64,000 bases of DNA, from positions 186,001 to 250,000 of the forward strand of contig JAUJOT010000001.1 of assembly GCA_030447505.1 (NCBI GenBank). The letters are read 5' to 3'. The notes below the pieces were generated by a model. The model was not told the origin of the DNA. It saw nothing but the letters and a program-made list of their open reading frames with translations, and made no database searches. The position numbers were made by a program, and so were the translations under genes. Below are positions 1 to 64,000 of this stretch, in pieces. The stretch's first letter is position 1, and every line of letters begins with the position of its first letter. Source of the stretch: Solirubrobacteraceae bacterium. GTDB lineage: Bacteria > Actinomycetota > Thermoleophilia > Solirubrobacterales > Solirubrobacteraceae.

Positions 1-64
1 CCTCCCGCACGCGCGTCGATGACAGGACGCGCCGGTCAGTACCGGCCGATCAGGACAGAATCGT

Positions 65-156
65 GGGGAGAACCGATGGCCACGGGCGGGGAGATCCAGC
101 GACCGCCAGCGGGGAGATCCGATGGCCGCCTACGGGGAGATTCCCATGGCCGCCGT
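65..156. repeat. four tandem copies of a 23-bp repeat
   Basis: The hexamer GGGGAG recurs at 65, 88, 111 and 134, exactly 23 bases apart. Units read roughly GGGGAGATCCGATGGCCGCC plus three variable bases, with two to eight differences between copies. The array ends where the stop codon of the minus-strand gene at 156 begins. Multiple short terminal repeats of this kind occur at ends of IS21-type elements, but no transposase is visible, so that origin is only a suggestion. Confidence 0.75.
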
Positions 157-680
157 CAGGCGAGGTCGGAGTCCTCGTGGATCTCCGATACAAGGTCGCC
201 GTCATAGACGTAGCGCTGGATCGACCAGCCATGCAGCGAGTCCTCCTGAGCCCTGGGCCACAGGACTACATAGGAGCGGATCTTTGCCTCGCTAAGGCGC
301 GCGATGTTGACCTCAAACGGCTCGCCCGTCTCTGACCGGCGATATCCCAGGATGGTCTCGCCGCGGTGGACGCGAAGCTCCTCGCGAAAGCCATCGGTGC
401 CCACGTACTCACGTGTCACGACGATGTTGCCATCGGCGTCGTAGCCGTACTGCTGCTCGTCCTGCGGTACGGCCGGGGGCTGCTCGAGCAGCCGCGGCGT
501 GGGCTGCCCGTAACGCTCGCGATACAGCGGCTCGGGGCGCTGCAAGTCCGAACCCGCGCGCGCCCAGCGCCACTCGACGACGGCGTCGACGCACGCCTGA
601 CGAAGCTCCGCGTGCCGCTCGCTGAGATCCTCCAGCGCGCGCCTGGCGATCCGCAGCTCGTTTTCGATCAGCTCATCCAC
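156..680 (-). CDS. putative immunity protein paired with AHH toxin remnant
   Basis: A protein of 174 residues from a GTG start two bases after the stop of the AHH fragment. No other in-frame start is near. The N-terminal third is charged and helical. The C-terminal half looks beta-rich and carries the Rhs-like stretch YGYDADGNIVV. I do not recognise a named family. Its position directly behind a polymorphic-toxin nuclease fragment, its size and its acidic character fit an immunity protein for that toxin, which is inference from context. It could equally be an unrelated orphan of a mobile island. Confidence 0.55.
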   Translation of the reverse strand: MDELIENELRIARRALEDLSERHAELRQACVDAVVEWRWARAGSDLQRPEPLYRERYGQPTPRLLEQPPAVPQDEQQYGYDADGNIVVTREYVGTDGFREELRVHRGETILGYRRSETGEPFEVNIARLSEAKIRSYVVLWPRAQEDSLHGWSIQRYVYDGDLVSEIHEDSDLA

Positions 681-682
681 GA

Positions 683-1039
683 CTACAGCGGAAGCTGACC
701 CTTCTGCAGAAGCTTGCCGATCCGGGCCAGGTCGTCGACCAACTCCGAGGTCGGACGGAACCTGTTGAAGTAGTACTTCCTCCCCATCACGGCATTGACG
801 TTCGCGTAATAGGCGTTGGTGTGGATCGGGACATGCACACTCTTGTGAAGCCATACGCCGTTGGCCGCGCTATTCGGGTGGATGCCGCGCAACGCAAGCA
901 CCTCCCGAACGACGTCCGGGCCCAGCATGAACGGCCGCCGCCCGAGGAGCAACCCGGCGAGGAGGAACAGCCGGGGGGGTGTTGCCCCCTGCGTTGCCCC
1001 ATTTCGCGATTCGTCCGAAACGGCGAGCCCCAGAATCAC
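683..1039 (-). pseudogene. AHH-family nuclease toxin C-terminal remnant
   Basis: The segment from about 928 down to 683 encodes VREVLALRGIHPNSAANGVW and then VHVPIHTNAYY. This matches the second half of the AHH nuclease domain (HNH/EndoVII superfamily) found at the C terminus of polymorphic toxins: the GI-N-aaNGV turn followed by spaced histidines. The defining Ala-His-His motif that should lie 20-30 residues upstream is absent. The reading frame there runs through unrelated sequence and into the tRNA terminator. It is therefore probably a broken toxin tip rather than an active enzyme. The ATG at 928 could still give an 81-residue peptide. Confidence 0.6.
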
Positions 1040-1042
1040 GAA

Positions 1043-1062
1043 AGGCCCGACAAAGCGGGCCT
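1043..1062 (-). terminator. terminator of tRNA-fMet
   Basis: A perfect 7-bp inverted repeat (AGGCCCG / CGGGCCT, 6-base loop) lies 8 bases beyond the 3' end of the initiator tRNA. It is followed by only two Ts on the minus strand. Confidence 0.6.
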
Positions 1063-1070
1063 CGCGGAAG

Positions 1071-1144
<74 letters not shown>

Positions 1145-1204
1145 GCGTGGTACCAGCGAGTTTAGCAACGTCCGCGATCCCGACCAACCGACGCGGCGGG
1201 CGGA

Positions 1205-1210
1205 TAGCCT
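1205..1210 (+). promoter_or_regulatory. -10 box of ppx (leaderless)
   Basis: TAGCCT, with 8 bases to the GTG at 1219 and no Shine-Dalgarno sequence between them. Confidence 0.6.
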
Positions 1211-1218
1211 CGTCGGAC

Positions 1219-2157
1219 GTGCGCGTGGCGGTGGTCGATATCGGGACGAACTCGACGCGGCTGCTGATCGCCGATGTCGGCGGCGAGGGCGCGCTCGAGC
1301 AGCTCTATCGCGAGTCGATCGTCACGCGGCTCGGAGACCGGGTGGACGCCACCGGCCGGCTGTCGGACGAGGCGATGAAGCGCGTCTTCGATGCCCTCGC
1401 GCACTACCGCGCGCTGATCGACGCGCACGCGACGGCGGCCACGACCGCGGTGCTCACGAGCGCCGTCCGCGACGCGGCGAACGGCGCGCAGTTCAGCGCC
1501 GCGGTGCGCGAGCGCTACGGGCTCGACGCGCGCACGATCGGCGGCGACGAGGAGGCCGCGTTGACCTTCGCCGGCGCGACGAGCGAACGCGACAACGACG
1601 GCCAGAAGCTCGCCGTCGTCGACATCGGCGGCGGCTCGACGGAGTTCGTCATCGGCAGCGACGGCGTCGTGGACTTCCACGTCTCGACGCAGGCCGGGGT
1701 CGTCCGCCAGACGGAGCGTCATCTGCGCAGCGACCCGCCGTGCAGCGGCGACGTCGACCGCCTGCGCGACGAAGTCGCGCAGATCATCGACGCCCACGTG
1801 CCAAGCGCGCAGCGCGCCGACGTCACCCGGCTGATCGGCGTCGCGGGCACCGCCACCTCCTGCGCCGCGATCGAGCTCGCGCTCGAGCCCTACGACCCGA
1901 CGAAGGTCCACGGCCACACGCTCACGCGCGCGACGGCGCAACGGATCCTCGAGCGGCTCACGCCGCTCACGAACGACGAACGGCGCGCCATCAGAGGCCT
2001 GCATCCCGACCGCGCCCCGACGATGCTCGCGGGCGTCGCGATGCTGCTCGAGGTCTTCGACGCCTTCGGCCTCACCGAGCTCGAGGTGTCCGAGCACGAC
2101 ATCCTGCGGGGCGCCGCGCTCCAGCTCGCCGTCGATCCGGGCGCGCACTCGCTGTAG
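1219..2157 (+). CDS. ppx: exopolyphosphatase / pppGpp phosphatase (Ppx/GppA)
   Basis: A 312-residue single-module Ppx/GppA phosphatase of the ASKHA (actin/Hsp70 ATPase) fold. It would release phosphate from polyphosphate or from pppGpp in the cytoplasm. The first phosphate-binding loop VAVVDIGTNSTRLL is near residue 4 and the second, VVDIGGGSTEF, near residue 134; GVAGTAT and the conserved C-terminal LxxLEVSEHDILRG segment follow. The length matches the short actinobacterial form, which lacks the HD domain. The GTG at 1219 was chosen because the protein then begins at the first loop and a -10 box lies 8 bases upstream. Grouping with eno and divIC is typical of actinobacteria. Confidence 0.9.
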   Translation: MRVAVVDIGTNSTRLLIADVGGEGALEQLYRESIVTRLGDRVDATGRLSDEAMKRVFDALAHYRALIDAHATAATTAVLTSAVRDAANGAQFSAAVRERYGLDARTIGGDEEAALTFAGATSERDNDGQKLAVVDIGGGSTEFVIGSDGVVDFHVSTQAGVVRQTERHLRSDPPCSGDVDRLRDEVAQIIDAHVPSAQRADVTRLIGVAGTATSCAAIELALEPYDPTKVHGHTLTRATAQRILERLTPLTNDERRAIRGLHPDRAPTMLAGVAMLLEVFDAFGLTELEVSEHDILRGAALQLAVDPGAHSL

Positions 2158-2381
2158 AGGACGTCACGCATCCAAGATGGACAGATGTCCGATCGGGTTG
2201 CGTCACGCGAGCGCCGATACTGCTGCTGTCGGCAGAGGGAACCCAGCCCAACTTGGGCGTCCTCGCCGGATACAGGTCCGGCAAGCCGTGTCATTGCATC
2301 GGCGCCTCCCGCCGCTCGGACCACCGATACAGGCCCTCGTCAGGTACGTACCCCTGCCCGTCCTGGCGGGGCCATGAATCA

Positions 2382-2413
2382 GGAAGCCGCCCTTTCCCCT
2401 GGGGGCGGCTTCC
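2382..2413. terminator. bidirectional terminator between ppx and the TPP enzyme
   Basis: An 11-bp perfect stem (GGAAGCCGCCC / GGGCGGCTTCC) with a 10-base loop lies between two convergent genes. The rest of the 286-base gap (2158-2443) shows nothing I recognise. Confidence 0.65.
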
Positions 2414-2443
2414 GCCTTTGAGCGGACGCGCAAGCGGCCACGA

Positions 2444-4096
2444 TCAGGCCAGGTTCGAGCGCCGCGGGTACGCCACCGACGGGTCGGTCAAGACGTTCAC
2501 CAGCGCCGGCACGTCAGCCGCGAAGGCCCGCTCCAGCGCCGGCCGCAGCTGCTCGGGCTCACGCACGAGCGACCCATGCCCGCCAAGCGCCTGCACCACG
2601 ACGTCGTAGCGCGTCTGCGGCGTCAGCTGCGCCGCCAGCGAGTAGCCGTAGATGAGCTCCATCGGGTGCTTCTCGAGCCCCCAGATGCCGTTGTTGCCCA
2701 TCACTGCCACGACAGGCACGCCGTGACGCGCCAGCGTGTCGAACTCCATCCCCGCAAAGCCGAACGCCCCGTCGCCGAGCAGCAGCACGACCTGACGCTC
2801 GGGCTGTGCGAGCTTCGCCGCCAGCGCGTAGCCGGGCCCCGAGCCCAGGCATCCGAACGGCCCCGGATCGAGCCAGCAGCCCGGCGCGTATGAGTCGATC
2901 ATCCGCCCGCCGTACGACACGAAGTCGCCGCCGTCGCCGATCACGATCGCGTCGCGGTCGAGCAGCTGGCCGAGCTCAGCGTAGATGCGCATCGGGTGAA
3001 GCGGTGCTCGCTGGTCCAGAAGCTGCTCGCGCTCAGCGGCACGCGCCTCGTCCTCGACGGAGCGCAACCAAGAAGGCCACGCCGCATCGGAGCGCCGGCA
3101 GGCACACGTGACGCGCAGCGCGTCGAGCGTGTCGCTGACGACTCCGTACAGCTCGGCGGCGACCGCGCGCGCATGGGCCAGCGCGGGCTGCGCGCGGTCC
3201 ACGACCACGATCGAGGTCCGTTCTCCGATCGCGCCCCCGAAGCCGAGCCGGAAGTCCATCCGCGCGCCCACGAGCACGGCGACGTCAGCGTCACGAAGCG
3301 CCGCAGAGCGCGCCCGCGAGAAGAACAGCTCGTGATCGGCGGCCACGCACCCGCGCGCGAGCCCGTTGAGGAACACCGGGATCCGCAGTTGCTCGGCAAG
3401 CTGGCGCAGGGCCTCCTCCCCATGCCCCCAGTACAGGTCGTTGCCCGCCATGATCACGGGCCGCTGCGCCCCCTTCAGCAGCTCGATCGCACGATCGAAC
3501 GCGCCCCCGTCGGCCTCCGGTCCCCTCGTCTGGCGGGGCAGCGGCACGAACGCGCCCTCCTCGACGCCCTCGGACAACACGACGTCGAGGGGAAAGTCCA
3601 CAAACGCGGGGCCCCCGTGCGGCGTCATCGCCGCGCCGAGCGCGGCATCGATCAGCGACGGGATCTCCGACGCGCGCTGCGCCGTCGCCGCCATCTTCGT
3701 CAGCGGCGCGACAAGCGGCACGTGGTCGATCTCCTGCAGCGATCCGCGACCCCAGCGCGCCGCCGGCGCCCGCCCGCCGAGCACGAGCATCGGCGAGTGA
3801 TTCTGCTGTGCGGAGGCGATCGCGCTGATTGCGTTCGTGACCCCGGGCCCCGCGGTCAGCGCTGCCGCGCCGGGGCAGCGCGTGACCTTCGCCCAGCCCT
3901 CGGCCGCGAACGCGGCCGTCTGCTCGTGGCGCACGTCGACGATGTCGATCCCCTGCGCGCGGCAGCCGTCGTAGATCGAGAACAGATGCCCGCCGGAGAG
4001 CGTGAAGAGCTTCGTGATCCCGTGCGCCCGCAGCCGGCGCGCGACAAGGTGCCCGCCGACGAACTGGCGCGTCTCGCTGGACGATTCGGTCGCCAT
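2444..4096 (-). CDS. thiamine pyrophosphate-dependent enzyme, acetolactate synthase / 2-hydroxyacyl-CoA lyase type
   Basis: A 550-residue three-domain TPP enzyme. The pyrimidine-binding domain has the activating glutamate E58 in VRHEQ, and [11 protein letters not shown] follows. The central domain is Rossmann-like. The PP domain has the GDGAFGF...NN metal/diphosphate motif in the last third. There is no adjacent small regulatory subunit (ilvN), so a true acetolactate synthase of branched-chain synthesis is unlikely. The sequence fits the stand-alone acetolactate synthase-like/oxalyl-CoA decarboxylase/hydroxyacyl-CoA lyase group, substrate unknown. A TATCGT box lies 9 bases upstream of the ATG. 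Confidence 0.8.
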
Positions 4097-4150
4097 CGCG
4101 CGGCGACGATAATCGGTTCACTGAAACCCGGTCGGACGCTGCGTCAGCGC

Positions 4151-4768
4151 TCAGACGGCCGTGCGGGCGGCGGCCGCCTCGAGCAGCCGGTCCTCGCCGC
4201 AGAAGAGCATCTGCCCGACGCGCAGCGCCGGCAGCCGCGAGGCGCCCGCGGCGAGCAGCAGCCGCCCGGCCTCCTCGATCGGCCCGTCGCGGCCGACGTC
4301 ACCCGCCGCGGCGAGCGTCTCGCGCAGGCCGATGCCGGCGGCGGCGGCGGCCTCGGCGAGGATCTCGGGATCGTCGATGTCAAAGCCGCCGCAGAAGGCC
4401 AGCCGCGACGCGGCCAGCACGAACGCGGCGCCACGGTCGCGCTCGACCGCAAGCGACGCGACGCGCATCGCCCCTCGTACGCTCTGCGGCGGCTCCTCGG
4501 GCCAGACGAGCGGCAGTCCCAGCAGCCGGGCGCGCTCGCAGACCGCGTGCATCCCCGCTTCGGTGAGTTCCGCCTCTTGCAGCACGTCGGCCGACGCAGG
4601 CAGCCACTCGAGCCGCGCGAACAGCCGGTCGGCGCGCTCGACGGCGAGGTAGGTGTAGGGCGACCCGAGGTCGAAGTAGAGCGTCGCGCGCGGCAGCGCG
4701 TTGCGCGCCGCGGCAACCAGCCCGCGGCGCGCGTTGCGGTGGTCATCGAGTGATATGACCGTGCCCAT
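4151..4768 (-). CDS. DsbA/2-hydroxychromene-2-carboxylate isomerase-like thioredoxin-fold protein
   Basis: About 205 residues from the ATG at 4768. The N-terminal strand LYFDLGSPYTYLA is the signature of the DsbA/HCCA-isomerase (kappa GST) family. The SPY serine replaces the CxxC redox pair, and there is no signal peptide. An all-helical insertion and a final segment with FCGEDRL follow, as in HCCA isomerases and FrnE-like proteins. It probably acts in the cytosol as a glutathione- or thiol-dependent isomerase or oxidoreductase; the substrate cannot be told. It is transcribed away from an HxlR regulator 164 bases upstream, which may control it. Confidence 0.7.
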   Translation of the reverse strand: MGTVISLDDHRNARRGLVAAARNALPRATLYFDLGSPYTYLAVERADRLFARLEWLPASADVLQEAELTEAGMHAVCERARLLGLPLVWPEEPPQSVRGAMRVASLAVERDRGAAFVLAASRLAFCGGFDIDDPEILAEAAAAAGIGLRETLAAAGDVGRDGPIEEAGRLLLAAGASRLPALRVGQMLFCGEDRLLEAAAARTAV

Positions 4769-4932
4769 CGCAGTACATAACGAACGGGACAGGCAAAACC
4801 TTCGGGAACATTCGCACAAGATTCAGCACCGAAAGGGTCCATCAACACGAGCACCCCCTTCCGGAGCGTCGCTGCGCCACTAAGCTGTCGCTCGTCGGGG
4901 ACGCGTCGTGCCCCGCCGGCGCTCGATACCTC

Positions 4933-5616
4933 ATGCCAGCCACTCCACCGCCGAAGCGCCATCCCTATCACCAGTGGGCGCCCGACGCCCGCGCTCTCGA
5001 CCTCGTCGGCGACAAGTGGACGCTGCTCATCGTTCGCGATCTCGCCGCAGGTCCCCGGCGCTTCGTCGAACTGCAACGCGTCCTGCCCGGAATCTCCACC
5101 GAGCAGCTGCGCTCGCGCCTGAACCGGATGGTCGCCGACGGGCTGCTGACCCGCCAGCGCTACCGGGAGGTGCCGCCGCGCGTGGACTACGAGCTCACGC
5201 AGCGCTCGCGCGAGCTGCTGCCGGTCCTCGGCGCGCTCGCACGCTGGGGGTACGACTGGGCGTGGACCGCGCCCCGCGAGGGCGAGGCGATCGACATCGG
5301 CGCGATCCTGCGGATCGCCCCCGGCCTCGTCGATGCGCCGCGCTCGCTCAGCGCGACGGCAGAGCTTGTCGTCAGCCGTACGGACGGCTCGACGCGCCAC
5401 TACGCGATCAGCGTCAGACGCGGTGATACGACGATCTCCGAGCAGGACGCGCCCGATGCCGCCGCACGCGTCTCGGGCAGCGAGGCCGACTGGATCGACG
5501 CACTCGGTCCCGGCGCCGATCGCGGCGCCCTGCGCGTCAACGGCGACGAGCGCCTCGCGCAGGTCGTGCTCGACGGCCTCTGCGCCGGCGCCGCACGCGG
5601 CGTTCGCGCGGCGTAG
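4933..5616 (+). CDS. HxlR-family winged-helix regulator with C-terminal SCP2-like domain
   Basis: A 227-residue protein. Residues 10-110 form the HxlR winged helix: ALDLVGDKWTLLIVRDL, then RRFVELQRVLPGIS. The C-terminal half (about 115-225) resembles the SCP2/sterol-carrier-like domain often fused to actinobacterial HxlR proteins and may bind a small hydrophobic ligand. It lacks the single cysteine used by the redox-sensing HxlR members. It is divergent from the DsbA-like gene across a 164-base intergenic region, the usual arrangement for local control. Confidence 0.82.
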   Translation: MPATPPPKRHPYHQWAPDARALDLVGDKWTLLIVRDLAAGPRRFVELQRVLPGISTEQLRSRLNRMVADGLLTRQRYREVPPRVDYELTQRSRELLPVLGALARWGYDWAWTAPREGEAIDIGAILRIAPGLVDAPRSLSATAELVVSRTDGSTRHYAISVRRGDTTISEQDAPDAAARVSGSEADWIDALGPGADRGALRVNGDERLAQVVLDGLCAGAARGVRAA

Positions 5617-5736
5617 CGGCTGCCAGCTTTCGTCTCGCACCGCAACAGAGCGGCCGGTAGCCGGGTTAGGCTCCAGGATGCGCCCGTTCGTGCCGATGTG
5701 GTCACTGACCCCCCGCTTGAAAGGAAGCGACCTCTC

Positions 5737-6717
5737 GTGAACCGCCGCCTGCTCCCCACGCTGCTCATCGCCCTCGGGCTCATCGTCGCCGCTCCGGCGT
5801 CCGCCTCGGCAGCGAGGATCAAGGTTGCCGTCGGCATCGGCGACCAGAGCCCGACGATGTTCGCCGACGCGAACTGGAAGGCGCTCAACCTCAAGAAGAC
5901 CCGCTACTTCATCGAATGGAATGCGATCGACCAGCCCGACCAGCTCGCGGCCGCCGATCGCTTCGTCGCTGCCGCGCGCCAGGCCCGCGTGAAGGTGCTC
6001 ATGCACATCTCGACCGACGACATCAACTCGGTCCCGCGGCGCCCGCTGCCGAGCGTCAGTCAATACAAGGACAAGGTCCGCCAGCTGGTGGCGCGCTACC
6101 GGGCGCTGGGCGTCCGAGAGTGGGGCGTCTGGAACGAGGCGAACCACAAGTCCCAGCCGACGTCGAAGAACCCCAAGCGCGCCGCGCAGTTCTTCAAGGC
6201 GTTCAAGCGCATGTGCTCTGGCTGCAAGATCGTCGCGCTCGACGTGCTCGATCAGAGCGGCGTCGAGAAGTACATCGCGCGCTGGCTGAAGGCGGCCGGC
6301 TCCGCCGGCAGGTCGGCGAAGATCATCGGGATCCACAACTACTCAGAGGTCAACCGCAGGCTCAAGGAGAAGCGGTCGGCGGCAAGCCTGAGGAGATACC
6401 CCGGCACGGCGCGCATCATCAAGGCGGTTCGGAAGAAGAACAAGAAGGCGAAGTTCTGGTACACCGAGACCGGCGGCGTCGCGAACTTCGGCTCCGCGTT
6501 CCCGTGCGACAAGCAGCGCCAGGCGAACCGCACGAAGTTCATGTTCAACATGATCAAGCGGTACGACAAGCACGTCGAGCGTCTCTACAGCTACAACTGG
6601 TTCGGCACCGCCAACGGCGGCTGTGACGGCTTCGACGCCGGGCTCGTTGAGGCCAACGGCGCGGCGCGACCCGCGTACGCGACCTTCAAGGCAGGGCTGA
6701 GGAGGGCCGGCAGGTAA
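5737..6717 (+). CDS. secreted clan GH-A glycoside hydrolase-like protein
   Basis: A 326-residue exported protein. The GTG start follows an AAAGGAAG ribosome-binding site. A Sec signal peptide (LLPTLLIALGLIVAAPASASA) ends near residue 26. The mature part is a TIM-barrel of the GH5/GH39 kind: E134 in WGVWNEANH fits the acid/base and E244 in FWYTETGG fits the nucleophile. Four cysteines could form disulfides. The substrate is unknown; a plant or microbial cell-wall glycan is plausible. It stands alone, just upstream of tRNA-Leu. The stop codon is TAA, rare in this window. Confidence 0.72.
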   Translation: MNRRLLPTLLIALGLIVAAPASASAARIKVAVGIGDQSPTMFADANWKALNLKKTRYFIEWNAIDQPDQLAAADRFVAAARQARVKVLMHISTDDINSVPRRPLPSVSQYKDKVRQLVARYRALGVREWGVWNEANHKSQPTSKNPKRAAQFFKAFKRMCSGCKIVALDVLDQSGVEKYIARWLKAAGSAGRSAKIIGIHNYSEVNRRLKEKRSAASLRRYPGTARIIKAVRKKNKKAKFWYTETGGVANFGSAFPCDKQRQANRTKFMFNMIKRYDKHVERLYSYNWFGTANGGCDGFDAGLVEANGAARPAYATFKAGLRRAGR

Positions 6718-6741
6718 CCGGCCGGCGCTTCCGGGCGCGCG

Positions 6742-6747
6742 TAGGAT
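6742..6747 (+). promoter_or_regulatory. -10 box of tRNA-Leu
   Basis: TAGGAT, with 9 bases to the first base of the tRNA, so the transcript would start close to the mature 5' end. Confidence 0.45.
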
Positions 6748-6756
6748 GAAGCGCGC

Positions 6757-6840
6757 GCCCGGGTAGCCGAATGGCATAGGCGGGCGGTCTTAAAAACCGC
6801 TGCTCGCAAGAGCGTGCGGGTTCGAATCCCGCCCCGGGCA
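6757..6840 (+). tRNA. tRNA-Leu (TAA)
   Basis: A class II tRNA of 84 bases: acceptor GCCCGGG/CCCGGGC with discriminator A, a long variable arm (TGCTCGCAAGAGCGT), and the T arm GGGTTCGAATCCC. The anticodon stem GCGGT/ACCGC encloses the loop CTTAAAA, so the anticodon is TAA and the tRNA reads UUA. This codon is extremely rare in such a GC-rich genome; the equivalent gene in Streptomyces is bldA. Confidence 0.95.
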
Positions 6841-6967
6841 TCCTCACGCCATCCTCACGAAGCGCAGCCGTTGCCCCGCTAGGCTGCGCTGTACTCCGGA
6901 AACCTCGGAACTTCGCGTCGCGTGCGGGGTTTCAATCGACCAGCGGCACGAACGCCGGCATCAGCAC

Positions 6968-8449
6968 GTGGAAGCCACAGCTCTCAAGCATTCCGTTCCG
7001 GTCGGCATGCGGGGTCCCGCCCCGCTGCTTCGCCTGCAATCCGACGAGCGGCTGATCGCGCTCGTGCGGCGCGGCAACCACGCCGCGTTCGAGATGCTCG
7101 TCTCGCGCTATCAGTCGCGCCTGCTGGCGTTCTGCCGCCACATGCTCGGTTCGCGCGAAGACGCCGAGGACGTCCTGCAGGAGGTCTTCGCGGCCGCGTT
7201 CAACGCGATCCTCGGCGACGACCGCCCGATCAACGTGCGTCCGTGGCTGTACAGGATCGCGCGCAACCGCTCGCTCAACCACCTGCGCCGCGTGCAGCCG
7301 ATCGGCGTCGACTCGATGGACGTCCACCTCTCCGAGGGCGGCGTCACGACGGCCGACAAGGTTCACAAGCGAGAGGACTTCCGCCTGCTCGTCGCCGACG
7401 TGCAGGACCTGCCCGAGACGCAGAAGACGGCGCTGCTGCTGCGCGAGATCGACGCGCTGTCGTACGAGCAGATCGCCGAGGCGATGGAGACGACGATCCC
7501 GTCGGTCAAGTCGCTGCTCGTGCGCGCCCGGGTGTCGCTCGCCGAGGCGGCCGAGGCGCGCACGCTGACGTGCGAGCAGGTGCGCGAGGAGCTCGGCGAG
7601 ATCGCCGAGGGCCTGCGCCGCTCGACCGCGCCGGGCCGCCGGCACGTGCGCGGCTGCGAGCGCTGCCAGGGCTTCAAGTCCCAGCTGCGCAGCACGAACA
7701 GGGCGCTCGCCGCCGTGTTCCCGGTCGCGCCGCTGCTGCTCTTCAAGAAGGCGCTGCTCACGCAGTTCGGCATGACCGCCTCGGCCGGCGCCGGTGGCGC
7801 CGCCGGCGCCGCAGCCGCGACCGTCGCGGCGACGGGCGGCACCTCGGCGATCTCGGCCGGCGTCAGCACGATCGCGACGAAGACGGCGGCCACGCTGGCG
7901 GCGGCGGCGATCGTCACGGCCGGCGCCGTCGAGGTCAAGCACGTGCAGACGAAGTCCGCTGCGCCGGCCGTCCCGATCGCAACGACCGCGCCCACGCCCA
8001 CGCCCACGGCGCCGCCGGCGCGCATCGCGCCGGAGGTCGTCGCCGCGGCGCAGCAGCCCTCGGCGCCGGCAGCCAAGAAGCCGGCTGTCGCCGCGCGGGC
8101 CGCGAAGTCGACGCCGGCCGCGCCGCAGCCGCTGATCGAGCCGCGGGACGCCGGCGAGTCGGCGCCCGTCGCCGGCGGCGTCGATACGCCGCCGGCGGCC
8201 ACCGCCGCGCCGGCCGCGCCGGTGCAGGGCGTGACAGAGACGACGACGCTGAGCCAGAAGCCCGGACCGCCCGCGCAGACCGGCGGCGCCGCGGCCCCGG
8301 TCGAGCCGGTCACGCCGCAGCCGGAGCCGGAGCCGTCGCCCGAGCCGGCGCCCGCCGCGCCCGTCACGCAGCCACCCCCACCCGCCGAGCCCGATCCTGA
8401 CGCAACCGCGGCCGCCCCGGGCAGCGGCGGCACGAAGCCCCGGCCGTAG
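6968..8449 (+). CDS. ECF sigma factor with fused anti-sigma-like zinc motif, membrane segment and Pro/Ala tail
   Basis: A 493-residue sigma-70 family protein. Region 2 covers about residues 30-105 (LVSRYQSRLLAFCRHMLG, DAEDVLQEVF). Region 4 covers about 140-192 (LPETQKTALLLREIDALSYE). Residues C202...H226-x3-C230-x2-C233 form a zinc-binding anti-sigma motif within the same chain. One hydrophobic segment follows near 300-318, then about 170 residues rich in Pro, Ala and Thr that would lie outside the cell. This layout suggests a membrane-tethered, self-inhibited sigma factor. A sequence GGAAC-N17-GTTT at 6907-6932 resembles an ECF promoter and could give autoregulation. ATG at 7007 is an alternative start. 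Confidence 0.82.
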   Translation: MEATALKHSVPVGMRGPAPLLRLQSDERLIALVRRGNHAAFEMLVSRYQSRLLAFCRHMLGSREDAEDVLQEVFAAAFNAILGDDRPINVRPWLYRIARNRSLNHLRRVQPIGVDSMDVHLSEGGVTTADKVHKREDFRLLVADVQDLPETQKTALLLREIDALSYEQIAEAMETTIPSVKSLLVRARVSLAEAAEARTLTCEQVREELGEIAEGLRRSTAPGRRHVRGCERCQGFKSQLRSTNRALAAVFPVAPLLLFKKALLTQFGMTASAGAGGAAGAAAATVAATGGTSAISAGVSTIATKTAATLAAAAIVTAGAVEVKHVQTKSAAPAVPIATTAPTPTPTAPPARIAPEVVAAAQQPSAPAAKKPAVAARAAKSTPAAPQPLIEPRDAGESAPVAGGVDTPPAATAAPAAPVQGVTETTTLSQKPGPPAQTGGAAAPVEPVTPQPEPEPSPEPAPAAPVTQPPPPAEPDPDATAAAPGSGGTKPRP

Positions 8450-8477
8450 CCCGCTCTCGGCCGGCCTCGGCCCCGGC

Positions 8478-8819
8478 TCAGCCGATCCGGTCGCCCGGCT
8501 GCGAGCCCTCGTCGGGCTCGAGCAGCAGCACCGGATGATCGTCGGCGACCGCGCCGAGCACGAGCACCTCGGAGCGCACCGGGCCGATCTGGCGCGGGCG
8601 GAAGTTCACGACGGCGACGACGAGGCGGCCTTCGAGCTGCTCGCGCGCGTAGTTCGTGATCTGCGCCGACGAGCGCTTCTGGCCGATCTCGGGACCGAAG
8701 TCGATGCGCAGCTTCCACGCCGGCTTGCGCGCCTCAGGGAAGTCCTCCACGGCGACGATCCTGCCGACGCGCACGTCGATCTTCTCGAAGTCCGACCAGT
8801 CCGCCCACTCGATCGTCAT
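8478..8819 (-). CDS. csaA: CsaA-like tRNA-binding (OB-fold) chaperone
   Basis: A 113-residue single OB-fold domain of the tRNA-binding EMAP/Arc1p type, the size of Bacillus CsaA. The core DVRVGRIVAVEDFPEARKPA and the later SSAQIT and VVNFRPRQIGP segments are typical. CsaA dimers bind tRNA and have been described as export-associated chaperones. Its start codon overlaps the stop of the upstream membrane-protein gene as ATGA, so the two are probably translationally coupled. Confidence 0.88.
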   Translation of the reverse strand: MTIEWADWSDFEKIDVRVGRIVAVEDFPEARKPAWKLRIDFGPEIGQKRSSAQITNYAREQLEGRLVVAVVNFRPRQIGPVRSEVLVLGAVADDHPVLLLEPDEGSQPGDRIG

Positions 8820-9466
8820 GCCGTTCCTCCGTCGCGATCCTCGCCGAACCGAAACGACCGCAGCGGCGTCTTCAACGCTCCGTGGTTGCCGATCTCGGCG
8901 GCACTCGGCGTGCCCGCCACCGGGGTCGACGCGAGTTCGATCACGACGCCGCGGCGGCGCCCCTCAGGCGCCTGCTCGACGAGCAGGTAGTGGCGGCCGT
9001 AGAGCCGGCGAGCGCCGATCCGCGCGCGGAACGTCACCTCGTAGCCGATTGCGTTGTTGATCCGCGCGCGGCCCTCCGAGACGAACTCGAAGTCCCTGTA
9101 GCGCGTGCGGATGTCGCGCAGGTAGCCGTTGGCGTAGATCGGCAGCATCCCGCCGACCACGCCGCGATAGGCCGGCAGCTGCAGGTCACGGATCGCGTAG
9201 GAGTCCAGGAACAGGCCGCGCTCGCCGCGGTTGCGCAGCGCGACGAGCCTGCCGGGGCGCTCGACGCGTTCCCATTGCCCGCCGTAGACGAGGTTGAACG
9301 TCACCGGCTCGCGGACCAGGACGGGCGTCTCGTCGGCCCGGGCCGAGAGCGCGATCGTCGTCGCGCCGACGAGGACCAGCACCGCAACCGCGGCCGCGGC
9401 GACGCGCACGGCGGGCGAGCGGCGGGCGAGCAGCTGCGGGAGCGTCGGGCCGTACTCGGCCTTCAT
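8816..9466 (-). CDS. membrane-anchored protein of unknown function
   Basis: About 216 residues. One hydrophobic segment (VAAAAVAVLVLVGATTIAL) lies near residues 20-38 and is preceded by a short basic stretch. The rest would be outside the membrane. The outer domain contains VTFNLVYGGQWERVERPGR and a long beta-rich region, with no recognised motif. It shares a 4-base overlap with csaA. An ATG six codons earlier (9484) is an alternative start. I do not recognise the family. Confidence 0.72.
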   Translation of the reverse strand: MKAEYGPTLPQLLARRSPAVRVAAAAVAVLVLVGATTIALSARADETPVLVREPVTFNLVYGGQWERVERPGRLVALRNRGERGLFLDSYAIRDLQLPAYRGVVGGMLPIYANGYLRDIRTRYRDFEFVSEGRARINNAIGYEVTFRARIGARRLYGRHYLLVEQAPEGRRRGVVIELASTPVAGTPSAAEIGNHGALKTPLRSFRFGEDRDGGTA

Positions 9467-9591
9467 CACGGGCACCGGGCGCATTCTGACGCCCGCGACG
9501 ACGCGACGGATCGAGCGCGGCCAGCGGCGAAGCCGATCATGCGCGTCGTCGTCGCGCCGAGCGATCGCTCGCTGCGGCCCGCGCGCAGGCG

Positions 9592-9867
9592 TTACTCGCC
9601 GATCGAGAACATCGTCTCCAGGTCGTGCCTGGAGAAGGCCTCGAACGCCACCATCGTGTGGGTTCGCGCGACGCCGTGCATCGACGAGATCTGACCTGTC
9701 ACGACGCTCGCAAGATCCTCGTGCTGCTTGACGTGCACGATGCAGACGAAGTCCCACTCGCCGGTGACCGAGTAGGCCTCGCGGACGCCGTCGACTTCGG
9801 CAAGCGCTCCGCCGAGCGTCGACATGACGTCGCGCTCGGCCTCGACGAGCACGATCGCATGTGTCAC
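9592..9867 (-). CDS. stand-alone Lrp/AsnC ligand-binding (RAM) domain
   Basis: A 91-residue protein that consists only of the RAM (regulation of amino-acid metabolism) domain of Lrp/AsnC regulators: VDGVREAYSVTGEWDFVCIV then GVARTHTMVAFE. The DNA-binding helix-turn-helix is absent and there is no room for one upstream. Such proteins form dimers and octamers that bind amino acids and may modulate full-length Lrp partners. The ATG overlaps the stop of the preceding gene (ATGA), so it is the last gene of a three-gene operon with the next two features. Confidence 0.85.
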   Translation of the reverse strand: MTHAIVLVEAERDVMSTLGGALAEVDGVREAYSVTGEWDFVCIVHVKQHEDLASVVTGQISSMHGVARTHTMVAFEAFSRHDLETMFSIGE

Positions 9868-10211
9868 GCCTCGCTCCCTTCCGCGCCGTCGTTGCGGCGC
9901 GCGGCGAGCTCGCGCGCAAGCTCGAAGCCAACCGATACGCCGACGAGCATCCCCAGCCGGGTCTCCTCCTCGACGAGCGCCTGCACCGCCACGACGCGCT
10001 CGGACGGATCCTCCGTCCCGGCGGCGGCCTGCAGCTGCGCGTCGTGCGCCTGATCGAACCAGCCGCCCTGCTGCAGCGCCGCGCCGAGCACGCGCTGCAG
10101 GCCAGGCGCAGCGTGGGTCACGATCTCCTGCGCATGCCCGAAGCGCTCGGGGTCCGACAGCGCCTCGACGGCGGCGTCGACCTCCTCGGCGCTGTAGCGC
10201 CGCTGCGTCAT
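9864..10211 (-). CDS. uncharacterised 115-residue protein in RAM/rhomboid operon
   Basis: Begins MTQRRYSAEEVDAAVEAL. The first 50 residues have the spacing of a small helical bundle, and the middle is rich in alanine and glutamine. It has no signal peptide, membrane segment or metal motif and no family that I recognise. It is linked by 4-base ATGA overlaps to the pseudo-rhomboid upstream and the RAM-domain gene downstream, so it is almost certainly co-translated with both. Confidence 0.72.
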   Translation of the reverse strand: MTQRRYSAEEVDAAVEALSDPERFGHAQEIVTHAAPGLQRVLGAALQQGGWFDQAHDAQLQAAAGTEDPSERVVAVQALVEEETRLGMLVGVSVGFELARELAARRNDGAEGSEA

Positions 10212-11017
10212 GCCGGCGATCGCCGCACGGCCGCGTAGCCGAGCCCCGCGACGGCGCCGAATGCGGCGCCGAAGAGGCCGGCGATCGCGCTGCCCTGCGA
10301 CAGCAGCGGCACGAGCAGCAGCACGGCGGCGATCACGAGCACGCCGAGCAGGTCGCTGTCGTCCTCGTCGCCGCGGTGGCGGTCGAGCAGGACCGGGACG
10401 AGCCAGGCGCAGAGCAGGCCGAGGGCCGCGCCGTGGGAGCCGAACACGAGCGAGTTCGTGTCGACGGCGGCCGCCGCGGCAAGCGCGCCGGGACCGCAGA
10501 GCAAGAACAGCAGCACGACGGCGATCGGCCCCTGGCGGCGCTCGATCAGCCAGCCGAAGAGCCCGACGCCGAGGACGGCCGCGAACTGCGCCGCAACACC
10601 GTCGTTGAGCAGCGCGGCGGTGAAGAAGCGCCAGGGGTCGCCGCCGACCGCGGTGATCGCGAAGTCGGCGCGCACGTAGAACGCGAGCGACAGCCAGAGC
10701 CCGAACGACAGCGCGACGAGCGCCATCGTCGCGTACGGGCGCCGGTGCTCGTCGCCGCGGATCCCTGGGATCTCGCCGGTGCGCAGCTTGCCCAGGCGCT
10801 CGGCGGCCTTCGGCTGCTTGGGCTTCGCCTTGGACTGCCCGCGCTCTCGCCCGCCGACGCGTGGCCCGCGCTTGGGCGGCTTGACCGGCGCGTCGGGGCG
10901 CTCGATGCGCGGCGCGCGCTTGCGCAGCCGCGTACCGCAGTACGGGCACTCGGTGATGTACGGGCTGACCTCGGCCTGACAGTTCTTGCACACCACGAAG
11001 AGGTCGGGAGAGGACAT
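10208..11017 (-). CDS. zinc-ribbon rhomboid-like membrane protein lacking catalytic residues
   Basis: A 269-residue protein from the ATG at 11017. A zinc ribbon (C10, C13, C24, C27) is followed by a basic linker to residue 90 and then six or more membrane segments with the rhomboid pattern. DPWRFFTAAL matches the WR segment, but the serine-protease loop GxSG reads G-S-H195-G and the TM6 histidine region reads SAIAGLFG. Both members of the Ser-His dyad are therefore missing, so it should be a pseudoprotease that binds or sorts membrane partners. A TAGAAT box lies 9 bases before this ATG, which favours it over a TTG two codons earlier. Confidence 0.8.
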   Translation of the reverse strand: MSSPDLFVVCKNCQAEVSPYITECPYCGTRLRKRAPRIERPDAPVKPPKRGPRVGGRERGQSKAKPKQPKAAERLGKLRTGEIPGIRGDEHRRPYATMALVALSFGLWLSLAFYVRADFAITAVGGDPWRFFTAALLNDGVAAQFAAVLGVGLFGWLIERRQGPIAVVLLFLLCGPGALAAAAAVDTNSLVFGSHGAALGLLCAWLVPVLLDRHRGDEDDSDLLGVLVIAAVLLLVPLLSQGSAIAGLFGAAFGAVAGLGYAAVRRSPA

Positions 11018-11026
11018 CGGCAATCG

Positions 11027-11032
11027 ATTCTA
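11027..11032 (-). promoter_or_regulatory. -10 box of the rhomboid-like operon
   Basis: TAGAAT on the minus strand, with 9 bases to the ATG at 11017 and no Shine-Dalgarno sequence. Confidence 0.55.
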
Positions 11033-11079
11033 GGGCGCGGATACCGGCAGCCGTCGAAGAAGCCCCGACGAGCGCCCGA

Positions 11080-12201
11080 CTACAGCGCCGTCGCGGCGAC
11101 GATCTCGGCCATGACCTCGTTGAGGTCGGTGTTCGCCTCGTAGACGACGCACTGGCGCGAGGCGCCGTTGCCGCGCTCGAGAAGATCGCGGATGCCGTCC
11201 AGCGCATCGCCGCCGCCGAGTTGCTGGGCATGCGGCTCGAGGCGCCCGAGCAGGCGCTTCGTGAGCGCCTTCGTCGTGACGCGCTCGCTGGAGGGCAGGT
11301 CGACGATCTCGCCGTCGAGCCCGTGCCGCGCGGCGAGCCACTTGTTCTCGTCGAGCATCTGCCAGGGATACTCCGCGAGCCTCTTGCCGTCGTCGAAGTG
11401 CTCGGCGAGCTCGTGAACCATCGCCTGGATGAGCGACGTCAGGGCGATCGTGTGCTCCAGGCGCGTCTGCGAGTCGCAGACGCGGATCTCGACGGTACCG
11501 AGGTTCGGGTGCGGGCGGACGTCGTACCAGAGGTACGTGTAGTCCTCCATCACGCCGCTTGCGACCATGAACGCGACCTGCCGCTTCCAGTCCTCCCAGT
11601 CCTCGTAGGCCGGCGGCATGCCGACGCGCGGAAAGGCACGGAAGATCGGCGTGCGAGTCGACAGCAGCCCCGTGCGGTCGCCGCGCCAGAACGGCGAGTT
11701 GGCGCTCAGCGCCAGCAGCACCGGGACGTGTACCCGCATGCCGTTGGCGACGTGAATGGCCTTGTCGGGGTCGTCGACCCCGACGTGGACGTGCATCCCG
11801 AAGATCAGCTCCTGGCGGGCGACGAAGCGCAGTGCCGAGATCAGGTCGCGGTAGCGCGGGCGCGCGACGATCCGCTGGTGCTCCCACATCGCGAACGGGT
11901 GCGTGCCGGCGGAGCCGATCGCGAGGCCGCGCGCGGCGGCCGTCTCGCGCACGTTCTGGCGCAGCGAGCGCAGCTGCTCGGCCGCCTCGCCGGTGTCCGC
12001 GCACGGCTTCGTCGCGATCTCGAGCACGGACTCCATCAGCTCGGGCTTGATCTCGCCGTCCTCGCGCTCGACGTTCGACGCGCCGGCGTCCTCGAGCAGC
12101 GACTCGATCGCGTTGACGAGCGCGTAGCTCTTCGCGTCGACGATCATCAACTCCTCCTCGACGCCGACCGTGTAGCTCGGCCCGCTGAAGTTCGCGCGCA
12201 T
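11080..12201 (-). CDS. GCS2-type carboxylate-amine ligase (YbdK family glutamate-cysteine ligase)
   Basis: A 373-residue ATP-dependent ligase of the glutamate-cysteine ligase family 2. It opens with YTVGVEEELMIVD, and FGMHVHVGV lies in the middle; WYDVRPHPNLGTVEIRVCD is the metal and substrate core. Members make gamma-glutamyl-cysteine or related amides (YbdK, EgtA-like). The exact substrate cannot be fixed from sequence. The ATG at 12201 is supported by a TACGCT box 8 bases upstream; longer in-frame starts would extend into low-complexity sequence. Confidence 0.87.
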   Translation of the reverse strand: MRANFSGPSYTVGVEEELMIVDAKSYALVNAIESLLEDAGASNVEREDGEIKPELMESVLEIATKPCADTGEAAEQLRSLRQNVRETAAARGLAIGSAGTHPFAMWEHQRIVARPRYRDLISALRFVARQELIFGMHVHVGVDDPDKAIHVANGMRVHVPVLLALSANSPFWRGDRTGLLSTRTPIFRAFPRVGMPPAYEDWEDWKRQVAFMVASGVMEDYTYLWYDVRPHPNLGTVEIRVCDSQTRLEHTIALTSLIQAMVHELAEHFDDGKRLAEYPWQMLDENKWLAARHGLDGEIVDLPSSERVTTKALTKRLLGRLEPHAQQLGGGDALDGIRDLLERGNGASRQCVVYEANTDLNEVMAEIVAATAL

Positions 12202-12209
12202 CGCGCCGG

Positions 12210-12215
12210 AGCGTA
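12210..12215 (-). promoter_or_regulatory. -10 box of the GCS2 ligase gene
   Basis: TACGCT on the minus strand, with 8 bases to the ATG. Confidence 0.5.
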
Positions 12216-12354
12216 CCCGTAGCGCGCTGCTCGCCATCCTCGCGCGCCCGCCGTCCAGGATCGCCTGCTGTCCGGCGAAGTCACGATCGCGCAGCAGCAA
12301 GCGCGTGTCTGCGCCGGTTCTGCAACGCGGCATGCGTGACGCCGTGGCTGCCCC

Positions 12355-12360
12355 TACGGT
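12355..12360 (+). promoter_or_regulatory. -10 box of the secreted nuclease gene
   Basis: TACGGT, with 8 bases to the ATG at 12369. Confidence 0.5.
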
Positions 12361-12368
12361 TGGGCGCC

Positions 12369-12881
12369 ATGTCCCCGCGCCGCCTGATCGTCCTGCTGCT
12401 CGTCGGCGCTGCCGGCGCGGGCGCTGCGGACGCAGGCGGCCTGCTCGAGTCCGGGGCGGACGAGCAAGCCGCCGCCGGCGTCGTCGGCCGCGTCGTGCGG
12501 GCGATCGACGGCGACACGATCGACGTGCAGATCGGCTCGGACCGCGAGAAGGTGCGCTACATCGGCGTCGACACGCCCGAGACCAGGCACCCGACGAAGG
12601 GCGTGCAGTGCTACGGCCACAAGGCTTCGGAGTTCAACGCGCAGCTCGTCGCCGACGAGCAGGTGCGGCTCGAGCGTGACGTCGGGGAGCGCGACCGCTA
12701 CGGGCGCCTGCTGGCCTACGTCCACCGCGTCCGCGACGGGCTGTTCGTCAATGCCGAGCTGGCTCGCCTGGGCTACGCCCAGCCGCTGTCGATCCCGCCC
12801 GACGTGCGCTACGCCGACCGCTTCGCCGAGCTCGCGCGGGAGGCCCGCGAGCATGGCCGCGGACTGTGGTCGGCATGCTGA
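12369..12881 (+). CDS. exported staphylococcal-nuclease-type endonuclease
   Basis: A 170-residue protein. An N-terminal hydrophobic export or anchor segment ([17 protein letters not shown]) is followed by the SNase OB-fold. Catalytic positions of micrococcal nuclease are conserved: DGDT at 47-50, R63 and D68/E71 in RYIGVDTPE, and R113 in RYGRLLAYV. It should cleave DNA and RNA in a calcium-dependent way outside the cytoplasm. The ATG at 12369 was chosen for the signal peptide and for the -10 box 8 bases upstream. Confidence 0.87.
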   Translation: MSPRRLIVLLLVGAAGAGAADAGGLLESGADEQAAAGVVGRVVRAIDGDTIDVQIGSDREKVRYIGVDTPETRHPTKGVQCYGHKASEFNAQLVADEQVRLERDVGERDRYGRLLAYVHRVRDGLFVNAELARLGYAQPLSIPPDVRYADRFAELAREAREHGRGLWSAC

Positions 12882-12914
12882 GCGGCGGCGATGTCGGCTA
12901 ACCTCCCGTAACAG

Positions 12915-13160
12915 ATGGCAACCAGGATGCGCCAGTCGCTCGACGAGTTCGAACGAGCCTTCGTCGAGGAGACCCACACGGACCGCGTGCGCCGCGAATC
13001 GCTGCGACGCAAGGCGGTCCTGCGATCACGACAACGCAGCCTGGAGAAGGTTCACAAGCGGGCCACGGCGCGCTTCATCATGCTCGTGCTGATGATCGTC
13101 GCGACGGCCGTCATCGTGACGATCGCGATGTTCCAGACGCTCGCCTACGTGATGGGATAG
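12915..13160 (+). CDS. small membrane protein with basic helical N terminus
   Basis: An 81-residue protein. Residues 1-50 are highly charged and predicted helical (RRESLRRKAVLRSRQR). One C-terminal membrane segment spans about 54-78 (MLVLMIVATAVIVTIAMF). Function unknown; the layout is that of a tail-anchored cytoplasmic coiled helix. A TAACCT box ends 10 bases upstream of the ATG. The gene is convergent with csrA. Confidence 0.7.
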   Translation: MATRMRQSLDEFERAFVEETHTDRVRRESLRRKAVLRSRQRSLEKVHKRATARFIMLVLMIVATAVIVTIAMFQTLAYVMG

Positions 13161-13162
13161 CC

Positions 13163-13185
13163 GGGCGCGCGCACCGCGGCGCCCC
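13163..13185. terminator. GC-rich hairpin between convergent genes
   Basis: GGGCGC pairs with GCGCCC across a short loop in the 25-base gap between the small membrane protein gene and csrA. Confidence 0.4.
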
Positions 13186-13407
13186 CTACGAACTCAGCTT
13201 GCGCAGGGCCGCATCGACCTCGCGACCGGCCGTGACCTGGCCGCGCTCGGCCTGGATCTCGAGATAGACCTCCTTGCGGAAGACCGGAATGTCTCGAGGG
13301 GCCTGGATGCCGATCCGGACCTTTTCGCCCATGATCGACAAGACCGATATCTCGATCTCGTCCCCGATCATGATGCTCTGGTTGGACTTGCGTGTCAGTA
13401 CCAGCAT
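13186..13407 (-). CDS. csrA: carbon storage regulator CsrA
   Basis: A 73-residue RNA-binding dimer that represses translation by covering GGA-containing leaders. [20 protein letters not shown] and the [16 protein letters not shown] region with its RNA-contacting arginine are fully conserved. Unlike most genes here it has a strong Shine-Dalgarno sequence (GAGGAGG) 11 bases before the ATG; this GGA could also serve as a self-binding site. No flagellar genes or fliW, its usual partners in Gram-positive bacteria, are in the window. Confidence 0.95.
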
Positions 13408-13544
13408 GGAAAGGCCACCCTCCTCGTCGCCGCGAGAACTCAAGCAGGTTGACAGGGCAAACACAACCGGCGCAGAGGGTCGCCCATCATCGCGTCTTCT
13501 CGTGCCAGATAGGCGATGCGGCCCGTTCTTATAAGGTCCGCGCC

Positions 13545-14129
13545 ATGGCACGACGCTCATTGCGCCCTCATCTCAACCAGATCCGCGGTTGGGTCCGACA
13601 GGGCCGCACCGATGCCTGGATCGCTCACCAGCTCGAGGCGACGGTCCAGCAGATCGAGACCTTCAAGAAGGACAACGACCTCACGCCGGCCGACCCCGAG
13701 AACGGGGAGGCGGTGGCGGACTTCGACGACGAGATCGACCTGCGCGCCGAGGATGACGCGCTCGTCGCCGCCGAGCTCGAGGCGGCAGAGGTCAAACGCG
13801 CCGAGGAGGAGGCCGCGCGCCTCGCCGAGGAGGAAGCCGAGAAGCTGCGCAGGGCCGAGGCGGGCGAGGACGGGGCCGAGGCCGACGCAAGCGCAAAGCC
13901 GGCATCGCGCCGGCGCGGTCGGCGCGGCGGGCGCGGGCGCTCACGCGGCTCGAGCGTCCTCGAGGGAACCTTCGATCACGGCGAGGAGGGCTACGGGCTG
14001 TGGCTCGACCCGGCCGTCGCCGACAACGCCGTCTATGCCGAGCACTGGGCCGGTCACCGCCCCGTCGAGGTCACGGTCGAGGAAGACCAGATCGTGATCC
14101 GACGCTCGGGCACCGACGTCGAGGACTGA
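13545..14129 (+). CDS. uncharacterised protein with HTH-like N terminus, acidic coil and arginine/glycine-rich linker
   Basis: A 194-residue protein. Residues 1-45 ([20 protein letters not shown]) look like a small helix-turn-helix. Residues 60-115 are a Glu/Ala-rich coiled helix. Residues 120-140 form a basic [10 protein letters not shown] stretch. The last 50 residues form a conserved beta-rich module ([18 protein letters not shown]). The mix suggests a nucleic-acid-associated protein; function unknown. TAAGGT, 7 bases upstream of the ATG, suggests a leaderless message. It is divergent from csrA. Confidence 0.75.
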
Positions 14130-14185
14130 CGGCCGCCGGCGGGCACGCCGCGCTGTTGCGGCCGGCTCGCCGCCGGCGCGAGCGC

Positions 14186-14512
14186 CTACGGCTCCGTGCG
14201 CCGGCCGCCGGCGAAGTCGCGCGCGTCGCGCAGGTAGCGCAGGAACGCGGCGTCGGCGACCGTGCGCGGGTCCCAAGCCCAGGGCGCCTCGGGCGCGACC
14301 GCGGCGGCCAGGTCGGTGCACCAGTCCGTCCCGCGCTCGTACAGCTCGGCGAGCTCGTCGGCCGTGAACGTGCCGCCCAGGCGCCTGCGCAGCTCGGCCT
14401 CGATCCGCGTCACGACGTCCTCGAGCGCCGCGCGATGCTCGAGTGGCGCGCCGGCCAACCGCCGCTCGCCTTCGCGCCACTGACCGAGCGCTGTCTCGAA
14501 GCTCGTCGCCAC
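14186..14512 (-). CDS. conserved actinobacterial hypothetical protein
   Basis: A 108-residue, mostly helical protein with no membrane segment and no motif that I recognise. It contains FTADELAELYERGTDWC and a C-terminal YLRDARDF stretch. The GTG start has TAGCCT 8 bases upstream. It lies downstream of divIC, in the slot that holds a DUF501 gene in mycobacteria, but it does not look like DUF501. Confidence 0.7.
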   Translation of the reverse strand: MATSFETALGQWREGERRLAGAPLEHRAALEDVVTRIEAELRRRLGGTFTADELAELYERGTDWCTDLAAAVAPEAPWAWDPRTVADAAFLRYLRDARDFAGGRRTEP

Positions 14513-14546
14513 CGGCGGGCAGGCTACCCGCCGGCGCGAGGCCGCA

Positions 14547-14846
14547 CTACCTGCCGACGGGCAGCCCGCGGATCACGTAGGCGCGCTCGTCGCGCTTGAC
14601 CATCCCGAGGCGCCGCGCCTCGGTCTCGATGCTGCTTGCGGCGCGCAGCTCGCGCGAGCGCTTGACGAGCTGCGAGTGCTCGCGCTGCAGCTCCGAGACC
14701 TCGGCGCGCTTCGTGCGCGCCTCCTGCCATGTCGAGAGGTACGTGCGCAGCGGGTTGATGTAGAGGTAGATCAGCAGCAGCCCGACGAGCAGCAGCGCGA
14801 GCCGACCGATCCGGTCCCAGCGCACGTGCGGCGCGAAGTCGGTCAT
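14547..14846 (-). CDS. divIC: septum formation initiator DivIC/FtsB
   Basis: A 99-residue bitopic division protein. A short cytoplasmic N terminus is followed by one membrane segment (LALLLVGLLLIYLYI, about residues 15-30), a heptad coiled coil (residues 38-70) and the conserved EARRLGMVKRDE end. It would join FtsL and FtsQ in the divisome. Position immediately downstream of eno is conserved across actinobacteria. Confidence 0.88.
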   Translation of the reverse strand: MTDFAPHVRWDRIGRLALLLVGLLLIYLYINPLRTYLSTWQEARTKRAEVSELQREHSQLVKRSRELRAASSIETEARRLGMVKRDERAYVIRGLPVGR

Positions 14847-14914
14847 CGCTCGGGGTTCGGCTCGCGCGCCTCGTCTCCTCCCGCTGGTCGCGCCCGCCCC
14901 GGCCGGCCCTGCGT

Positions 14915-16892
<1,978 letters not shown>

Positions 16893-16901
16893 GGCCGCGA
16901 C

Positions 16902-16907
16902 AGCCTA
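16902..16907 (-). promoter_or_regulatory. -10 box of mazG-eno
   Basis: TAGGCT on the minus strand, with 9 bases to the GTG. Confidence 0.5.
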
Positions 16908-16930
16908 TGCGGCTGGCGCGACGTGCCGTT

Positions 16931-18079
16931 TCAGCTCGCGGGGACGGTCTGCACGCCGCCCGGGGCGGTGGTGTTCGTCTTCGGCTTCGGGGCGTTCTTG
17001 CACAGCGACATGACGAACGCATCGGCGCAGTTCGTGCGGGCCTTCCACTTCTTGCGCAGCGCCTCGTTGAACTCGTCGTTGGCCTTCGTCTTGTTCTGCG
17101 CGTCGAGCTGCTGCCTGATCACCGGCGCGACCTCCTTCAGCGACTGCTGGTCGGCCGGGGTCACCTTCTGCACCTGGAAGACGTAGTAGCCGAACTGCGT
17201 CTTGACCGGGCCGGTCAGCTCGCCCTTCTTCGCAGCGAAGATCGCGTCGTCGAAGGACTTCTCCTGCGTTCCCTTTGCGATGCCCAGCAGCGCGCCGCCC
17301 TGGTTCTTGGAGGCCTGGTCGATCGAGTACTTCTTGGCGACCGCGCTCCAGCTCTGGCCGGACTCCAGCGCCCGCTTGGCCTCGACGGCCTTGTCCTCCG
17401 TCTTGGTGAGGATCACGCGCAGGTCGCGCGTGGCCGGCGTCGCGAAGCGCGCCTTGTTCTTGGCGTAGAAGTCGGCGACGGCCTTGTCGGTGACCTTCTT
17501 CGCGTTCTTGACCGCCTTCTCGCCCAGCTTCCTGTAGATGGTGTCGAAGCGGACCTGGAACTTCGCGTCGGCGGCGGTCATACCTGACTGCTTGAGGAAC
17601 TCTTGAAAGGCCTCCTCCTTCTCAAGGTCCGACTGCTTCCTGGCCGCTTGGAATGCCTTTTCGAACTCGGCCGCAGAGACGTCCACGCCCTGGTCTTCGG
17701 CTTCGCCGGTGATCCACTTCTCGAGGATGAGGAACTGCATGACCTGGTCGCGCAGAGCATCGTACTCCTGCTTGCACTGGGCCTTGAACTGCGCGTCGGT
17801 CTGCTGCGGCTGACCCTTGGCGGGCTTCGGCGCCGTCTTCTTCTTGCTCGCGACACAGGCGGTGAACGCGGGCGGGTCGTAGGAGACCTTGGCCGCCGCC
17901 TGCTGCTGGCTCGTCGACGTGGCGACGCCGAGCCAGTGCGTGAAGTCCTCACGCGTGATCGTGTCGCCGTCGACGCTCGCGACCGAGTTGCCGGGAACCG
18001 AGTCACCGCAGGCCGCGAGGGCGATCGTGACCACAAAAAAGGCGCCAAGCGCCCGGACGAAGCGGAAGTTGTAGCTCAC
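16931..18079 (-). CDS. lipoprotein peptidyl-prolyl isomerase (PrsA/SurA-like parvulin)
   Basis: A 382-residue extracytoplasmic foldase. The signal peptide ends in the lipobox LAAC near residue 24, so the mature protein is lipid-anchored. A SurA-type helical N-terminal chaperone region follows. The parvulin domain (about residues 230-340) has RDLRVILTKTED, the KYSIDQASKNQGGALLGI loop and KTQFGYYVFQV. The C-terminal tail carries two cysteines and is Pro/Thr-rich. The GTG at 18079 is preceded by TAGAGT at 7 bases. The location between mfd and mazG copies the ancestral cluster. Confidence 0.87.
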   Translation of the reverse strand: MSYNFRFVRALGAFFVVTIALAACGDSVPGNSVASVDGDTITREDFTHWLGVATSTSQQQAAAKVSYDPPAFTACVASKKKTAPKPAKGQPQQTDAQFKAQCKQEYDALRDQVMQFLILEKWITGEAEDQGVDVSAAEFEKAFQAARKQSDLEKEEAFQEFLKQSGMTAADAKFQVRFDTIYRKLGEKAVKNAKKVTDKAVADFYAKNKARFATPATRDLRVILTKTEDKAVEAKRALESGQSWSAVAKKYSIDQASKNQGGALLGIAKGTQEKSFDDAIFAAKKGELTGPVKTQFGYYVFQVQKVTPADQQSLKEVAPVIRQQLDAQNKTKANDEFNEALRKKWKARTNCADAFVMSLCKNAPKPKTNTTAPGGVQTVPAS

Positions 18080-18086
18080 GGAGGCG

Positions 18087-18092
18087 ACTCTA
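18087..18092 (-). promoter_or_regulatory. -10 box of the PrsA-like gene
   Basis: TAGAGT on the minus strand, with 7 bases to the GTG at 18079. Confidence 0.5.
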
Positions 18093-18183
18093 GCGAACGT
18101 TCCCGCGCCGCTGCGCGGTTCTCGCATCCTTCACGCGAGCTTCACACCAGCTGAAGAACCGACACCCCGCGCAGCCGCGCGAT

Positions 18184-21100
18184 CTATGCCGCCTCACGCG
18201 TGACGGCAAGCAGCACGTCGGCGGCGCGCACGACGGCCGGAAAGCGCTGCTCGGGGTCGTCGGGCACGCGCAGCGACAGCTGGCTCTTGCCCGACTCGTA
18301 CAGCGCACCCGGGATCTCCGCGCGCACCCGCTTCGCGCGCACGGAGTCAAGCTCGATCGGCGTCACCGCGAGACGGCCGCCGCGGAACGAGACCGCCGTC
18401 GCGCCCGCCTGGCCGAGCTTGATGCGCGCGCGCTGCAGGTCGATCAGGTTCGACATCGGCTGCGGCAGCTCGCCGAAGCGGTCGGCGAGCTCGTCGCGCA
18501 GCAGCTCGAGGTCGGCGACGTCGACGGCGCCCGCGATCCGCCGGTGCACGTCGATCTTCGCCTGCTCGTAGGGGATGTAGTCGGCCGGCACGTAGGCGTC
18601 GACGTTGACGTCCAGGCGGACCGGCTCGGGAGCCTCGTAGCCCTCCCCGCCGTCGGCGCGCTCGGCCTCCGCGACGGCCTCGTCGAGCATCTGCATGTAC
18701 AGCTCGAAGCCCAGCGCGGCGACATGGCCGGACTGCTCGTCGCCGAGCAGGTTGCCGGCGCCGCGCAGCTCGAGGTCGCGCATCGCGATCTTGAAGCCCG
18801 CCCCGAGCTCGGTGTAGTCGCTCAGCGCCGCGAGCCGGTGCGCCGCGTCGGGCGTCAGCGACGCCGCGCTCGCGTACAGCAGGTAGGCGTAGGCGCGCTC
18901 GCGCGCGCGTCCGACGCGGCCGCGGATCTGGTAGAGCTGCGACAGGCCGAACACGTCCGCGCGGTCGACGATCAACGTGTTGGCCTGCGGGATGTCGATG
19001 CCCGACTCGATGATGCTCGTGCAGACCAGCACGTCGGCGTCGCCGCGCAGGAAGGACAGCATCCGCTCCTCGAGCTCGTGCTCGTCCATCTGCCCGTGCG
19101 CGACCTCGAAGCGCATCCCCGGACACAGGCCGCGCAGGCGCTCGGCCGTCTCGTCGATCGTCTCGACGCGGTTGTGCAGGAAGAACGCCTGTCCCCCGCG
19201 CGCGTGCTCGCGCACGAGCGCCTGCTTGACGAGCTCCTCGTCGTACTCGCCGACGTACGTCTTGACCGGGCGACGGCCCTCCGGCGGCGTGTTGATCACC
19301 GAGATGTCGCGCAGACCGGCAAGCGACATCTGCAGCGTGCGCGGGATCGGCGTGGCGCTCATCGAGATGACGTCGACGCGCAGCTTGAGCTGGCGCAGCA
19401 GCTCCTTCTGCTTGACGCCGAAGCGCTGCTCCTCGTCGACGATGATCAGCCCGAGCTCCTTTGCGCGCACGTCACGCGACAGCACGCGGTGGGTGCCGAT
19501 CAGGATGTCGACCGCTCCGCTCTGAAAGCCGTCGATCGCCTGCTTCTGCTCGGCCGCCGAGCGGAAGCGGCTGACGTGCGCGATCGTGAACGGGTAGTCC
19601 TTCAGGCGCTCGGAGAACGTGCCGAAGTGCTGCTGGGCGAGGATCGTCGTCGGCACGAGCATCAGCACCTGCCTGCCGGCGTCGGCGGCCTTGAACGCGG
19701 CCCGCAGCGCGACCTCCGTCTTGCCGAAGCCGACGTCGCCGCAGATCAGGCGGTCCATCGGGCGCTCCGTCTCCATGTCGGCCTTGACCTGCTCGATCGC
19801 CTCGGCCTGGTCGGCCGTCTCGTTGTAGGGGAAGGCGGCCTCGAACGTGCGCAGCCAGTCGCTGTCGGGCGGATAGGCCAGGCCGCTGCGCCGGCGCCGC
19901 TCGGCGTAGAGGTTGAGCAGCTCGCCGGCGAGCTCCTGGGCGGCACGGCGGGCGCGCGCCTTGAGGCGCTCCCAGGCCCTGCCGCCGAGCTTGGACAGCG
20001 TCGGCGCCGAGCCGCCGCCGGTCGCGCCGACGTAGCGGCTGATCTTCGCGAGCTGGTCGGAGGGAACGAAGACGCGGTCGTCGCCGTGGTACTCGAGGTA
20101 CAGGTAGTCGCGCGTCACACCGGCGACCGTCTTGGTCTCGAAGCCCGCGAAGCGCGCGATCCCGTGGTCCTCGTGGACGACGATGTCGCCCGTGCGCAGG
20201 TCGGCGAACGAGCGCAGCGCGCCCCTTCTGCGCGCCGCGACGTCGCGACCGGCCGTGCGCTCCTGGCGTCGGCGACGAAAGAGCCGGTGCTCGGGCAGGA
20301 CGGCGAGCTTCAGACCGGCCGCGATGAAGCCGTCGCGCAGGTTGACGTGCGCGAAGCGCAGCGGGTTGTCGTGGTCCCATCCCGTTGCGCCATCCCCCTC
20401 GCCCAACCACGACGACTTCAGCCGCGCGAGGTTGTACGCCGCGCGCTCGCCCTCCCCGCGCTGCGGCCAGGCGACGACGGTGCGATAGCCGGAGCGCACG
20501 AGCTTCTCGAGCTCGGGCTCGGCCTCCTTGAGCGAGCGCGCGGCGAGGTCGGGCGCCTGCGCGCGCAACTGCATGGTCTGGTCGCTGTCATAGGAGGACA
20601 GGCGCACGCGCGCGCGGGCGTCGAGCGCGGCGCTGATCTGCTCCGGCGCGACGTAGAGGTGGTGCGCGTCGGCGTCATGGAAGGCGGCGCAGACGTCCTG
20701 CCAGTGGTCGTCGAGCGCCGGCGTGATCTCCTCCTCGGCCGCGAGCAGCACGCCCGCGTCGGGCGCGAGATCGAGAAACGCGGCGAACCGGTCGACGGGC
20801 AGCAGCTCGGCGATGTCGGGCCGGTCCTCGGCTGACTCGAGCGCCGCGATCTCCGCAAGCTCGCGGTGCTCCGCCGCAAGCTCGGCGGCGGGCGCGATCT
20901 CGACCTCCTGCGTCTCCCCGAGCGAGCGCTGGGTGAACGTCGAGAACCAGCGCAGCGACTCGATCTCGACGTCGAACATGTCGACGCGCACGGCGCGGTC
21001 CTCGGTCGCCGGATAGATGTCCAGCAGGCCGCCGCGGGCGGCGAACTGGCCGCGCTCGGAGACCTGGTCGACGCGCTCGTAGCCGGCGGCGACGAGCTCC

Positions 21101-21570
21101 GCCATGCACTCGTCGAGGTCGAGCAGGTCGCCGACGCGCAGGCGAAACGAGCGCGGGCGCAGCGCCGGGTCGGGCACCTTCTCGCTCAGCGCGACGGCGG
21201 AGACGACGACGACCGGTGCTCCGTCCGCGCCGCTGTGGCGGTCGTCGTCGAGCAGCGCGTCGAGCGCCGCGACGCGCAGGCCGACGAGGTGCGGCGGCGG
21301 CGTCAGGTGCGACTCGTACGCGACGCCGCGGCTCGGGTAGAAGCGCACGTCGCGGGGCTGCAGCCAGGCGCGCAGGTCGGCGGCGAGGTCGCGCGCCTGG
21401 CGATCGTCGCCGGCGACGATCAGCGCCGGCCGCGCGCGATCCTCGTCGGCCAGCGCGGCCAGCACATAGGGCCTCAGCGATGAGGAGACGAACGCGGCGC
21501 CGCCGTCGCGGGCGAGCGTCGCGCCGTCGTCGGCGTCGGCGAGATGGGAGAGAAGCGGGCGCAGTGACAT
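18184..21570 (-). CDS. mfd: transcription-repair coupling factor Mfd
   Basis: A 1128-residue SF2 translocase that removes stalled RNA polymerase and recruits UvrA. It shows the UvrB-homology region at the N terminus, the RNA-polymerase-interacting/CarD-like module (GDIVVHEDHGIARF, near residue 480), Walker A GDVGFGKTEVALRAAFKA, DEEQRFG (DEEQ box), SATPIPRTLQ, the TRG/helicase motif QIRGRVGRARE and the C-terminal D7 domain. The ATG at 21570 gives a normal length; longer in-frame codons run into the divergent ferritin-like gene. No clear -10 or SD is seen. Confidence 0.97.
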   Translation of the reverse strand: MSLRPLLSHLADADDGATLARDGGAAFVSSSLRPYVLAALADEDRARPALIVAGDDRQARDLAADLRAWLQPRDVRFYPSRGVAYESHLTPPPHLVGLRVAALDALLDDDRHSGADGAPVVVVSAVALSEKVPDPALRPRSFRLRVGDLLDLDECMAELVAAGYERVDQVSERGQFAARGGLLDIYPATEDRAVRVDMFDVEIESLRWFSTFTQRSLGETQEVEIAPAAELAAEHRELAEIAALESAEDRPDIAELLPVDRFAAFLDLAPDAGVLLAAEEEITPALDDHWQDVCAAFHDADAHHLYVAPEQISAALDARARVRLSSYDSDQTMQLRAQAPDLAARSLKEAEPELEKLVRSGYRTVVAWPQRGEGERAAYNLARLKSSWLGEGDGATGWDHDNPLRFAHVNLRDGFIAAGLKLAVLPEHRLFRRRRQERTAGRDVAARRRGALRSFADLRTGDIVVHEDHGIARFAGFETKTVAGVTRDYLYLEYHGDDRVFVPSDQLAKISRYVGATGGGSAPTLSKLGGRAWERLKARARRAAQELAGELLNLYAERRRRSGLAYPPDSDWLRTFEAAFPYNETADQAEAIEQVKADMETERPMDRLICGDVGFGKTEVALRAAFKAADAGRQVLMLVPTTILAQQHFGTFSERLKDYPFTIAHVSRFRSAAEQKQAIDGFQSGAVDILIGTHRVLSRDVRAKELGLIIVDEEQRFGVKQKELLRQLKLRVDVISMSATPIPRTLQMSLAGLRDISVINTPPEGRRPVKTYVGEYDEELVKQALVREHARGGQAFFLHNRVETIDETAERLRGLCPGMRFEVAHGQMDEHELEERMLSFLRGDADVLVCTSIIESGIDIPQANTLIVDRADVFGLSQLYQIRGRVGRARERAYAYLLYASAASLTPDAAHRLAALSDYTELGAGFKIAMRDLELRGAGNLLGDEQSGHVAALGFELYMQMLDEAVAEAERADGGEGYEAPEPVRLDVNVDAYVPADYIPYEQAKIDVHRRIAGAVDVADLELLRDELADRFGELPQPMSNLIDLQRARIKLGQAGATAVSFRGGRLAVTPIELDSVRAKRVRAEIPGALYESGKSQLSLRVPDDPEQRFPAVVRAADVLLAVTREAA

Positions 21571-21715
21571 GGCAGGCGGAGCGACCGCGCTGGGCCGCGG
21601 CCGGGGCACCGATGAGTGTAGGTCGACGTTCTGGCGCCACCTTCTCGCATTGGCGTCATCCTGTTGGGTAGACCCGCCACAAAGCACCCAGCCCCACGAA
21701 AAGGGAGACACCCAC

Positions 21716-22540
21716 ATGTCGGAGTTCCTGCACTCGGTCTTCGAGTCCGTCGACGAGCAGCACCGAGACAAGCCGGCGGCGACGCGACGCCAGATCGTCG
21801 GCGGCGCCGCGGCGGCGCTCGGATCGATGGGGATGCTCGGCTGGGCGCAGAACGCCCACGCGCAGCTCCCGACGTCGGAGCGCAACGACAGTCCGAACAA
21901 GGTGCAGACGATCGTCAACGTGGCGGCGACGGCGGAGGTGCTGGCGACGATCGTCAACACCGTCGGGGCCGAGCGGGTGCCGCTCGATCCCGTGACGCTC
22001 GCCAACATTCGCGCGGCCGCGACCGAGGAGAAGATCCACTTCGACGTGCTGACGTCCGACGCCGTCGGTGCCAAGCCCGTGACGAAGCGGATCTGGGTTC
22101 CCAACGAGGTCTTCGCGAGCGCCGAGAACTTCCTCACGACGCTCGTCGTCGGCGATCAGATCTTCGTCAACGCCTACCTCCTCGCCGGCACCGTCTTCGC
22201 CCGCGCGGGCGGCTTGCGCGGCTCGCGCTTCTCGCGCTTCGCCGCGGAGTTCATGGGCGTCGAGGCGGTCCACCGTGCGCTTGCGCTGCAGTCGCTCGGG
22301 CGGCTCGGCAACGATCGCGTGTTCATGAAGTTCGGTCAGAGGGAGCCCGTGCCCGGCCTACCCACGACCGGTCAGGGCGGCTTCTACAAGATCACCGACG
22401 CCGTCACGATCCTCGAGTCCGTCGGCTTCGGCTTCGGCAAGCAGGGCTCGAAGGCGGGCGCGTTCTACGACTACGATACGGTCGCGGCGCGCACGCCGAC
22501 CGCAGCGCAGACGGGCGTCAACACGCTCACGCTGTCGTAG
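21716..22540 (+). CDS. ferritin-like domain protein with Tat-type signal
   Basis: A 274-residue protein. Residues 20-50 (ATRRQIVGGAAAALGSMGML, ending AHA) have a twin-arginine, then hydrophobic, then AxA layout, so export by Tat is likely. The mature part matches the ferritin-like (DUF4439/Dps-related helical bundle) proteins of actinobacteria, with EEKIHFDVLT and FMGVEAVHRALAL giving E-x-x-H metal ligands. The AAGGGAG ribosome-binding site lies 8 bases upstream. It is inserted on the opposite strand inside the pth-mfd pair. Confidence 0.75.
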   Translation: MSEFLHSVFESVDEQHRDKPAATRRQIVGGAAAALGSMGMLGWAQNAHAQLPTSERNDSPNKVQTIVNVAATAEVLATIVNTVGAERVPLDPVTLANIRAAATEEKIHFDVLTSDAVGAKPVTKRIWVPNEVFASAENFLTTLVVGDQIFVNAYLLAGTVFARAGGLRGSRFSRFAAEFMGVEAVHRALALQSLGRLGNDRVFMKFGQREPVPGLPTTGQGGFYKITDAVTILESVGFGFGKQGSKAGAFYDYDTVAARTPTAAQTGVNTLTLS

Positions 22541-22685
22541 CCGGGGTCCGCCGAGGACCCTGCACGGCCTGGAGCGCGGCGAGGATCGCGTCGGCGGAGC
22601 GGTCGGCGTCGGCGGCATCGCTGTCTGCGAAGCGCACGAGCACCTGGTTGAGGACGACGTCGTTGAGGATCTCGACGGCGTCGTC
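22527..22685 (-). pseudogene. scar of a PLP-dependent decarboxylase C terminus
   Basis: Directly after the pth stop, in the same frame, the minus strand reads VEILNDVVLNQVLVRF and then DADRSADAILAALQAV before a stop. These two pieces match separated parts of the C-terminal domain of actinobacterial PLP-dependent amino-acid decarboxylases (GadB/DDC fold). The 40-50 residues that should join them are missing and there is no start codon. It is a deleted remnant, and its final bases overlap the ferritin-like gene end. Confidence 0.6.
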
Positions 22686-23276
22686 CTAGAGCTCGCGCGC
22701 GCCGAGCACGACCGCCTCGGCAGCGCGAGCGGCGTCGTCGACGAGCTGCGCGATCTCGGTCTTCGACTGGCGAAACGCGCCGAGCACGTGCGCGGCGACG
22801 ATCTCGGGATCGGTCGAGTCCGGCCGGCCGACGCCGACCCGCACGCGCGCGAAGTCCGCGCCGCCCAGCTCGGCCTTCAGCGACTTCAGTCCGTTGTGAC
22901 CGGCGAGGCCGCCGCCGAGCCGGGTGCGCACGTCGCCGAACGGCAGGTCGATCTCGTCGTGGACGACGAGCACGCGCTCGAGCGGGACGCGGTAGGCGCC
23001 GCGCGCGGGGCCGACGGAGCGGCCGGCCTCGTTCATGTAGGTCTGCGGCAGCAGCACCGCGACGCGCGGTCCGCCGGGACCGCTGCGCCCCTCCGTCAGC
23101 AGCCCCTGGAACCTCGTCTTCGCGCGCGGGAGATCCCAGCGCTCGGCGAGCAGGTTGGCGACCTCGAAGCCGACGTTGTGCGGCGAGCCCGCGTAGCGCG
23201 AGCCGGGATTGCCGAGTCCGACGAGCAGCCAGTCGACCGGTGCGCTCAGTGCCCCGCCGCGACCGCGCAGGCGCAC
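22686..23276 (-). CDS. pth: peptidyl-tRNA hydrolase
   Basis: A 196-residue enzyme that frees tRNA from drop-off peptidyl-tRNA. Catalytic and substrate residues are in place: VGLGNPG, the histidine of SPHNVGFE, the asparagine of TYMNEAG, the aspartate of HDEIDLPFGD and the GLAGHNGLKS loop. The N terminus from the GTG at 23276 has about 12 extra residues before the fold, so the true start might be a little downstream. It lies 9 bases from rplY, as in the ctc-spoVC pair of Bacillus. Confidence 0.95.
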   Translation of the reverse strand: MRLRGRGGALSAPVDWLLVGLGNPGSRYAGSPHNVGFEVANLLAERWDLPRAKTRFQGLLTEGRSGPGGPRVAVLLPQTYMNEAGRSVGPARGAYRVPLERVLVVHDEIDLPFGDVRTRLGGGLAGHNGLKSLKAELGGADFARVRVGVGRPDSTDPEIVAAHVLGAFRQSKTEIAQLVDDAARAAEAVVLGAREL

Positions 23277-23285
23277 GGCCGGCTG

Positions 23286-23978
23286 CTACTCCCTGGAGGC
23301 GTCGCCCGCGTCGGCGGGCACGTCGCCCGCGGCGGCGTCCGCGGCCGAGCCCTCGGCCCGGCCGGCGCCCTCGCCGACGATCCCGGTCTCGGCTTCGATG
23401 TCGTCGCCCTCGGACTCGATCCGGGGCGGGGTGAGCGTCGCGACGACGGTCTCCTCGAGGTCGTCGAGCAGCGTGATCGCGGCGGGCGCCGTCAGCTCCG
23501 CGAGCGTGATCGTGTCGTTGATCTGCATCTCGGAGACGTCATGCGAGATCGACTCGGGGATCGCCGTCGGCAGCGCCTCGATGTTCAGCTCGCGCGTGAT
23601 CTGCTCGAGCACGCCGCCTTCCTTGACGCCGGGGGCGTCGTCGCCGCCGGTCAGCTCGAGCGGCACGACCGCGTGGATCGCGACGTCGAGGTTCACGCGC
23701 AGCAGGTCGACGTGCATCGTCTCGCCGCGCACGGGGTGGTATTGCGCGCTCTTGAGGATCGCGGGGCTGGCGCTGTCGCCGTCGCTGACCTCGAGCACGG
23801 CGCCGCTGGCGGCAAGCGCGTGGCGCAGCTCGCGCGCGTCGACGCTGAAGGCCAGCGGCTCGGCGTCGCCGCCGTAGAGGATCCCGGGAACCCGGCCGCT
23901 GCGGCGCAGGCGGCGTGTCGCACGCGAACCCTCGGGCTGGCGCGGAGAGATGGGAAGCTTCGTCGTCTGCGATGCCAT
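23286..23978 (-). CDS. rplY: 50S ribosomal protein L25 / general stress protein Ctc
   Basis: A 230-residue long-form L25 (TL5/Ctc) that binds 5S rRNA. Residues 18-35 (GSRATRRLRRSGRVPGILYG) are the 5S-binding signature. A C-terminal beta domain runs to about residue 190, and an acidic Ala/Glu/Asp tail of about 40 residues ends the chain. TACCCT lies 11 bases upstream of the ATG. The gene is separated from prs, its ancestral neighbour, by a 5-kb accessory block. Confidence 0.92.
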   Translation of the reverse strand: MASQTTKLPISPRQPEGSRATRRLRRSGRVPGILYGGDAEPLAFSVDARELRHALAASGAVLEVSDGDSASPAILKSAQYHPVRGETMHVDLLRVNLDVAIHAVVPLELTGGDDAPGVKEGGVLEQITRELNIEALPTAIPESISHDVSEMQINDTITLAELTAPAAITLLDDLEETVVATLTPPRIESEGDDIEAETGIVGEGAGRAEGSAADAAAGDVPADAGDASRE

Positions 23979-24027
23979 GGCGACCGGGAAGGGTAGCGGA
24001 CGCGCGCCGGCCGTCCGTGGCGCGCCG

Positions 24028-25902
24028 CTACTGCCCGCCGAGCTGCGGCGTCGCGGCGAACAGCCGCTGCACGTCGAACCACGCCGGCTTCTTGGACCCG
24101 TCGAAGCGCAGCAGCCCCTTCTCGTGGACCGGCGGGTTCGGGCGCGGGTTGCCGCCGTCCCAGTTCGGGCGCACGCGGAACTCCTGCAGCGCCCAGTATA
24201 ACGAGCCGCTCAGCCACGCCTTCGAGCCGTGGACGGCGAGGTGGTAGTTCACGAAGTCCTGCTGGTGCTGGAACGTTCCCTTCTCCTCGAGCGGGCCGTC
24301 GCGGTTGGCCTCGGCGCCGAACTCCGAGACGAAGATCGCCTTGTTCGGGTAGCAGGCGCGGACGGAGTCGAGATACTCAGACAGCGCGTCTCGATCGGCG
24401 ATCTGCCCGTTCGGGCCGGGGTACCAGCCGAAGTACTCGTTGATCCCGATGACGTCGAGCGCCGTGTACTGCGGGCGGCAGCCCGCCGACGGGTAGCCGG
24501 CGACCGCGAGTCCGACCGGCCGCGACGGGTCAAGCGCCTTGGCCTGGCGCACCGCCCGCTCGATGTAGAAGCTCTGCACCGGACCCGGCCGTGCCGACAG
24601 CTCGTTGCCGATCGACCAGAGCATGATCGACGGGTGGTTCTGGTTGGCGAGGATGTTGGACTCGAGCTCGCGCGCGGCGAGCTTGCGGACCATCTCGCGC
24701 TTGAGGTACTGCGTCTTGACGGCGTAGACCGGGATCTCCGACCAGACGAGCAGGCCCATGCGGTCGGCCAGCTCGTGCATCTCGGGATGCAGGGGATAGT
24801 GCGAGCGGATCATGGTCGCGCCGAGCTCCTTGGCCTGCGCCGCGATCTGCGCGCGGCGTGCGCTGTCGATCGCGAAGCCCCGCCGTGGGTCGTCCTCGTG
24901 CAACCCGACGCCGCGCACGTTCATTGCACGGCCGTTGAGCGTCAGCTTGCCGCCCGAGACCGCGACCGAGCGGATGCCGCTCTTCAGCCTGTAGCCGAGC
25001 ACGCGCCGGCTCCCGGCGCGGACGCTGAAGCGGGCCCGGTAGAGGTACGGCCTGGCCGGCGACCAGAGCCGCGGCTCCGCCACCCGGATGCGCGCCTCGA
25101 AGCTCTTGAAGTCCCTCGCGCCGACGCGGCGCGTGCCGAGGTTCATCGCCCGGCCGCCGAAGCTGCCGCTGACGCGCACGGTCGTCGTGCTATCGGCGTG
25201 GTTGCGGACCACGACGCGCGCGAGCACGCTCGCGGTACACGTCGCGCAGGGCAGGTCGGGACGCACGACGACGCTCGTGATGTCGACGCGGTCGACGCGC
25301 TGCAGGTAGACCTCGCGCAGCAGGCCGCCGTAGTTCCACCAGCCGCCGGCGGGGTCGCCCGAGCCGGTCAGGCCCGACGGCGGGAAGTCCGTGCGCAGGC
25401 GGCGGTTGTCGACGCGCACGACGAGGCGGTTGGTTCCCCGGCGCTTCAGGACGCTGCGCGGCAGGCGCAGGTCCCACGGCAGGTAGGCGCCGGTATTACG
25501 ACCGATCGGCCGGCCGTTGAGCCACACCTGGGCGCGGTAGTTGACCGACTCGAAGCGCACGAGCCAATCCATTCGCGAGCGCCGATCGGGCAGGCGGAAG
25601 TCCTTGCGATACCAGGCGACGGTGCCGGTCATCGAGGCAACGGAGTTGTCGCCCGCGTTCCAGCTGTTCGGCACGGTCGTCTTCGTCCAGCCGTCCGTCG
25701 TGCTCTGGCGCTGGAAGCGCTGCTCGGTCCCCTGGCCGCCGTCGAGGCGAAACAGCCAGTCGCCGCCGAGCAGGTAGCGGTTGTCGGGCCCGTCCTTGTA
25801 GATCGTGCCGCGCGTGATGCCGTCAGCGGCGAGCGCGGGGGCGGCGCACGCCAGCGCGGCGAGCAGTAGGAGCGTGAGCGTGGGTGCGAGCAGGCGGCGC
25901 AT
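24028..25902 (-). CDS. secreted family 2 glycoside hydrolase (beta-glucuronidase/galactosidase type)
   Basis: About 624 residues. The Sec signal peptide (RLLAPTLTLLLLAALA, cleavage after ALA) is followed by the GH2 sugar-binding jelly roll (VNYRAQVWLNGRPIG), an Ig-like domain and the TIM barrel. The acid/base glutamate is in WSIGNELS and the nucleophile in FVSEFGAE. It should remove beta-linked sugars outside the cell. A TTA leucine codon lies at 24201-24199, the only one I found in a real gene here. GTG at 25917 is an alternative start five codons upstream. It may be co-transcribed with the two genes before it. Confidence 0.87.
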   Translation of the reverse strand: MRRLLAPTLTLLLLAALACAAPALAADGITRGTIYKDGPDNRYLLGGDWLFRLDGGQGTEQRFQRQSTTDGWTKTTVPNSWNAGDNSVASMTGTVAWYRKDFRLPDRRSRMDWLVRFESVNYRAQVWLNGRPIGRNTGAYLPWDLRLPRSVLKRRGTNRLVVRVDNRRLRTDFPPSGLTGSGDPAGGWWNYGGLLREVYLQRVDRVDITSVVVRPDLPCATCTASVLARVVVRNHADSTTTVRVSGSFGGRAMNLGTRRVGARDFKSFEARIRVAEPRLWSPARPYLYRARFSVRAGSRRVLGYRLKSGIRSVAVSGGKLTLNGRAMNVRGVGLHEDDPRRGFAIDSARRAQIAAQAKELGATMIRSHYPLHPEMHELADRMGLLVWSEIPVYAVKTQYLKREMVRKLAARELESNILANQNHPSIMLWSIGNELSARPGPVQSFYIERAVRQAKALDPSRPVGLAVAGYPSAGCRPQYTALDVIGINEYFGWYPGPNGQIADRDALSEYLDSVRACYPNKAIFVSEFGAEANRDGPLEEKGTFQHQQDFVNYHLAVHGSKAWLSGSLYWALQEFRVRPNWDGGNPRPNPPVHEKGLLRFDGSKKPAWFDVQRLFAATPQLGGQ

Positions 25903-25944
25903 CTGTCGTCGGCGCACAACACCGCCTGCCGACGCGAGTTGTGC

Positions 25945-26406
25945 TCATGCCGCCGGCTTGGACGGGCAGCTCGACTCGCGGCCGATCGGGGCTGTGACGC
26001 GCAGGAGGCTAACCGACGTCCCGGCGAAGACGTTGCCCTTGCGGCGCACGAGCACGCACTGCACGGTGGTCAGCCGGCCCGGCGTGAACCAGACGACGCG
26101 CGTGAACCTCGTCCGGGAGGAGAGCGCATGGGCCGTCTGTGACTGGTAGAGCGCGATCTTCAGGTCGCCCCTGCTGCGCAGGCGGTCGGCGTTGCGGCGC
26201 ACGATCGCGACGCAGGCGGGATCGTCGCAGTCCTCGAGGCGGCGCAGCATCGCGCGCGCGTCACCGCGCGCCTGATCGGTCAGCAGCTTCGTCACCTTGC
26301 CGCGCTCGACGGTGTCGTTGTTGACCCAGCGCGCGATCAAGAAGGAGATCCCGAGGAACGCGACGACGGCCGCGGCGATGAGCACGGGGCGCTTCACACG
26401 CCCCAT
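25945..26406 (-). CDS. membrane-anchored protein of unknown function
   Basis: A 153-residue protein. The N-terminal membrane anchor covers about residues 8-25 (VLIAAAVVAFLGISFLIA). The outer domain has two cysteines spaced CDDPAC, with two more in VQCVLV and ESSCPSK, that could form disulfides; its repeated beta pattern ends in RVVWFTPGRLTTVQCVLV. I do not recognise the family. It begins 11 bases after the upstream gene and is probably in its operon. Confidence 0.68.
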   Translation of the reverse strand: MGRVKRPVLIAAAVVAFLGISFLIARWVNNDTVERGKVTKLLTDQARGDARAMLRRLEDCDDPACVAIVRRNADRLRSRGDLKIALYQSQTAHALSSRTRFTRVVWFTPGRLTTVQCVLVRRKGNVFAGTSVSLLRVTAPIGRESSCPSKPAA

Positions 26407-26417
26407 TGTGGCCTGCG

Positions 26418-27116
26418 TCAGCCGGCGCGGTGGAAGTCGTCGCCGTTGAGCTCGAGGAAGCGCATCACCGACGCGTCCTGATGGTCGAGCCACTGCGCGG
26501 TTCGGCGAGCGTGCTCCGCCGCGCGCTCCTCGAAGTCCTCGAGACAGCTCTCCGGGTCGTCGGAGAGCTGGTAGACGTGCGCCAGGTCCTGCTGGGCGCA
26601 GACGATGCCAAGCGGCGGGCGGCCCTCGGCCAGTGTGCGCGCACCGCAGACCGCGGCCACGAACAGGCGCCGCTCGGGCGCGGACAGCGCGACCGGCATC
26701 AGGCGGTGGGCGGGCAGCCTGACGTCGAGCTCGATCGACCGGTCAAGTGCGACGTCCCCGCCCGTCGCCGCGGCGAGCGGGCCGGCCCAGACGGCGAGCA
26801 CGTTGTCGGCGGCGACGATCGCGTCGCGCAGTGCGCGCGCCTGCGCGGCGTAGAGCTCCTCGGCCTCGTCGCGCGAGCCGGCGTCGGCAAGGTCGAGATC
26901 GCACGGGACGCGCAGCAGCTCGGAGGCCCCGACGGCGCAGCCGGCGCCGCGTCCGCCGTTCGTGACGTAGGTCTGCAGCGTGCCGAGATCGCGGCGGCCG
27001 TGGAAGATGACGGTCAGCGCCTCGGAGAGCGGAAGCTCGGACACCTTGAGCGCGACGGCCGCGCAGGCTTCGGCGTCGGTGAGCGCGCGCTGGAGTAGAT
27101 CGTCGGAGTCGGTCAT
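26418..27116 (-). CDS. uncharacterised cytoplasmic protein
   Basis: A 232-residue, Ala/Leu-rich protein without signal or membrane segments. LPLSEALTVIFHGRRDLGTL and a C-terminal LEDFEERAAEHARRT helix stand out, with HxxD-like clusters at the end. No family is recognised. An AGGGAAGG ribosome-binding site precedes the ATG, which makes this the likely first gene of a unit with the membrane protein and the GH2 enzyme. Confidence 0.68.
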   Translation of the reverse strand: MTDSDDLLQRALTDAEACAAVALKVSELPLSEALTVIFHGRRDLGTLQTYVTNGGRGAGCAVGASELLRVPCDLDLADAGSRDEAEELYAAQARALRDAIVAADNVLAVWAGPLAAATGGDVALDRSIELDVRLPAHRLMPVALSAPERRLFVAAVCGARTLAEGRPPLGIVCAQQDLAHVYQLSDDPESCLEDFEERAAEHARRTAQWLDHQDASVMRFLELNGDDFHRAG

Positions 27117-27160
27117 GTCGGGCCTTCCCTGGGTTCCGACTCATGGTGACGCGCCGGGGG

Positions 27161-27166
27161 TACCCT
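27161..27166 (+). promoter_or_regulatory. -10 box of the DUF4235 gene
   Basis: TACCCT, with 8 bases to the ATG at 27175. Confidence 0.5.
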
Positions 27167-27174
27167 GCGCAAGC

Positions 27175-27450
27175 ATGAAGCTTCTCTACAAGCCCTTCGG
27201 GATCGTCATCGGGCTGATCGCGGGCATCCTTGCGCGGCAGGTCTTCAATCAGGTCTGGGGTCACATCGACGACCGCGAGCCTCCCAAGGCCACGACCGAG
27301 GAGTCTTCCTGGGGCAGGGTCCTCGGCGCAGCGGCGGTTCAGGGCGCGACGTTCGCGGTGACGAAGGCGGCCGTCACCCGCAGCGGCGCCAAGGGCTTTC
27401 ACTGGCTGACCGGGATCTGGCCCGGGGAGAAGCGGCCCGAGAAGGAGTAG
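27175..27450 (+). CDS. DUF4235 small membrane protein
   Basis: A 91-residue protein with the DUF4235 pattern: MKLLYKPFGIVIGLIAGILA, a polar middle beginning VWGHIDDREPPK, and a second amphipathic helix (AAAVQGATFAVTKAAVTRS). The family is common in actinobacterial membranes and has no known function. The start is fixed by the family N terminus and the -10 box. Confidence 0.85.
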   Translation: MKLLYKPFGIVIGLIAGILARQVFNQVWGHIDDREPPKATTEESSWGRVLGAAAVQGATFAVTKAAVTRSGAKGFHWLTGIWPGEKRPEKE

Positions 27451-27555
27451 GGCCCGCCGGTCCTACGCTCGGGCAGTGCGGTCCGACGGGCCCAGCGACG
27501 GAGCCTGACGGGTGCTTGTCGGCGTCTGGACGAAGGTTCGAGATGCCACGGGGAG

Positions 27556-27864
27556 CTACGCCCTGCGGACGACGTAGCCGCGCTCGGCGAGAACGATCAG
27601 ATCGTCCTCGAAGGCCTGAAAGTCACGGGCCTTGAGGTGCTCGAGCGGGACGCCTGTTGGTCCGTTGCGCCGCAGCCAGCCCCTGAGCGTCGTGGCGCCG
27701 ACCCGGTCGGCCGCCTCGGCCGTCAGCGCGAGCAGGATCTGCAGCTCGGGCCGGTGATCGAGCTCGTTGGTGATCACTGCGATCGGGTCGACGGCGAGCA
27801 CCTCGCACAGCTCGTCGTCGGAGAGGCCGAGCCGCTCCATGAGCGTGACCGCGGGTGAGTCCAT
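27556..27864 (-). CDS. small helix-turn-helix-like protein
   Basis: A 102-residue protein from the ATG at 27864 (TAGCCT box 8 bases upstream). LMERLGLSDDELCEVLAVD resembles the first helices of Xre/MbcA-type antitoxins, followed by PELQILLALTAEAADRVG and a C-terminal basic end. A toxin partner (RES or similar) is not adjacent, so this is only a shape resemblance. Function unknown. Confidence 0.65.
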   Translation of the reverse strand: MDSPAVTLMERLGLSDDELCEVLAVDPIAVITNELDHRPELQILLALTAEAADRVGATTLRGWLRRNGPTGVPLEHLKARDFQAFEDDLIVLAERGYVVRRA

Positions 27865-27909
27865 CGCGCCCGAGGCTACCCGCGCGCCCGTCGGCCGCAA
27901 GCGCCGGCG

Positions 27910-28050
27910 CTACAGCGCACGGATCAGCACGTTGACGATGATCGTCAACGCCACGGACAGCAGCAGCGACGTGACGAGGCAGCCGGGGGCGCATCCGAAG
28001 ACCTGCACCCGCCCGCCTCCAAACCGACGGCGTCCTCCTCCGAAGATCAT
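27910..28050 (-). CDS. 46-residue single-pass membrane protein
   Basis: From the ATG at 28050: a glycine/arginine-rich start (MIFGGGRRRFGGG), a CAPGC pair, then one membrane segment (LVTSLLLSVALTIIVNVLI). It is too short for routine gene calling, but the layout is that of a small actinobacterial membrane peptide. Upstream in-frame codons to 28191 look non-coding. Function unknown. Confidence 0.5.
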   Translation of the reverse strand: MIFGGGRRRFGGGRVQVFGCAPGCLVTSLLLSVALTIIVNVLIRAL

Positions 28051-28673
28051 CCGCCGGACGCGATCGATCGCCCGCTGTGCTGCGCGATTCCTGCAGGTCT
28101 TGCTGCCACGTGGCCTCCTCGGACGTATCGGGACGGGACGATCATCCGATCGGCCCGCTTCGACGACGGTGACACCGCCCGCGCCCGACATCCCCCCGCC
28201 GGTGTGGGCGCAAACGCGCCGCGGCGGCCAGTCGCCCTCGCTTCGACGGAGAGTCGCACCAGAAGCGCTGGTTCTGCTCCCGCCGGCCGCCCGCGCTGGG
28301 GTGCGGGACCCGGCATCCCCCCATCTCAGGACGGACGCGCAGTCCCCGCACCCGGATGACGGCCCGAGCTCAAGAGGCCGCCTATGGCTCAGTTACCCCT
28401 GGCCTGGCAGCGAAAACTCAAGCCGACCGCTACACCGGCTTCGGTTCTTCTATACGTGCTGACGCGCACGCCGCAAACGCGCAGACTTGCTCGACTCCGT
28501 CCGTGGCTTGCGCGCTTCGCCTCGTCGGTACGCTTGAGCATCGCGAGTCTCGATCTGCCCGGCGAGCATTCGGGACGAGAGGGAAGCGTGGGCCGCGCGG
28601 CGGATGCTTTTCGTTTCCTTCCTGCTTTTCGCGCGTGCCCGCACCCAGGAGGGAGGCGAGATGGAGGCTGGGA
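28051..28673. other. 623-base intergenic region upstream of the DUF2294 gene
   Basis: No convincing gene is seen. It contains short palindromes, for example AAGCCG/CGGCTT at 28420-28441. The last 80 bases form a pyrimidine-rich stretch (28606-28640), then AGGAGGGAGG 20 bases before the DUF2294 ATG. A structured leader is possible, but I match no known riboswitch class. Confidence 0.4.
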
Positions 28674-29111
28674 ATGCCCACCACGCAGACCGAGGCTTCG
28701 CCAAGCGGCTCGAAAGCCGCCGCGATCTCAAACCACGTCGTGCGCACGATGAGCGCGTACACCGGCCGCGGGCCGACGAAGGGGCGCACGTACATCAACG
28801 ACGACGTCGTCACCGTCGTGCTGAAGGACACCCTCACCAAGGGCGAGCGCAGCCTCGTCAGCGACGACCTCGACAAGCTCGTGCTGGAGATGCGCAAGGC
28901 CTTCCAGGGCACGATGCGCCACGACCTGATCGAGGGCATCGAGGAGATCCTGGGGCGCAAGGTCGAAGCGTTCATGAGCGACGACCACATCGATCCGGAT
29001 GTCGCGGTCGAGATCTTCCTGCTCGCGCCCGCCGACGCGGCACCGCAGGGCGACGGCGCTCGCGGTGCCGCGAAGACCCCGAGCGAAGCGATGGCCAGCG
29101 CCGACGCCTGA
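28674..29111 (+). CDS. DUF2294 family protein
   Basis: A 145-residue protein. The DUF2294 core is clear: GRGPTKGRTYINDDVV, LKDTLTKGERSLV, a long helix, then LGRKVEAFMSDDHIDPDVAV. The family is widespread but uncharacterised. The last 25 residues are a low-complexity tail. The ATG at 28674 gives a short linker of about 24 residues before the domain. It converges on prs and is isolated by a long upstream gap. Confidence 0.8.
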   Translation: MPTTQTEASPSGSKAAAISNHVVRTMSAYTGRGPTKGRTYINDDVVTVVLKDTLTKGERSLVSDDLDKLVLEMRKAFQGTMRHDLIEGIEEILGRKVEAFMSDDHIDPDVAVEIFLLAPADAAPQGDGARGAAKTPSEAMASADA

Positions 29112-29129
29112 GCGTCGTGTCGGCGGCTG

Positions 29130-29225
29130 TGACGCGAAACCGGTGCGAGCGCCACGCGGCGAGAGCGGCTTGCCATGCTCGTCGCGGCCGTTGGCGCCTC
29201 GCGACCATCTGACGCGAAACCGCTG
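29130..29225. repeat. direct repeats flanking a hairpin between DUF2294 gene and prs
   Basis: TGACGCGAAACCG-G-TG at 29130-29145 recurs as TGACGCGAAACCG-C-TG at 29210-29225, exactly 80 bases apart (15 of 16 identical). Between them 29146-29163 pairs with 29178-29201: CGCGGCGAG/CTCGTCGCG, then CGAGCGCCA/TGGCGCCTCG with small bulges. It could be a terminator pair or a small palindromic mobile element. Confidence 0.6.
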
Positions 29226-29242
29226 CTGATCACAGCAGTCGT

Positions 29243-30265
29243 CTAGAACAGCTGGTTCTCGCCGCCGAAGACGTCGCTGACCGAGCTGTCGCTGAAGATG
29301 CTGCGGATCGAGTCGGTCAGCAGGTCTGCGCAGGACAGGACCTTGATGTTGCCCGGCGCGCCGGCGCGCAGCGGGATCGTGTCGGTGACGACGATCTGCT
29401 CGATGCACGCGGCCTCGAGGTTCTCAAAGGCGTTGCCGCTCAGGACGGGATGCGTCGCCGTCGCATAGACGGCGCGGGCGCCGGCATCGAGGACCGTCTG
29501 GGTTGCGACCTTCAGCGTGCTCGCCGTGTCGATGATGTCGTCGACGATGACGGCGGTCTTGCCCTTCACGTCACCGATGACGTAGCCGATCTCGGCGACC
29601 TGCTGGGCCGGGCGCTCCTTGTCGAGGATCGCGAGGTCGGCGCCGAGCTTGGAGGCGAACTTCTTGTTGAGCTTGACGCGGCCGGCGTCGGGCGCGACGA
29701 CGACGAGGTCCTGCAGGCCGAGGTCGCGGAAGTACTGCGTGAGGATGAACAGGGCCGTCATGTGGTCGACCGGCTTGCGGAAGAACCCCTGGATCTGCCC
29801 GGCGTGGAGGTCCATCGTCAGCACGCGGTCGGCGCCCGCGCGCTCGAGTTGGCGCGCGACGAGGCGCGCCGAGATCGGCTCGCGCGGCGCCGACTTCTTG
29901 TCCTGGCGGCTGTAGCCGAACCACGGCGTCACGGCGATCACGCGGTGCGCGCTGGCGCCGACGGCGGCGTCGATCATGAGCATGAGCTCCATGAGCGCGT
30001 CGTTCGGCGTCAGCCCCGCCGCCGGATTGGCGCATGTCGGCTGGACGATGAAGACGTCCGCGCCTCGGACCGACTCGCCGTAGCGGCAGTAGACCTCGCC
30101 GTTCGTGAACGTCTTGAGCGTCACGGGCCCGGGCGTGATGCCGAGCTTGGCGGCGATCTTGGCTGCGAGATCGGGGTTCGCCCGCCCCGAGAACAGCATC
30201 AGGTTCTTGTCGTAGCCGAGCTCGAGGCGCGTCGAGGGCGCGGGCTGCGTCTGCACCGTGCTCAT
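29243..30265 (-). CDS. prs: ribose-phosphate pyrophosphokinase (PRPP synthetase)
   Basis: A 340-residue class I enzyme that transfers pyrophosphate from ATP to ribose-5-phosphate to make PRPP for nucleotides, His and Trp. It shows RQDKKSAPREPISARLVA (ATP flexible loop), the MDLHAGQIQGFF metal site, VVVAPDAGRVK and the PRPP loop VIVDDIIDTASTL. A 20-residue N-terminal extension is present. TAAACT lies 8 bases upstream of the ATG. It follows glmU by 48 bases, the Bacillus gcaD-prs order. Confidence 0.96.
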   Translation of the reverse strand: MSTVQTQPAPSTRLELGYDKNLMLFSGRANPDLAAKIAAKLGITPGPVTLKTFTNGEVYCRYGESVRGADVFIVQPTCANPAAGLTPNDALMELMLMIDAAVGASAHRVIAVTPWFGYSRQDKKSAPREPISARLVARQLERAGADRVLTMDLHAGQIQGFFRKPVDHMTALFILTQYFRDLGLQDLVVVAPDAGRVKLNKKFASKLGADLAILDKERPAQQVAEIGYVIGDVKGKTAVIVDDIIDTASTLKVATQTVLDAGARAVYATATHPVLSGNAFENLEAACIEQIVVTDTIPLRAGAPGNIKVLSCADLLTDSIRSIFSDSSVSDVFGGENQLF

Positions 30266-30273
30266 CTGCCGCG

Positions 30274-30279
30274 AGTTTA
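30274..30279 (-). promoter_or_regulatory. -10 box of prs
   Basis: TAAACT on the minus strand, with 8 bases to the ATG. Confidence 0.5.
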
Positions 30280-30313
30280 CGGCCTGTTCCGGCAGGAACT
30301 CCGTGCGACGCCG

Positions 30314-31693
30314 TCAGCGCGCGTCCCGCCGCTTGCGGTCGGCGTAGCCCTCGATGTTCGTCTGGCGCTCGCGCGCGATTCCCAGCGCGCCCGGTGGGAC
30401 GTTCTTCGTGATCGCCGAGTTCGCGGCCGTGTAGGCGTCGTCACCGAGGGTCACGGGTGCGATCAGCGTCGTGTCGACGCTCGTGTGGACGCGGTCGCCG
30501 ATCGTCGTGCGGTGCTTGTTGACGCCGTCGTAGTTGGCGGTGATCGTCGCGGCGCCGAGGTTCGTGTCCTCGCCGATCTCGGCATCGCCGATGTAGGAGA
30601 GGTGCGGGACCTTCGACCCCCGCCCGACGTCGGAGTTCTTGATCTCGACGAAGGTGCCGGCCTTCGAGCGCTCCCGCATGACGGTGCCGGGCCGCAGGTA
30701 CGCGAATGGACCGATCGTCGACCTGGACTCGATCTCGGCCCTGACGACGTACGAGTGCGGGATCGTGACCCCGTCGTGCAGCGTGGCGTCGATCAGGGTC
30801 GTCAGCGGGCCGATCGTGCAGTCGCGGCCGATCGTGGTGTCGCCGCGCAGGAACGAGCTGGGCTCGACGACCGTGTCCTCGCCGATCTGGACGGTGACGT
30901 CGATCAGGGTCGAGGCGGGATCGACGATCGTGACGCCGGCGCGGCCGTGGGCGTCGTGGATGCGCGCCTGGGCGATCGCGCGAACCTGGGCGAGCTGGAC
31001 GCGGTCGTTGACGCCGAGCGCTTCGTCTGCGTCCTCGAGCAGATGGGCCTTGACGGTCAGACCGTTGTCTCTGAGCGCGGGCAGGACGTCGGGCAGGTAG
31101 AGCTCCGCCTGGGCGTTGTCGGACGTCAGAGCTTCGAGTGCGACGAGCAACGCGGCCCCGTCGAAGGCGAGGATCGAGCTGTTGACCTCGTTGATCTGCA
31201 GCTGCTCGGGGGTCGCGTCGCCGGCGCTCTTCGTCTCCACGACGCGCTCGACGCCGCCGTCTGCGTCGCGCACGACACGCCCGTAGCCGGTCGGGTCGGC
31301 GAGGATCATCGTTGCCATCGTCGCGGCGGCCTCGGCGCGCTCGTGAACCTCCACGAGCTGCGCGATCGCCTGCGCCGTGACGAGCGGAGCGTCGCCCGGG
31401 AGCACGACCACGGTGACGTCGGCGTCGATCTCAGCGGCGGCGGCCTGGACGGCGCCGCCGGTGCCGTTCGGCTGCGGCTGGACGACCGTCGACACGCCTT
31501 CGGGGAGGTGCGCCTGCAGCGTGTTCGCCGGCGAGTCGACGACGGTGACCCTGGTCGCCCCAGCCGCGATCGCCGCAGCGATCGGCCAGCCGACGAGCGG
31601 ACGCCCGCACAGCGGATGCAGCATCTTCGGAAGCTGCGAGCGCATCCGCGTGCCCTGGCCGGCGGCGAGGATGACGGCGGTGAGGGCTGCCAT
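30314..31693 (-). CDS. glmU: bifunctional UDP-N-acetylglucosamine pyrophosphorylase / glucosamine-1-phosphate acetyltransferase
   Basis: A 459-residue GlmU that makes UDP-GlcNAc for peptidoglycan and mycothiol. The N-terminal nucleotidyltransferase domain begins AVILAAGQGTRMRSQLPK. From about residue 245 a left-handed beta helix of hexapeptide repeats forms the acetyltransferase, with SYIGDAEIGEDTNLGAATIT and the C-terminal NVPPGALGIARERQ. The length is normal. TAGGAT lies 6 bases upstream of the ATG. Confidence 0.96.
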   Translation of the reverse strand: MAALTAVILAAGQGTRMRSQLPKMLHPLCGRPLVGWPIAAAIAAGATRVTVVDSPANTLQAHLPEGVSTVVQPQPNGTGGAVQAAAAEIDADVTVVVLPGDAPLVTAQAIAQLVEVHERAEAAATMATMILADPTGYGRVVRDADGGVERVVETKSAGDATPEQLQINEVNSSILAFDGAALLVALEALTSDNAQAELYLPDVLPALRDNGLTVKAHLLEDADEALGVNDRVQLAQVRAIAQARIHDAHGRAGVTIVDPASTLIDVTVQIGEDTVVEPSSFLRGDTTIGRDCTIGPLTTLIDATLHDGVTIPHSYVVRAEIESRSTIGPFAYLRPGTVMRERSKAGTFVEIKNSDVGRGSKVPHLSYIGDAEIGEDTNLGAATITANYDGVNKHRTTIGDRVHTSVDTTLIAPVTLGDDAYTAANSAITKNVPPGALGIARERQTNIEGYADRKRRDAR

Positions 31694-31739
31694 GGGATGA
31701 TCCTAGGGCGGCCGGTCGGCGTAGGCTTGAGGTTGCCAC

Positions 31740-31812
31740 TGGGGAGTGGTGTAACCGGCGAGCACGCGTGGTTTTGGTCCACGAGGATCGGGTTCGAATC
31801 CTGGCTCCCCAG
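31740..31812 (+). tRNA. tRNA-Gln (TTG)
   Basis: A 73-base cloverleaf: acceptor TGGGGAG/CTCCCCA with discriminator G, anticodon stem CGTGG/CCACG enclosing TTTTGGT (anticodon TTG), and T arm GGGTTCGAATCCT. The TAGGCT box ends 12 bases upstream. It lies between glmU and an ABC permease remnant. Confidence 0.95.
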
Positions 31813-31823
31813 CTCGCCGCGCA

Positions 31824-32177
31824 CTATGCCGCCCGCCGGACGCGCCACGCCTCGCGGATCCGCAGCGGCTTGCCCATCCGCAGCACGCCACCCTCGTAGA
31901 TGCGTGCGGCGAGCGGCACGAGCGCAGCGATCGCGAGCGCGAGCAGGCCAAGCGACGCCGCGATCTCGGCGCTGCCCACCTCCCCCACCGCTACGCGCAG
32001 GGGCATGACGATCGGCGAGGACAGCGGCACGAGCGAAGCGACGACGGCGAGCGGCGAGTCCGGCGCGTCGAGCGCCGGGAACGCGACGAGATAGCACGCG
32101 ACGAGCACGACCGTGACCGGGGCTGCTCGACGCGCCGCTCGCCGACGCGCGCCACGCTCGCGGCGGAGCCCGGGCAC
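31824..32177 (-). pseudogene. C-terminal remnant of an ABC-2 type transporter permease
   Basis: About 95 residues match the last membrane segments of NatB-like ABC-2 permeases: SLVPLSSPIVMPLRVAVGEV, a hydrophobic helix, LAARIYEGGVLRMGKPLRIR and EAWR at the end. A full permease has about 380-420 residues, and nothing upstream in any frame supplies the rest or an ATPase. The first 20 codons are low complexity. It is a truncated gene left beside tRNA-Gln. Confidence 0.65.
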
Positions 32178-32232
32178 GACGCGAAGGGCTGGCTGCGACG
32201 CCGCGAAGCCGGGCGGCAGCGGCGCAGCCTCG

Positions 32233-33027
32233 TCAGTCGAAGCGGAAGAACGTCCCGACAGGCTCGAGCTTGTCGGCCTCGATCTTCGGGACCGCCGCGG
32301 CGAGCGTGCTGGCGAACGTCTCGCCGCTGGCGCCGATCAGGCGGATCAGCTCCTCGACCGGCGTCGCCTCGGCCTTGACGCCGTTGGCGTAGTCGGTCGC
32401 GTAGCCGATCAGCGCGTACGGGATCTCGGCCTCCCCCGCGAGCACCGTCTCCGGCCCCGCCGTCTGGCTGACGACGGTGACGCCGCAGTTCTGCAGCATC
32501 CTGATCTCGGTCTTCGTGTTGAAGCGCGGCCCGTCGACGTGGCCGTAGCAGCCGCCGTCGACCGCGTAGTTGCCGGCTTCCTCGGCGCCCGCCAGCAGCG
32601 CCTCGCGCAGGTGCTGCGAGAACGGGCGCTCGTAGATCCAGTGCCCGCGGCCCTTCTCCCCCGGCTCGGTGAAGAGCGTGCAGATCTCGCCACCGGGCAG
32701 GCGGTTGGTGAGGAAGTGCAGGTCGTCGAATACGACCAGGCTGCCGAGCGACAGGCTTGCGTCGAGCGCGCCGCAGACCGTGACGGACAGGATCGCCTCG
32801 GCGCCGCACTCCTTCAGCGCGGCGATGTTCGCCTGGTGGGTGACCTGGCTGGACAGCAGCTCGTGGCCGGGCCGGTGGCGCGAGATGTGCAGCACGTCGA
32901 CGCCGACGAAGCGGCCGGTCGTGACCGGTGCGGAGCCGAAGCGCGTCTGCACGAGCTCGGGCTCGTCGTCGGACTCGATCCCCGGCAGCGCGTAGGTTCC
33001 CGATCCCGTGAGGATTCCGATCCGCAT
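32233..33027 (-). CDS. S-methyl-5'-thioadenosine / 6-oxopurine nucleoside phosphorylase
   Basis: A 264-residue PNP/MTAP-fold phosphorylase that splits a purine nucleoside with phosphate in purine or methylthioadenosine salvage. It shows ISRHRPGHELLSSQVTHQAN (phosphate and ribose region), SVTVCGALDASLSLGSLVV and DGPRFNTKTEIRM, the MTAP signature region. Specificity for methylthioadenosine, methylthioinosine or inosine cannot be told. TACGAT lies 9 bases upstream of the ATG. Confidence 0.88.
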   Translation of the reverse strand: MRIGILTGSGTYALPGIESDDEPELVQTRFGSAPVTTGRFVGVDVLHISRHRPGHELLSSQVTHQANIAALKECGAEAILSVTVCGALDASLSLGSLVVFDDLHFLTNRLPGGEICTLFTEPGEKGRGHWIYERPFSQHLREALLAGAEEAGNYAVDGGCYGHVDGPRFNTKTEIRMLQNCGVTVVSQTAGPETVLAGEAEIPYALIGYATDYANGVKAEATPVEELIRLIGASGETFASTLAAAVPKIEADKLEPVGTFFRFD

Positions 33028-33085
33028 CAGCGCGGGATCGTAGTTCGTCGGACGGCGCGCGGGCCTTCTCGTCCGGCGAGGCGGG

Positions 33086-34309
33086 CTACCGGCTCGGGAC
33101 GCGGCCGGCGCCCGTTCCGGGCTCCGTCGCGGGGCCGCCCGGCGCCGCGACGCCGAGCACGCGCATCGCCTTCAGCCCCAGCGAGAGCTTCTCGCGGCCG
33201 TCGGTCGAGCCGACGTCGAGCCCCGACAGCTCGCGCACGCGCTCGAGCCGGTAGCGGATCGTGTGCCGGTGCGTGAAGAGCTTCTGGGCGGTCCCGGCGA
33301 CGTTGCCGTCGTTGTCGAGAAACGCCTCGACGGTCCGCAAGAGGTCGGTCTCGTACTGCTCGTCGTAGGCGACCAGCGGCTCGACCGTCTCCGCGTAGAA
33401 GCGCTGCAGCTCGGCCGGATCCTCGCTCATCGCCGACAGCAGCAGGCGGTAGGCGCCGGTCTGCTCGAACGCCAGCAGCGGGCGCTCCTCGTCGCCCTCG
33501 GCGACGTTGACGGCCAGCAGCGCCTCGTTGGCCGCACGGTGCAGGTCCAGCGGATCCACCGCGACGCGGCTGCGCCCGATCGCGAACGTGGTGCCGGGCA
33601 GGCCGGCCTGCAACTCGCGCAGGACGCCCTCGGCGGCGCGCTTGGCGATCACGTCGTCGCCGCCGGGCACGAGGACGACGACCTCGGCGGCCTGCGAGTC
33701 GCGCTCGGCAGGCGCGGCGATCGCCGTCGGCACGACCGCACGCGCGCCGCGCTCGGCGGTCGCGAGGACGCGCGCGCGCCAGCCCTCCTCGGCCGCCGCG
33801 TGAGCACGGACGCGGGCGACGAGGACGCTTCCGCCGCTCAGCAGATCGATGCCGAGGTCGGTCCCGCGCGAGACGATGTCCTCGCTCTCGAGCAGGTCGC
33901 GGGTGAGGATCGTGCGCAGAAGCGCGGCGCTGGCCTCCTGCGAGGCGCGCGCCGGGGCACGCACGCGCTCGACCTCGGAGGCGACGAGCGTCGTCACCAG
34001 CCGGACAAGCGCCGCGCCGGGCTGCGAGCGCGCCCGCATCCGCAGCTGCCCGACGGGTGAGTCCGCGACACGCAGCTCGATCGTCTCGACGCCGGCGGCG
34101 CCGGCGAGCAGCGAGCGCTCGTCGGCCGGCGAGCGCGCCGCGACGGCGAGCACGGAGCCCGTGCGGTCCAGCAGGACGAGGCTCGCCTCGAGGGCGCGTG
34201 CGGCGGCGCGCACGACATCGGGCAGCCCGGCGCCGCACTCGACCGCCTCTGTGATCGCATCCAGCGCAGCAAGATCGATTCCCATCGAGCGTTCGGCGGA
34301 GGTCGCCAT
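33086..34309 (-). CDS. PucR-family transcriptional regulator
   Basis: A 407-residue protein. An N-terminal GAF/PucR sensor-like region (about 1-120) is followed by a GGDEF-like fold and the C-terminal PucR helix-turn-helix (about 330-390: VEAFLDNDGNVAGTAQKLFT, HTIRYRLERVRELSGLD). Members control purine catabolism and other pathways. The neighbouring purine phosphorylase is a possible target. TAGCGT lies 7 bases upstream of the ATG. Confidence 0.88.
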   Translation of the reverse strand: MATSAERSMGIDLAALDAITEAVECGAGLPDVVRAAARALEASLVLLDRTGSVLAVAARSPADERSLLAGAAGVETIELRVADSPVGQLRMRARSQPGAALVRLVTTLVASEVERVRAPARASQEASAALLRTILTRDLLESEDIVSRGTDLGIDLLSGGSVLVARVRAHAAAEEGWRARVLATAERGARAVVPTAIAAPAERDSQAAEVVVLVPGGDDVIAKRAAEGVLRELQAGLPGTTFAIGRSRVAVDPLDLHRAANEALLAVNVAEGDEERPLLAFEQTGAYRLLLSAMSEDPAELQRFYAETVEPLVAYDEQYETDLLRTVEAFLDNDGNVAGTAQKLFTHRHTIRYRLERVRELSGLDVGSTDGREKLSLGLKAMRVLGVAAPGGPATEPGTGAGRVPSR

Positions 34310-34319
34310 CGCTCACACG

Positions 34320-34544
34320 CTACGCAGCGATGCGATCCCAGTAGTACGCGATCGCCGCTCCTCCAGCTGCGCCGAGGAGAACGAGGGCGGCGAGGACGTA
34401 CAGGCTGAGGAAGGCCGCCGCCGCCCGCTCCCACGTCCTGCTGTAGGCGCTGCAGGCCGGCCAGGCGATGAACCAGACGAACGCGACGAGCGCCAGCGCG
34501 CCACACGTAGCGCCGATCAGGATCGTGGCTCCTGCGTTCGTCAT
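34320..34544 (-). CDS. small two-helix membrane protein
   Basis: A 74-residue protein from the ATG at 34544 with two membrane segments, ILIGATCGALALVAFVWFIA and LSLYVLAALVLLGAAGGAAI, joined by a short polar loop. No family is recognised. It lies between ispE and the PucR gene, 10 bases before PucR, so it may be in one transcript with it. Confidence 0.6.
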   Translation of the reverse strand: MTNAGATILIGATCGALALVAFVWFIAWPACSAYSRTWERAAAAFLSLYVLAALVLLGAAGGAAIAYYWDRIAA

Positions 34545-34602
34545 GGCACCGGATTGTGCCGTAGTCACAGGACGCGCGGCGCCCGGCCCGCTCGGCGTCG
34601 CT

Positions 34603-35490
34603 TCAGCGCGATCGGAACGGCCCGGACGGACGCGCGAGCACCGGCGCCGGCATCGCGCCCTCGGCCGCGATCGACTCGCAGACGCGCGCGGCGCGCTCGG
34701 CGTGGCCCGACTCCGCGAAGACGCCGAGCACTGTCGGGCCCGAGCCGGAGACGAGCGCGTGATCGGCGCCCGCCGCGAGCACGGCCTCGAGCGCCGCGTC
34801 GATCTGCGGGCACAGCGAGCGAGCGGCGTCCTGCAGGTCGTTGTGGAGGTGCTCGAGGATCGTCTCGGCCGACAGCGCCGCCTGCATCCGCGTCAGTGAG
34901 CGGGCCAGGTCGAGCGTGTCGCGCGCGAGCCCGAGCCGGTCGGCCTCGGCGTAGACGTCGGCGGTCGACAGCCGGGCGTCGACCGGCAGCACGACGACGC
35001 TGTAGGGAAGGCTCATGTTCAGGGGACGCAGCCGGCTGCCCTCGCCGGTGGCCAGCACGAGGCCGCCGTCGACCTGACTTGCGACGTCGGAGCCGAGCGT
35101 CGCTGCGATCTCCTCCAGCAGCCGCCGGTCGGCCAGCCCGGAGGCCTCGCCGGCGAGCCGCAGCGTCGCGGCGGCGTCGGCCGAGCCGCCGCCCATCCCG
35201 CCGGCGACGGGGATCCGCTTGTCGATCTCCAGGCGCACGGGCGGCCCGTCCCAGCCCGTCATCTCGCGGAAGGCGCGCAGCGCCGCGGCGGCGAGGTTCG
35301 GGCCTTCGACGCCGGCGCAGAGCACCTCGTCGACGACGACGCCCGGGGGATCGGTCTCCATCCGCACGTCGTCGCAGAGCGTCAGCGAATCCATCAGCGT
35401 CACGAGCTCGTGGCGCCCGTCGGCGCGCTGGGGCCCGACGAACAGGCAGAGGTTGATCTTCGCCCGGGCCTCGGTCTTCAGGACGGTCAT
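34603..35490 (-). CDS. ispE: 4-diphosphocytidyl-2-C-methyl-D-erythritol kinase
   Basis: A 295-residue GHMP kinase of the MEP isoprenoid pathway. It shows the N-terminal AKINLCLFVG, the phosphate loop PVAGGMGGGSADAAATL near residue 95 and the C-terminal ALVSGSGPTVLGVF. The ATG overlaps the rsmA stop (ATGA), as in the ksgA-ispE arrangement of many Gram-positive bacteria. Confidence 0.95.
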   Translation of the reverse strand: MTVLKTEARAKINLCLFVGPQRADGRHELVTLMDSLTLCDDVRMETDPPGVVVDEVLCAGVEGPNLAAAALRAFREMTGWDGPPVRLEIDKRIPVAGGMGGGSADAAATLRLAGEASGLADRRLLEEIAATLGSDVASQVDGGLVLATGEGSRLRPLNMSLPYSVVVLPVDARLSTADVYAEADRLGLARDTLDLARSLTRMQAALSAETILEHLHNDLQDAARSLCPQIDAALEAVLAAGADHALVSGSGPTVLGVFAESGHAERAARVCESIAAEGAMPAPVLARPSGPFRSR

Positions 35491-36320
35491 CTGCGCAGAG
35501 TTTCGTACAACGCGGCGAAGTCCTGCGGTGACAGGCGCTCCGCGCGCGCGTCGAGCGGGTGGCCGAGCGTGGCCAGCGCGGCCCGCACGCGGTCGCGAAC
35601 GTCCTTCGATGCGCCGGGCGCGAGCGCAACCGACCCGGCGAGCGCCTTGCGCCGGTGCGCGAACGCCGCGTTGACGAGATCGCGCAGGCCGGGCTCCGGC
35701 GCCGGGCCGGTCCGCTGCAGGCCGACGAGCACGGAGTCGACGTTGGGCACCGGGGTGAACACCGAGCGCGATACCGACCGCAGGACCTGGACGTCGCAAG
35801 CCAGCTGGGCGAGCACCGATGGCACGCCGTAGGCGCTCGTGCCGGGCGCGGCCGCGAAGCGCTCGCCGACCTCCTTCTGCACCATCGCGACCCAGCGCCG
35901 CACGCCGGGCAGCTCGTCGATCGTGCGCAGGATCGCCCCCGCGGCGATCCCGTAGGGCAGGTTGGCGACGACCTTCGTCGGCGCCGGATCCAGCGCCCGC
36001 AGGTCGAGCTTGATCGCGTCGGCGAAGTGCAGCGTGACGTTGCGAAACGGGTCGATCGCGTCGCGCAGCGCGGGCTCGAGCGCGCGGTCGAGCTCGACGA
36101 CGTGCAGATGCGCGACGCGCTGCGCGAGGTGCTCCGACAGCACGCCGAGGCCGCCGCCGATCTCCAGCGCGACGTCGTCGGCCTGCAGATGCGCCTCGCG
36201 CTCGATGACGCCGAGGATGTTCGAGTCGATCAGGAAGTTCTGGCCAAGGTCGCGCCTCGGGCGCACGCCGAACTCGCGCATCCGGCGCAGGCTCGGCTGG
36301 CTCGGGCCGCTGACGTTCAC
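35487..36320 (-). CDS. rsmA: 16S rRNA dimethyladenosine transferase RsmA/KsgA
   Basis: A 277-residue SAM enzyme that dimethylates A1518 and A1519 of 16S rRNA. It shows RRDLGQNFLID, the SAM motif LEIGGGLGVLSEHL, the catalytic NLPYGIA and the C-terminal RRKALAGSVAL. The GTG start overlaps the tatD stop as GTGA, so tatD, rsmA and ispE are chained by 4-base overlaps. Confidence 0.95.
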   Translation of the reverse strand: MNVSGPSQPSLRRMREFGVRPRRDLGQNFLIDSNILGVIEREAHLQADDVALEIGGGLGVLSEHLAQRVAHLHVVELDRALEPALRDAIDPFRNVTLHFADAIKLDLRALDPAPTKVVANLPYGIAAGAILRTIDELPGVRRWVAMVQKEVGERFAAAPGTSAYGVPSVLAQLACDVQVLRSVSRSVFTPVPNVDSVLVGLQRTGPAPEPGLRDLVNAAFAHRRKALAGSVALAPGASKDVRDRVRAALATLGHPLDARAERLSPQDFAALYETLRR

Positions 36321-37066
36321 CAGCCAAACAGGGCGGCGGCGTTGCGCTCGACGAGCTGCTCGAGCTGCTCGTACTCGATCCCCCGCCGCCGCGCCACGAA
36401 GCGCGCGGTGTGCACGACGAAGGCGGGCTCGTTGCGCTGCTTGCGCACCAGCTGCGGCGTCAGGTACGGCGCGTCGGTCTCGACGAGCAGGCGCTCGGCG
36501 GGCACGCGCTGCGCCGCGTCCGCGAGCTCCGCGGCCTTCGGATACGTGACGTTCCCGGCGAACGAGATCCACCAGCCCTGCTCGACGCACTCGTCGAGGC
36601 GGTCGGGCATCGAGAAGCAGTGCAGGATCACGTCGAGCCCCCGCGCCTGCTCGCGCAGCGTCGCGATCGTCTCGTCGTCGGCGGCGCGCGTGTGGATGAC
36701 GAGCGGCTTGCCGGTCGCGCGGGCGAGCTCGATCTGGGCGTGAAAGGCGCGCAGCTGGTCCTCGCGCGGCGCGTAGTCGCGGAAGTGGTCCAGGCCGGTC
36801 TCGCCGATCGCGACGCAGCGTGGGTGCTGGGCGAGCGCCTGCAGCTCCGCGAGGTGGCCGTCGTCGAAGCCCGCCGCCTCGTTGGGGTGATGCCCGATCG
36901 CCGCGAACACCTCGGCGAAGCGCTCGGCCGCCTGCAGCGCGGCGCGGCAGGTCGTGCCGTTCGTGCCGACCGTGAGCATCCGCGTCACGCCGGCGTCGAC
37001 CGCCCCCGCGACGAGCTCGCTGTCGTCCGGCTTGCAGACGTGCAGATGCGTGTGGCTGTCGATCAT
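36317..37066 (-). CDS. tatD: TatD-family metal-dependent DNase
   Basis: A 249-residue TIM-barrel hydrolase. Metal ligands are present in MIDSHTHLHV, AIGETGLDHF, LVIHTRAADD, LHCFSM and ETDAPYL. Members act as 3'-5' exonucleases or deacylases in DNA repair. It lies directly downstream of metG, the metS-yabD order of Bacillus. Confidence 0.93.
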   Translation of the reverse strand: MIDSHTHLHVCKPDDSELVAGAVDAGVTRMLTVGTNGTTCRAALQAAERFAEVFAAIGHHPNEAAGFDDGHLAELQALAQHPRCVAIGETGLDHFRDYAPREDQLRAFHAQIELARATGKPLVIHTRAADDETIATLREQARGLDVILHCFSMPDRLDECVEQGWWISFAGNVTYPKAAELADAAQRVPAERLLVETDAPYLTPQLVRKQRNEPAFVVHTARFVARRRGIEYEQLEQLVERNAAALFGW

Positions 37067-37123
37067 CGGCTGGTTCGTCGCGGCGCCCCGAGCCCGATCA
37101 AGGGCCGGGCGGATGCAGTCAGG

Positions 37124-38638
37124 CTACGCCTGAGGCTGGGGCTGCGGCTTGGGAAACAGCGGCTCGAGCTTGGCGATCGCGCCGAGCCGGCCCGCCTGCA
37201 TGTGCGCGCCTTCGAGCTCGACCTGCGGTGAGGCGAGCGCCTCGAGCAGCCTGCCGGTGCTCTCCGGCAGCCAGGGGTGCAGGACGACGGCGACGACGCG
37301 CAGGCCCTCGGTCAGCGACGCGAGCACGCTGTCGAGCTCGCCGGCGCGATCGGGGTCCTTGGCGAGCGTCCAGGGCGCCTGCTCTTCGACGTAGCGGTTC
37401 AGCCGCCGCACGCGCAGCCAGATCGCGTCGCCCGCGGCGCTCACGTCAGCGCGGTCGAGCTGCTCGGACACCTCTGCCTGCAGGCCCTCGATCTCGCTCG
37501 CCAGGTCGCCGTCGAGCTCGGCGCCGGGTACGACGCCGTCGCGGTAGCGGTGGACCATCGCGATCGTGCGACTCGCGAGGTTGCCGAAGTCGTTGGCGAG
37601 CTCGGACTCGTAGCGCGCCCGAAAGCCCTCCTCCGAGACGGCGCCGTCGTGGCCGAAGGACACCTCGCGCATCAGGTAGAAGCGCAGCGCATCGGTTCCG
37701 TACTCGTCGATGATCCTGAACGGGTCGATCGCGTTGCCCGCCGACTTGCCCATCTTGTCCTTGCCGATCAGCAGAAAGCCGTGGACGAAGACGTGCTCGG
37801 GCAGCGGGATTCCGGCGGCGATCAGCATCGCCGGCCAGAAGACCGTGTGGAACTTCAGGATGTCCTTGCCGATCAGGTGAAACTGGGCCGGCCAGAAGCG
37901 CTCGGTCAGGTCCTCTTCGGGCTTCGCGTACGAGAGCGCCGTGTAGTAGTTCAGCAGCGCGTCGAACCAGACGTAGAAGACGTGGCCCTCGTCCCACGGC
38001 ACGGGCACGCCCCAGGTGAACGTCGAGCGGCTCAGCGAGACGTCCTGCAGGCCCGACTCGATGAACGAGCGCGCCTCGTTGTAGCGATGGCGCGGCATGA
38101 TGAAGTCCGGCTGCTCGTCGAGCAGCTCGAGCAGGTCGTCCTGGAAGGCCGACAGGCGAAAGAAGTAGTTGTCCTCCTTCTCGCGCGTCAGCGGCGTCCG
38201 GTGGATCGGGCACAGGTTGTCGTCGCCGGCCTCGGCTTCGGTCTTGAAGTCGGCGCAGCGCGGGCAGTACCAGCCCTCGTAGACGCCCTCGTAGACGTGC
38301 CCGTTGTCGCGGATCCGGGCCAGGACCTCCTGCACCTTCGCCTTGTGCTCGGGATCGGTCGTGCGGATGAAGAAGTCGTTGGACACGTTCAGCCGCGGCA
38401 TCAGGTCGATGAAGCGCGGCGCGTTGCGGTCGACGAGCTCCTGCGGCGTCAGTCCTTCGCGCTCGGCGGCGAGCGCGACGGGCTCGCCGTGCTCGTCGGT
38501 TCCGGTCAGAAAGAAGACGTCCTCCCCGCGCTGGCGCATGTGCCGCGCCATCACGTCTGCGGCGATCGTCGAGTACGCGTGGCCCAGATGCGGCGCCGCG
38601 TTGACGTAATAGATCGGCGTCGTAACGTAGAAGGACAT
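37124..38638 (-). CDS. metG: methionyl-tRNA synthetase
   Basis: A 504-residue class I synthetase: the HIGH motif as NAAPHLGHAYS, KMSKS as KMGKSAGN, and the tRNA-recognition WFDALLNYY region. The connective-peptide knuckle has CPRC and CPIH. The C-terminal EMAP/tRNA-binding domain found in longer MetRS is absent; csaA at 8.5 kb encodes such a domain separately. TAGCCT lies 9 bases upstream of the ATG. Confidence 0.96.
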   Translation of the reverse strand: MSFYVTTPIYYVNAAPHLGHAYSTIAADVMARHMRQRGEDVFFLTGTDEHGEPVALAAEREGLTPQELVDRNAPRFIDLMPRLNVSNDFFIRTTDPEHKAKVQEVLARIRDNGHVYEGVYEGWYCPRCADFKTEAEAGDDNLCPIHRTPLTREKEDNYFFRLSAFQDDLLELLDEQPDFIMPRHRYNEARSFIESGLQDVSLSRSTFTWGVPVPWDEGHVFYVWFDALLNYYTALSYAKPEEDLTERFWPAQFHLIGKDILKFHTVFWPAMLIAAGIPLPEHVFVHGFLLIGKDKMGKSAGNAIDPFRIIDEYGTDALRFYLMREVSFGHDGAVSEEGFRARYESELANDFGNLASRTIAMVHRYRDGVVPGAELDGDLASEIEGLQAEVSEQLDRADVSAAGDAIWLRVRRLNRYVEEQAPWTLAKDPDRAGELDSVLASLTEGLRVVAVVLHPWLPESTGRLLEALASPQVELEGAHMQAGRLGAIAKLEPLFPKPQPQPQA

Positions 38639-38725
38639 CGATCTCGCAGGCTAGTCGGTTGCGCCCCGCGCCGCGGGGAGCGTCGCGCGCGCCGCGAGTC
38701 GCGGAACGCGGGTTTGAGTCCGCGC

Positions 38726-39523
38726 TCATGACGCCGTCTGCGGCAGCGATGCGGGGGCAAGCCGCCGGCGCGTACGAACGCGCACGAGCCCGCCGAGCGG
38801 CAGCCCAAGGCCGAAGAGTGCGAGGCCGAGCCAGACCGCCCATGGCAGGCGCTCGACGCCGGCAGGCGGTGTCGAGGGAGCGGTCTGTGCCCCGGACGGC
38901 GCGGGCGCAGCGATCAGCGGACGGCGCGCCGGCGTGGGCCCCGCCGGCAGCGGTCGCCGTGCCGGCGCGCGCGTACGCGCGGGCGTCGGCGTGACCGGTA
39001 CGGGTCGTCGCGGCCGTGAGGCTCCGGGCGGCAGTGGGCGGCGCGCGGACGGGAGCGGTGGTGGCGTCGCACGGGGCGCGCCCGCGAGCAGTGCGAGCGG
39101 ATCGACGTACGCGCCGGTGGCGGCCCGGCGCGCGCCGAGATGGATGTGCGGGCGCGGGCGCGCACTGCCCACGGTCCCGATCCGGTCGCCCGCGGCGATG
39201 GCCTGGCCGCGGCGGACCGTCACGGCGCCGAGCTGCTGGTACGTCGCGATGAGGTGACCGCAGCGCACGCTGACGGTGCGCCCGCCGCGGGGCACCCGTC
39301 CGGCAAAGCTCACGCGCCCGCCGCAGGCGGCGCCGACCTGCGCCCCGCGCGGCGCGCCGAGATCGACGCCGCGGTGCTGCCCAGGCGCGAACCGGTCGGG
39401 GCCGACGGAGAACAGGCGCAGCACCGGCCCCTGCACCGGGGAGTGCCAGGTGCCTGCGATCGCAAGCGGCGGGCTGGCCACGGACGCGACGACGGCGATG
39501 ACGAACGGCAGAGGCCAGCGCAT
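38726..39523 (-). CDS. secreted/anchored M23 (LytM) peptidase
   Basis: A 265-residue protein: signal peptide (PFVIAVVASVASPPLAIA), M23 domain with zinc ligands H50 and D54 (QHRGVDLG) and H126/H128 (PHIHLG), a 90-residue Pro/Arg-rich linker, and a C-terminal membrane helix ending in RTRRR. It should cut peptidoglycan cross-bridges while held at the membrane. TAGCGT lies 7 bases upstream. It occupies the slot of the cell-wall protein YabE near metS in Bacillus. Confidence 0.85.
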   Translation of the reverse strand: MRWPLPFVIAVVASVASPPLAIAGTWHSPVQGPVLRLFSVGPDRFAPGQHRGVDLGAPRGAQVGAACGGRVSFAGRVPRGGRTVSVRCGHLIATYQQLGAVTVRRGQAIAAGDRIGTVGSARPRPHIHLGARRAATGAYVDPLALLAGAPRATPPPLPSARRPLPPGASRPRRPVPVTPTPARTRAPARRPLPAGPTPARRPLIAAPAPSGAQTAPSTPPAGVERLPWAVWLGLALFGLGLPLGGLVRVRTRRRLAPASLPQTAS

Positions 39524-39644
39524 GTCGGCGACGCTACGGCGCCGGCGCGCGTGCCGAGGCCGGCGCGCGCCTCTTGTCACGAGATCGCGCGTGCTTCTTG
39601 ACAGCTCGGGCAGAGGGCGCCGCCATCGCGACGCGCACTCCCGA

Positions 39645-40160
39645 CTACAGCTCCGTCACGATCTCCTCCCACGGGCGCCGGTCCGCCCGCGCCACCCACT
39701 CGTCCGCCGTCAGCGACTCCGGATCGCGCCGCGCCTTGGCGGGATAGCCGAACGTCAGTACCGTCGCCACGCTCTCGTCCTCGCCGTGCCCGAGGGCGGC
39801 GCGCAGGCGCTTCGCATCGGCGATCCCGTTCGGGCAGGAGCCGATCGCGTCGTTCGACGCGGCCAGCATCATGTTCTGCGCGGCGCGCCCGGCGTCGAAC
39901 GCCGTCGGTCCCTTGGCGCCGACGACGACGGCGACCACGAGCGCGGCGGCGCGGACGTGGTCCTGCGCGTAGACCGACGCCGCGACCTCCTCGCGAAGGC
40001 GCTCGTCGCGGACGATCACGAAGCGTCGCGCCTGGCGGTTCTTCGACGAGCCCGCGACGCGGCCCGCCTCGAGGATCCGGCGCTCCGCGGCGGCCTCGAG
40101 CGAGCGCGGGGCGTAGTCGCGAACCTCACGCTTGCTGGCGACAGCCAGGTAGGCATCCAC
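39645..40160 (-). CDS. nitroreductase-family FMN oxidoreductase
   Basis: A 171-residue short nitroreductase. The N-terminal SKREVRDYAPRSL (FMN phosphate binding), AGSSKNRQARRFVIV and the AAQNMMLAA...IGSCPNGI core fit the family. Substrate unknown; quinones, nitro compounds or a dehalogenase role are all possible. GTG start with TAGGGT 6 bases upstream. Confidence 0.82.
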   Translation of the reverse strand: MDAYLAVASKREVRDYAPRSLEAAAERRILEAGRVAGSSKNRQARRFVIVRDERLREEVAASVYAQDHVRAAALVVAVVVGAKGPTAFDAGRAAQNMMLAASNDAIGSCPNGIADAKRLRAALGHGEDESVATVLTFGYPAKARRDPESLTADEWVARADRRPWEEIVTEL

Positions 40161-40180
40161 GGCATCACCCTACAGCCGCA

Positions 40181-41005
40181 TCACCCGGCCGGCTCCTCCT
40201 CCATCAGCGCGCGGTACAGCGCGTTGGGCCTGACCCCCGTCAGCGACGCGACGACCGAGCTCGCGGGGCGCGGCTTGGCGCCCGCCGCCACGAGCTTGCG
40301 CAACGCGCTCAGGGCCGGCGCAAGCTCCGGCTCGCCGGGCTGCGCCCCGCCGATCACGAGCACGACCTCGCCGCGCGGCGGCTCGCCCTCGTAGCGCGCC
40401 GCCAGCTCGCCCGCCGTCCCGCGCACGACCTCCTCGTGGATCTTCGTCAGCTCGCGGCAGACCGCGACGGGCCGCTCGGCGTCGATCGACGCGAGCACCG
40501 CGAGCGCGGCGGCGACGCGGTTGGGCGACTCGAAGCCGACGATCGTCTCGGCCGCGCGCAGCAGAGTGGTTAGCTCGCCGCGCTTGCGCGGCAGGTAGCC
40601 GACGAAGCGCCAGACGTCCGCCGGCAGGGCGCTCGCGACCAGCGCCGACAGCGCCGCGCTCGGCCCCGGCAGCACCTCGACGGCGAGTCCAGCCGCGACG
40701 CACGCGCGCACGAGCACAAAGCCCGGGTCGCTCACGAGCGGCGTTCCCGCGTCGGACACGAGCGCGACGACGTCGCCCTTCTGCATCTGCTCGACGAGCT
40801 GCGCCGCGCGCGCGCGCTCGTTGTGCTCGTGGTAGCTGACGAGCTTGGCCGAGACGCCGTAGCGCTCGAGCAGCACGCGCGTGTGGCGCGTGTCCTCGCA
40901 GGCGACGACGTCGGCCTCGCGCAGCGCGCTGAGCACGCGCAGCGTGATGTCCTCGAGGTTGCCGATCGGGGTCGGACAGACGATCAGGCGGCCGCGGATG
41001 CTCAC
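40181..41005 (-). CDS. rsmI: 16S rRNA (cytidine1402-2'-O)-methyltransferase RsmI
   Basis: A 274-residue SAM-dependent tetrapyrrole-methylase-fold enzyme that 2'-O-methylates C1402 in the decoding centre. It shows LIVCPTPIGNLEDIT, ACEDTRHTRVLL, VSDAGTPLVSDPG and LPGPSAALSALVASALP. It begins 8 bases after the glucokinase gene and is likely co-transcribed with it. Confidence 0.94.
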   Translation of the reverse strand: MSIRGRLIVCPTPIGNLEDITLRVLSALREADVVACEDTRHTRVLLERYGVSAKLVSYHEHNERARAAQLVEQMQKGDVVALVSDAGTPLVSDPGFVLVRACVAAGLAVEVLPGPSAALSALVASALPADVWRFVGYLPRKRGELTTLLRAAETIVGFESPNRVAAALAVLASIDAERPVAVCRELTKIHEEVVRGTAGELAARYEGEPPRGEVVLVIGGAQPGEPELAPALSALRKLVAAGAKPRPASSVVASLTGVRPNALYRALMEEEPAG

Positions 41006-41012
41006 CGCTGCA

Positions 41013-41987
41013 TCACAGCAGACCGTCCAGCCCGTCGAACGCGAGCGTCGCGGCGCCGAGCATCCCCGACTCCGCCCCGAAGCGCGCGGGCACGATTCGC
41101 GCGTGCTCCTTGGAGGGCGACAGCGCGCGCTCCATCACGACCTCGCGTGCCGGCTCGAGCAGCAGCTCGCCGGCGGCGATCACGCCCCCGCCGATCACGA
41201 CGACCTCGGGGTTGAGCATGTTCACGAGGTTCGCGACGCCGACGCCGAGCCAGCGGCCGATCGCGCCCAAGGCGTCGATCGCGGCCGCGTCGCCGTCGTG
41301 CGCGAGCTCCGTCACGAGCGGGCCGCTGATCTCGCGCCCGGCGGCGAGCGCGCGGCCGAGCCCCGAGCGCGGGCGCTGGCGCGCGATCCGCCGCGCCTCG
41401 CGCGCCAGCGCCGTCCCCGACGCTAGCGCCTCGAGGCAGCCGCGGTTCGGGCAGTTGCCGTTGCAGCGCGGTCCGTCGGCCTGCACGACCATGTGTCCGA
41501 GCTCGGCGCCCGCGCCCTGGCTGCCGCGCTGCAGCGCGCCGCCCAGGACGAGCCCGCCGCCGATGCCGGTGCCGATCGTCAGCAGCGCCGCATCGCGCGT
41601 GCCGCGCGCCGCGCCGAAGCGCCACTCGGCGAGCAGCGCGGCGTTCGCGTCGTTGTCGACGAAGACGGGCAGCCCGATCCGCTCGGCGACGAGATCGCCA
41701 AACGGGACGCCGGCGAGCGGCAGGTGCGTCGACATCACCGAGACGCCGCGGCGCTGGTCGATCAGGCACGGAATCCCGATCCCGACGGCCTCGACCGAGC
41801 CCGACCCGCCCTCGGTCGCATCGCGCACCTCGCTGATCGCGCAGACGACCGTGTCGATCACGCCGTGATCGTCGCGCGCATGAGCCGGACGCGTCGCACG
41901 ATGGTGGACGTTCAGCTCCCGATCGACCGCGCCGGCCAGGAGCTTCGTGCCACCGAGGTCGACCCCGATCGCGCAGCCGGTCGACAC
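41013..41987 (-). CDS. ROK-family glucokinase
   Basis: A 324-residue sugar kinase. It shows the ATP phosphate loop GVDLGGTKLLAGAV, catalytic FVDNDANAALLAEW, GTGIGGGLVLGG and the ROK zinc motif RCNGNCPNRGCLEA preceded by GHMVV. It probably phosphorylates glucose or another hexose in the cytoplasm; a ROK repressor is excluded by the lack of an N-terminal HTH. The GTG at 41987 is supported by TATGGT 8 bases upstream. Confidence 0.88.
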   Translation of the reverse strand: MSTGCAIGVDLGGTKLLAGAVDRELNVHHRATRPAHARDDHGVIDTVVCAISEVRDATEGGSGSVEAVGIGIPCLIDQRRGVSVMSTHLPLAGVPFGDLVAERIGLPVFVDNDANAALLAEWRFGAARGTRDAALLTIGTGIGGGLVLGGALQRGSQGAGAELGHMVVQADGPRCNGNCPNRGCLEALASGTALAREARRIARQRPRSGLGRALAAGREISGPLVTELAHDGDAAAIDALGAIGRWLGVGVANLVNMLNPEVVVIGGGVIAAGELLLEPAREVVMERALSPSKEHARIVPARFGAESGMLGAATLAFDGLDGLL

Positions 41988-41995
41988 GATCGGCC

Positions 41996-42001
41996 ACCAT
42001 A
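41996..42001 (-). promoter_or_regulatory. -10 box of the ROK kinase gene, inside a 23-base divergent gap
   Basis: TATGGT on the minus strand, with 8 bases to the GTG at 41987. It lies only 9 bases from the ATG of the divergent LCP gene. Confidence 0.5.
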
Positions 42002-42010
42002 CAGGGCTTG

Positions 42011-43120
42011 ATGGCGCCACCCGAGGACCCCGAGGAGCCCGAGGGGCGGCCCGATTATCGCGTCTATCGCTCGCGTAGGGCGCTGTTCGAACGGGGCGCC
42101 GGCCACGATCGCAACGCGCTGCGCCGGGCCGCGCAGCAGGCGCCCGAGCGCAGGCCTGGGCGTGGCCGCCTGCTCGGCGGTCGCCGCGCCCGCAGCGCCC
42201 GCGTGCGCAAGCCGATCGGCGGCTGGCGGATCGCGCGCTGGCTGCTGCTCGCGGTCGTCGCCTGGATCGCGCTGTCGGCGGTCGTGTTCCTCGTCAGTGC
42301 GCAGATCCAGCAGGGCAGGGTCTCCGACGCAAACCAGTACCTCGGCGGCGCCGGCTACCCGCTGGCCGCGCCCAACAACATCCTCGTCCTGGGCTCCGAC
42401 GTGCGCACCGAGGAGAACGCCGAGCCCGGCGCGCAGACGAGCGGCAACGGCCGCTCGGACTCGATCCTGCTGCTACGCGTCGGCGGCGGCGCGAACAGCC
42501 GCCTGTCGATCGCGCGCGACACGATCGTCGAGATCCCCGGCGGCGGGCGCCAGAAGATCAACGCCGCCTACTCGATCGGCGGCAGCGCGCTGGCCGTGCG
42601 GACGATCGAGCAGTACACCGGCATCGACGTCAACCACGTGATGATCGTGAGCTTCGAGGACTTCCCGGAGCTGATCGACGCGATGGGCGGCATCACCTAC
42701 CGCGGCGGCTGCGTCGTGTCGCGCATCAACGGCGGCTTCCGCAACGGCGGCTACACGCTGCGCCTGCGCGCGGGCAGGACGCAGATCGACGGAAGGCAGG
42801 CGCTCGCGCTGGCGCGCACGCGCACGAACCTCTGCAACCCCAGCCGCGAGGGCGATCTCACGCGTGCCCGCCGCCAGCAGAAGATCGTCGCCGCGATGAA
42901 GCGCCGGCTGCTGTCGCCGATCGCCTTCGTACGGCTGCCGCTGATCGCCTGGAACGTCCCCAAGGCGCTGCGCTCGGACATGAGCGGCCCGACGCTGCTG
43001 GGCATGTTCGGCGCGCTGTCGGTCGCCGGCACGCCGCAGGCCGAGGTTCTGGGAACGATGTCGGGTCAGATCCCGGAGAACGTCAAGCAGGCGAAGATCC
43101 GGCGCTTCCTGGAAGGCTGA
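42011..43120 (+). CDS. LytR-CpsA-Psr family cell-wall glycopolymer ligase
   Basis: A 369-residue membrane enzyme that moves polyprenyl-linked glycopolymers to peptidoglycan. A basic cytoplasmic N terminus of about 75 residues is followed by one membrane segment (WLLLAVVAWIALSAVVFLV). The LCP domain shows ILVLGSDVRT, GRSDSILLLRV, SIARDT, the GGRQKINAAYSIGG substrate loop and the RTRTNLCNPSREGDLTRARR basic end. A TTG at 42008 is an alternative start. The promoter must overlap the divergent ROK gene. Confidence 0.88.
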   Translation: MAPPEDPEEPEGRPDYRVYRSRRALFERGAGHDRNALRRAAQQAPERRPGRGRLLGGRRARSARVRKPIGGWRIARWLLLAVVAWIALSAVVFLVSAQIQQGRVSDANQYLGGAGYPLAAPNNILVLGSDVRTEENAEPGAQTSGNGRSDSILLLRVGGGANSRLSIARDTIVEIPGGGRQKINAAYSIGGSALAVRTIEQYTGIDVNHVMIVSFEDFPELIDAMGGITYRGGCVVSRINGGFRNGGYTLRLRAGRTQIDGRQALALARTRTNLCNPSREGDLTRARRQQKIVAAMKRRLLSPIAFVRLPLIAWNVPKALRSDMSGPTLLGMFGALSVAGTPQAEVLGTMSGQIPENVKQAKIRRFLEG

Positions 43121-43127
43121 CCAGACG

Positions 43128-43176
43128 AGCGCGCTGCCGCTCGGCGAGCACGCGCTGCTCGGCGCAGCAGCGCGCT
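43128..43176. terminator. hairpin between convergent LCP and FmdB-like genes
   Basis: A perfect 10-bp inverted repeat (AGCGCGCTGC / GCAGCGCGCT) around a 29-base loop that can itself pair (GAGCA...TGCTC). Confidence 0.5.
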
Positions 43177-43522
43177 ACGTCGACTTCTTCGCCGTCGTCG
43201 AGTTCGAAGACGGGCTCTTGGCCTCGGACTTCGCCGCCTCGGGCTTCTGCACCGCCGTTGACTCCGAGGCCGGCGCGTCGCTCTTCTTGGCGTCGTCGCT
43301 CTTCTTCTCGGATGCCTGCGTCTCGGCGTTCTCGCGAGCGCGCTTCTTCGTCCCGTAGTCGGTGTTGTAGAAGCCCTTGCCCTTGAAGTGCACCGCGATC
43401 GGATGAAAGACGCGCTGCAGGGGCACGCCCGTCTCGGGATCCTCCGCCAGCGGCGGGTCGGTCATCTTCTGCATGACCTCGAGGATCGTTCCGTCTGGCC
43501 GTCGGTACTCGTAGAAGGGCAC
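43175..43522 (-). CDS. FmdB-like protein lacking the zinc ribbon cysteines
   Basis: A 115-residue protein. MPFYEYRRPDG and VMQKMTDPPLAEDPETGVPL follow the FmdB family pattern, but the four zinc-ligand cysteines (CExCG and CPxCG) are replaced, for example by DPETG. A conserved VHFKGKGFYNTDYG segment ends the domain. A Lys/Ser/Ala-rich disordered tail of about 60 residues follows. The GTG at 43522 was chosen because it gives the family N terminus and GATAAT lies 9 bases upstream. Confidence 0.75.
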   Translation of the reverse strand: MPFYEYRRPDGTILEVMQKMTDPPLAEDPETGVPLQRVFHPIAVHFKGKGFYNTDYGTKKRARENAETQASEKKSDDAKKSDAPASESTAVQKPEAAKSEAKSPSSNSTTAKKST

Positions 43523-43552
43523 GGACGACCCATTATCTAGCATGGCCCCCAG

Positions 43553-44926
43553 ATGGCTGAGCCCACCACCCGCCCGACAGACGCGGCCACGATGGACAAG
43601 ATCGTCGCGCTCTGCAAGCGGCGCGGCTTCGTCTTCGCCTCGTCGGAGATCTACGGCGGCCTCGGCTCGACGTACGACTACGGCCATTACGGCGTCCTGC
43701 TGAAGACCAACGTCAAGAACGAGTGGTGGCGCGCGATGGTGCAGGAGCGCGACGACATCGTCGCCCTCGACAGCGCGATCCTCCAGCACCCGCGCACGTG
43801 GGAGGCGAGCGGCCACCTGGCCGGGTTCACCGATCCGATGGTCGACTGCCGCACCTGCGGCCAGCGCTTCCGCGCCGACCACCTGGCCGACCTGCAGTGC
43901 CCGCAGAAGCCGTCCAGGCCGCCCGGCGACGGACCGAGCTGCGATCTCACCGAGGCGCGCGACTTCAACCTCATGTTCGAGACGACGATGGGCCCGGTCA
44001 AGGACTCCGGCGCGACCGTCTACCTGCGCCCCGAGACGGCGCAGGGGATCTTCGTGAACTTCAAGAACGTGCTGCAGTTCAGCCGCAAGAAGCCACCGTT
44101 CGGAATCGCCCAGGTCGGCAAGTCGTTTCGCAACGAGATCACGCCCGGCAACTTCGTCTTTCGCACGCGAGAGTTCGAGCAGATGGAGATGGAGTTCTTC
44201 GTCCCGCCCGGCGAGGCCGCGCGCTGGTACGACTTCTGGAAGGGCGCGCGCTACGACTGGTACGTCGAGCTCGGCATCCGCGAGGATCACCTGCGCCTGC
44301 GCGAGCACGACCCCGGCGAGCTGTCGCATTATTCGAGCGCGACCGCCGACGTGGAGTACCTCTTTCCGATCGGGTGGTCCGAGCTCGAGGGAATCGCCAA
44401 CCGCGGCGACTTCGACCTCACGCAGCACGCCGAGTTCTCCGGACAGAAGCTCGAGTACTTCGACGGGCAGACCGGTGAGCGCTACGTCCCGCACGTCATC
44501 GAGCCCGCCGCCGGCGCCGACCGCGCGACGCTCGCCTTCCTCGTCGACGCCTACGACGAGGACGAGATCGGCGGCGAGCAGCGGACCGTGCTGCGGATCC
44601 ACCCGCGCCTGGCGCCCGTCAAGGTCGCGGTCCTGCCGCACATGCGCAAGGACGGCCTGCCCGACGCCGCCAGGCAGGTCTACGCGGCGCTGCGCGGGCG
44701 CATGCAGAGCGAGTACGACGACGGCGGCGCGATCGGCAAGCGCTACCGCCGCCAGGACGAGATCGGCACGCCGTACTGCGTGACGGTCGACCACCAGACG
44801 CTCGAGGACCGCACCGTCACCGTGCGCGAGCGCGACTCGCTGAGCCAGGACCGCGTCGCGGTCGACGACCTGCCGGGCGAGCTCGCGGCGCGCCTGGCGG
44901 CACCCTGGCGCTCACCGAAGACGTAG
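43553..44926 (+). CDS. glyS: glycyl-tRNA synthetase (dimeric type)
   Basis: A 457-residue alpha2-type class II synthetase. It shows VFASSEIYGGLGSTYDYGHY, a zinc-like CRTCGQRF knuckle, motif 2 PFGIAQVGKSFRNEITPG and REFEQMEMEFF, the QLxE-like core, motif 3, and the HGTP anticodon-binding domain (LAPVKVAVLPHMRKDGL). The length is standard. It diverges from the FmdB-like gene across 30 bases. Confidence 0.96.
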   Translation: MAEPTTRPTDAATMDKIVALCKRRGFVFASSEIYGGLGSTYDYGHYGVLLKTNVKNEWWRAMVQERDDIVALDSAILQHPRTWEASGHLAGFTDPMVDCRTCGQRFRADHLADLQCPQKPSRPPGDGPSCDLTEARDFNLMFETTMGPVKDSGATVYLRPETAQGIFVNFKNVLQFSRKKPPFGIAQVGKSFRNEITPGNFVFRTREFEQMEMEFFVPPGEAARWYDFWKGARYDWYVELGIREDHLRLREHDPGELSHYSSATADVEYLFPIGWSELEGIANRGDFDLTQHAEFSGQKLEYFDGQTGERYVPHVIEPAAGADRATLAFLVDAYDEDEIGGEQRTVLRIHPRLAPVKVAVLPHMRKDGLPDAARQVYAALRGRMQSEYDDGGAIGKRYRRQDEIGTPYCVTVDHQTLEDRTVTVRERDSLSQDRVAVDDLPGELAARLAAPWRSPKT

Positions 44927-45011
44927 CTTCTGCGGCGCATGCGCCACCCGCGGGTGCTGCTCACGCTCCAGCGTCTGTTTGACCGACCTCGCGGGTATGG
45001 TCCGAGGCACG

Positions 45012-45425
45012 ATGTTGCGCCAGGGCCCGATCCCCCCCTTCCTGCACGGCGCGATCGAGTACGTGGCCGGCGTGCTGCTGATCGCCGCGCCGTTTCTCTT
45101 CGGCTTCGAGGCCAGCGCCGCCGTTGCGCTCTCGATCGTGGCCGGGGTCGTCGTGATCGCCGTCGCCGCGAGCACCGAGGGCCCGACCTCGCTGATCGAC
45201 TCGCTGCCGATCACCGTCCATCTGCTGCTCGACTTCGCGCTCGCGGCGGTGCTGATCGCGGCGCCGTTCCTGTTCGGCTTCAGCGACGAGAGCGAAGCGA
45301 CGGCGTTCTTCATCGTCCTCGGTGTCGTGCACCTGCTCGTGACGATCGGGACGCGCTTCAAGGCGCCGCCCGAGACGGCCGAGCCGGCGGACGCCGGCAC
45401 GATGGCCGACGAGATGTTCCGCTGA
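45012..45425 (+). CDS. four-helix membrane protein with internal duplication (SPW-like)
   Basis: A 137-residue protein with two homologous halves. Each half has a helix ending LLIAAPFLFGF or VLIAAPFLFGF and then a second hydrophobic helix. The pattern resembles SPW-repeat membrane proteins. Function unknown. TATGGT lies 10 bases upstream of the ATG at 45012, which favours this start over in-frame TTG and ATG codons upstream. Confidence 0.7.
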   Translation: MLRQGPIPPFLHGAIEYVAGVLLIAAPFLFGFEASAAVALSIVAGVVVIAVAASTEGPTSLIDSLPITVHLLLDFALAAVLIAAPFLFGFSDESEATAFFIVLGVVHLLVTIGTRFKAPPETAEPADAGTMADEMFR

Positions 45426-45497
45426 GCGCAGCGTCGCCGCCGCCGCGCGATCGGATCGATCGCGCGCCAGCTCGGCCGAGCGCCCGCCGCGATCGAC

Positions 45498-45503
45498 TAG
45501 ATT
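45498..45503 (+). promoter_or_regulatory. -10 box of the gene at 45511
   Basis: TAGATT, with 7 bases to the ATG at 45511. Confidence 0.5.
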
Positions 45504-45510
45504 GCGCGCG

Positions 45511-46032
45511 ATGAAATACGTCGACATCGCATCGCGCTTCGGCGACGTCACCCTGCGCGTGACGCCGGTGCCGCATCCGTGGGACCCGGCGCAGATCGCC
45601 TACGACATCCAGCTGACCGCGGTCGACCTCGATGCGTCCGGCGTCTACATGGAGGACGCCGAGGCGCCGCAGACACTGGTCGAGTTCTGCCGCGAGCTGG
45701 CCGACAACCACAAGGGCTTTGACGGCGAGAAGCACTGGCAGTCGATCGGCGGCGGGCTGAAGATCCGCGCCGACCACGACCAGATCAACGCGACGCGGCT
45801 CTACGTCCAGCTCAGCGCGGGCGTCGTCCCGGAGTGGACGGCCTACGCCGAGCTGCACGTCGATCCGTTTCGCTTCGACCGCGTCGCGATCAACCTCAAG
45901 CTGTTCAGACAGGAGCTGCTCAGCGGCGAGGTCGAGCCCGACGGCGAGCCGCAGCGCATCGATCCGCGCAAGCGGGCTCGCGAGCCGCTGAAGAAGATCG
46001 GCACGCCGAACCCGCAGCCGGGCTCCGTCTAG
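45511..46032 (+). CDS. uncharacterised cytoplasmic protein
   Basis: A 173-residue protein starting MKYVDIASRFGDVTLRV. The beta-rich body includes IRADHDQINATRLYVQL and the polar C terminus is RKRAREPLKKIG. There is no signal, membrane segment or metal motif. It loosely resembles the DUF6228-type single-domain proteins, but I cannot confirm it. It ends before a strong bidirectional hairpin. Confidence 0.7.
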   Translation: MKYVDIASRFGDVTLRVTPVPHPWDPAQIAYDIQLTAVDLDASGVYMEDAEAPQTLVEFCRELADNHKGFDGEKHWQSIGGGLKIRADHDQINATRLYVQLSAGVVPEWTAYAELHVDPFRFDRVAINLKLFRQELLSGEVEPDGEPQRIDPRKRAREPLKKIGTPNPQPGSV

Positions 46033-46046
46033 CGCCAGCAACGAAC

Positions 46047-46072
46047 GAAGGCGCCCCGCTGAGGGCGCCTTC
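46047..46072. terminator. bidirectional terminator
   Basis: A perfect 10-bp stem (GAAGGCGCCC / GGGCGCCTTC) with a 6-base loop lies between convergent genes. Confidence 0.65.
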
Positions 46073-46100
46073 TGCAACGGGCTGGGACTGGGCCGGTCGC

Positions 46101-46571
46101 TCAGGTCGCGGGCGCCGGCGCCTCGGCCGGCGGGGCCGGCGTCGTGTTGGACGTGTAGTCGAACTCCTCCTCGGCGCCGAACAGCGCGTCGAGCACCTTG
46201 TTGCGCAGGCCCTCGCTGACCGCGACGGCGACCGCGCCGCCGAACATCGCGACGAGCAGGAGTCGTCCGATGCCGCCCTTGCGCTTCTTCTTCGGCGTCG
46301 TGTGCTTCGGCGCCTCGCGCAGCGCCGCGGTGGCGTCGCGCAGGGCGTCGGCAGAGCGCTTGACGTCGGCGTGCAGCTTCTTGTCCTCGATCAGGTTCTT
46401 CGCCGGAGCCTTGCCCTTGTTCAGGCGCGTGTAGGCGTTGCGCGCAGCCTCGAAGGCCACGACCATGTTGTCGCGCAGCTCCTCGTCCTGGATGATCCGC
46501 TGCAGGTACGGATTCTCCTTGGCGGTCTGGGCGGCTGCGGCGGCCTTTGCGGCCTTGTCCTTCGCTGCCAT
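46101..46571 (-). CDS. membrane-anchored helical protein downstream of lon
   Basis: A 156-residue protein. A charged helical N-terminal half (EELRDNMVVAFEAARNAYTR) is followed by a basic TPKKKRKGG stretch, one membrane segment (IGRLLLVAMFGGAVAVAVS) and an acidic/Pro-rich end. A GAGGTG ribosome-binding site lies within the end of lon, 5 bases away, so it is probably the third gene of the hsp20-lon operon. Function unknown; the chain resembles actinobacterial proteins annotated only as hypothetical. Confidence 0.7.
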   Translation of the reverse strand: MAAKDKAAKAAAAAQTAKENPYLQRIIQDEELRDNMVVAFEAARNAYTRLNKGKAPAKNLIEDKKLHADVKRSADALRDATAALREAPKHTTPKKKRKGGIGRLLLVAMFGGAVAVAVSEGLRNKVLDALFGAEEEFDYTSNTTPAPPAEAPAPAT

Positions 46572-46576
46572 GTGGT

Positions 46577-49014
<2,438 letters not shown>

Positions 49015-49018
<4 letters not shown>

Positions 49019-49482
49019 GGTTCCTCGATCTCGGCCGGACGGCCGCGCTGGATCGGCACGCTGCGCGTCCGCGACTGCGGGTCGGCGAGCGGCAGCTCGA
49101 TGCGCAGGATGCCGTCCTGGTAGGTCGCCCGCGCCGCCTCGGCGACGACCTCCGCGCCGAGCTCGATCGTGCGCCGAAACGGCCCGTGCTCGACCTCGAG
49201 CTGCTGGTACACGCGGCCCTCGGCGTCGGCCTCGCGGCGGTGGCCGGTGAGCGTCAGCGAGCGGCCCTGGATCTCGAGGTCGAGGTCGCCCGCGTCGATT
49301 CCCGCGAGCTCGGCGTGGACGATCGCGCGCGGCGGATCGTCGGCGTAGAAGACGTCGACGGCGGGGCTGAAGCCGGTGCGCCGCGACGTCAGCCCGACGC
49401 TGCCGAACACGTCGCCGAACAGCTCGTCCATCTCGCGCCGCATGCGCTCGAAGTTCGCGAACAGATCGCGTTCGGGGGACAT
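49015..49482 (-). CDS. Hsp20 small heat-shock protein
   Basis: A 155-residue alpha-crystallin family holdase. The N-terminal arm (FANFERMRREMDELFGDVFG) is followed by the alpha-crystallin domain from about residue 45 (ELAGIDAGDLDLEI, YQDGILRIELPL). A TACGCT box lies 8 bases before the ATG at 49482. No HAIR or CIRCE operator is seen. It shares a 4-base overlap with lon. Confidence 0.88.
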
Positions 49483-49525
49483 GGCAAGGGAGCGTACCCC
49501 GCCCGCCGCCGCACCCAACGCGCTC

Positions 49526-50323
49526 TCAGACCTCGTACACGGCGCCTTCGCGCGCTACCTCGACGGGGCCGTCGAAGGCGCGCTGCGCCTCGGCCACAGC
49601 CCAGTTCCAGTCAAGCTCGTCGGAGATGTGCGTCAGCACGAGCCGGCCCGCGTTGCAGCGCGCCGCATGCTCTCCCGCCTCGACCGGCGTGAGATGCCCG
49701 CGCGGACCGTCGCGCTCCGGTCGCGGCAGCGTCGCCTCGAGGATCATCAGGTCGCCGTCGCCGGCGAAGCCGTCCAGCGCGTCGGTCGGACCATGGTCGG
49801 CGCCGTAGATGAAGCGCCGGGCGGGAACGTCATTACTGCGCACCTGGATCGCGTTTGACGGCAGAAAGTGCGGGACGGGCTGGAAGCGCACGCTCAGCGT
49901 GCCGACCTGGAGCGTCGCCGACGTGTCGTACTCCGACATCGCAAACGCCTGGTCGAGCAGGTAGGGCTGCCCGCCGGCGCTTGCGATCGTGCGCAGGGTC
50001 TCGGTCGCGCCCGACGGGACGAGCAGCTGCGGGCACGCCGGCTCGTCGGTTCCGGGCCAGCGCTCGACGGGCACGGGCTGCTGGCGCGGGGCGTAGGTCA
50101 GAGCGCAGCCGAACGGGATCAGGTCCAGGAAGTGATCGGCGTGCATGTGCGTGATCACGACGGCGTCGACGTCGACGTAGTCGCGGAAGCGGCGCAGCTT
50201 CGAGAAGACGCCGCTGCCGCAGTCGACGAGTAGGCACGAGTCGCCGTCCTCGACGAGGTAGCCGCTGCATGCTCCGTCGGCGTCCTGCCATGCCGGCGAC
50301 TTGCCCAGCACCGTGATCCTCAC
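49526..50323 (-). CDS. metallo-beta-lactamase fold hydrolase (RNase Z-like)
   Basis: A 265-residue MBL protein: H59-x-H61-x-D63-H64 (HMHADH), a later phosphate-like loop, YGADHGPT and TLPRPERDGPRGHLTP with HxxP, and LTHISDELD near the end. It belongs to the broad ElaC/RNase Z-like hydrolase group; a tRNA 3'-processing role is possible but unproven, because the exosite arm is not evident. GTG start with TAGAGT 7 bases upstream. Confidence 0.83.
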   Translation of the reverse strand: MRITVLGKSPAWQDADGACSGYLVEDGDSCLLVDCGSGVFSKLRRFRDYVDVDAVVITHMHADHFLDLIPFGCALTYAPRQQPVPVERWPGTDEPACPQLLVPSGATETLRTIASAGGQPYLLDQAFAMSEYDTSATLQVGTLSVRFQPVPHFLPSNAIQVRSNDVPARRFIYGADHGPTDALDGFAGDGDLMILEATLPRPERDGPRGHLTPVEAGEHAARCNAGRLVLTHISDELDWNWAVAEAQRAFDGPVEVAREGAVYEV

Positions 50324-50330
50324 GGTGCGG

Positions 50331-50336
50331 ACTCTA
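50331..50336 (-). promoter_or_regulatory. -10 box of the MBL-fold gene
   Basis: TAGAGT on the minus strand, with 7 bases to the GTG at 50323. Confidence 0.5.
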
Positions 50337-50395
50337 GTGGTCTGCGCTGTACGTCCCGGCTGCAGAGCTGCAGGATGGGCCGCAAGGCACGCTGC

Positions 50396-50626
50396 TCAGC
50401 CGGCGTGCAAGGCGGCCTGCTCCTGCGCGCTCGGAAAGGCCCAGGCGGCCTGCGTGCGGCGCTCCTGTCGAAACGCGAAGCGCAGCTGCTGCGGCGGCCT
50501 CAACCCTTCGGGGCTGTCGGGCCGAAACGTCGGGCAGGGGCCGTCGAGGTCCAATGCGCACAGCAGGTTGCAGCGAAAGAAGCAGTCCTCACATGCCGCC
50601 TTCTTCGTCGCCCGCGTCTTGCTCAT
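50396..50626 (-). CDS. small cysteine-cluster protein
   Basis: A 76-residue protein with a basic start (MSKTRATKKAA) and five cysteines within 20 residues: C12-x2-C15-x3-C19-x3-C23 and C31. The pattern could bind zinc or an iron-sulfur cluster. The rest contains FRPDSPEGLRPPQQL and RTQAAWAFPSAQEQAALH, which looks constrained rather than random. Function unknown. It lies in the 540-base gap between the MBL gene and lhgO and would be missed if only long genes were called. Confidence 0.6.
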   Translation of the reverse strand: MSKTRATKKAACEDCFFRCNLLCALDLDGPCPTFRPDSPEGLRPPQQLRFAFRQERRTQAAWAFPSAQEQAALHAG

Positions 50627-50860
50627 GACGTCCCAACACCCCTTCGTCGAAGACACCGAATCGGGGCGCATGACAGCAGCGGCGGCGACCTGCTGCAAGG
50701 GGTGGCGAACGGTCGTTGCCGCTCGTATCGGGTTTTTGGCCTCAGGTTCTCCGCAAATGCCGAACGAAACCGCTGCCGTTCTCGTAGGAGGTTGCGGACA
50801 AGCAGACTTCGCCCCTCGCGCAGCGGGCGTTGGCGCACTTTGGGAGACTTTCGTCGACCG

Positions 50861-52066
50861 ATGGCGCGCGACAGCTACGACACGATCATCGTCGGCGCGG
50901 GGATCATCGGGCTCGCCGTCGCGCGCGAGGTGCTCGCGCGCCGGGCCGGCAGCCGCGTGCTCGTGGTCGAGCGCGAGGGCGGGCCCGGGCGACATCAGAG
51001 CGGTCACAACAGCGGCGTCATCCACGCCGGCGTCTACTACACGCCCGGCTCGCTGAAGGCCCGGCTCTGCGTCGAGGGGGCCGCGCGGATGTACGACCTC
51101 TGCGAGCAGCGCGAGATCGACGTGCACCGCATCGGCAAGCTGATCGTCGCGCTCGACGACGGCGAGCTGCCGGCGCTGGAGGAGATCGAGCGGCGCGCCA
51201 ACGCCAACGGCGTGGCCGGCGTGCGACGCCTCGATGCCGACGGCCTGCGCGAGATCGAGCCGCAGGCGACGGGCCTCGCAGCGCTGCACTCGCCGAACAC
51301 GGCGATCGTCGACTTCGGCGTCGTCTGCGCGCGGCTGGCCGACGACGTGCGCGAGGCGGGCGGCGAGCTGCGCTTCACGTGGGAGGTCGCGAGCGTGCAA
51401 GCGACGACGACCTCGATCCGTCTGCGCGCGGCAAGCGGCGACGAGGCGCAGGGCGCCCGCGCGGTGTTCTGCGCCGGCTTGTGGTCTGACCGCCTGGCGG
51501 TGCTGGCGGGCGCCGACCCCGACCCGCGCATCGTCCCGTTCCGCGGCGGCTACCTGCGCCTGGCCCCCGCGCGCCGCGAGCTCGTTCGCGGCCTCATCTA
51601 TCCCGTGCCCGATCCGAGCCTGCCGTTTCTCGGCGTCCACCTCACGCCGCGCATCGACGGCGAGGTGCTGCTCGGGCCCTCGGCGCTGCTCGTAGGCGCG
51701 CGCGACGGCTATCGGCTCAGCACGCTGCGCCCGGCCGACATCCTCGACACGGTGACCTGGCCCGGCACCTGGCGGATGATGGCCCGCTGGTGGCGCACCG
51801 CCATCAGCGAGCTGCGCCTCGCCGCCGGCCGCGACGCGTTCGCCGCCGCCGCCCGCCGCTATCTGCCCGGCCTGCGCAGCGAGGATCTGCTGCCCGCGTT
51901 CGCCGGCGTGCGCGCCCAGGCGCTCGCGCGCGACGGGCGCCTCGTCGACGACTTCGTGCTGTCTGCGACGCCGCGCGCGATCCACGTGCGCAACGCGCCT
52001 TCGCCCGCGGCGACGGCCGCGCTCGCGCTCGCCGCGCGGATCGCCGATGCGGCCGACGAGCTGTAG
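50861..52066 (+). CDS. lhgO: L-2-hydroxyglutarate oxidase/dehydrogenase (LhgO)
   Basis: A 401-residue DAO-family flavoprotein that oxidises L-2-hydroxyglutarate to 2-oxoglutarate and passes electrons to oxygen or quinone. It shows the FAD dinucleotide fold IIVGAGIIGLAVAREVLARR, HNSGVIHAGVYYTPGSLKA (the LhgO signature) and RGGYLRL and GVHLTPRIDGEVLLGPSA downstream. GGGAG, 17 bases upstream, is a possible distant RBS. It is near other 2-oxoglutarate-cycle genes at 54-61 kb. Confidence 0.88.
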   Translation: MARDSYDTIIVGAGIIGLAVAREVLARRAGSRVLVVEREGGPGRHQSGHNSGVIHAGVYYTPGSLKARLCVEGAARMYDLCEQREIDVHRIGKLIVALDDGELPALEEIERRANANGVAGVRRLDADGLREIEPQATGLAALHSPNTAIVDFGVVCARLADDVREAGGELRFTWEVASVQATTTSIRLRAASGDEAQGARAVFCAGLWSDRLAVLAGADPDPRIVPFRGGYLRLAPARRELVRGLIYPVPDPSLPFLGVHLTPRIDGEVLLGPSALLVGARDGYRLSTLRPADILDTVTWPGTWRMMARWWRTAISELRLAAGRDAFAAAARRYLPGLRSEDLLPAFAGVRAQALARDGRLVDDFVLSATPRAIHVRNAPSPAATAALALAARIADAADEL

Positions 52067-52162
52067 CGAGCGACGTCTGCGGCAGGTCGCCCCAGCGCTG
52101 ACCGGGCCGTCAGATCGGCGTCCCCGTTGCCCAGACGCGCGATCGGCGACGATCCGTGCTCG

Positions 52163-53077
52163 ATGCGGATCCTGCTGACCGGTGCCAGCGGCTCGATCGG
52201 GGCGGCGCTCGCCCCCGCCCTCGAGGATGCGGGCCACGAGCTGCGCGGCTTCGGCCGCGACCCGTCGCGCGCGCCCGCGCGGCTGCCCTTCGTGCGCGGC
52301 GATGCGATCAGCGGCAGCGGCCTCGACGAGGCGCTGGACGGGGTCGACGTCGCCTACTTCCTGATTCACTCGATGGAGGGTCCCGGTCGCGCGGGCTTCG
52401 AGGACAACGAGCGCGTCGCGGCCGAGAACTTCGTCGCGGCGGCGCGGGGCGCCGGCGTGCGGCGCCTGATCTACCTCGGCGGGCTCGTGCCGCAGGGGCA
52501 GCGGCTCTCGCGCCACCTCGCCAGCCGCCTCGAGGTCGAGCGGATCCTGCTGGCGGGCGCGCCCGAGGCGGTCGCGCTGCGCGCCTCGATCGTGATCGGG
52601 GCGCGCTCGCGCTCGTTTCGCTTCCTCGTCCACCTCGTCGAGCGCATGAAGGTGCTCGCGCTGCCGCCCTGGCGCGAGTACCGCACGCAGCCGATCGACG
52701 TCCGCGACGTGCGCGCGTTGCTCGCCGCCGCCGCGACGACGCCACACGCGCGGGGTGGGCTTTCACTCGACATCGCCGGTCCCGACGTGCTGAGCTACGG
52801 GCAGATGATCGAGCGGATCGCCGAGCTGATGCTCGTGCGCCGCCGCACGCTGCGCGTCGGGCGCAACGCGACGAGCGTCGTCGCGCCGCTCGCCGCAGCG
52901 CTGGCGGGCGAGGAGGCGGGCTTCATCGCCCCGCTGATGGAGAGCCTGTGCAGCGACCTGCTGCCGCGCGACAACCGCGCGCCGGAGCTGCTCGGCGTGC
53001 GCCTGCACCGCTTCGACCGAGCCGTCGAGCGGGCGCTGCGCGAATGGGAGCTCGACGAGCCGCTGGCGGCCAGATGA
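52163..53077 (+). CDS. NAD(P)-dependent epimerase/dehydratase (NmrA-like atypical SDR)
   Basis: A 304-residue Rossmann protein: GASGSIGAALAPAL near residue 7, then AYFLIHSM and GVRRLIYLGGLVPQG. SDR active-site YxxxK is not obvious, so this is the NAD(P)-binding, NmrA-like class used in lipid or quinone biogenesis (DUF2867-like C terminus). Partner and substrate unknown. The ATG at 52163 places the glycine motif at the usual spot. Confidence 0.82.
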   Translation: MRILLTGASGSIGAALAPALEDAGHELRGFGRDPSRAPARLPFVRGDAISGSGLDEALDGVDVAYFLIHSMEGPGRAGFEDNERVAAENFVAAARGAGVRRLIYLGGLVPQGQRLSRHLASRLEVERILLAGAPEAVALRASIVIGARSRSFRFLVHLVERMKVLALPPWREYRTQPIDVRDVRALLAAAATTPHARGGLSLDIAGPDVLSYGQMIERIAELMLVRRRTLRVGRNATSVVAPLAAALAGEEAGFIAPLMESLCSDLLPRDNRAPELLGVRLHRFDRAVERALREWELDEPLAAR

Positions 53078-53111
53078 CGTCAGCGCAGAAGGGCGCCCGG
53101 CGCCGAGACGC

Positions 53112-53117
53112 TAGGTT
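53112..53117 (+). promoter_or_regulatory. -10 box of the SRPBCC gene
   Basis: TAGGTT, with 9 bases to the GTG at 53127. Confidence 0.5.
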
Positions 53118-53126
53118 CTTCGGCCC

Positions 53127-53576
53127 GTGTCGCTCGTGATCGCCAGCATCGACATCGACGCGCCGAGGCAGGACGTCTGGGACCACATCATGGACCCGGC
53201 GAAGATGCGCTCGTGGGTGACGATCGTCGACCGCATCGAGCGCGTCGACCCCGGCCCGATCAGGCGCGGCTTTCGGATGAGCCAGACGATGTGCCTGCGC
53301 GGCGTGCACTTCAAGGTGCACTGGACGCTCGAAGAGCTCGACGCCCCGCGCTACGCGCGCTGGGAGGGAAGCGGCCCCGCGCGTTCGAAGGCGATCACCG
53401 AGAACAGGCTGAGCGAGCGCGACGGGCGCACCCACTTCGACTACCGCAACGACTTCCGCACGCCGTTTGGCCTGCTCGGCGCGGCGGCGTCGAAGGTCAT
53501 CGTCGGCGGCATTCCGGAGAAGGAGGCCAACGCCTCGCTGCGCCGGCTGCGCGAGATTCTGGAAATCCGCGCATAG
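53127..53576 (+). CDS. SRPBCC (polyketide cyclase/dehydrase-like) protein
   Basis: A 149-residue START-like helix-grip protein: VIASIDIDAPRQDVWDHIMD (typical first strand and helix), FRMSQTMCL, a ligand cavity region and a long C-terminal helix (KEANASLRRLREILEI). It binds a hydrophobic small molecule; identity unknown. GTG start. Confidence 0.82.
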   Translation: MSLVIASIDIDAPRQDVWDHIMDPAKMRSWVTIVDRIERVDPGPIRRGFRMSQTMCLRGVHFKVHWTLEELDAPRYARWEGSGPARSKAITENRLSERDGRTHFDYRNDFRTPFGLLGAAASKVIVGGIPEKEANASLRRLREILEIRA

Positions 53577-53620
53577 GGTCTATCCCGATTGCAATGTGCG
53601 GGGCCCAGCGGGATAGGCCC
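53576..53620 (+). other. long-stem hairpin after the SRPBCC gene
   Basis: CTATCCCG at 53580-53587 pairs with CGGGATAG at 53609-53616, extended by one G-U and three G-C pairs (53576-53579 with 53617-53620). The 21-base loop includes GCAATGTGCGGGGCCC. It may be a terminator or a leader element for the winged-helix gene. Confidence 0.45.
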
Positions 53621-53706
53621 CAAGCAAAGGACCGACGTACGACCCGACCGAGCGATGCTCTAGGCTTGTGACGGTAATCTTCACTTGCAAGAACGGGGAA
53701 ATGTAC

Positions 53707-54114
53707 ATGGCGGACTTCCTGGATGAGAAGCGAAATGAGATCGGCGCGCGGTTGAAGGAGCTCAAGCCGCTCGTCGAGGAGTACAAGCGCCTCGAAGCCG
53801 CCGCTGCGGCGCTCGACGGTGTCCCGCAGCACAGCAACGGCAATGCTCCCTCGCGCCGCCGCTCGCGCGCCGCCTCGACGGGCAGCCGGCGCAGCAGCAA
53901 GGGCAGCGGCCGTCGTGGTCGCCCCAGGGGCAGCGGCGCACGCGGGGCCGAGGCGCTCGCGCTCGTCCGCGAGAAGCCCGGCATCACGATCCCCGAGATC
54001 GCCGAGCAGATGGGGATCAAGCAGAACTACCTCTACCGCGTCCTTCCCGGTCTCGCCGAGGACGGCCTCGTGCGCAAGGAAGGACGAGGCTGGCACCCCA
54101 AGGACGCCGCCTGA
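53707..54114 (+). CDS. winged-helix DNA-binding protein with coiled N terminus
   Basis: A 135-residue protein. The N-terminal coiled helix (FLDEKRNEIGARLKELKPLV) is followed by a Ser/Arg/Gly-rich basic linker and a C-terminal winged helix: REKPGITIPEIAEQMGIKQN and YRVLPGLAEDGLVRKEG. It looks like a nucleoid-associated or regulatory protein; such proteins are common in Solirubrobacterales. GGGG lies 8 bases before the ATG at 53707. ATG 53701 and GTG 53668 are alternatives. Confidence 0.75.
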   Translation: MADFLDEKRNEIGARLKELKPLVEEYKRLEAAAAALDGVPQHSNGNAPSRRRSRAASTGSRRSSKGSGRRGRPRGSGARGAEALALVREKPGITIPEIAEQMGIKQNYLYRVLPGLAEDGLVRKEGRGWHPKDAA

Positions 54115-54118
54115 AGCG

Positions 54119-54168
54119 TGCTTCGCGCGGTCAGGTCCTTCGTCGCGGACCTGATCGCGCGCAAAGCA
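54119..54168. terminator. strong bidirectional terminator
   Basis: TGCTT-CGCGCG-G-TCAGGTCC pairs with GGACCTGA-T-CGCGCG-(CA)-AAGCA, about 20 base pairs with one G-U and one small bulge, between convergent genes. Confidence 0.7.
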
Positions 54169-54180
54169 GCCTCGTCGCTG

Positions 54181-55161
54181 TCAGAGCAGGCCGAGCTCGC
54201 TGACGGCAGCGCGCTCGTCGGTCAGCTCCTTGACCGTCGCGTCGATCTTGCCCTGCGCGAACTCGCCGACCTCGAGGCCCTGCACGATCTCGTACGCGCC
54301 GCCCGCGCAGCGGACGGGGAAGCTCGAGATGATCCCCTCGACGACGCCGTAGGAGCCATCCGAGGCAACGGCCATCGAGCGCAGTCCCTCGGCGCCGCTG
54401 ACCCAGTCGCGCACGTGATCGATCGCGGCGTTCGCGGCCGACGCCGCCGACGACGCGCCGCGTGCGTCGATCACCTCGGCGCCGCGCTTGCCGACGCGCG
54501 CGATGTACTCGTTCTCGTACCACGCCATGTCGACCTGGTCGACGGCCCGCTCGCCATTCACCTTCGCGTTGAAGAGGTCGGGGAACATAGAGGGAGAATG
54601 GTTGCCCCAGACGACGAGGTCTGAGACGGCGCCGACGCCGACGCCGAGCTTCTGGGCGAGCAGCGCGACGGCGCGGTTCTGGTCCAGGCGCGTCATTGCG
54701 GTTATCCGCTCGGCCGGGATGTCGGGGGCGTTCGAGGCCAGGATGAGCGCGTTCGTGTTCGCCGGGTTGCCGACGACGAGCACCTTCACGTCGTCCGCCG
54801 CAGCCGCGTTGATGGCCTCGCCCTGGGGCTTGAAGATCGCGCCGTTGGCCTCCAGCAGGTCGGCGCGCTCCATCCCCTTCGAGCGGGGGCGCGCGCCGAC
54901 GAGCATCGCGACGTTCACGCCGTCGAACGCCTGCGCCGGGTCGTCGTAGATGTCGACGGAGTGCAGCAGCGGAAAGGCACAGTCGGTCAGCTCGAGCGTC
55001 GTGCCCTCGGCCGCCTTGACGGCCTGCGGGATCTCGAGCAGCTTGAGGGCGACGGGGGTGTCAGGCCCCAGCAGCTGGCCCGAGGCGATCCGGAACAGCA
55101 GGGCGTAGCCGATCTGTCCGGCGGCACCCGTGACTGCGACCTTCACCGGGGCGTTCGTCAT
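54181..55161 (-). CDS. mdh: malate dehydrogenase
   Basis: A 326-residue NAD-dependent enzyme of the TCA cycle (cytosolic/plant-type MDH group). It shows the NAD motif [19 protein letters not shown], the substrate arginines in [32 protein letters not shown] and the catalytic histidine in [13 protein letters not shown]. The ATG overlaps the upstream stop (ATGA), so it is coupled to the isocitrate-type dehydrogenase. Confidence 0.96.
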
Positions 55162-56237
55162 GCGTTCATCTCCTCGATCACCGCGTCGGCGAAATCGCTC
55201 GTGCCGACCGCGGTCGGATCAGTTCTAGTGGGCTTGAGATCGTATGTGACCTTGTCGCCCGCGCGTATGACGGCCGCCAGCGCCTGCTCGACGCGCTGCG
55301 CCGCCTCGGCCTCGCCGAGGTGCTCGAGCATGTAGATGCCCGACAGGATGAGCGCGGTCGGATTCATGCGGTTCTTGCCGGCGTACTTCGGCGCCGAGCC
55401 GTGGGTGGCCTCGAAGACCGCCGCCTCGGTGCCGATGTTCGCGCCGCCCGCCAGGCCGAGGCCGCCGATCATGCCGGCGCACAGGTCGCTGACGATGTCG
55501 CCGTAGAGGTTCGGCAGCACGATCACCTCGTACTCGTCGGGGCGCGTCACGAGCTGGTTGCAGAGGTTGTCGATGATGCGGTCCTCGAACTCGATCTGCG
55601 GGTAGTCCTCCGCGACGCGCCGGGCGACGTCGAGGAAGAGGCCGTCGGAGAACTTCATGATGTTCGCCTTGTGCGCGGCGGTGACCTTGGCGCGGCCGTG
55701 CGTGACGGCGTAGTCGAACGCGGCGCGCACGATCCGCTCGGAGCCGAACTCGCTGATCGGCTTGATCGAGATGCCGGCGTCCTCGCGCACGCTCGCGCCG
55801 AGCTCGCCGAGGGCGCCGCGCAGCTGCGCGTTCGCCGCCGTGCCGCGCTCGAACTCGATGCCGGCGTAGAGATCCTCGGTGTTCTCGCGCACGACGACCA
55901 GATCGGTCTCGGGAAAGCGCGTGCGCACGCCCTCGTAGGCCTTGCACGGACGCACGCAGGCGTAGAGGTCGAGCTCCTTGCGCAGCAGCACGTTGACGGA
56001 GCGAAAGCCGGAGCCGACGGGCGTCGTCGTCGGGCCCTTGATCCCGATGCCGTTGCGCTTCAGCGATTCGAGCGTCTCTTCCGGGAAGGGGTTGCCGTGC
56101 TTCTCGTACTCGTCGATGCCCGCCTCGTGGCGGTCCCAGTTGAACTGGACGCCCGTCGCCTCGAGCACGCGGCGGGTCGCCTCGGCAAGCTCGGGGCCGG
56201 TGCCGTCTCCGGGAATGAAGGTCACGTCGTACGCCAT
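55158..56237 (-). CDS. NAD-type isocitrate dehydrogenase (IDH/IPMDH family)
   Basis: A 359-residue beta-decarboxylating dehydrogenase. [33 protein letters not shown] (the NTEDLY isocitrate loop), [16 protein letters not shown] and [20 protein letters not shown] point to a homo-oligomeric NAD-isocitrate dehydrogenase rather than 3-isopropylmalate dehydrogenase. The pairing with mdh supports a TCA role. AAAGGA lies 7 bases upstream of the ATG. Confidence 0.88.
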
Positions 56238-56390
56238 GGATTCCTTTGTGGAGCAGGTCAGTTCGGGCGAGGGGCGATGCTACAGAGCGCCTTCGCGCCG
56301 AACGGCCTGCGGGCGGCGACGCATCTCTCTCACGCCGATCGCTCCTGGCCACCTCCTCGCCGACCGAACGCGCCTGCGAAGATCTCTCGG

Positions 56391-57569
56391 ATGCTCGGTT
56401 CCGGACCGTCGATTCAGCTCCTGCGCGTATTCGGCATCCGGATCGGTGCCAGCCGGAGCTGGTTCGTCGTCCTGTTCATCTTCATCTACTTCGGGGCGGA
56501 GTACTTCCGCGGCGTGCTGCGCGGCTCTGCCACCGAGGCGTACATCGTCGGGGTCGCGGGCGTGTTCCTGTTCTTCATCTCGCTCGTTCTGCACGAGCTC
56601 GGCCACGCGCTCGTGGCCCGCCGCGAGGGGATCGGGATCAACGGCATCGACCTGTGGTTCTTCGGCGGCGTCGCGAAGCTGTCGCGCGACACGCAGTCGC
56701 CCGGTCAGGAGTTCCGTGTCGCGGTGGCCGGGCCGCTCGTGACGCTCGTCATCGTCGCCGGCTGCGTCGGACTGCTCGCGCTTCTGCAGGAAGGCGCCGC
56801 GCTCGATGCCGCCCGCCTGGCCGCCGACGGCGAGATCTCGCCGACGATCGCGCTGCTCGTCTTCCTCGCGATGATCAACGGCGCGCTGTTCGCCTTCAAC
56901 CTGATCCCGGCGTTCCCGCTCGACGGCGGGCGGATCGCGCGCTCGCTGGTCTGGAGGATCACGGGCAACCGCAACACGGCGACGCGCGTCGCCGGCCGGA
57001 TCGGCGTCGGCTTCGCCTACGTCCTGATCGGCATCGGGATCTTCCTGATCGCGCGCGGCCGCGGCACCGTGATCGACGGGCTCTGGCTGGCGGTGCTCGG
57101 CTGGTTCATCGCGCAGGCCGCGCGCGCGGCGGTCGCGTCGACGGCCTTCACGGAGCGCATCGACGGCATCACCGTCGCCGACATCATGGATGCGCAGCCG
57201 GTCTCGATGCCCGCGCGCACCGCGCTGACGCAGGCGCAGGACGAGTACTTCCTGCGCTACCGCTGGGACTGGTTTCCGGTCGTCGACGAGCACGGCCGCT
57301 TCCTCGGCGTCGTCCGCGAGCCGCGCGTGGAACAGGAGATCACGGCCGGCCGACCGGCGCTCGAGGTCGGCGAGCTCGTCGAGGCCGGCGACGCCGAGGA
57401 CTGGCGCGTGGCGTCCGACAGCCCGCTCGAATCGCTGCTCGGCGACGAGCAGCTGCGCTCGCGCGGCGCGCTGATGGCCGTCGACGCCGACGGCGTCCTG
57501 CGCGGCGTCGTGACGATCGAGCAGGTGCGCCGCGCGCTGAGCGCCGCGTTGCCCCAGCGATTGGCATAG
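56391..57569 (+). CDS. M50 site-2 protease with CBS domains
   Basis: A 392-residue intramembrane zinc protease. HELGHALVA sits at the end of the second membrane segment (about residue 67) and NLIPAFPLDGGRI carries the third ligand. There are six predicted membrane segments. A pair of CBS domains occupies residues 260-390 (VADIMDAQPVSMPA, FPVVDEHGRFLGVV), likely an adenylate sensor. It would cut membrane regulators such as anti-sigma factors. It ends 56 bases before sdhA. Confidence 0.87.
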   Translation: MLGSGPSIQLLRVFGIRIGASRSWFVVLFIFIYFGAEYFRGVLRGSATEAYIVGVAGVFLFFISLVLHELGHALVARREGIGINGIDLWFFGGVAKLSRDTQSPGQEFRVAVAGPLVTLVIVAGCVGLLALLQEGAALDAARLAADGEISPTIALLVFLAMINGALFAFNLIPAFPLDGGRIARSLVWRITGNRNTATRVAGRIGVGFAYVLIGIGIFLIARGRGTVIDGLWLAVLGWFIAQAARAAVASTAFTERIDGITVADIMDAQPVSMPARTALTQAQDEYFLRYRWDWFPVVDEHGRFLGVVREPRVEQEITAGRPALEVGELVEAGDAEDWRVASDSPLESLLGDEQLRSRGALMAVDADGVLRGVVTIEQVRRALSAALPQRLA

Positions 57570-57611
57570 AGGCGCCGGGAACGCGAGCCCGGGTAGACGG
57601 CGGGCCGTACA

Positions 57612-57617
57612 TATACT
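57612..57617 (+). promoter_or_regulatory. -10 box of sdhA
   Basis: TATACT, with 8 bases to the TTG at 57626 and no Shine-Dalgarno sequence. Confidence 0.55.
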
Positions 57618-57625
57618 CGCCACCC

Positions 57626-59320
57626 TTGCTCGCACACGACGTCCTCATCATCGGCGCCGGCCTTGCCGGTCAGCGCGCCGCCCTCGCCGCCGCCGAGTCG
57701 GGCGCAACCGTCGCGATCATGAGCAAGGTCCACCCCGTCAGGTCGCATTCCGTCGCCGCGGCGGGCGGGATCAACGCCGCGATCGCGGTCGACGACGACT
57801 GGACCGAACACGCGACCGACACCGTAAAGGGGTCGGACTACCTCGGCGACCAGGACGCGATCGAGGTCATGTGCAGCGAGGCCCCCGGTGAGGCGATGCA
57901 CCTCGAGCACATCGGCGTCACGTTTCACCGAAACGAGACCGGCGAGCTCGATCTGCGCGCCTTCGGCGGCGCTTCGAAGAAGCGGACGGCCTACGTCGCC
58001 GACATCACCGGCCAGGCGATCCTGCACGTGCTCTACGAGCAGCTCATGCGCCATGAGGTGGCGGTCGAGCGCTTCGAGGAGTGGTTTGCGACCTCGCTGA
58101 TCCTCGACGCCGACGGGCACTGCGCGGGCGCCGTCGCGCGCGACATCCGCAGCGGCGCGATGGAGATCTTCAACGCCAAGTCGGTGATCCTCGCCAACGG
58201 CGGCAACGGCCAGTGCTACAAGCCGACGACGAACGCGCTGATCTGCACGGGCGACGGGATCTCGCAGGCCTATCGGGTCGGGTGCCCGATCATGGACATG
58301 GAGATGGTCCAGTATCACCCGACGACGCTTGCCGAGAACGGCTTTCTGATCACCGAGGGCGCCCGCGGCGAGGGCGCGCACCTGCTCAACTCCGAGGGCG
58401 AGCGCTTCATGGAGAAGTACGCCCCCAACAAGATGGAGCTCGCGTCGCGCGACGTCGTCTCGCGCGCCGAGCAGACCGAGATCAACGAGGGGCGCGGCGT
58501 CGGCGCGCACGGGCAGGGCATCTACCTCGACGTCACGGTCGTCCCGAAGAAGCGCGTGCTCGAGGCACTGCGCGAGATCGTCAACATCGGGCGCGACTTC
58601 GCGGGCACCGACATCACGCGCGAGCCGATCGTGATCCGCCCCGGCCAGCACTACATCATGGGCGGCGTGAAGACCGACGTCGACGGTCGCACGCCGATCA
58701 CGGGTCTGTATGCGGCGGGGGAGGTCGCCTGCGTGTCCGTTCACGGCGGCAACCGGCTGGGCGCGAACTCGCTGCTGGACACGCTGATCTTCGGTCGCCG
58801 CTCCGGCGAGCACGCAGCGCAGCGCGGACGGCAGCTGACGATGCCCAAGGCGCCGGCGTCGCGGCTGCGCGCGGACGCCGAGATGATCGCCGCGATCATC
58901 GAGCGCCCGCGCGAGGGGCGGCGGATCTCGGAGATCAAGGACGAGCTCGGGACGACGATGAACGAGTACGTCGCGGTCTACCGCGACGAGGAGGGGCTGA
59001 CGAAGGCGCACGAGGTCGTCCAGCGGCTCAAGGAGCAGGCCGGCAAGGCCTACGTCGACGACCGCGGCAGCGTCTTCAACCAGGATGTGCTGGGAGCGCT
59101 CGAGCTCGGGTACATGCTCGACTGCGCCGAGGCGACGATCGTGTCGGCGATCGACCGCAAGGAGTCGCGCGGGGCGCAGTTTCGCCTCGATCACCCGGAG
59201 CGCGATGACGAGCAGTGGCTCAAGCACATCAACGTGACGCGCGGCGCAGACGGCGAGCCTGAGCTCTCCTACTCGGAAGTGACGATCACCAAGTGGCAGC
59301 CGGAAGTGAGGAAGTACTGA
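57626..59320 (+). CDS. sdhA: succinate dehydrogenase/fumarate reductase flavoprotein subunit
   Basis: A 564-residue FAD subunit. It shows the dinucleotide fold VLIIGAGLAGQRAALAAAES, RSHSVAAAGGINAA with H41 as likely covalent FAD ligand, EMVQYHPTTL and TEGARGEGAHLLN (catalytic arginine region), HYIMGGVKTD and VSVHGGNRLGANSLLDTLI. The only in-frame start that gives the family N terminus is TTG at 57626, placed 8 bases after TATACT. It is followed 4 bases later by sdhB. Confidence 0.94.
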   Translation: MLAHDVLIIGAGLAGQRAALAAAESGATVAIMSKVHPVRSHSVAAAGGINAAIAVDDDWTEHATDTVKGSDYLGDQDAIEVMCSEAPGEAMHLEHIGVTFHRNETGELDLRAFGGASKKRTAYVADITGQAILHVLYEQLMRHEVAVERFEEWFATSLILDADGHCAGAVARDIRSGAMEIFNAKSVILANGGNGQCYKPTTNALICTGDGISQAYRVGCPIMDMEMVQYHPTTLAENGFLITEGARGEGAHLLNSEGERFMEKYAPNKMELASRDVVSRAEQTEINEGRGVGAHGQGIYLDVTVVPKKRVLEALREIVNIGRDFAGTDITREPIVIRPGQHYIMGGVKTDVDGRTPITGLYAAGEVACVSVHGGNRLGANSLLDTLIFGRRSGEHAAQRGRQLTMPKAPASRLRADAEMIAAIIERPREGRRISEIKDELGTTMNEYVAVYRDEEGLTKAHEVVQRLKEQAGKAYVDDRGSVFNQDVLGALELGYMLDCAEATIVSAIDRKESRGAQFRLDHPERDDEQWLKHINVTRGADGEPELSYSEVTITKWQPEVRKY

Positions 59321-59324
59321 GGTC

Positions 59325-60386
59325 ATGGCCGAGTTCACCCTGAGACTGCGCCGCTACGACCCCGAATCCGGGGACGCGCCGTATTGGGAGGAGCACACGG
59401 TCGACCTCGAGCCGCATCGCTCGGTGCTCGAGGGCATCCTGCAGGCCAAGGACCGCTTCGACGGGTCGATCGGGATTCGCTGCTCGTGCCGCGCCGCGAT
59501 CTGCGGTTCGTGCGGGGTGCGCATCAACGGCCAGCCCGATCTGGCCTGCCACACGCACCTCGGGCGCGCCGAGAAGCGCTCCAAGGACGGCGTCATCGAG
59601 GTCGAGCCGATGGGCAACATGCCCGTCATCAAGGACCTCATCGTCGACATGGAGGCGGTGCACTGGAAGAAGATCCGGCGTGTCACGCCGTGGCTGATCG
59701 CCAAGCAGCCGGTGCCCGAGCGCGAGTACATCGTGCCGCGCGAGTCGATGGTCGACGTCACGCAGTCGATGGCGTGCATCCAGTGCGGCGCCTGCGTGTC
59801 GGACTGCCTGTCGATGGAGGTCGACCCGGAGTTCATCGGGCCGGCCGCGCTCGCCAAGGCCTACCGCTTCGTCGGCGACCCGCGCGACGACCAGCACTTC
59901 GAGCGCCTGAAGGACCTGGCCGAGGATCCGCACGGCATCTACGACTGCACGCACTGCTTTCAGTGCATCTCCGCCTGCCCGAAGGGCGTCGCGCCGATGA
60001 ACCAGATCATGCGCCTGCGCCGCCGCGCCGGCAACGACTTCAAGATCGAGGACCGCAACAACGGCGAGCGTCACGAGCACGCCTTCGCCTCGTTGATCAA
60101 GCAGTACGGGCTGCTCGCCGAGGCTGAGATACTGCCGCGCTCCTACGGCGGCGACACGCCGCTGGCGAAGTTCAAGCCGTCCGCGGCAGCGGAGCTCGCG
60201 AGCTCGCTGCCCTCGATCGCCAAGGCGCTGCTGCGCCGCAAGGTGACGCCCGCGGCGGTGCTCAAGCCGCACAGGCTCGCGCGCCAGGACCTTGGCCAGA
60301 TCAAGCGCATCTACGACGAGGTCGAGGGGCGCGAGGAGCGCGCCGAGTTCAACATCTACATCTCCGGCAAGGACGAGGATCGCTGA
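59325..60386 (+). CDS. sdhB: succinate dehydrogenase iron-sulfur subunit with four-cysteine third cluster
   Basis: A 353-residue subunit, about 100 residues longer than the classical form. [2Fe-2S]: CSCRAAICGSCG...C. [4Fe-4S]: CIQCGACVSDC. Third site: CTHCFQCISACPKG, with four cysteines instead of the three that hold the classical [3Fe-4S] cluster; this suggests a second [4Fe-4S], as in type E complexes. The C-terminal basic extension (residues 255-353) has no counterpart in classical SdhB. Confidence 0.92.
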   Translation: MAEFTLRLRRYDPESGDAPYWEEHTVDLEPHRSVLEGILQAKDRFDGSIGIRCSCRAAICGSCGVRINGQPDLACHTHLGRAEKRSKDGVIEVEPMGNMPVIKDLIVDMEAVHWKKIRRVTPWLIAKQPVPEREYIVPRESMVDVTQSMACIQCGACVSDCLSMEVDPEFIGPAALAKAYRFVGDPRDDQHFERLKDLAEDPHGIYDCTHCFQCISACPKGVAPMNQIMRLRRRAGNDFKIEDRNNGERHEHAFASLIKQYGLLAEAEILPRSYGGDTPLAKFKPSAAAELASSLPSIAKALLRRKVTPAAVLKPHRLARQDLGQIKRIYDEVEGREERAEFNIYISGKDEDR

Positions 60387-60387
60387 C

Positions 60388-60510
60388 ATGACAGCGCGAC
60401 AGCGCGCCGTTGCTCGACGAGAAGCCGGTGTCAACGGCCATCGCATGTCCTCGCGACATCGTCGCTCGACGATTGCCCGCCTCGCCCGACGACGTCCGAG
60501 CTCGCGATGA
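60388..60510 (+). CDS. possible 40-residue arginine-rich peptide
   Basis: ATG one base after the sdhB stop, ending in TGA that overlaps the next start as ATGA. About one third of residues are arginine. The coupling geometry fits a real leader or coupling peptide, but the composition is also what random GC-rich sequence gives. Low certainty. Confidence 0.25.
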   Translation: MTARQRAVARREAGVNGHRMSSRHRRSTIARLARRRPSSR

Positions 60511-61427
60511 GGGTCGCCTACTGGCCCGGCTGCGTCTCGCGCGGCTTCACCCCCGAACTGCACGGCTCGATGGCGCGGATCGCGCCGCTGCTGGACATCG
60601 AGCTCGTCGCGCTGGAGCGTGCGTCGTGCTGCGGTGCGGGCGTCATCGCCGAGCACAACCCCGAGCTCGCCGACACGCTGAACGCGCGCACGTTCGCCCT
60701 CGCCCAGGGGGCCGAGGGGACGGCGCTGATGATGAACATCTGCTCGACGTGCCAGGGCGCGCAGTCCGAGTGCCAGGAGCGCCTCGACGCGAGCGCGGAG
60801 TACCGCGCGCGCATCAACGAGACGCTCGCCGACGAGGGGCTGACGTACGAGAAGGGCCTGACGAACAAGAACTTCCTCTGGCTGCTCGTCGAGGAGCTCG
60901 GGCTGGACCTGCTGCGCGAGCGCGTGCGGCGGCCGCTGACCGATCTGCGCGTCGGTCCCTTCTACGGCTGCTACATCGTTCGACCCGACGACCGGCTGGG
61001 GATCGACGACGAGCACCCGCGCGAGACGTACCTCGCGCAGGTCATCGAGGCGCTCGGGGGCACCGTCACCGACTACGCCGGATCGCACAAGTGCTGCGGC
61101 TTTCCGATCATCACGATGAACAAGGACGCGTCCTTGAAGCAGGCGGGCCGCCATCTCGGTGATGCCGTCGACGCGGGCGCGGACTGCCTCGTGACGCCGT
61201 GCCCGTTGTGTCATCTCAACCTCGACCTCCAGCAGCCGCTCGCCGAGCGCGTCGTCGGCCGCGACCTCGGGATGCCGGTGCTGCACCTCCCCCAGCTCGT
61301 CGGCCTGGCGCTCGGCCTTCCGCCGGATCAGCTCGGCATGCAGCGTCATGTCGTCAAGCCGACCTCGGTGATCGACTGGACGGCGTCGGTCGTCGGCGAA
61401 GTCGATGCGACCGCCGCTCGCGGGTAA
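60507..61427 (+). CDS. CCG-domain protein, SdhE/HdrB-like subunit of a type E succinate dehydrogenase
   Basis: A 306-residue protein with two cysteine-rich CCG (DUF224) domains: C9, CC at 41-42 and C79-x2-C82; then GCYIV near 155, CCGFP near 197 and CPLCH near 233. This is the heterodisulfide-reductase B fold. Next to sdhA and sdhB, and with no sdhC/sdhD, it fits the SdhE membrane-associated subunit of type E (non-classical) succinate:quinone oxidoreductases known from archaea, cyanobacteria and epsilonproteobacteria. The stop is TAA. Confidence 0.85.
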   Translation: MRVAYWPGCVSRGFTPELHGSMARIAPLLDIELVALERASCCGAGVIAEHNPELADTLNARTFALAQGAEGTALMMNICSTCQGAQSECQERLDASAEYRARINETLADEGLTYEKGLTNKNFLWLLVEELGLDLLRERVRRPLTDLRVGPFYGCYIVRPDDRLGIDDEHPRETYLAQVIEALGGTVTDYAGSHKCCGFPIITMNKDASLKQAGRHLGDAVDAGADCLVTPCPLCHLNLDLQQPLAERVVGRDLGMPVLHLPQLVGLALGLPPDQLGMQRHVVKPTSVIDWTASVVGEVDATAARG

Positions 61428-61674
61428 GCGGGCGGCCGCACGGCGGCTGGCCGAGGAGGTCCGGCGGCGGCTGCTGCCGGTCGAGCGGGTGCTGGCGCTG
61501 CGGGCGGCGGGACCTGAGGCTCGTGAGCGCGGGATGCCGAGGGCGGGAGGCGCGGCGCTCGAGCCCGAAGCGCCGGCCGCGCAGCCGACGCCCGAGGCCG
61601 CCGCCGCGCGGATCGACGCCGCGCGCGAGCGGCTGCGGGCGTCGATCGAGCCGCGCAACGACGCCGACGGCTGA
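61405..61674 (+). CDS. small uncharacterised protein at end of sdh operon
   Basis: An 89-residue protein that overlaps the preceding gene by 23 bases. It is mostly Ala/Arg/Glu helices (AARRLAEEVRRRLLPVERVL and ARIDAARERLRASIEP) joined by a Pro/Ala linker. No family is recognised. The operon terminator lies directly behind it, which supports it as the last gene of the sdh unit. Confidence 0.5.
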   Translation: MRPPLAGKRAAARRLAEEVRRRLLPVERVLALRAAGPEARERGMPRAGGAALEPEAPAAQPTPEAAAARIDAARERLRASIEPRNDADG

Positions 61675-61685
61675 GCGCGCCCGCC

Positions 61686-61711
61686 GAGAAGGGGCCCGTA
61701 GGCCCCTTCTC
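61686..61711 (+). terminator. terminator of the sdh operon
   Basis: A perfect 11-bp stem (GAGAAGGGGCC / GGCCCCTTCTC) with a CGTA loop. Confidence 0.75.
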
Positions 61712-61872
61712 CGTGCACCCCTGGTGCCGCCCCCCCGCCGGAGGTTCTCGTGTGCTCGCTCCCCGTGGACGACATGGTTGCCGATCAGCGCGCGCAGCTC
61801 TTCCCCCCTGCCGGGTGATCTTCGGGGGAGAAGCCTCACCCTGGCGCCGCGATCTGCCGATACCAGCGCGAT

Positions 61873-62484
61873 ATGGACGACAGCCGCCCGGTCACGGTCC
61901 TGCTCGCACGCTTCGAGGACCTGGTCGGCGCTGGATTGCGCAGCGTCGTCGGCGCGGACCCACACATGCGGATCGTCGCCGCCGATGTCGACGTCGACCG
62001 CCTCGACGCCGTCATCGCCGAGCGCGCGCCGCGCGTCGCGATCGTTAACTTCGGCTCGCTGCGCGCGCCCGCGGACATCCGGCGCCTGAGCGCCGCGCAT
62101 CCCGCGACCCGTCTGGTGGTGCTGGCCAACCATCCGACGCCCGGCGAGTGCGCGCAGCTGCTGGCGCTCGGCGCAACCGCCTGCCTCGGCAAGGAGGTCG
62201 AGCGACGTGACGTGCTCACCACGATCCACCTCGCCTCCCGCGGCCTGCACGTCACGCCGCACGCGATCGGGGCGACGGCGTCGACGCCGCTGCTGCCCGA
62301 CGTCCTGACGCCGCGCGAGGCCGAGGTCCTCGACCAGCTCCAGCTCGGCCGCTCCAACCGCGAGATCGCGGTCGCGCTGTCGGTCAGCGTCGAGACCGTG
62401 CGCACCCACGCGCGCAGCGTCTTCCGCAAGCTCGGCGTCAAGGGCCGGCGCGAGCTGGCGACCCTGTCGGCGCACCGGCGCTGA
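61873..62484 (+). CDS. NarL/LuxR-type regulator with degenerate receiver
   Basis: A 203-residue protein. Residues 7-125 follow the receiver-domain pattern, but the phosphoacceptor aspartate is N59 (RVAIVNFGSL) and the first acidic pair is reduced to ED at 15-16; the lysine (LGKEV) is kept. The LuxR helix-turn-helix is intact (LTPREAEVLDQLQLGRSNRE then SVETVRTHARSVFRKLGVK). No histidine kinase is adjacent. It is probably phosphorylation-independent. Confidence 0.85.
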   Translation: MDDSRPVTVLLARFEDLVGAGLRSVVGADPHMRIVAADVDVDRLDAVIAERAPRVAIVNFGSLRAPADIRRLSAAHPATRLVVLANHPTPGECAQLLALGATACLGKEVERRDVLTTIHLASRGLHVTPHAIGATASTPLLPDVLTPREAEVLDQLQLGRSNREIAVALSVSVETVRTHARSVFRKLGVKGRRELATLSAHRR

Positions 62485-62614
62485 GGGCGAGCGCTTCGGG
62501 CGCCGATCAGCCGCTCCACGTGATCGAGCGGTACCTCGAGGCGACCCACGCCGACCGCTCGAGCATCAGATCCCCGACACCCTTCCTTGAGCGATTTGGG
62601 CGAAACCGCGCGTG

Positions 62615-63685
62615 TTAGGCGGCAGACACGCGCTGCGCCGAACCGGCAGAGCCCAAGAGCCCGCGCTCGAGCAGCAGCTCGGCCAGCTGCACCGTGTTCA
62701 GCGCGGCGCCCTTCAGCAGGTTGTCGCCGACGACGAAGAAGTTCAGCGTCCGGGGATCGCCGAGGTCCAGGCGCACGCGCCCCACCGCGACCTCGTCGCG
62801 GCCGGCGTACTCGAGCGGCGTCGGGACGTCGTCGAGGACGATGTTCGGGAACGCGGTCAGCGCGTCCAGCGCCCGGTCGAGGTCGACCTCGCGGGCGAAC
62901 GTCGCGCGCACCGCGACGCCGTGGCCGACCATCACCGGCACGCGCACGCACAGCGGCGACACGGCCAGGTCGGGGATGGCGAGGATCTTGCGCGACTCGT
63001 CGCGCAGCTTGCGCTCCTCGTCGGTGTGGCCGTCGTCGCCCAGCGCGCCGAGCAGCGGGACGACGTTGAACGCGAGCGTCGCGTGATGGACCGTGTGCGA
63101 GACCTTGGCGGCGGCGGCCGCGCCGTCCTCGCAGAGCTGGGTCGGATCGGACGCCAGCGGCGCCACCTGCGCGGCCAGCTCGTCGATGCCTGACTGCCCG
63201 GCTCCACCGGCGGCCTGATAGCTCGTGGCGACCATCGACAGCAGCGAGAACTCGTCGTGCAGTGCCTTCAGCGGCAGCATCGCGACCATCGTCGTGCAGT
63301 TCGGGTTGGCGACGATCCCGCTGTGCGAGTCGAGCGCCTCGGGGTTGACCTCGGAAACCACCAACGGCACGTCGTCGACCATTCGGAAGGCGCTCGAGTT
63401 GTCGACGACGACGGCGCCCGCGTCGACGAAGCGCTGCGCCCACTCGCGCGAGCGCGTCGCCCCCGCCGAGAACAGCGCGACGTCGAAGCCCTCGATCGTC
63501 TGCTCGTCGAGCGGCTGGACGACGAGCCCGCCGTCGAGCTCGCGCCCGACCGAACGCGCGGAGGCAAACGGGACGATCTCCGATGCCGGAAAGCCTCGCG
63601 AGCGCAGCAGCCGCAGCATGACGCTCCCGACGGCGCCGGTGGCGCCGACCACGGCCACGCGCAGGCCCGCGCCGGACGCGCTCAT
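62615..63685 (-). CDS. asd: aspartate-semialdehyde dehydrogenase
   Basis: A 356-residue NADPH enzyme of the Lys/Met/Thr and diaminopimelate pathway. It shows VAVVGATGAVGSVMLRLL, SAGATRSREWA, NSSAFRMVDDVPLVVSEVN, the catalytic cysteine C130 in ANPNCTTM, and MVGHGVAVRATF near the histidine region. The ATG overlaps the lysC stop (ATGA), the usual lysC-asd operon. Confidence 0.96.
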   Translation of the reverse strand: MSASGAGLRVAVVGATGAVGSVMLRLLRSRGFPASEIVPFASARSVGRELDGGLVVQPLDEQTIEGFDVALFSAGATRSREWAQRFVDAGAVVVDNSSAFRMVDDVPLVVSEVNPEALDSHSGIVANPNCTTMVAMLPLKALHDEFSLLSMVATSYQAAGGAGQSGIDELAAQVAPLASDPTQLCEDGAAAAAKVSHTVHHATLAFNVVPLLGALGDDGHTDEERKLRDESRKILAIPDLAVSPLCVRVPVMVGHGVAVRATFAREVDLDRALDALTAFPNIVLDDVPTPLEYAGRDEVAVGRVRLDLGDPRTLNFFVVGDNLLKGAALNTVQLAELLLERGLLGSAGSAQRVSAA

Positions 63686-64000
63686 ACGAACTCCCCGAAC
63701 GGCCGCTCGGCGCGGATCGTGCCCTCGCCCGACAGCGCAAATGCGGCATGCAGCGCCCGCACCGCGCCGGGCACCGCCTCACCTGAGATCACGCACGAGA
63801 TCTTGATCGGCGAGGTCGAGATCATCTCGATGTTCACGCCCTCGGCGCCCAGCGTCGTGAAGACCTTTGCAGCGACGCCGGGGTGCGACTTCATCCCCGC
63901 GCCGATCACCGACACCTTGCCCATCGCCTCGTCGGTCTGGATCTCGAGGCCGAGCTCGGAGGCCAACGGCGCCAGCGCGGCGCGCGCGTCGGTCAGGTCC
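63682..64000 (-). CDS. lysC: aspartokinase, C-terminal part (runs off the window)
   Basis: Only the last 105 or so codons are present; the frame is open to the window edge. The sequence is the tandem ACT regulatory region: KVSVIGAGMKSHPGVAAKVF, then NIEMISTSPIKISCVI and a final AAFALSGEGTIRAERPF. These domains bind lysine or threonine for feedback control. The kinase domain and start lie outside the window. Confidence 0.93.
   Translation of the reverse strand, partial: DLTDARAALAPLASELGLEIQTDEAMGKVSVIGAGMKSHPGVAAKVFTTLGAEGVNIEMISTSPIKISCVISGEAVPGAVRALHAAFALSGEGTIRAERPFGEFV

What the first reader, a model, noticed from the sequence alone, without database searches (positions are those of the whole stretch)
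9592..11017. Coupled operon of a dead rhomboid, an unknown 115-residue protein and a DNA-binding-less Lrp domain
All three genes are joined by ATGA overlaps. The rhomboid has a zinc ribbon and membrane core but histidine at the catalytic serine (residue 195) and no TM6 histidine. The last protein is a ligand-binding RAM domain without HTH. Three parts that each lost the activity their family is named for suggest a membrane-linked amino-acid sensing complex with no described precedent that I know of.
Basis: partly seen in the sequence, partly recalled or inferred. Interest (0 to 1): 0.5.

Follow-up and report, generated by a model that had tools for sequence, protein, structure and literature searches.

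The report
Order-wide dead rhomboid gene cluster
Bacteria of one order keep a rhomboid membrane protein that has lost its cutting site but not its shape or its zinc finger, usually beside the same few genes, which suggests it works as a membrane helper rather than as an enzyme.

Summary
The three genes are real and overlap, and the rhomboid is dead: His sits at the catalytic serine, Gly at the TM6 histidine. This is order-wide, not local decay. Its full-length relatives occur in 60 of 60 Solirubrobacterales genomes sampled. None of 85 distinct sequences has the dyad motif; 28 of 30 other rhomboids from 16 genomes of the order do. The ribbon cysteines are kept in 84 of 84 sequences that reach the N-terminus. 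The predicted fold is GlpG-like.

The trio is not the conserved unit. The commonest layout is rhomboid, 115-aa protein, UPF0173 metallo-hydrolase, stand-alone RAM protein. The 115-aa gene adjoins the hydrolase in 45 of 45 genomes holding both. The window's genus lacks the hydrolase; the exact trio is in 3 of 60 genomes, all of that genus. In other families of the order the RAM gene is in 2 of 26 genomes, on other contigs. Stand-alone RAM proteins are a known kind.

Best reading: a zinc-ribbon rhomboid pseudoprotease acting as a membrane client adaptor, like the protease-independent role of Bacillus YqgP. That function is inferred. The amino-acid-sensing complex is not supported.

The parts
10208..11017 (-). 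Zinc-ribbon pseudorhomboid, 269 aa: CxxC...CxxC ribbon (Cys10, 13, 24, 27), basic linker, six predicted TM helices; His195 at the serine position, Gly247 at the TM6 His position
10208..10211 (-). ATGA overlap, rhomboid stop and start of the 115-aa gene
9864..10211 (-). 115-aa all-helical protein without a known family; found in the order only in the samples searched; next to a UPF0173 hydrolase gene in 45 of 45 genomes that hold both
9864..9867 (-). GTGA overlap, stop of the 115-aa gene and GTG start of the RAM gene; in most relatives a UPF0173 hydrolase gene lies at this place
9592..9867 (-). Stand-alone RAM (Lrp/AsnC ligand-binding) protein, 91 aa, no HTH
11080..12333 (-). GCS2 (glutamate-cysteine ligase family 2) gene, 62 nt upstream on the same strand; the coordinates are the longest ORF, the true start is probably inside it

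Best explanation
The rhomboid is a member of a Solirubrobacterales-wide family of non-proteolytic, zinc-ribbon rhomboid pseudoproteases. It heads a gene cluster whose usual content is pseudorhomboid, a 115-aa helical orphan protein, a UPF0173 metal-dependent hydrolase and, in the window's family, a stand-alone RAM protein. Most likely mechanism: the six-helix core binds membrane clients in the former active-site cleft without cutting them, and the cytosolic zinc ribbon docks a soluble partner that acts on them, as in the protease-independent adaptor role of Bacillus subtilis YqgP for FtsH. Shown: fold prediction, absence of the dyad, kept cysteines, purifying selection, gene linkage. Inferred: zinc binding, cytosolic side, client binding, partner, and any joint work with the downstream genes.
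For: Rhomboid relatives: 60 of 60 order genomes at 175-374 bits; best in the 140 other genomes of the class 58 bits. Serine column in 85 distinct sequences: Asn 62, Pro 5, His 4, Ser 3, Ala 3, Gly 2, Gln 2, Val 2, Ile 1, Leu 1; the TM6 His column and the column of the oxyanion Asn hold no His and no Asn respectively. Dyad motif in 0 of 85, against 28 of 30 other rhomboids of the same order. Ribbon Cys in 84 of 84. Model pLDDT 83, matches GlpG with TM-score 0.74 to 0.77 by target length. dN/dS well under 1. Linkage: 115-aa gene next to hydrolase 45 of 45, rhomboid within 200 nt of the 115-aa gene 36 of 53. YqgP: a dead mutant still serves FtsH as adaptor, and its metal-binding N-terminal domain is needed (PMC7231995, passages).
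Against: No experiment on any of these proteins was found. The adaptor role is an analogy; FtsH or another partner was not looked for near the gene. The N-terminal part of the model is weak (pLDDT 49-80 over residues 1-90), and no single Pfam ribbon model passes its cut-off. The rhomboid is unlinked to the 115-aa gene in 4 of 53 genomes (2 perhaps through contig breaks) and separated by 0.2-6 kb, often with a gene on the other strand, in 13 of 53. Two of the 30 control rhomboids also lack the motif.
Confidence: 0.4

Rival explanations
1. Gene-order inertia. The pseudorhomboid, the 115-aa/hydrolase pair and the RAM protein have separate functions and share only an operon.
For: Members are lost separately: rhomboid-RAM (G014, G024), rhomboid-hydrolase (G042), rhomboid-hydrolase-RAM (G050), rhomboid alone (3 genomes). 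The wider block (enolase, FtsB-like, CsrA, nuclease, GCS2) is kept around it as well.
Against: The survivors stay side by side after losses, and the pair 115-aa/hydrolase is never split in 45 genomes.
Confidence: 0.3
2. iRhom-like regulator: the pseudorhomboid binds or competes for the clients of the active rhomboids of the same cell.
For: All 16 genomes tested hold 2-5 rhomboid-domain genes, the window's own genome 4; of the 30 read, 28 have an intact dyad motif, two of them from the window's genome.
Against: The large luminal domain of iRhoms is absent (about 30 residues between TM1 and TM2 in the model), and no linkage to an active rhomboid was seen or looked for.
Confidence: 0.15
3. The reader's membrane-linked amino-acid sensing complex of the three products.
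For: RAM proteins can bind amino acids (PMC2995911, passages), and in the window's family the RAM gene is attached to the cluster in all 28 genomes that have it.
Against: The rhomboid and the 115-aa gene persist without the RAM gene in most of the order; no hydrolase-free complex is conserved outside the genus.
Confidence: 0.08
4. A decaying pseudogene or sequencing artefact.
For: Loss of catalytic residues.
Against: Open frame and fold kept in 60 of 60 genomes; purifying selection.
Confidence: 0.01

Closest known systems
Bacterial rhomboid proteases GlpG (PDB 2nr9, 2xov)
   Same: Predicted six-helix fold, TM-score 0.74 to 0.77 by target length; conserved W129, the ExRxG stretch and TM6 glycines
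   Different: No Ser-His dyad, no oxyanion Asn; an added N-terminal zinc ribbon
Bacillus subtilis YqgP (GluP)
   Same: Rhomboid with a cytosolic metal-binding N-terminal domain; has a protease-independent adaptor role (PMC7231995, passages)
   Different: YqgP is an active protease with another N-terminal fold and a C-terminal TPR domain; this one is dead throughout the order
Eukaryotic rhomboid pseudoproteases (iRhoms, Derlins)
   Same: Rhomboid fold without the dyad; the family profile also finds iRhom2 (E 0.0037)
   Different: No iRhom homology domain; bacterial; zinc ribbon at the N-terminus
Stand-alone RAM proteins (PDB 2djw of Thermus, archaeal DM1)
   Same: RAM domain only; full-length match to 2djw, E 2e-16
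   Different: Gene context only
UPF0173 hydrolases (PDB 7e3v, 3x2x, 6hrg)
   Same: The gene that relatives hold between the 115-aa and RAM genes
   Different: Absent from the window's genome at the thresholds used

Membership tests
Rhomboid superfamily (fold) | Six-helix rhomboid core | tested here: met
   Pfam Rhomboid 46.4 bits against cut-off 22.6; model and GlpG match
Rhomboid proteases | Catalytic Ser in GxSG | tested here: not met
   His195 here; Ser in 3 of 85 relatives, none of which has the TM6 His
Rhomboid proteases | Catalytic His in TM6 | tested here: not met
   Gly247; no His in that column in 85 sequences; the one His found in TM6, in L048, lies four columns earlier
Rhomboid pseudoproteases | Rhomboid fold without the dyad, under selection | tested here: met
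Rhomboid pseudoproteases | Binds clients or partners | not testable with these tools
   needs experiments
iRhoms | Large iRhom homology domain after TM1 | tested here: not met
   About 30 residues between TM1 (95-110) and TM2 (141-162) in the model
YqgP-type adaptor | Cytosolic N-terminal metal-binding domain | tested here: inconclusive
   Four ribbon Cys conserved; metal binding and sidedness not tested
Stand-alone RAM proteins | RAM domain without HTH | tested here: met
   91 aa in all
Stand-alone RAM proteins | Amino-acid ligand and oligomer change | not testable with these tools
   needs binding assays
UPF0173 (gene of relatives) | Profile match and HxHxDH metal motif | tested here: met
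   E 1e-67 to 7e3v; H49, H51, D53, H54, H112, D141 and H191 invariant in 24 sequences
Com_YlbF (for the 115-aa protein) | Profile similarity to the family | tested here: inconclusive
   Only E 0.12 to YheA 2oee over 38 positions; Pfam scan of 41 members does not list the family

The most novel reading that the evidence does not exclude
A natural bacterial counterpart of Derlins and iRhoms: a clade-wide zinc-ribbon pseudorhomboid that recognises membrane clients and hands them to a soluble machine, with the clade-specific 115-aa protein and its UPF0173 hydrolase partner as cytosolic helpers, the RAM protein being a later addition in one family.
Probability: 0.22. Interest if true: 0.7.

Novelty: new variant of a known kind. 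Interest (0 to 1): 0.43.

Why it matters
Rhomboid pseudoproteases are best known from eukaryotes; for bacteria the adaptor role was shown with a protease (YqgP) that also works when its serine is mutated. A family that gave up catalysis throughout an order, while active rhomboids remain in the same cells, would be a natural test of what the rhomboid fold does without cutting. It also gives the order-specific 115-aa protein a first handle: its constant neighbour is a metallo-hydrolase.

Tried and rejected
Rejected: an intact dyad elsewhere in the window's rhomboid (motif search 0 of 85); pseudogene decay; defence or phage origin (PADLOC no match, PHROGs only weak ribbon matches).

Led nowhere: Foldseek and VIA-align for the 115-aa model gave no match above what helical bundles commonly give (best Foldseek E 0.57; best VIA Z 6.0 over 68 residues). 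PF06133 in the own genome gave nothing. The consensus promoter and terminator scan found none. UPF0173 loci of six genomes outside the order showed no one neighbour common to all six; two of one family share theirs (by eye). The 'X' rows of the dN/dS table were taken in a wrong frame and are not used. The first motif check picked wrong frames for part of the loci and was replaced. The list of clade-specific proteins in PMC6544083 (passages and section 11) gives accessions and lengths only; I could not tell whether the 115-aa protein or the rhomboid is in it. Paper searches on bacterial or prokaryotic rhomboid pseudoproteases and on rhomboids of this clade listed no report of this family; most subscription papers are not held.

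Full report
Observation. Three minus-strand genes lie at 9592-11017: a 269-aa rhomboid, a 115-aa protein and a 91-aa RAM protein. The stop of the first and the start of the second form ATGA; the next junction is GTGA. A GCS2 ligase gene ends 62 nt upstream on the same strand, so it may belong to the same transcript. The rhomboid carries a CxxC-CxxC ribbon at its N-terminus and a Pfam Rhomboid domain.

The rhomboid is dead, order-wide. A profile of the family aligns the GlpG serine with residue 195 and the GlpG TM6 histidine with residue 247; here they are His and Gly. I gathered 93 sequences and kept 85 after dropping those with the same last 150 residues. At column 195 these hold Asn 62, Pro 5, His 4, Ser 3, Ala 3, Gly 2, Gln 2, Val 2, Ile 1, Leu 1. 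His is found in the window, L032 and L033 (same genus) and L070, the named record closest to the window. Column 247 holds no His, and column 147, where the profile puts the oxyanion Asn, no Asn (the roles of these GlpG residues are recalled). One sequence (L048) has a TM6 His four columns away from the catalytic place, with Asn at 195. A motif search for Ser and His at rhomboid spacing found 0 of 85, and 28 of 30 among other rhomboid ORFs of the same order. Those 30 are the ones given loci out of the listed matches of 16 genomes and lean towards high-scoring ones; L197 has the Ser motif only and L198 neither. The ribbon cysteines are present in 84 of 84, one further sequence being cut at its N-terminus.

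Fold. The AlphaFold2 model of the rhomboid (36 sequences, mean pLDDT 83, weak over residues 1-90) has six long helices and matches GlpG structures first (2nr9 E 3e-4; TM-score 0.74 to 0.77 by target length for many). iRhoms come lower, with E 0.05 or worse. The 115-aa protein is predicted as four helices with pLDDT 90 and matches no solved fold convincingly.

Distribution. In 200 genomes of the class, 60 of them of the window's order, the rhomboid family is found in 60 of 60 at 175-374 bits; the best score in the 140 others is 58 bits. The 115-aa protein is in 53 of 60 and 0 of 140, and in a phylum sample in 7 of 246, all of this order. The UPF0173 hydrolase (E up to 1e-30) is in 47 of 60 and in 64 of 140, there at 247 bits or less. 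The RAM protein (E up to 1e-10) is in 28 of 34 genomes of the window's family, 2 of 26 of the rest of the order, and 15 of 140. The named loci of the 115-aa protein are Solirubrobacterales or Thermoleophilia records, among them Conexibacter, Solirubrobacter and Patulibacter, besides a few labelled only Actinomycetota and one labelled Bifidobacterium.

The real unit. Comparing coordinates: rhomboid, 115-aa, hydrolase, RAM contiguous in 18 of 60 genomes; the same without RAM in 14; the rest are variants with gaps or losses. The 115-aa gene lies directly upstream of the hydrolase gene in 45 of 45 genomes that hold both, and the hydrolase directly upstream of the RAM gene in 23 of 25. The rhomboid is within 200 nt of the 115-aa gene in 36 of 53, within 6 kb in 13, and not so placed in 4. 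In 8 of 10 loci with a longer gap that I read, the gap holds an opposite-strand gene that reads like selD (recognised by eye). The exact trio is seen in 3 of 60, all of the window's genus. Searches of the window's genome (E up to 1e-3) and of three genus genomes including it found no UPF0173 gene. So the trio is best read as the quartet minus its only predicted enzyme. Elsewhere other inner genes are missing while the rest stay adjacent: rhomboid-RAM (G014, G024), rhomboid-hydrolase (G042), rhomboid-hydrolase-RAM (G050).

Selection. Within the genus, Nei-Gojobori dN/dS is 0.28, 0.33, 0.43, 0.31 for the rhomboid, 0.14, 0.31, 0.34, 0.26 for the 115-aa protein and 0.10, 0.08, 0.08, 0.13 for the RAM protein (L003, L004, L032, L070; the last RAM value rests on 29 codons).

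What it most likely does. All the shown facts say that a membrane protein of rhomboid fold is kept without catalysis, with a kept metal ribbon. Among described roles of dead rhomboids, client binding and hand-over fits best. YqgP of B. subtilis does this for FtsH even when its serine is mutated, and needs its metal-binding N-terminal domain for it (PMC7231995, passages). A 2025 review places pseudoproteases mainly in protein quality control (PMC12615303, passages). Whether the ribbon binds zinc, faces the cytosol, and what it docks are inference. Since active rhomboids are present in the same genomes, a regulator of these is a serious rival. The 115-aa protein is most plausibly the partner of the hydrolase, from constant adjacency alone; but it persists without the hydrolase in 8 of the 53 genomes that have it, the window's among them.

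The RAM protein. It matches a stand-alone RAM protein of Thermus along its whole length (2djw, E 2e-16). Such proteins bind amino acids and can form mixed octamers with full-length Lrp proteins in archaea; their role was called unclear in 2010 (PMC2995911, passages). There is nothing unusual in the lack of a HTH.

Novelty. I found no description of a bacterial family of natural rhomboid pseudoproteases in the searches; the library is partial. I call it a new variant of a known kind.

Noticed in passing
L035, L039, L045, L047, L049, L051, L059, L061 between rhomboid and 115-aa gene: An opposite-strand gene that reads like selD (selenophosphate synthase) lies in the gap in 8 of 10 loci read; recognised by eye only.
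   Followed up: no
L043, between rhomboid and 115-aa gene: A gene that reads like a release-factor-3-type translational GTPase is inserted there (by eye).
   Followed up: no
L104: A record titled Bifidobacterium breve MAG holds a Solirubrobacterales-type cluster; the label is probably wrong.
   Followed up: no
L197, L198: Two other rhomboid-domain ORFs of the order fail the dyad motif test, one in part, one wholly.
   Followed up: no
window 8816-9520: Next gene downstream, without a Pfam family, with relatives beside the cluster in many genera.
   Followed up: partly
window 11080-16582 and relatives: The block enolase, FtsB-like, CsrA, nuclease, GCS2 upstream of the rhomboid is kept in order through much of the order.
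   Followed up: partly
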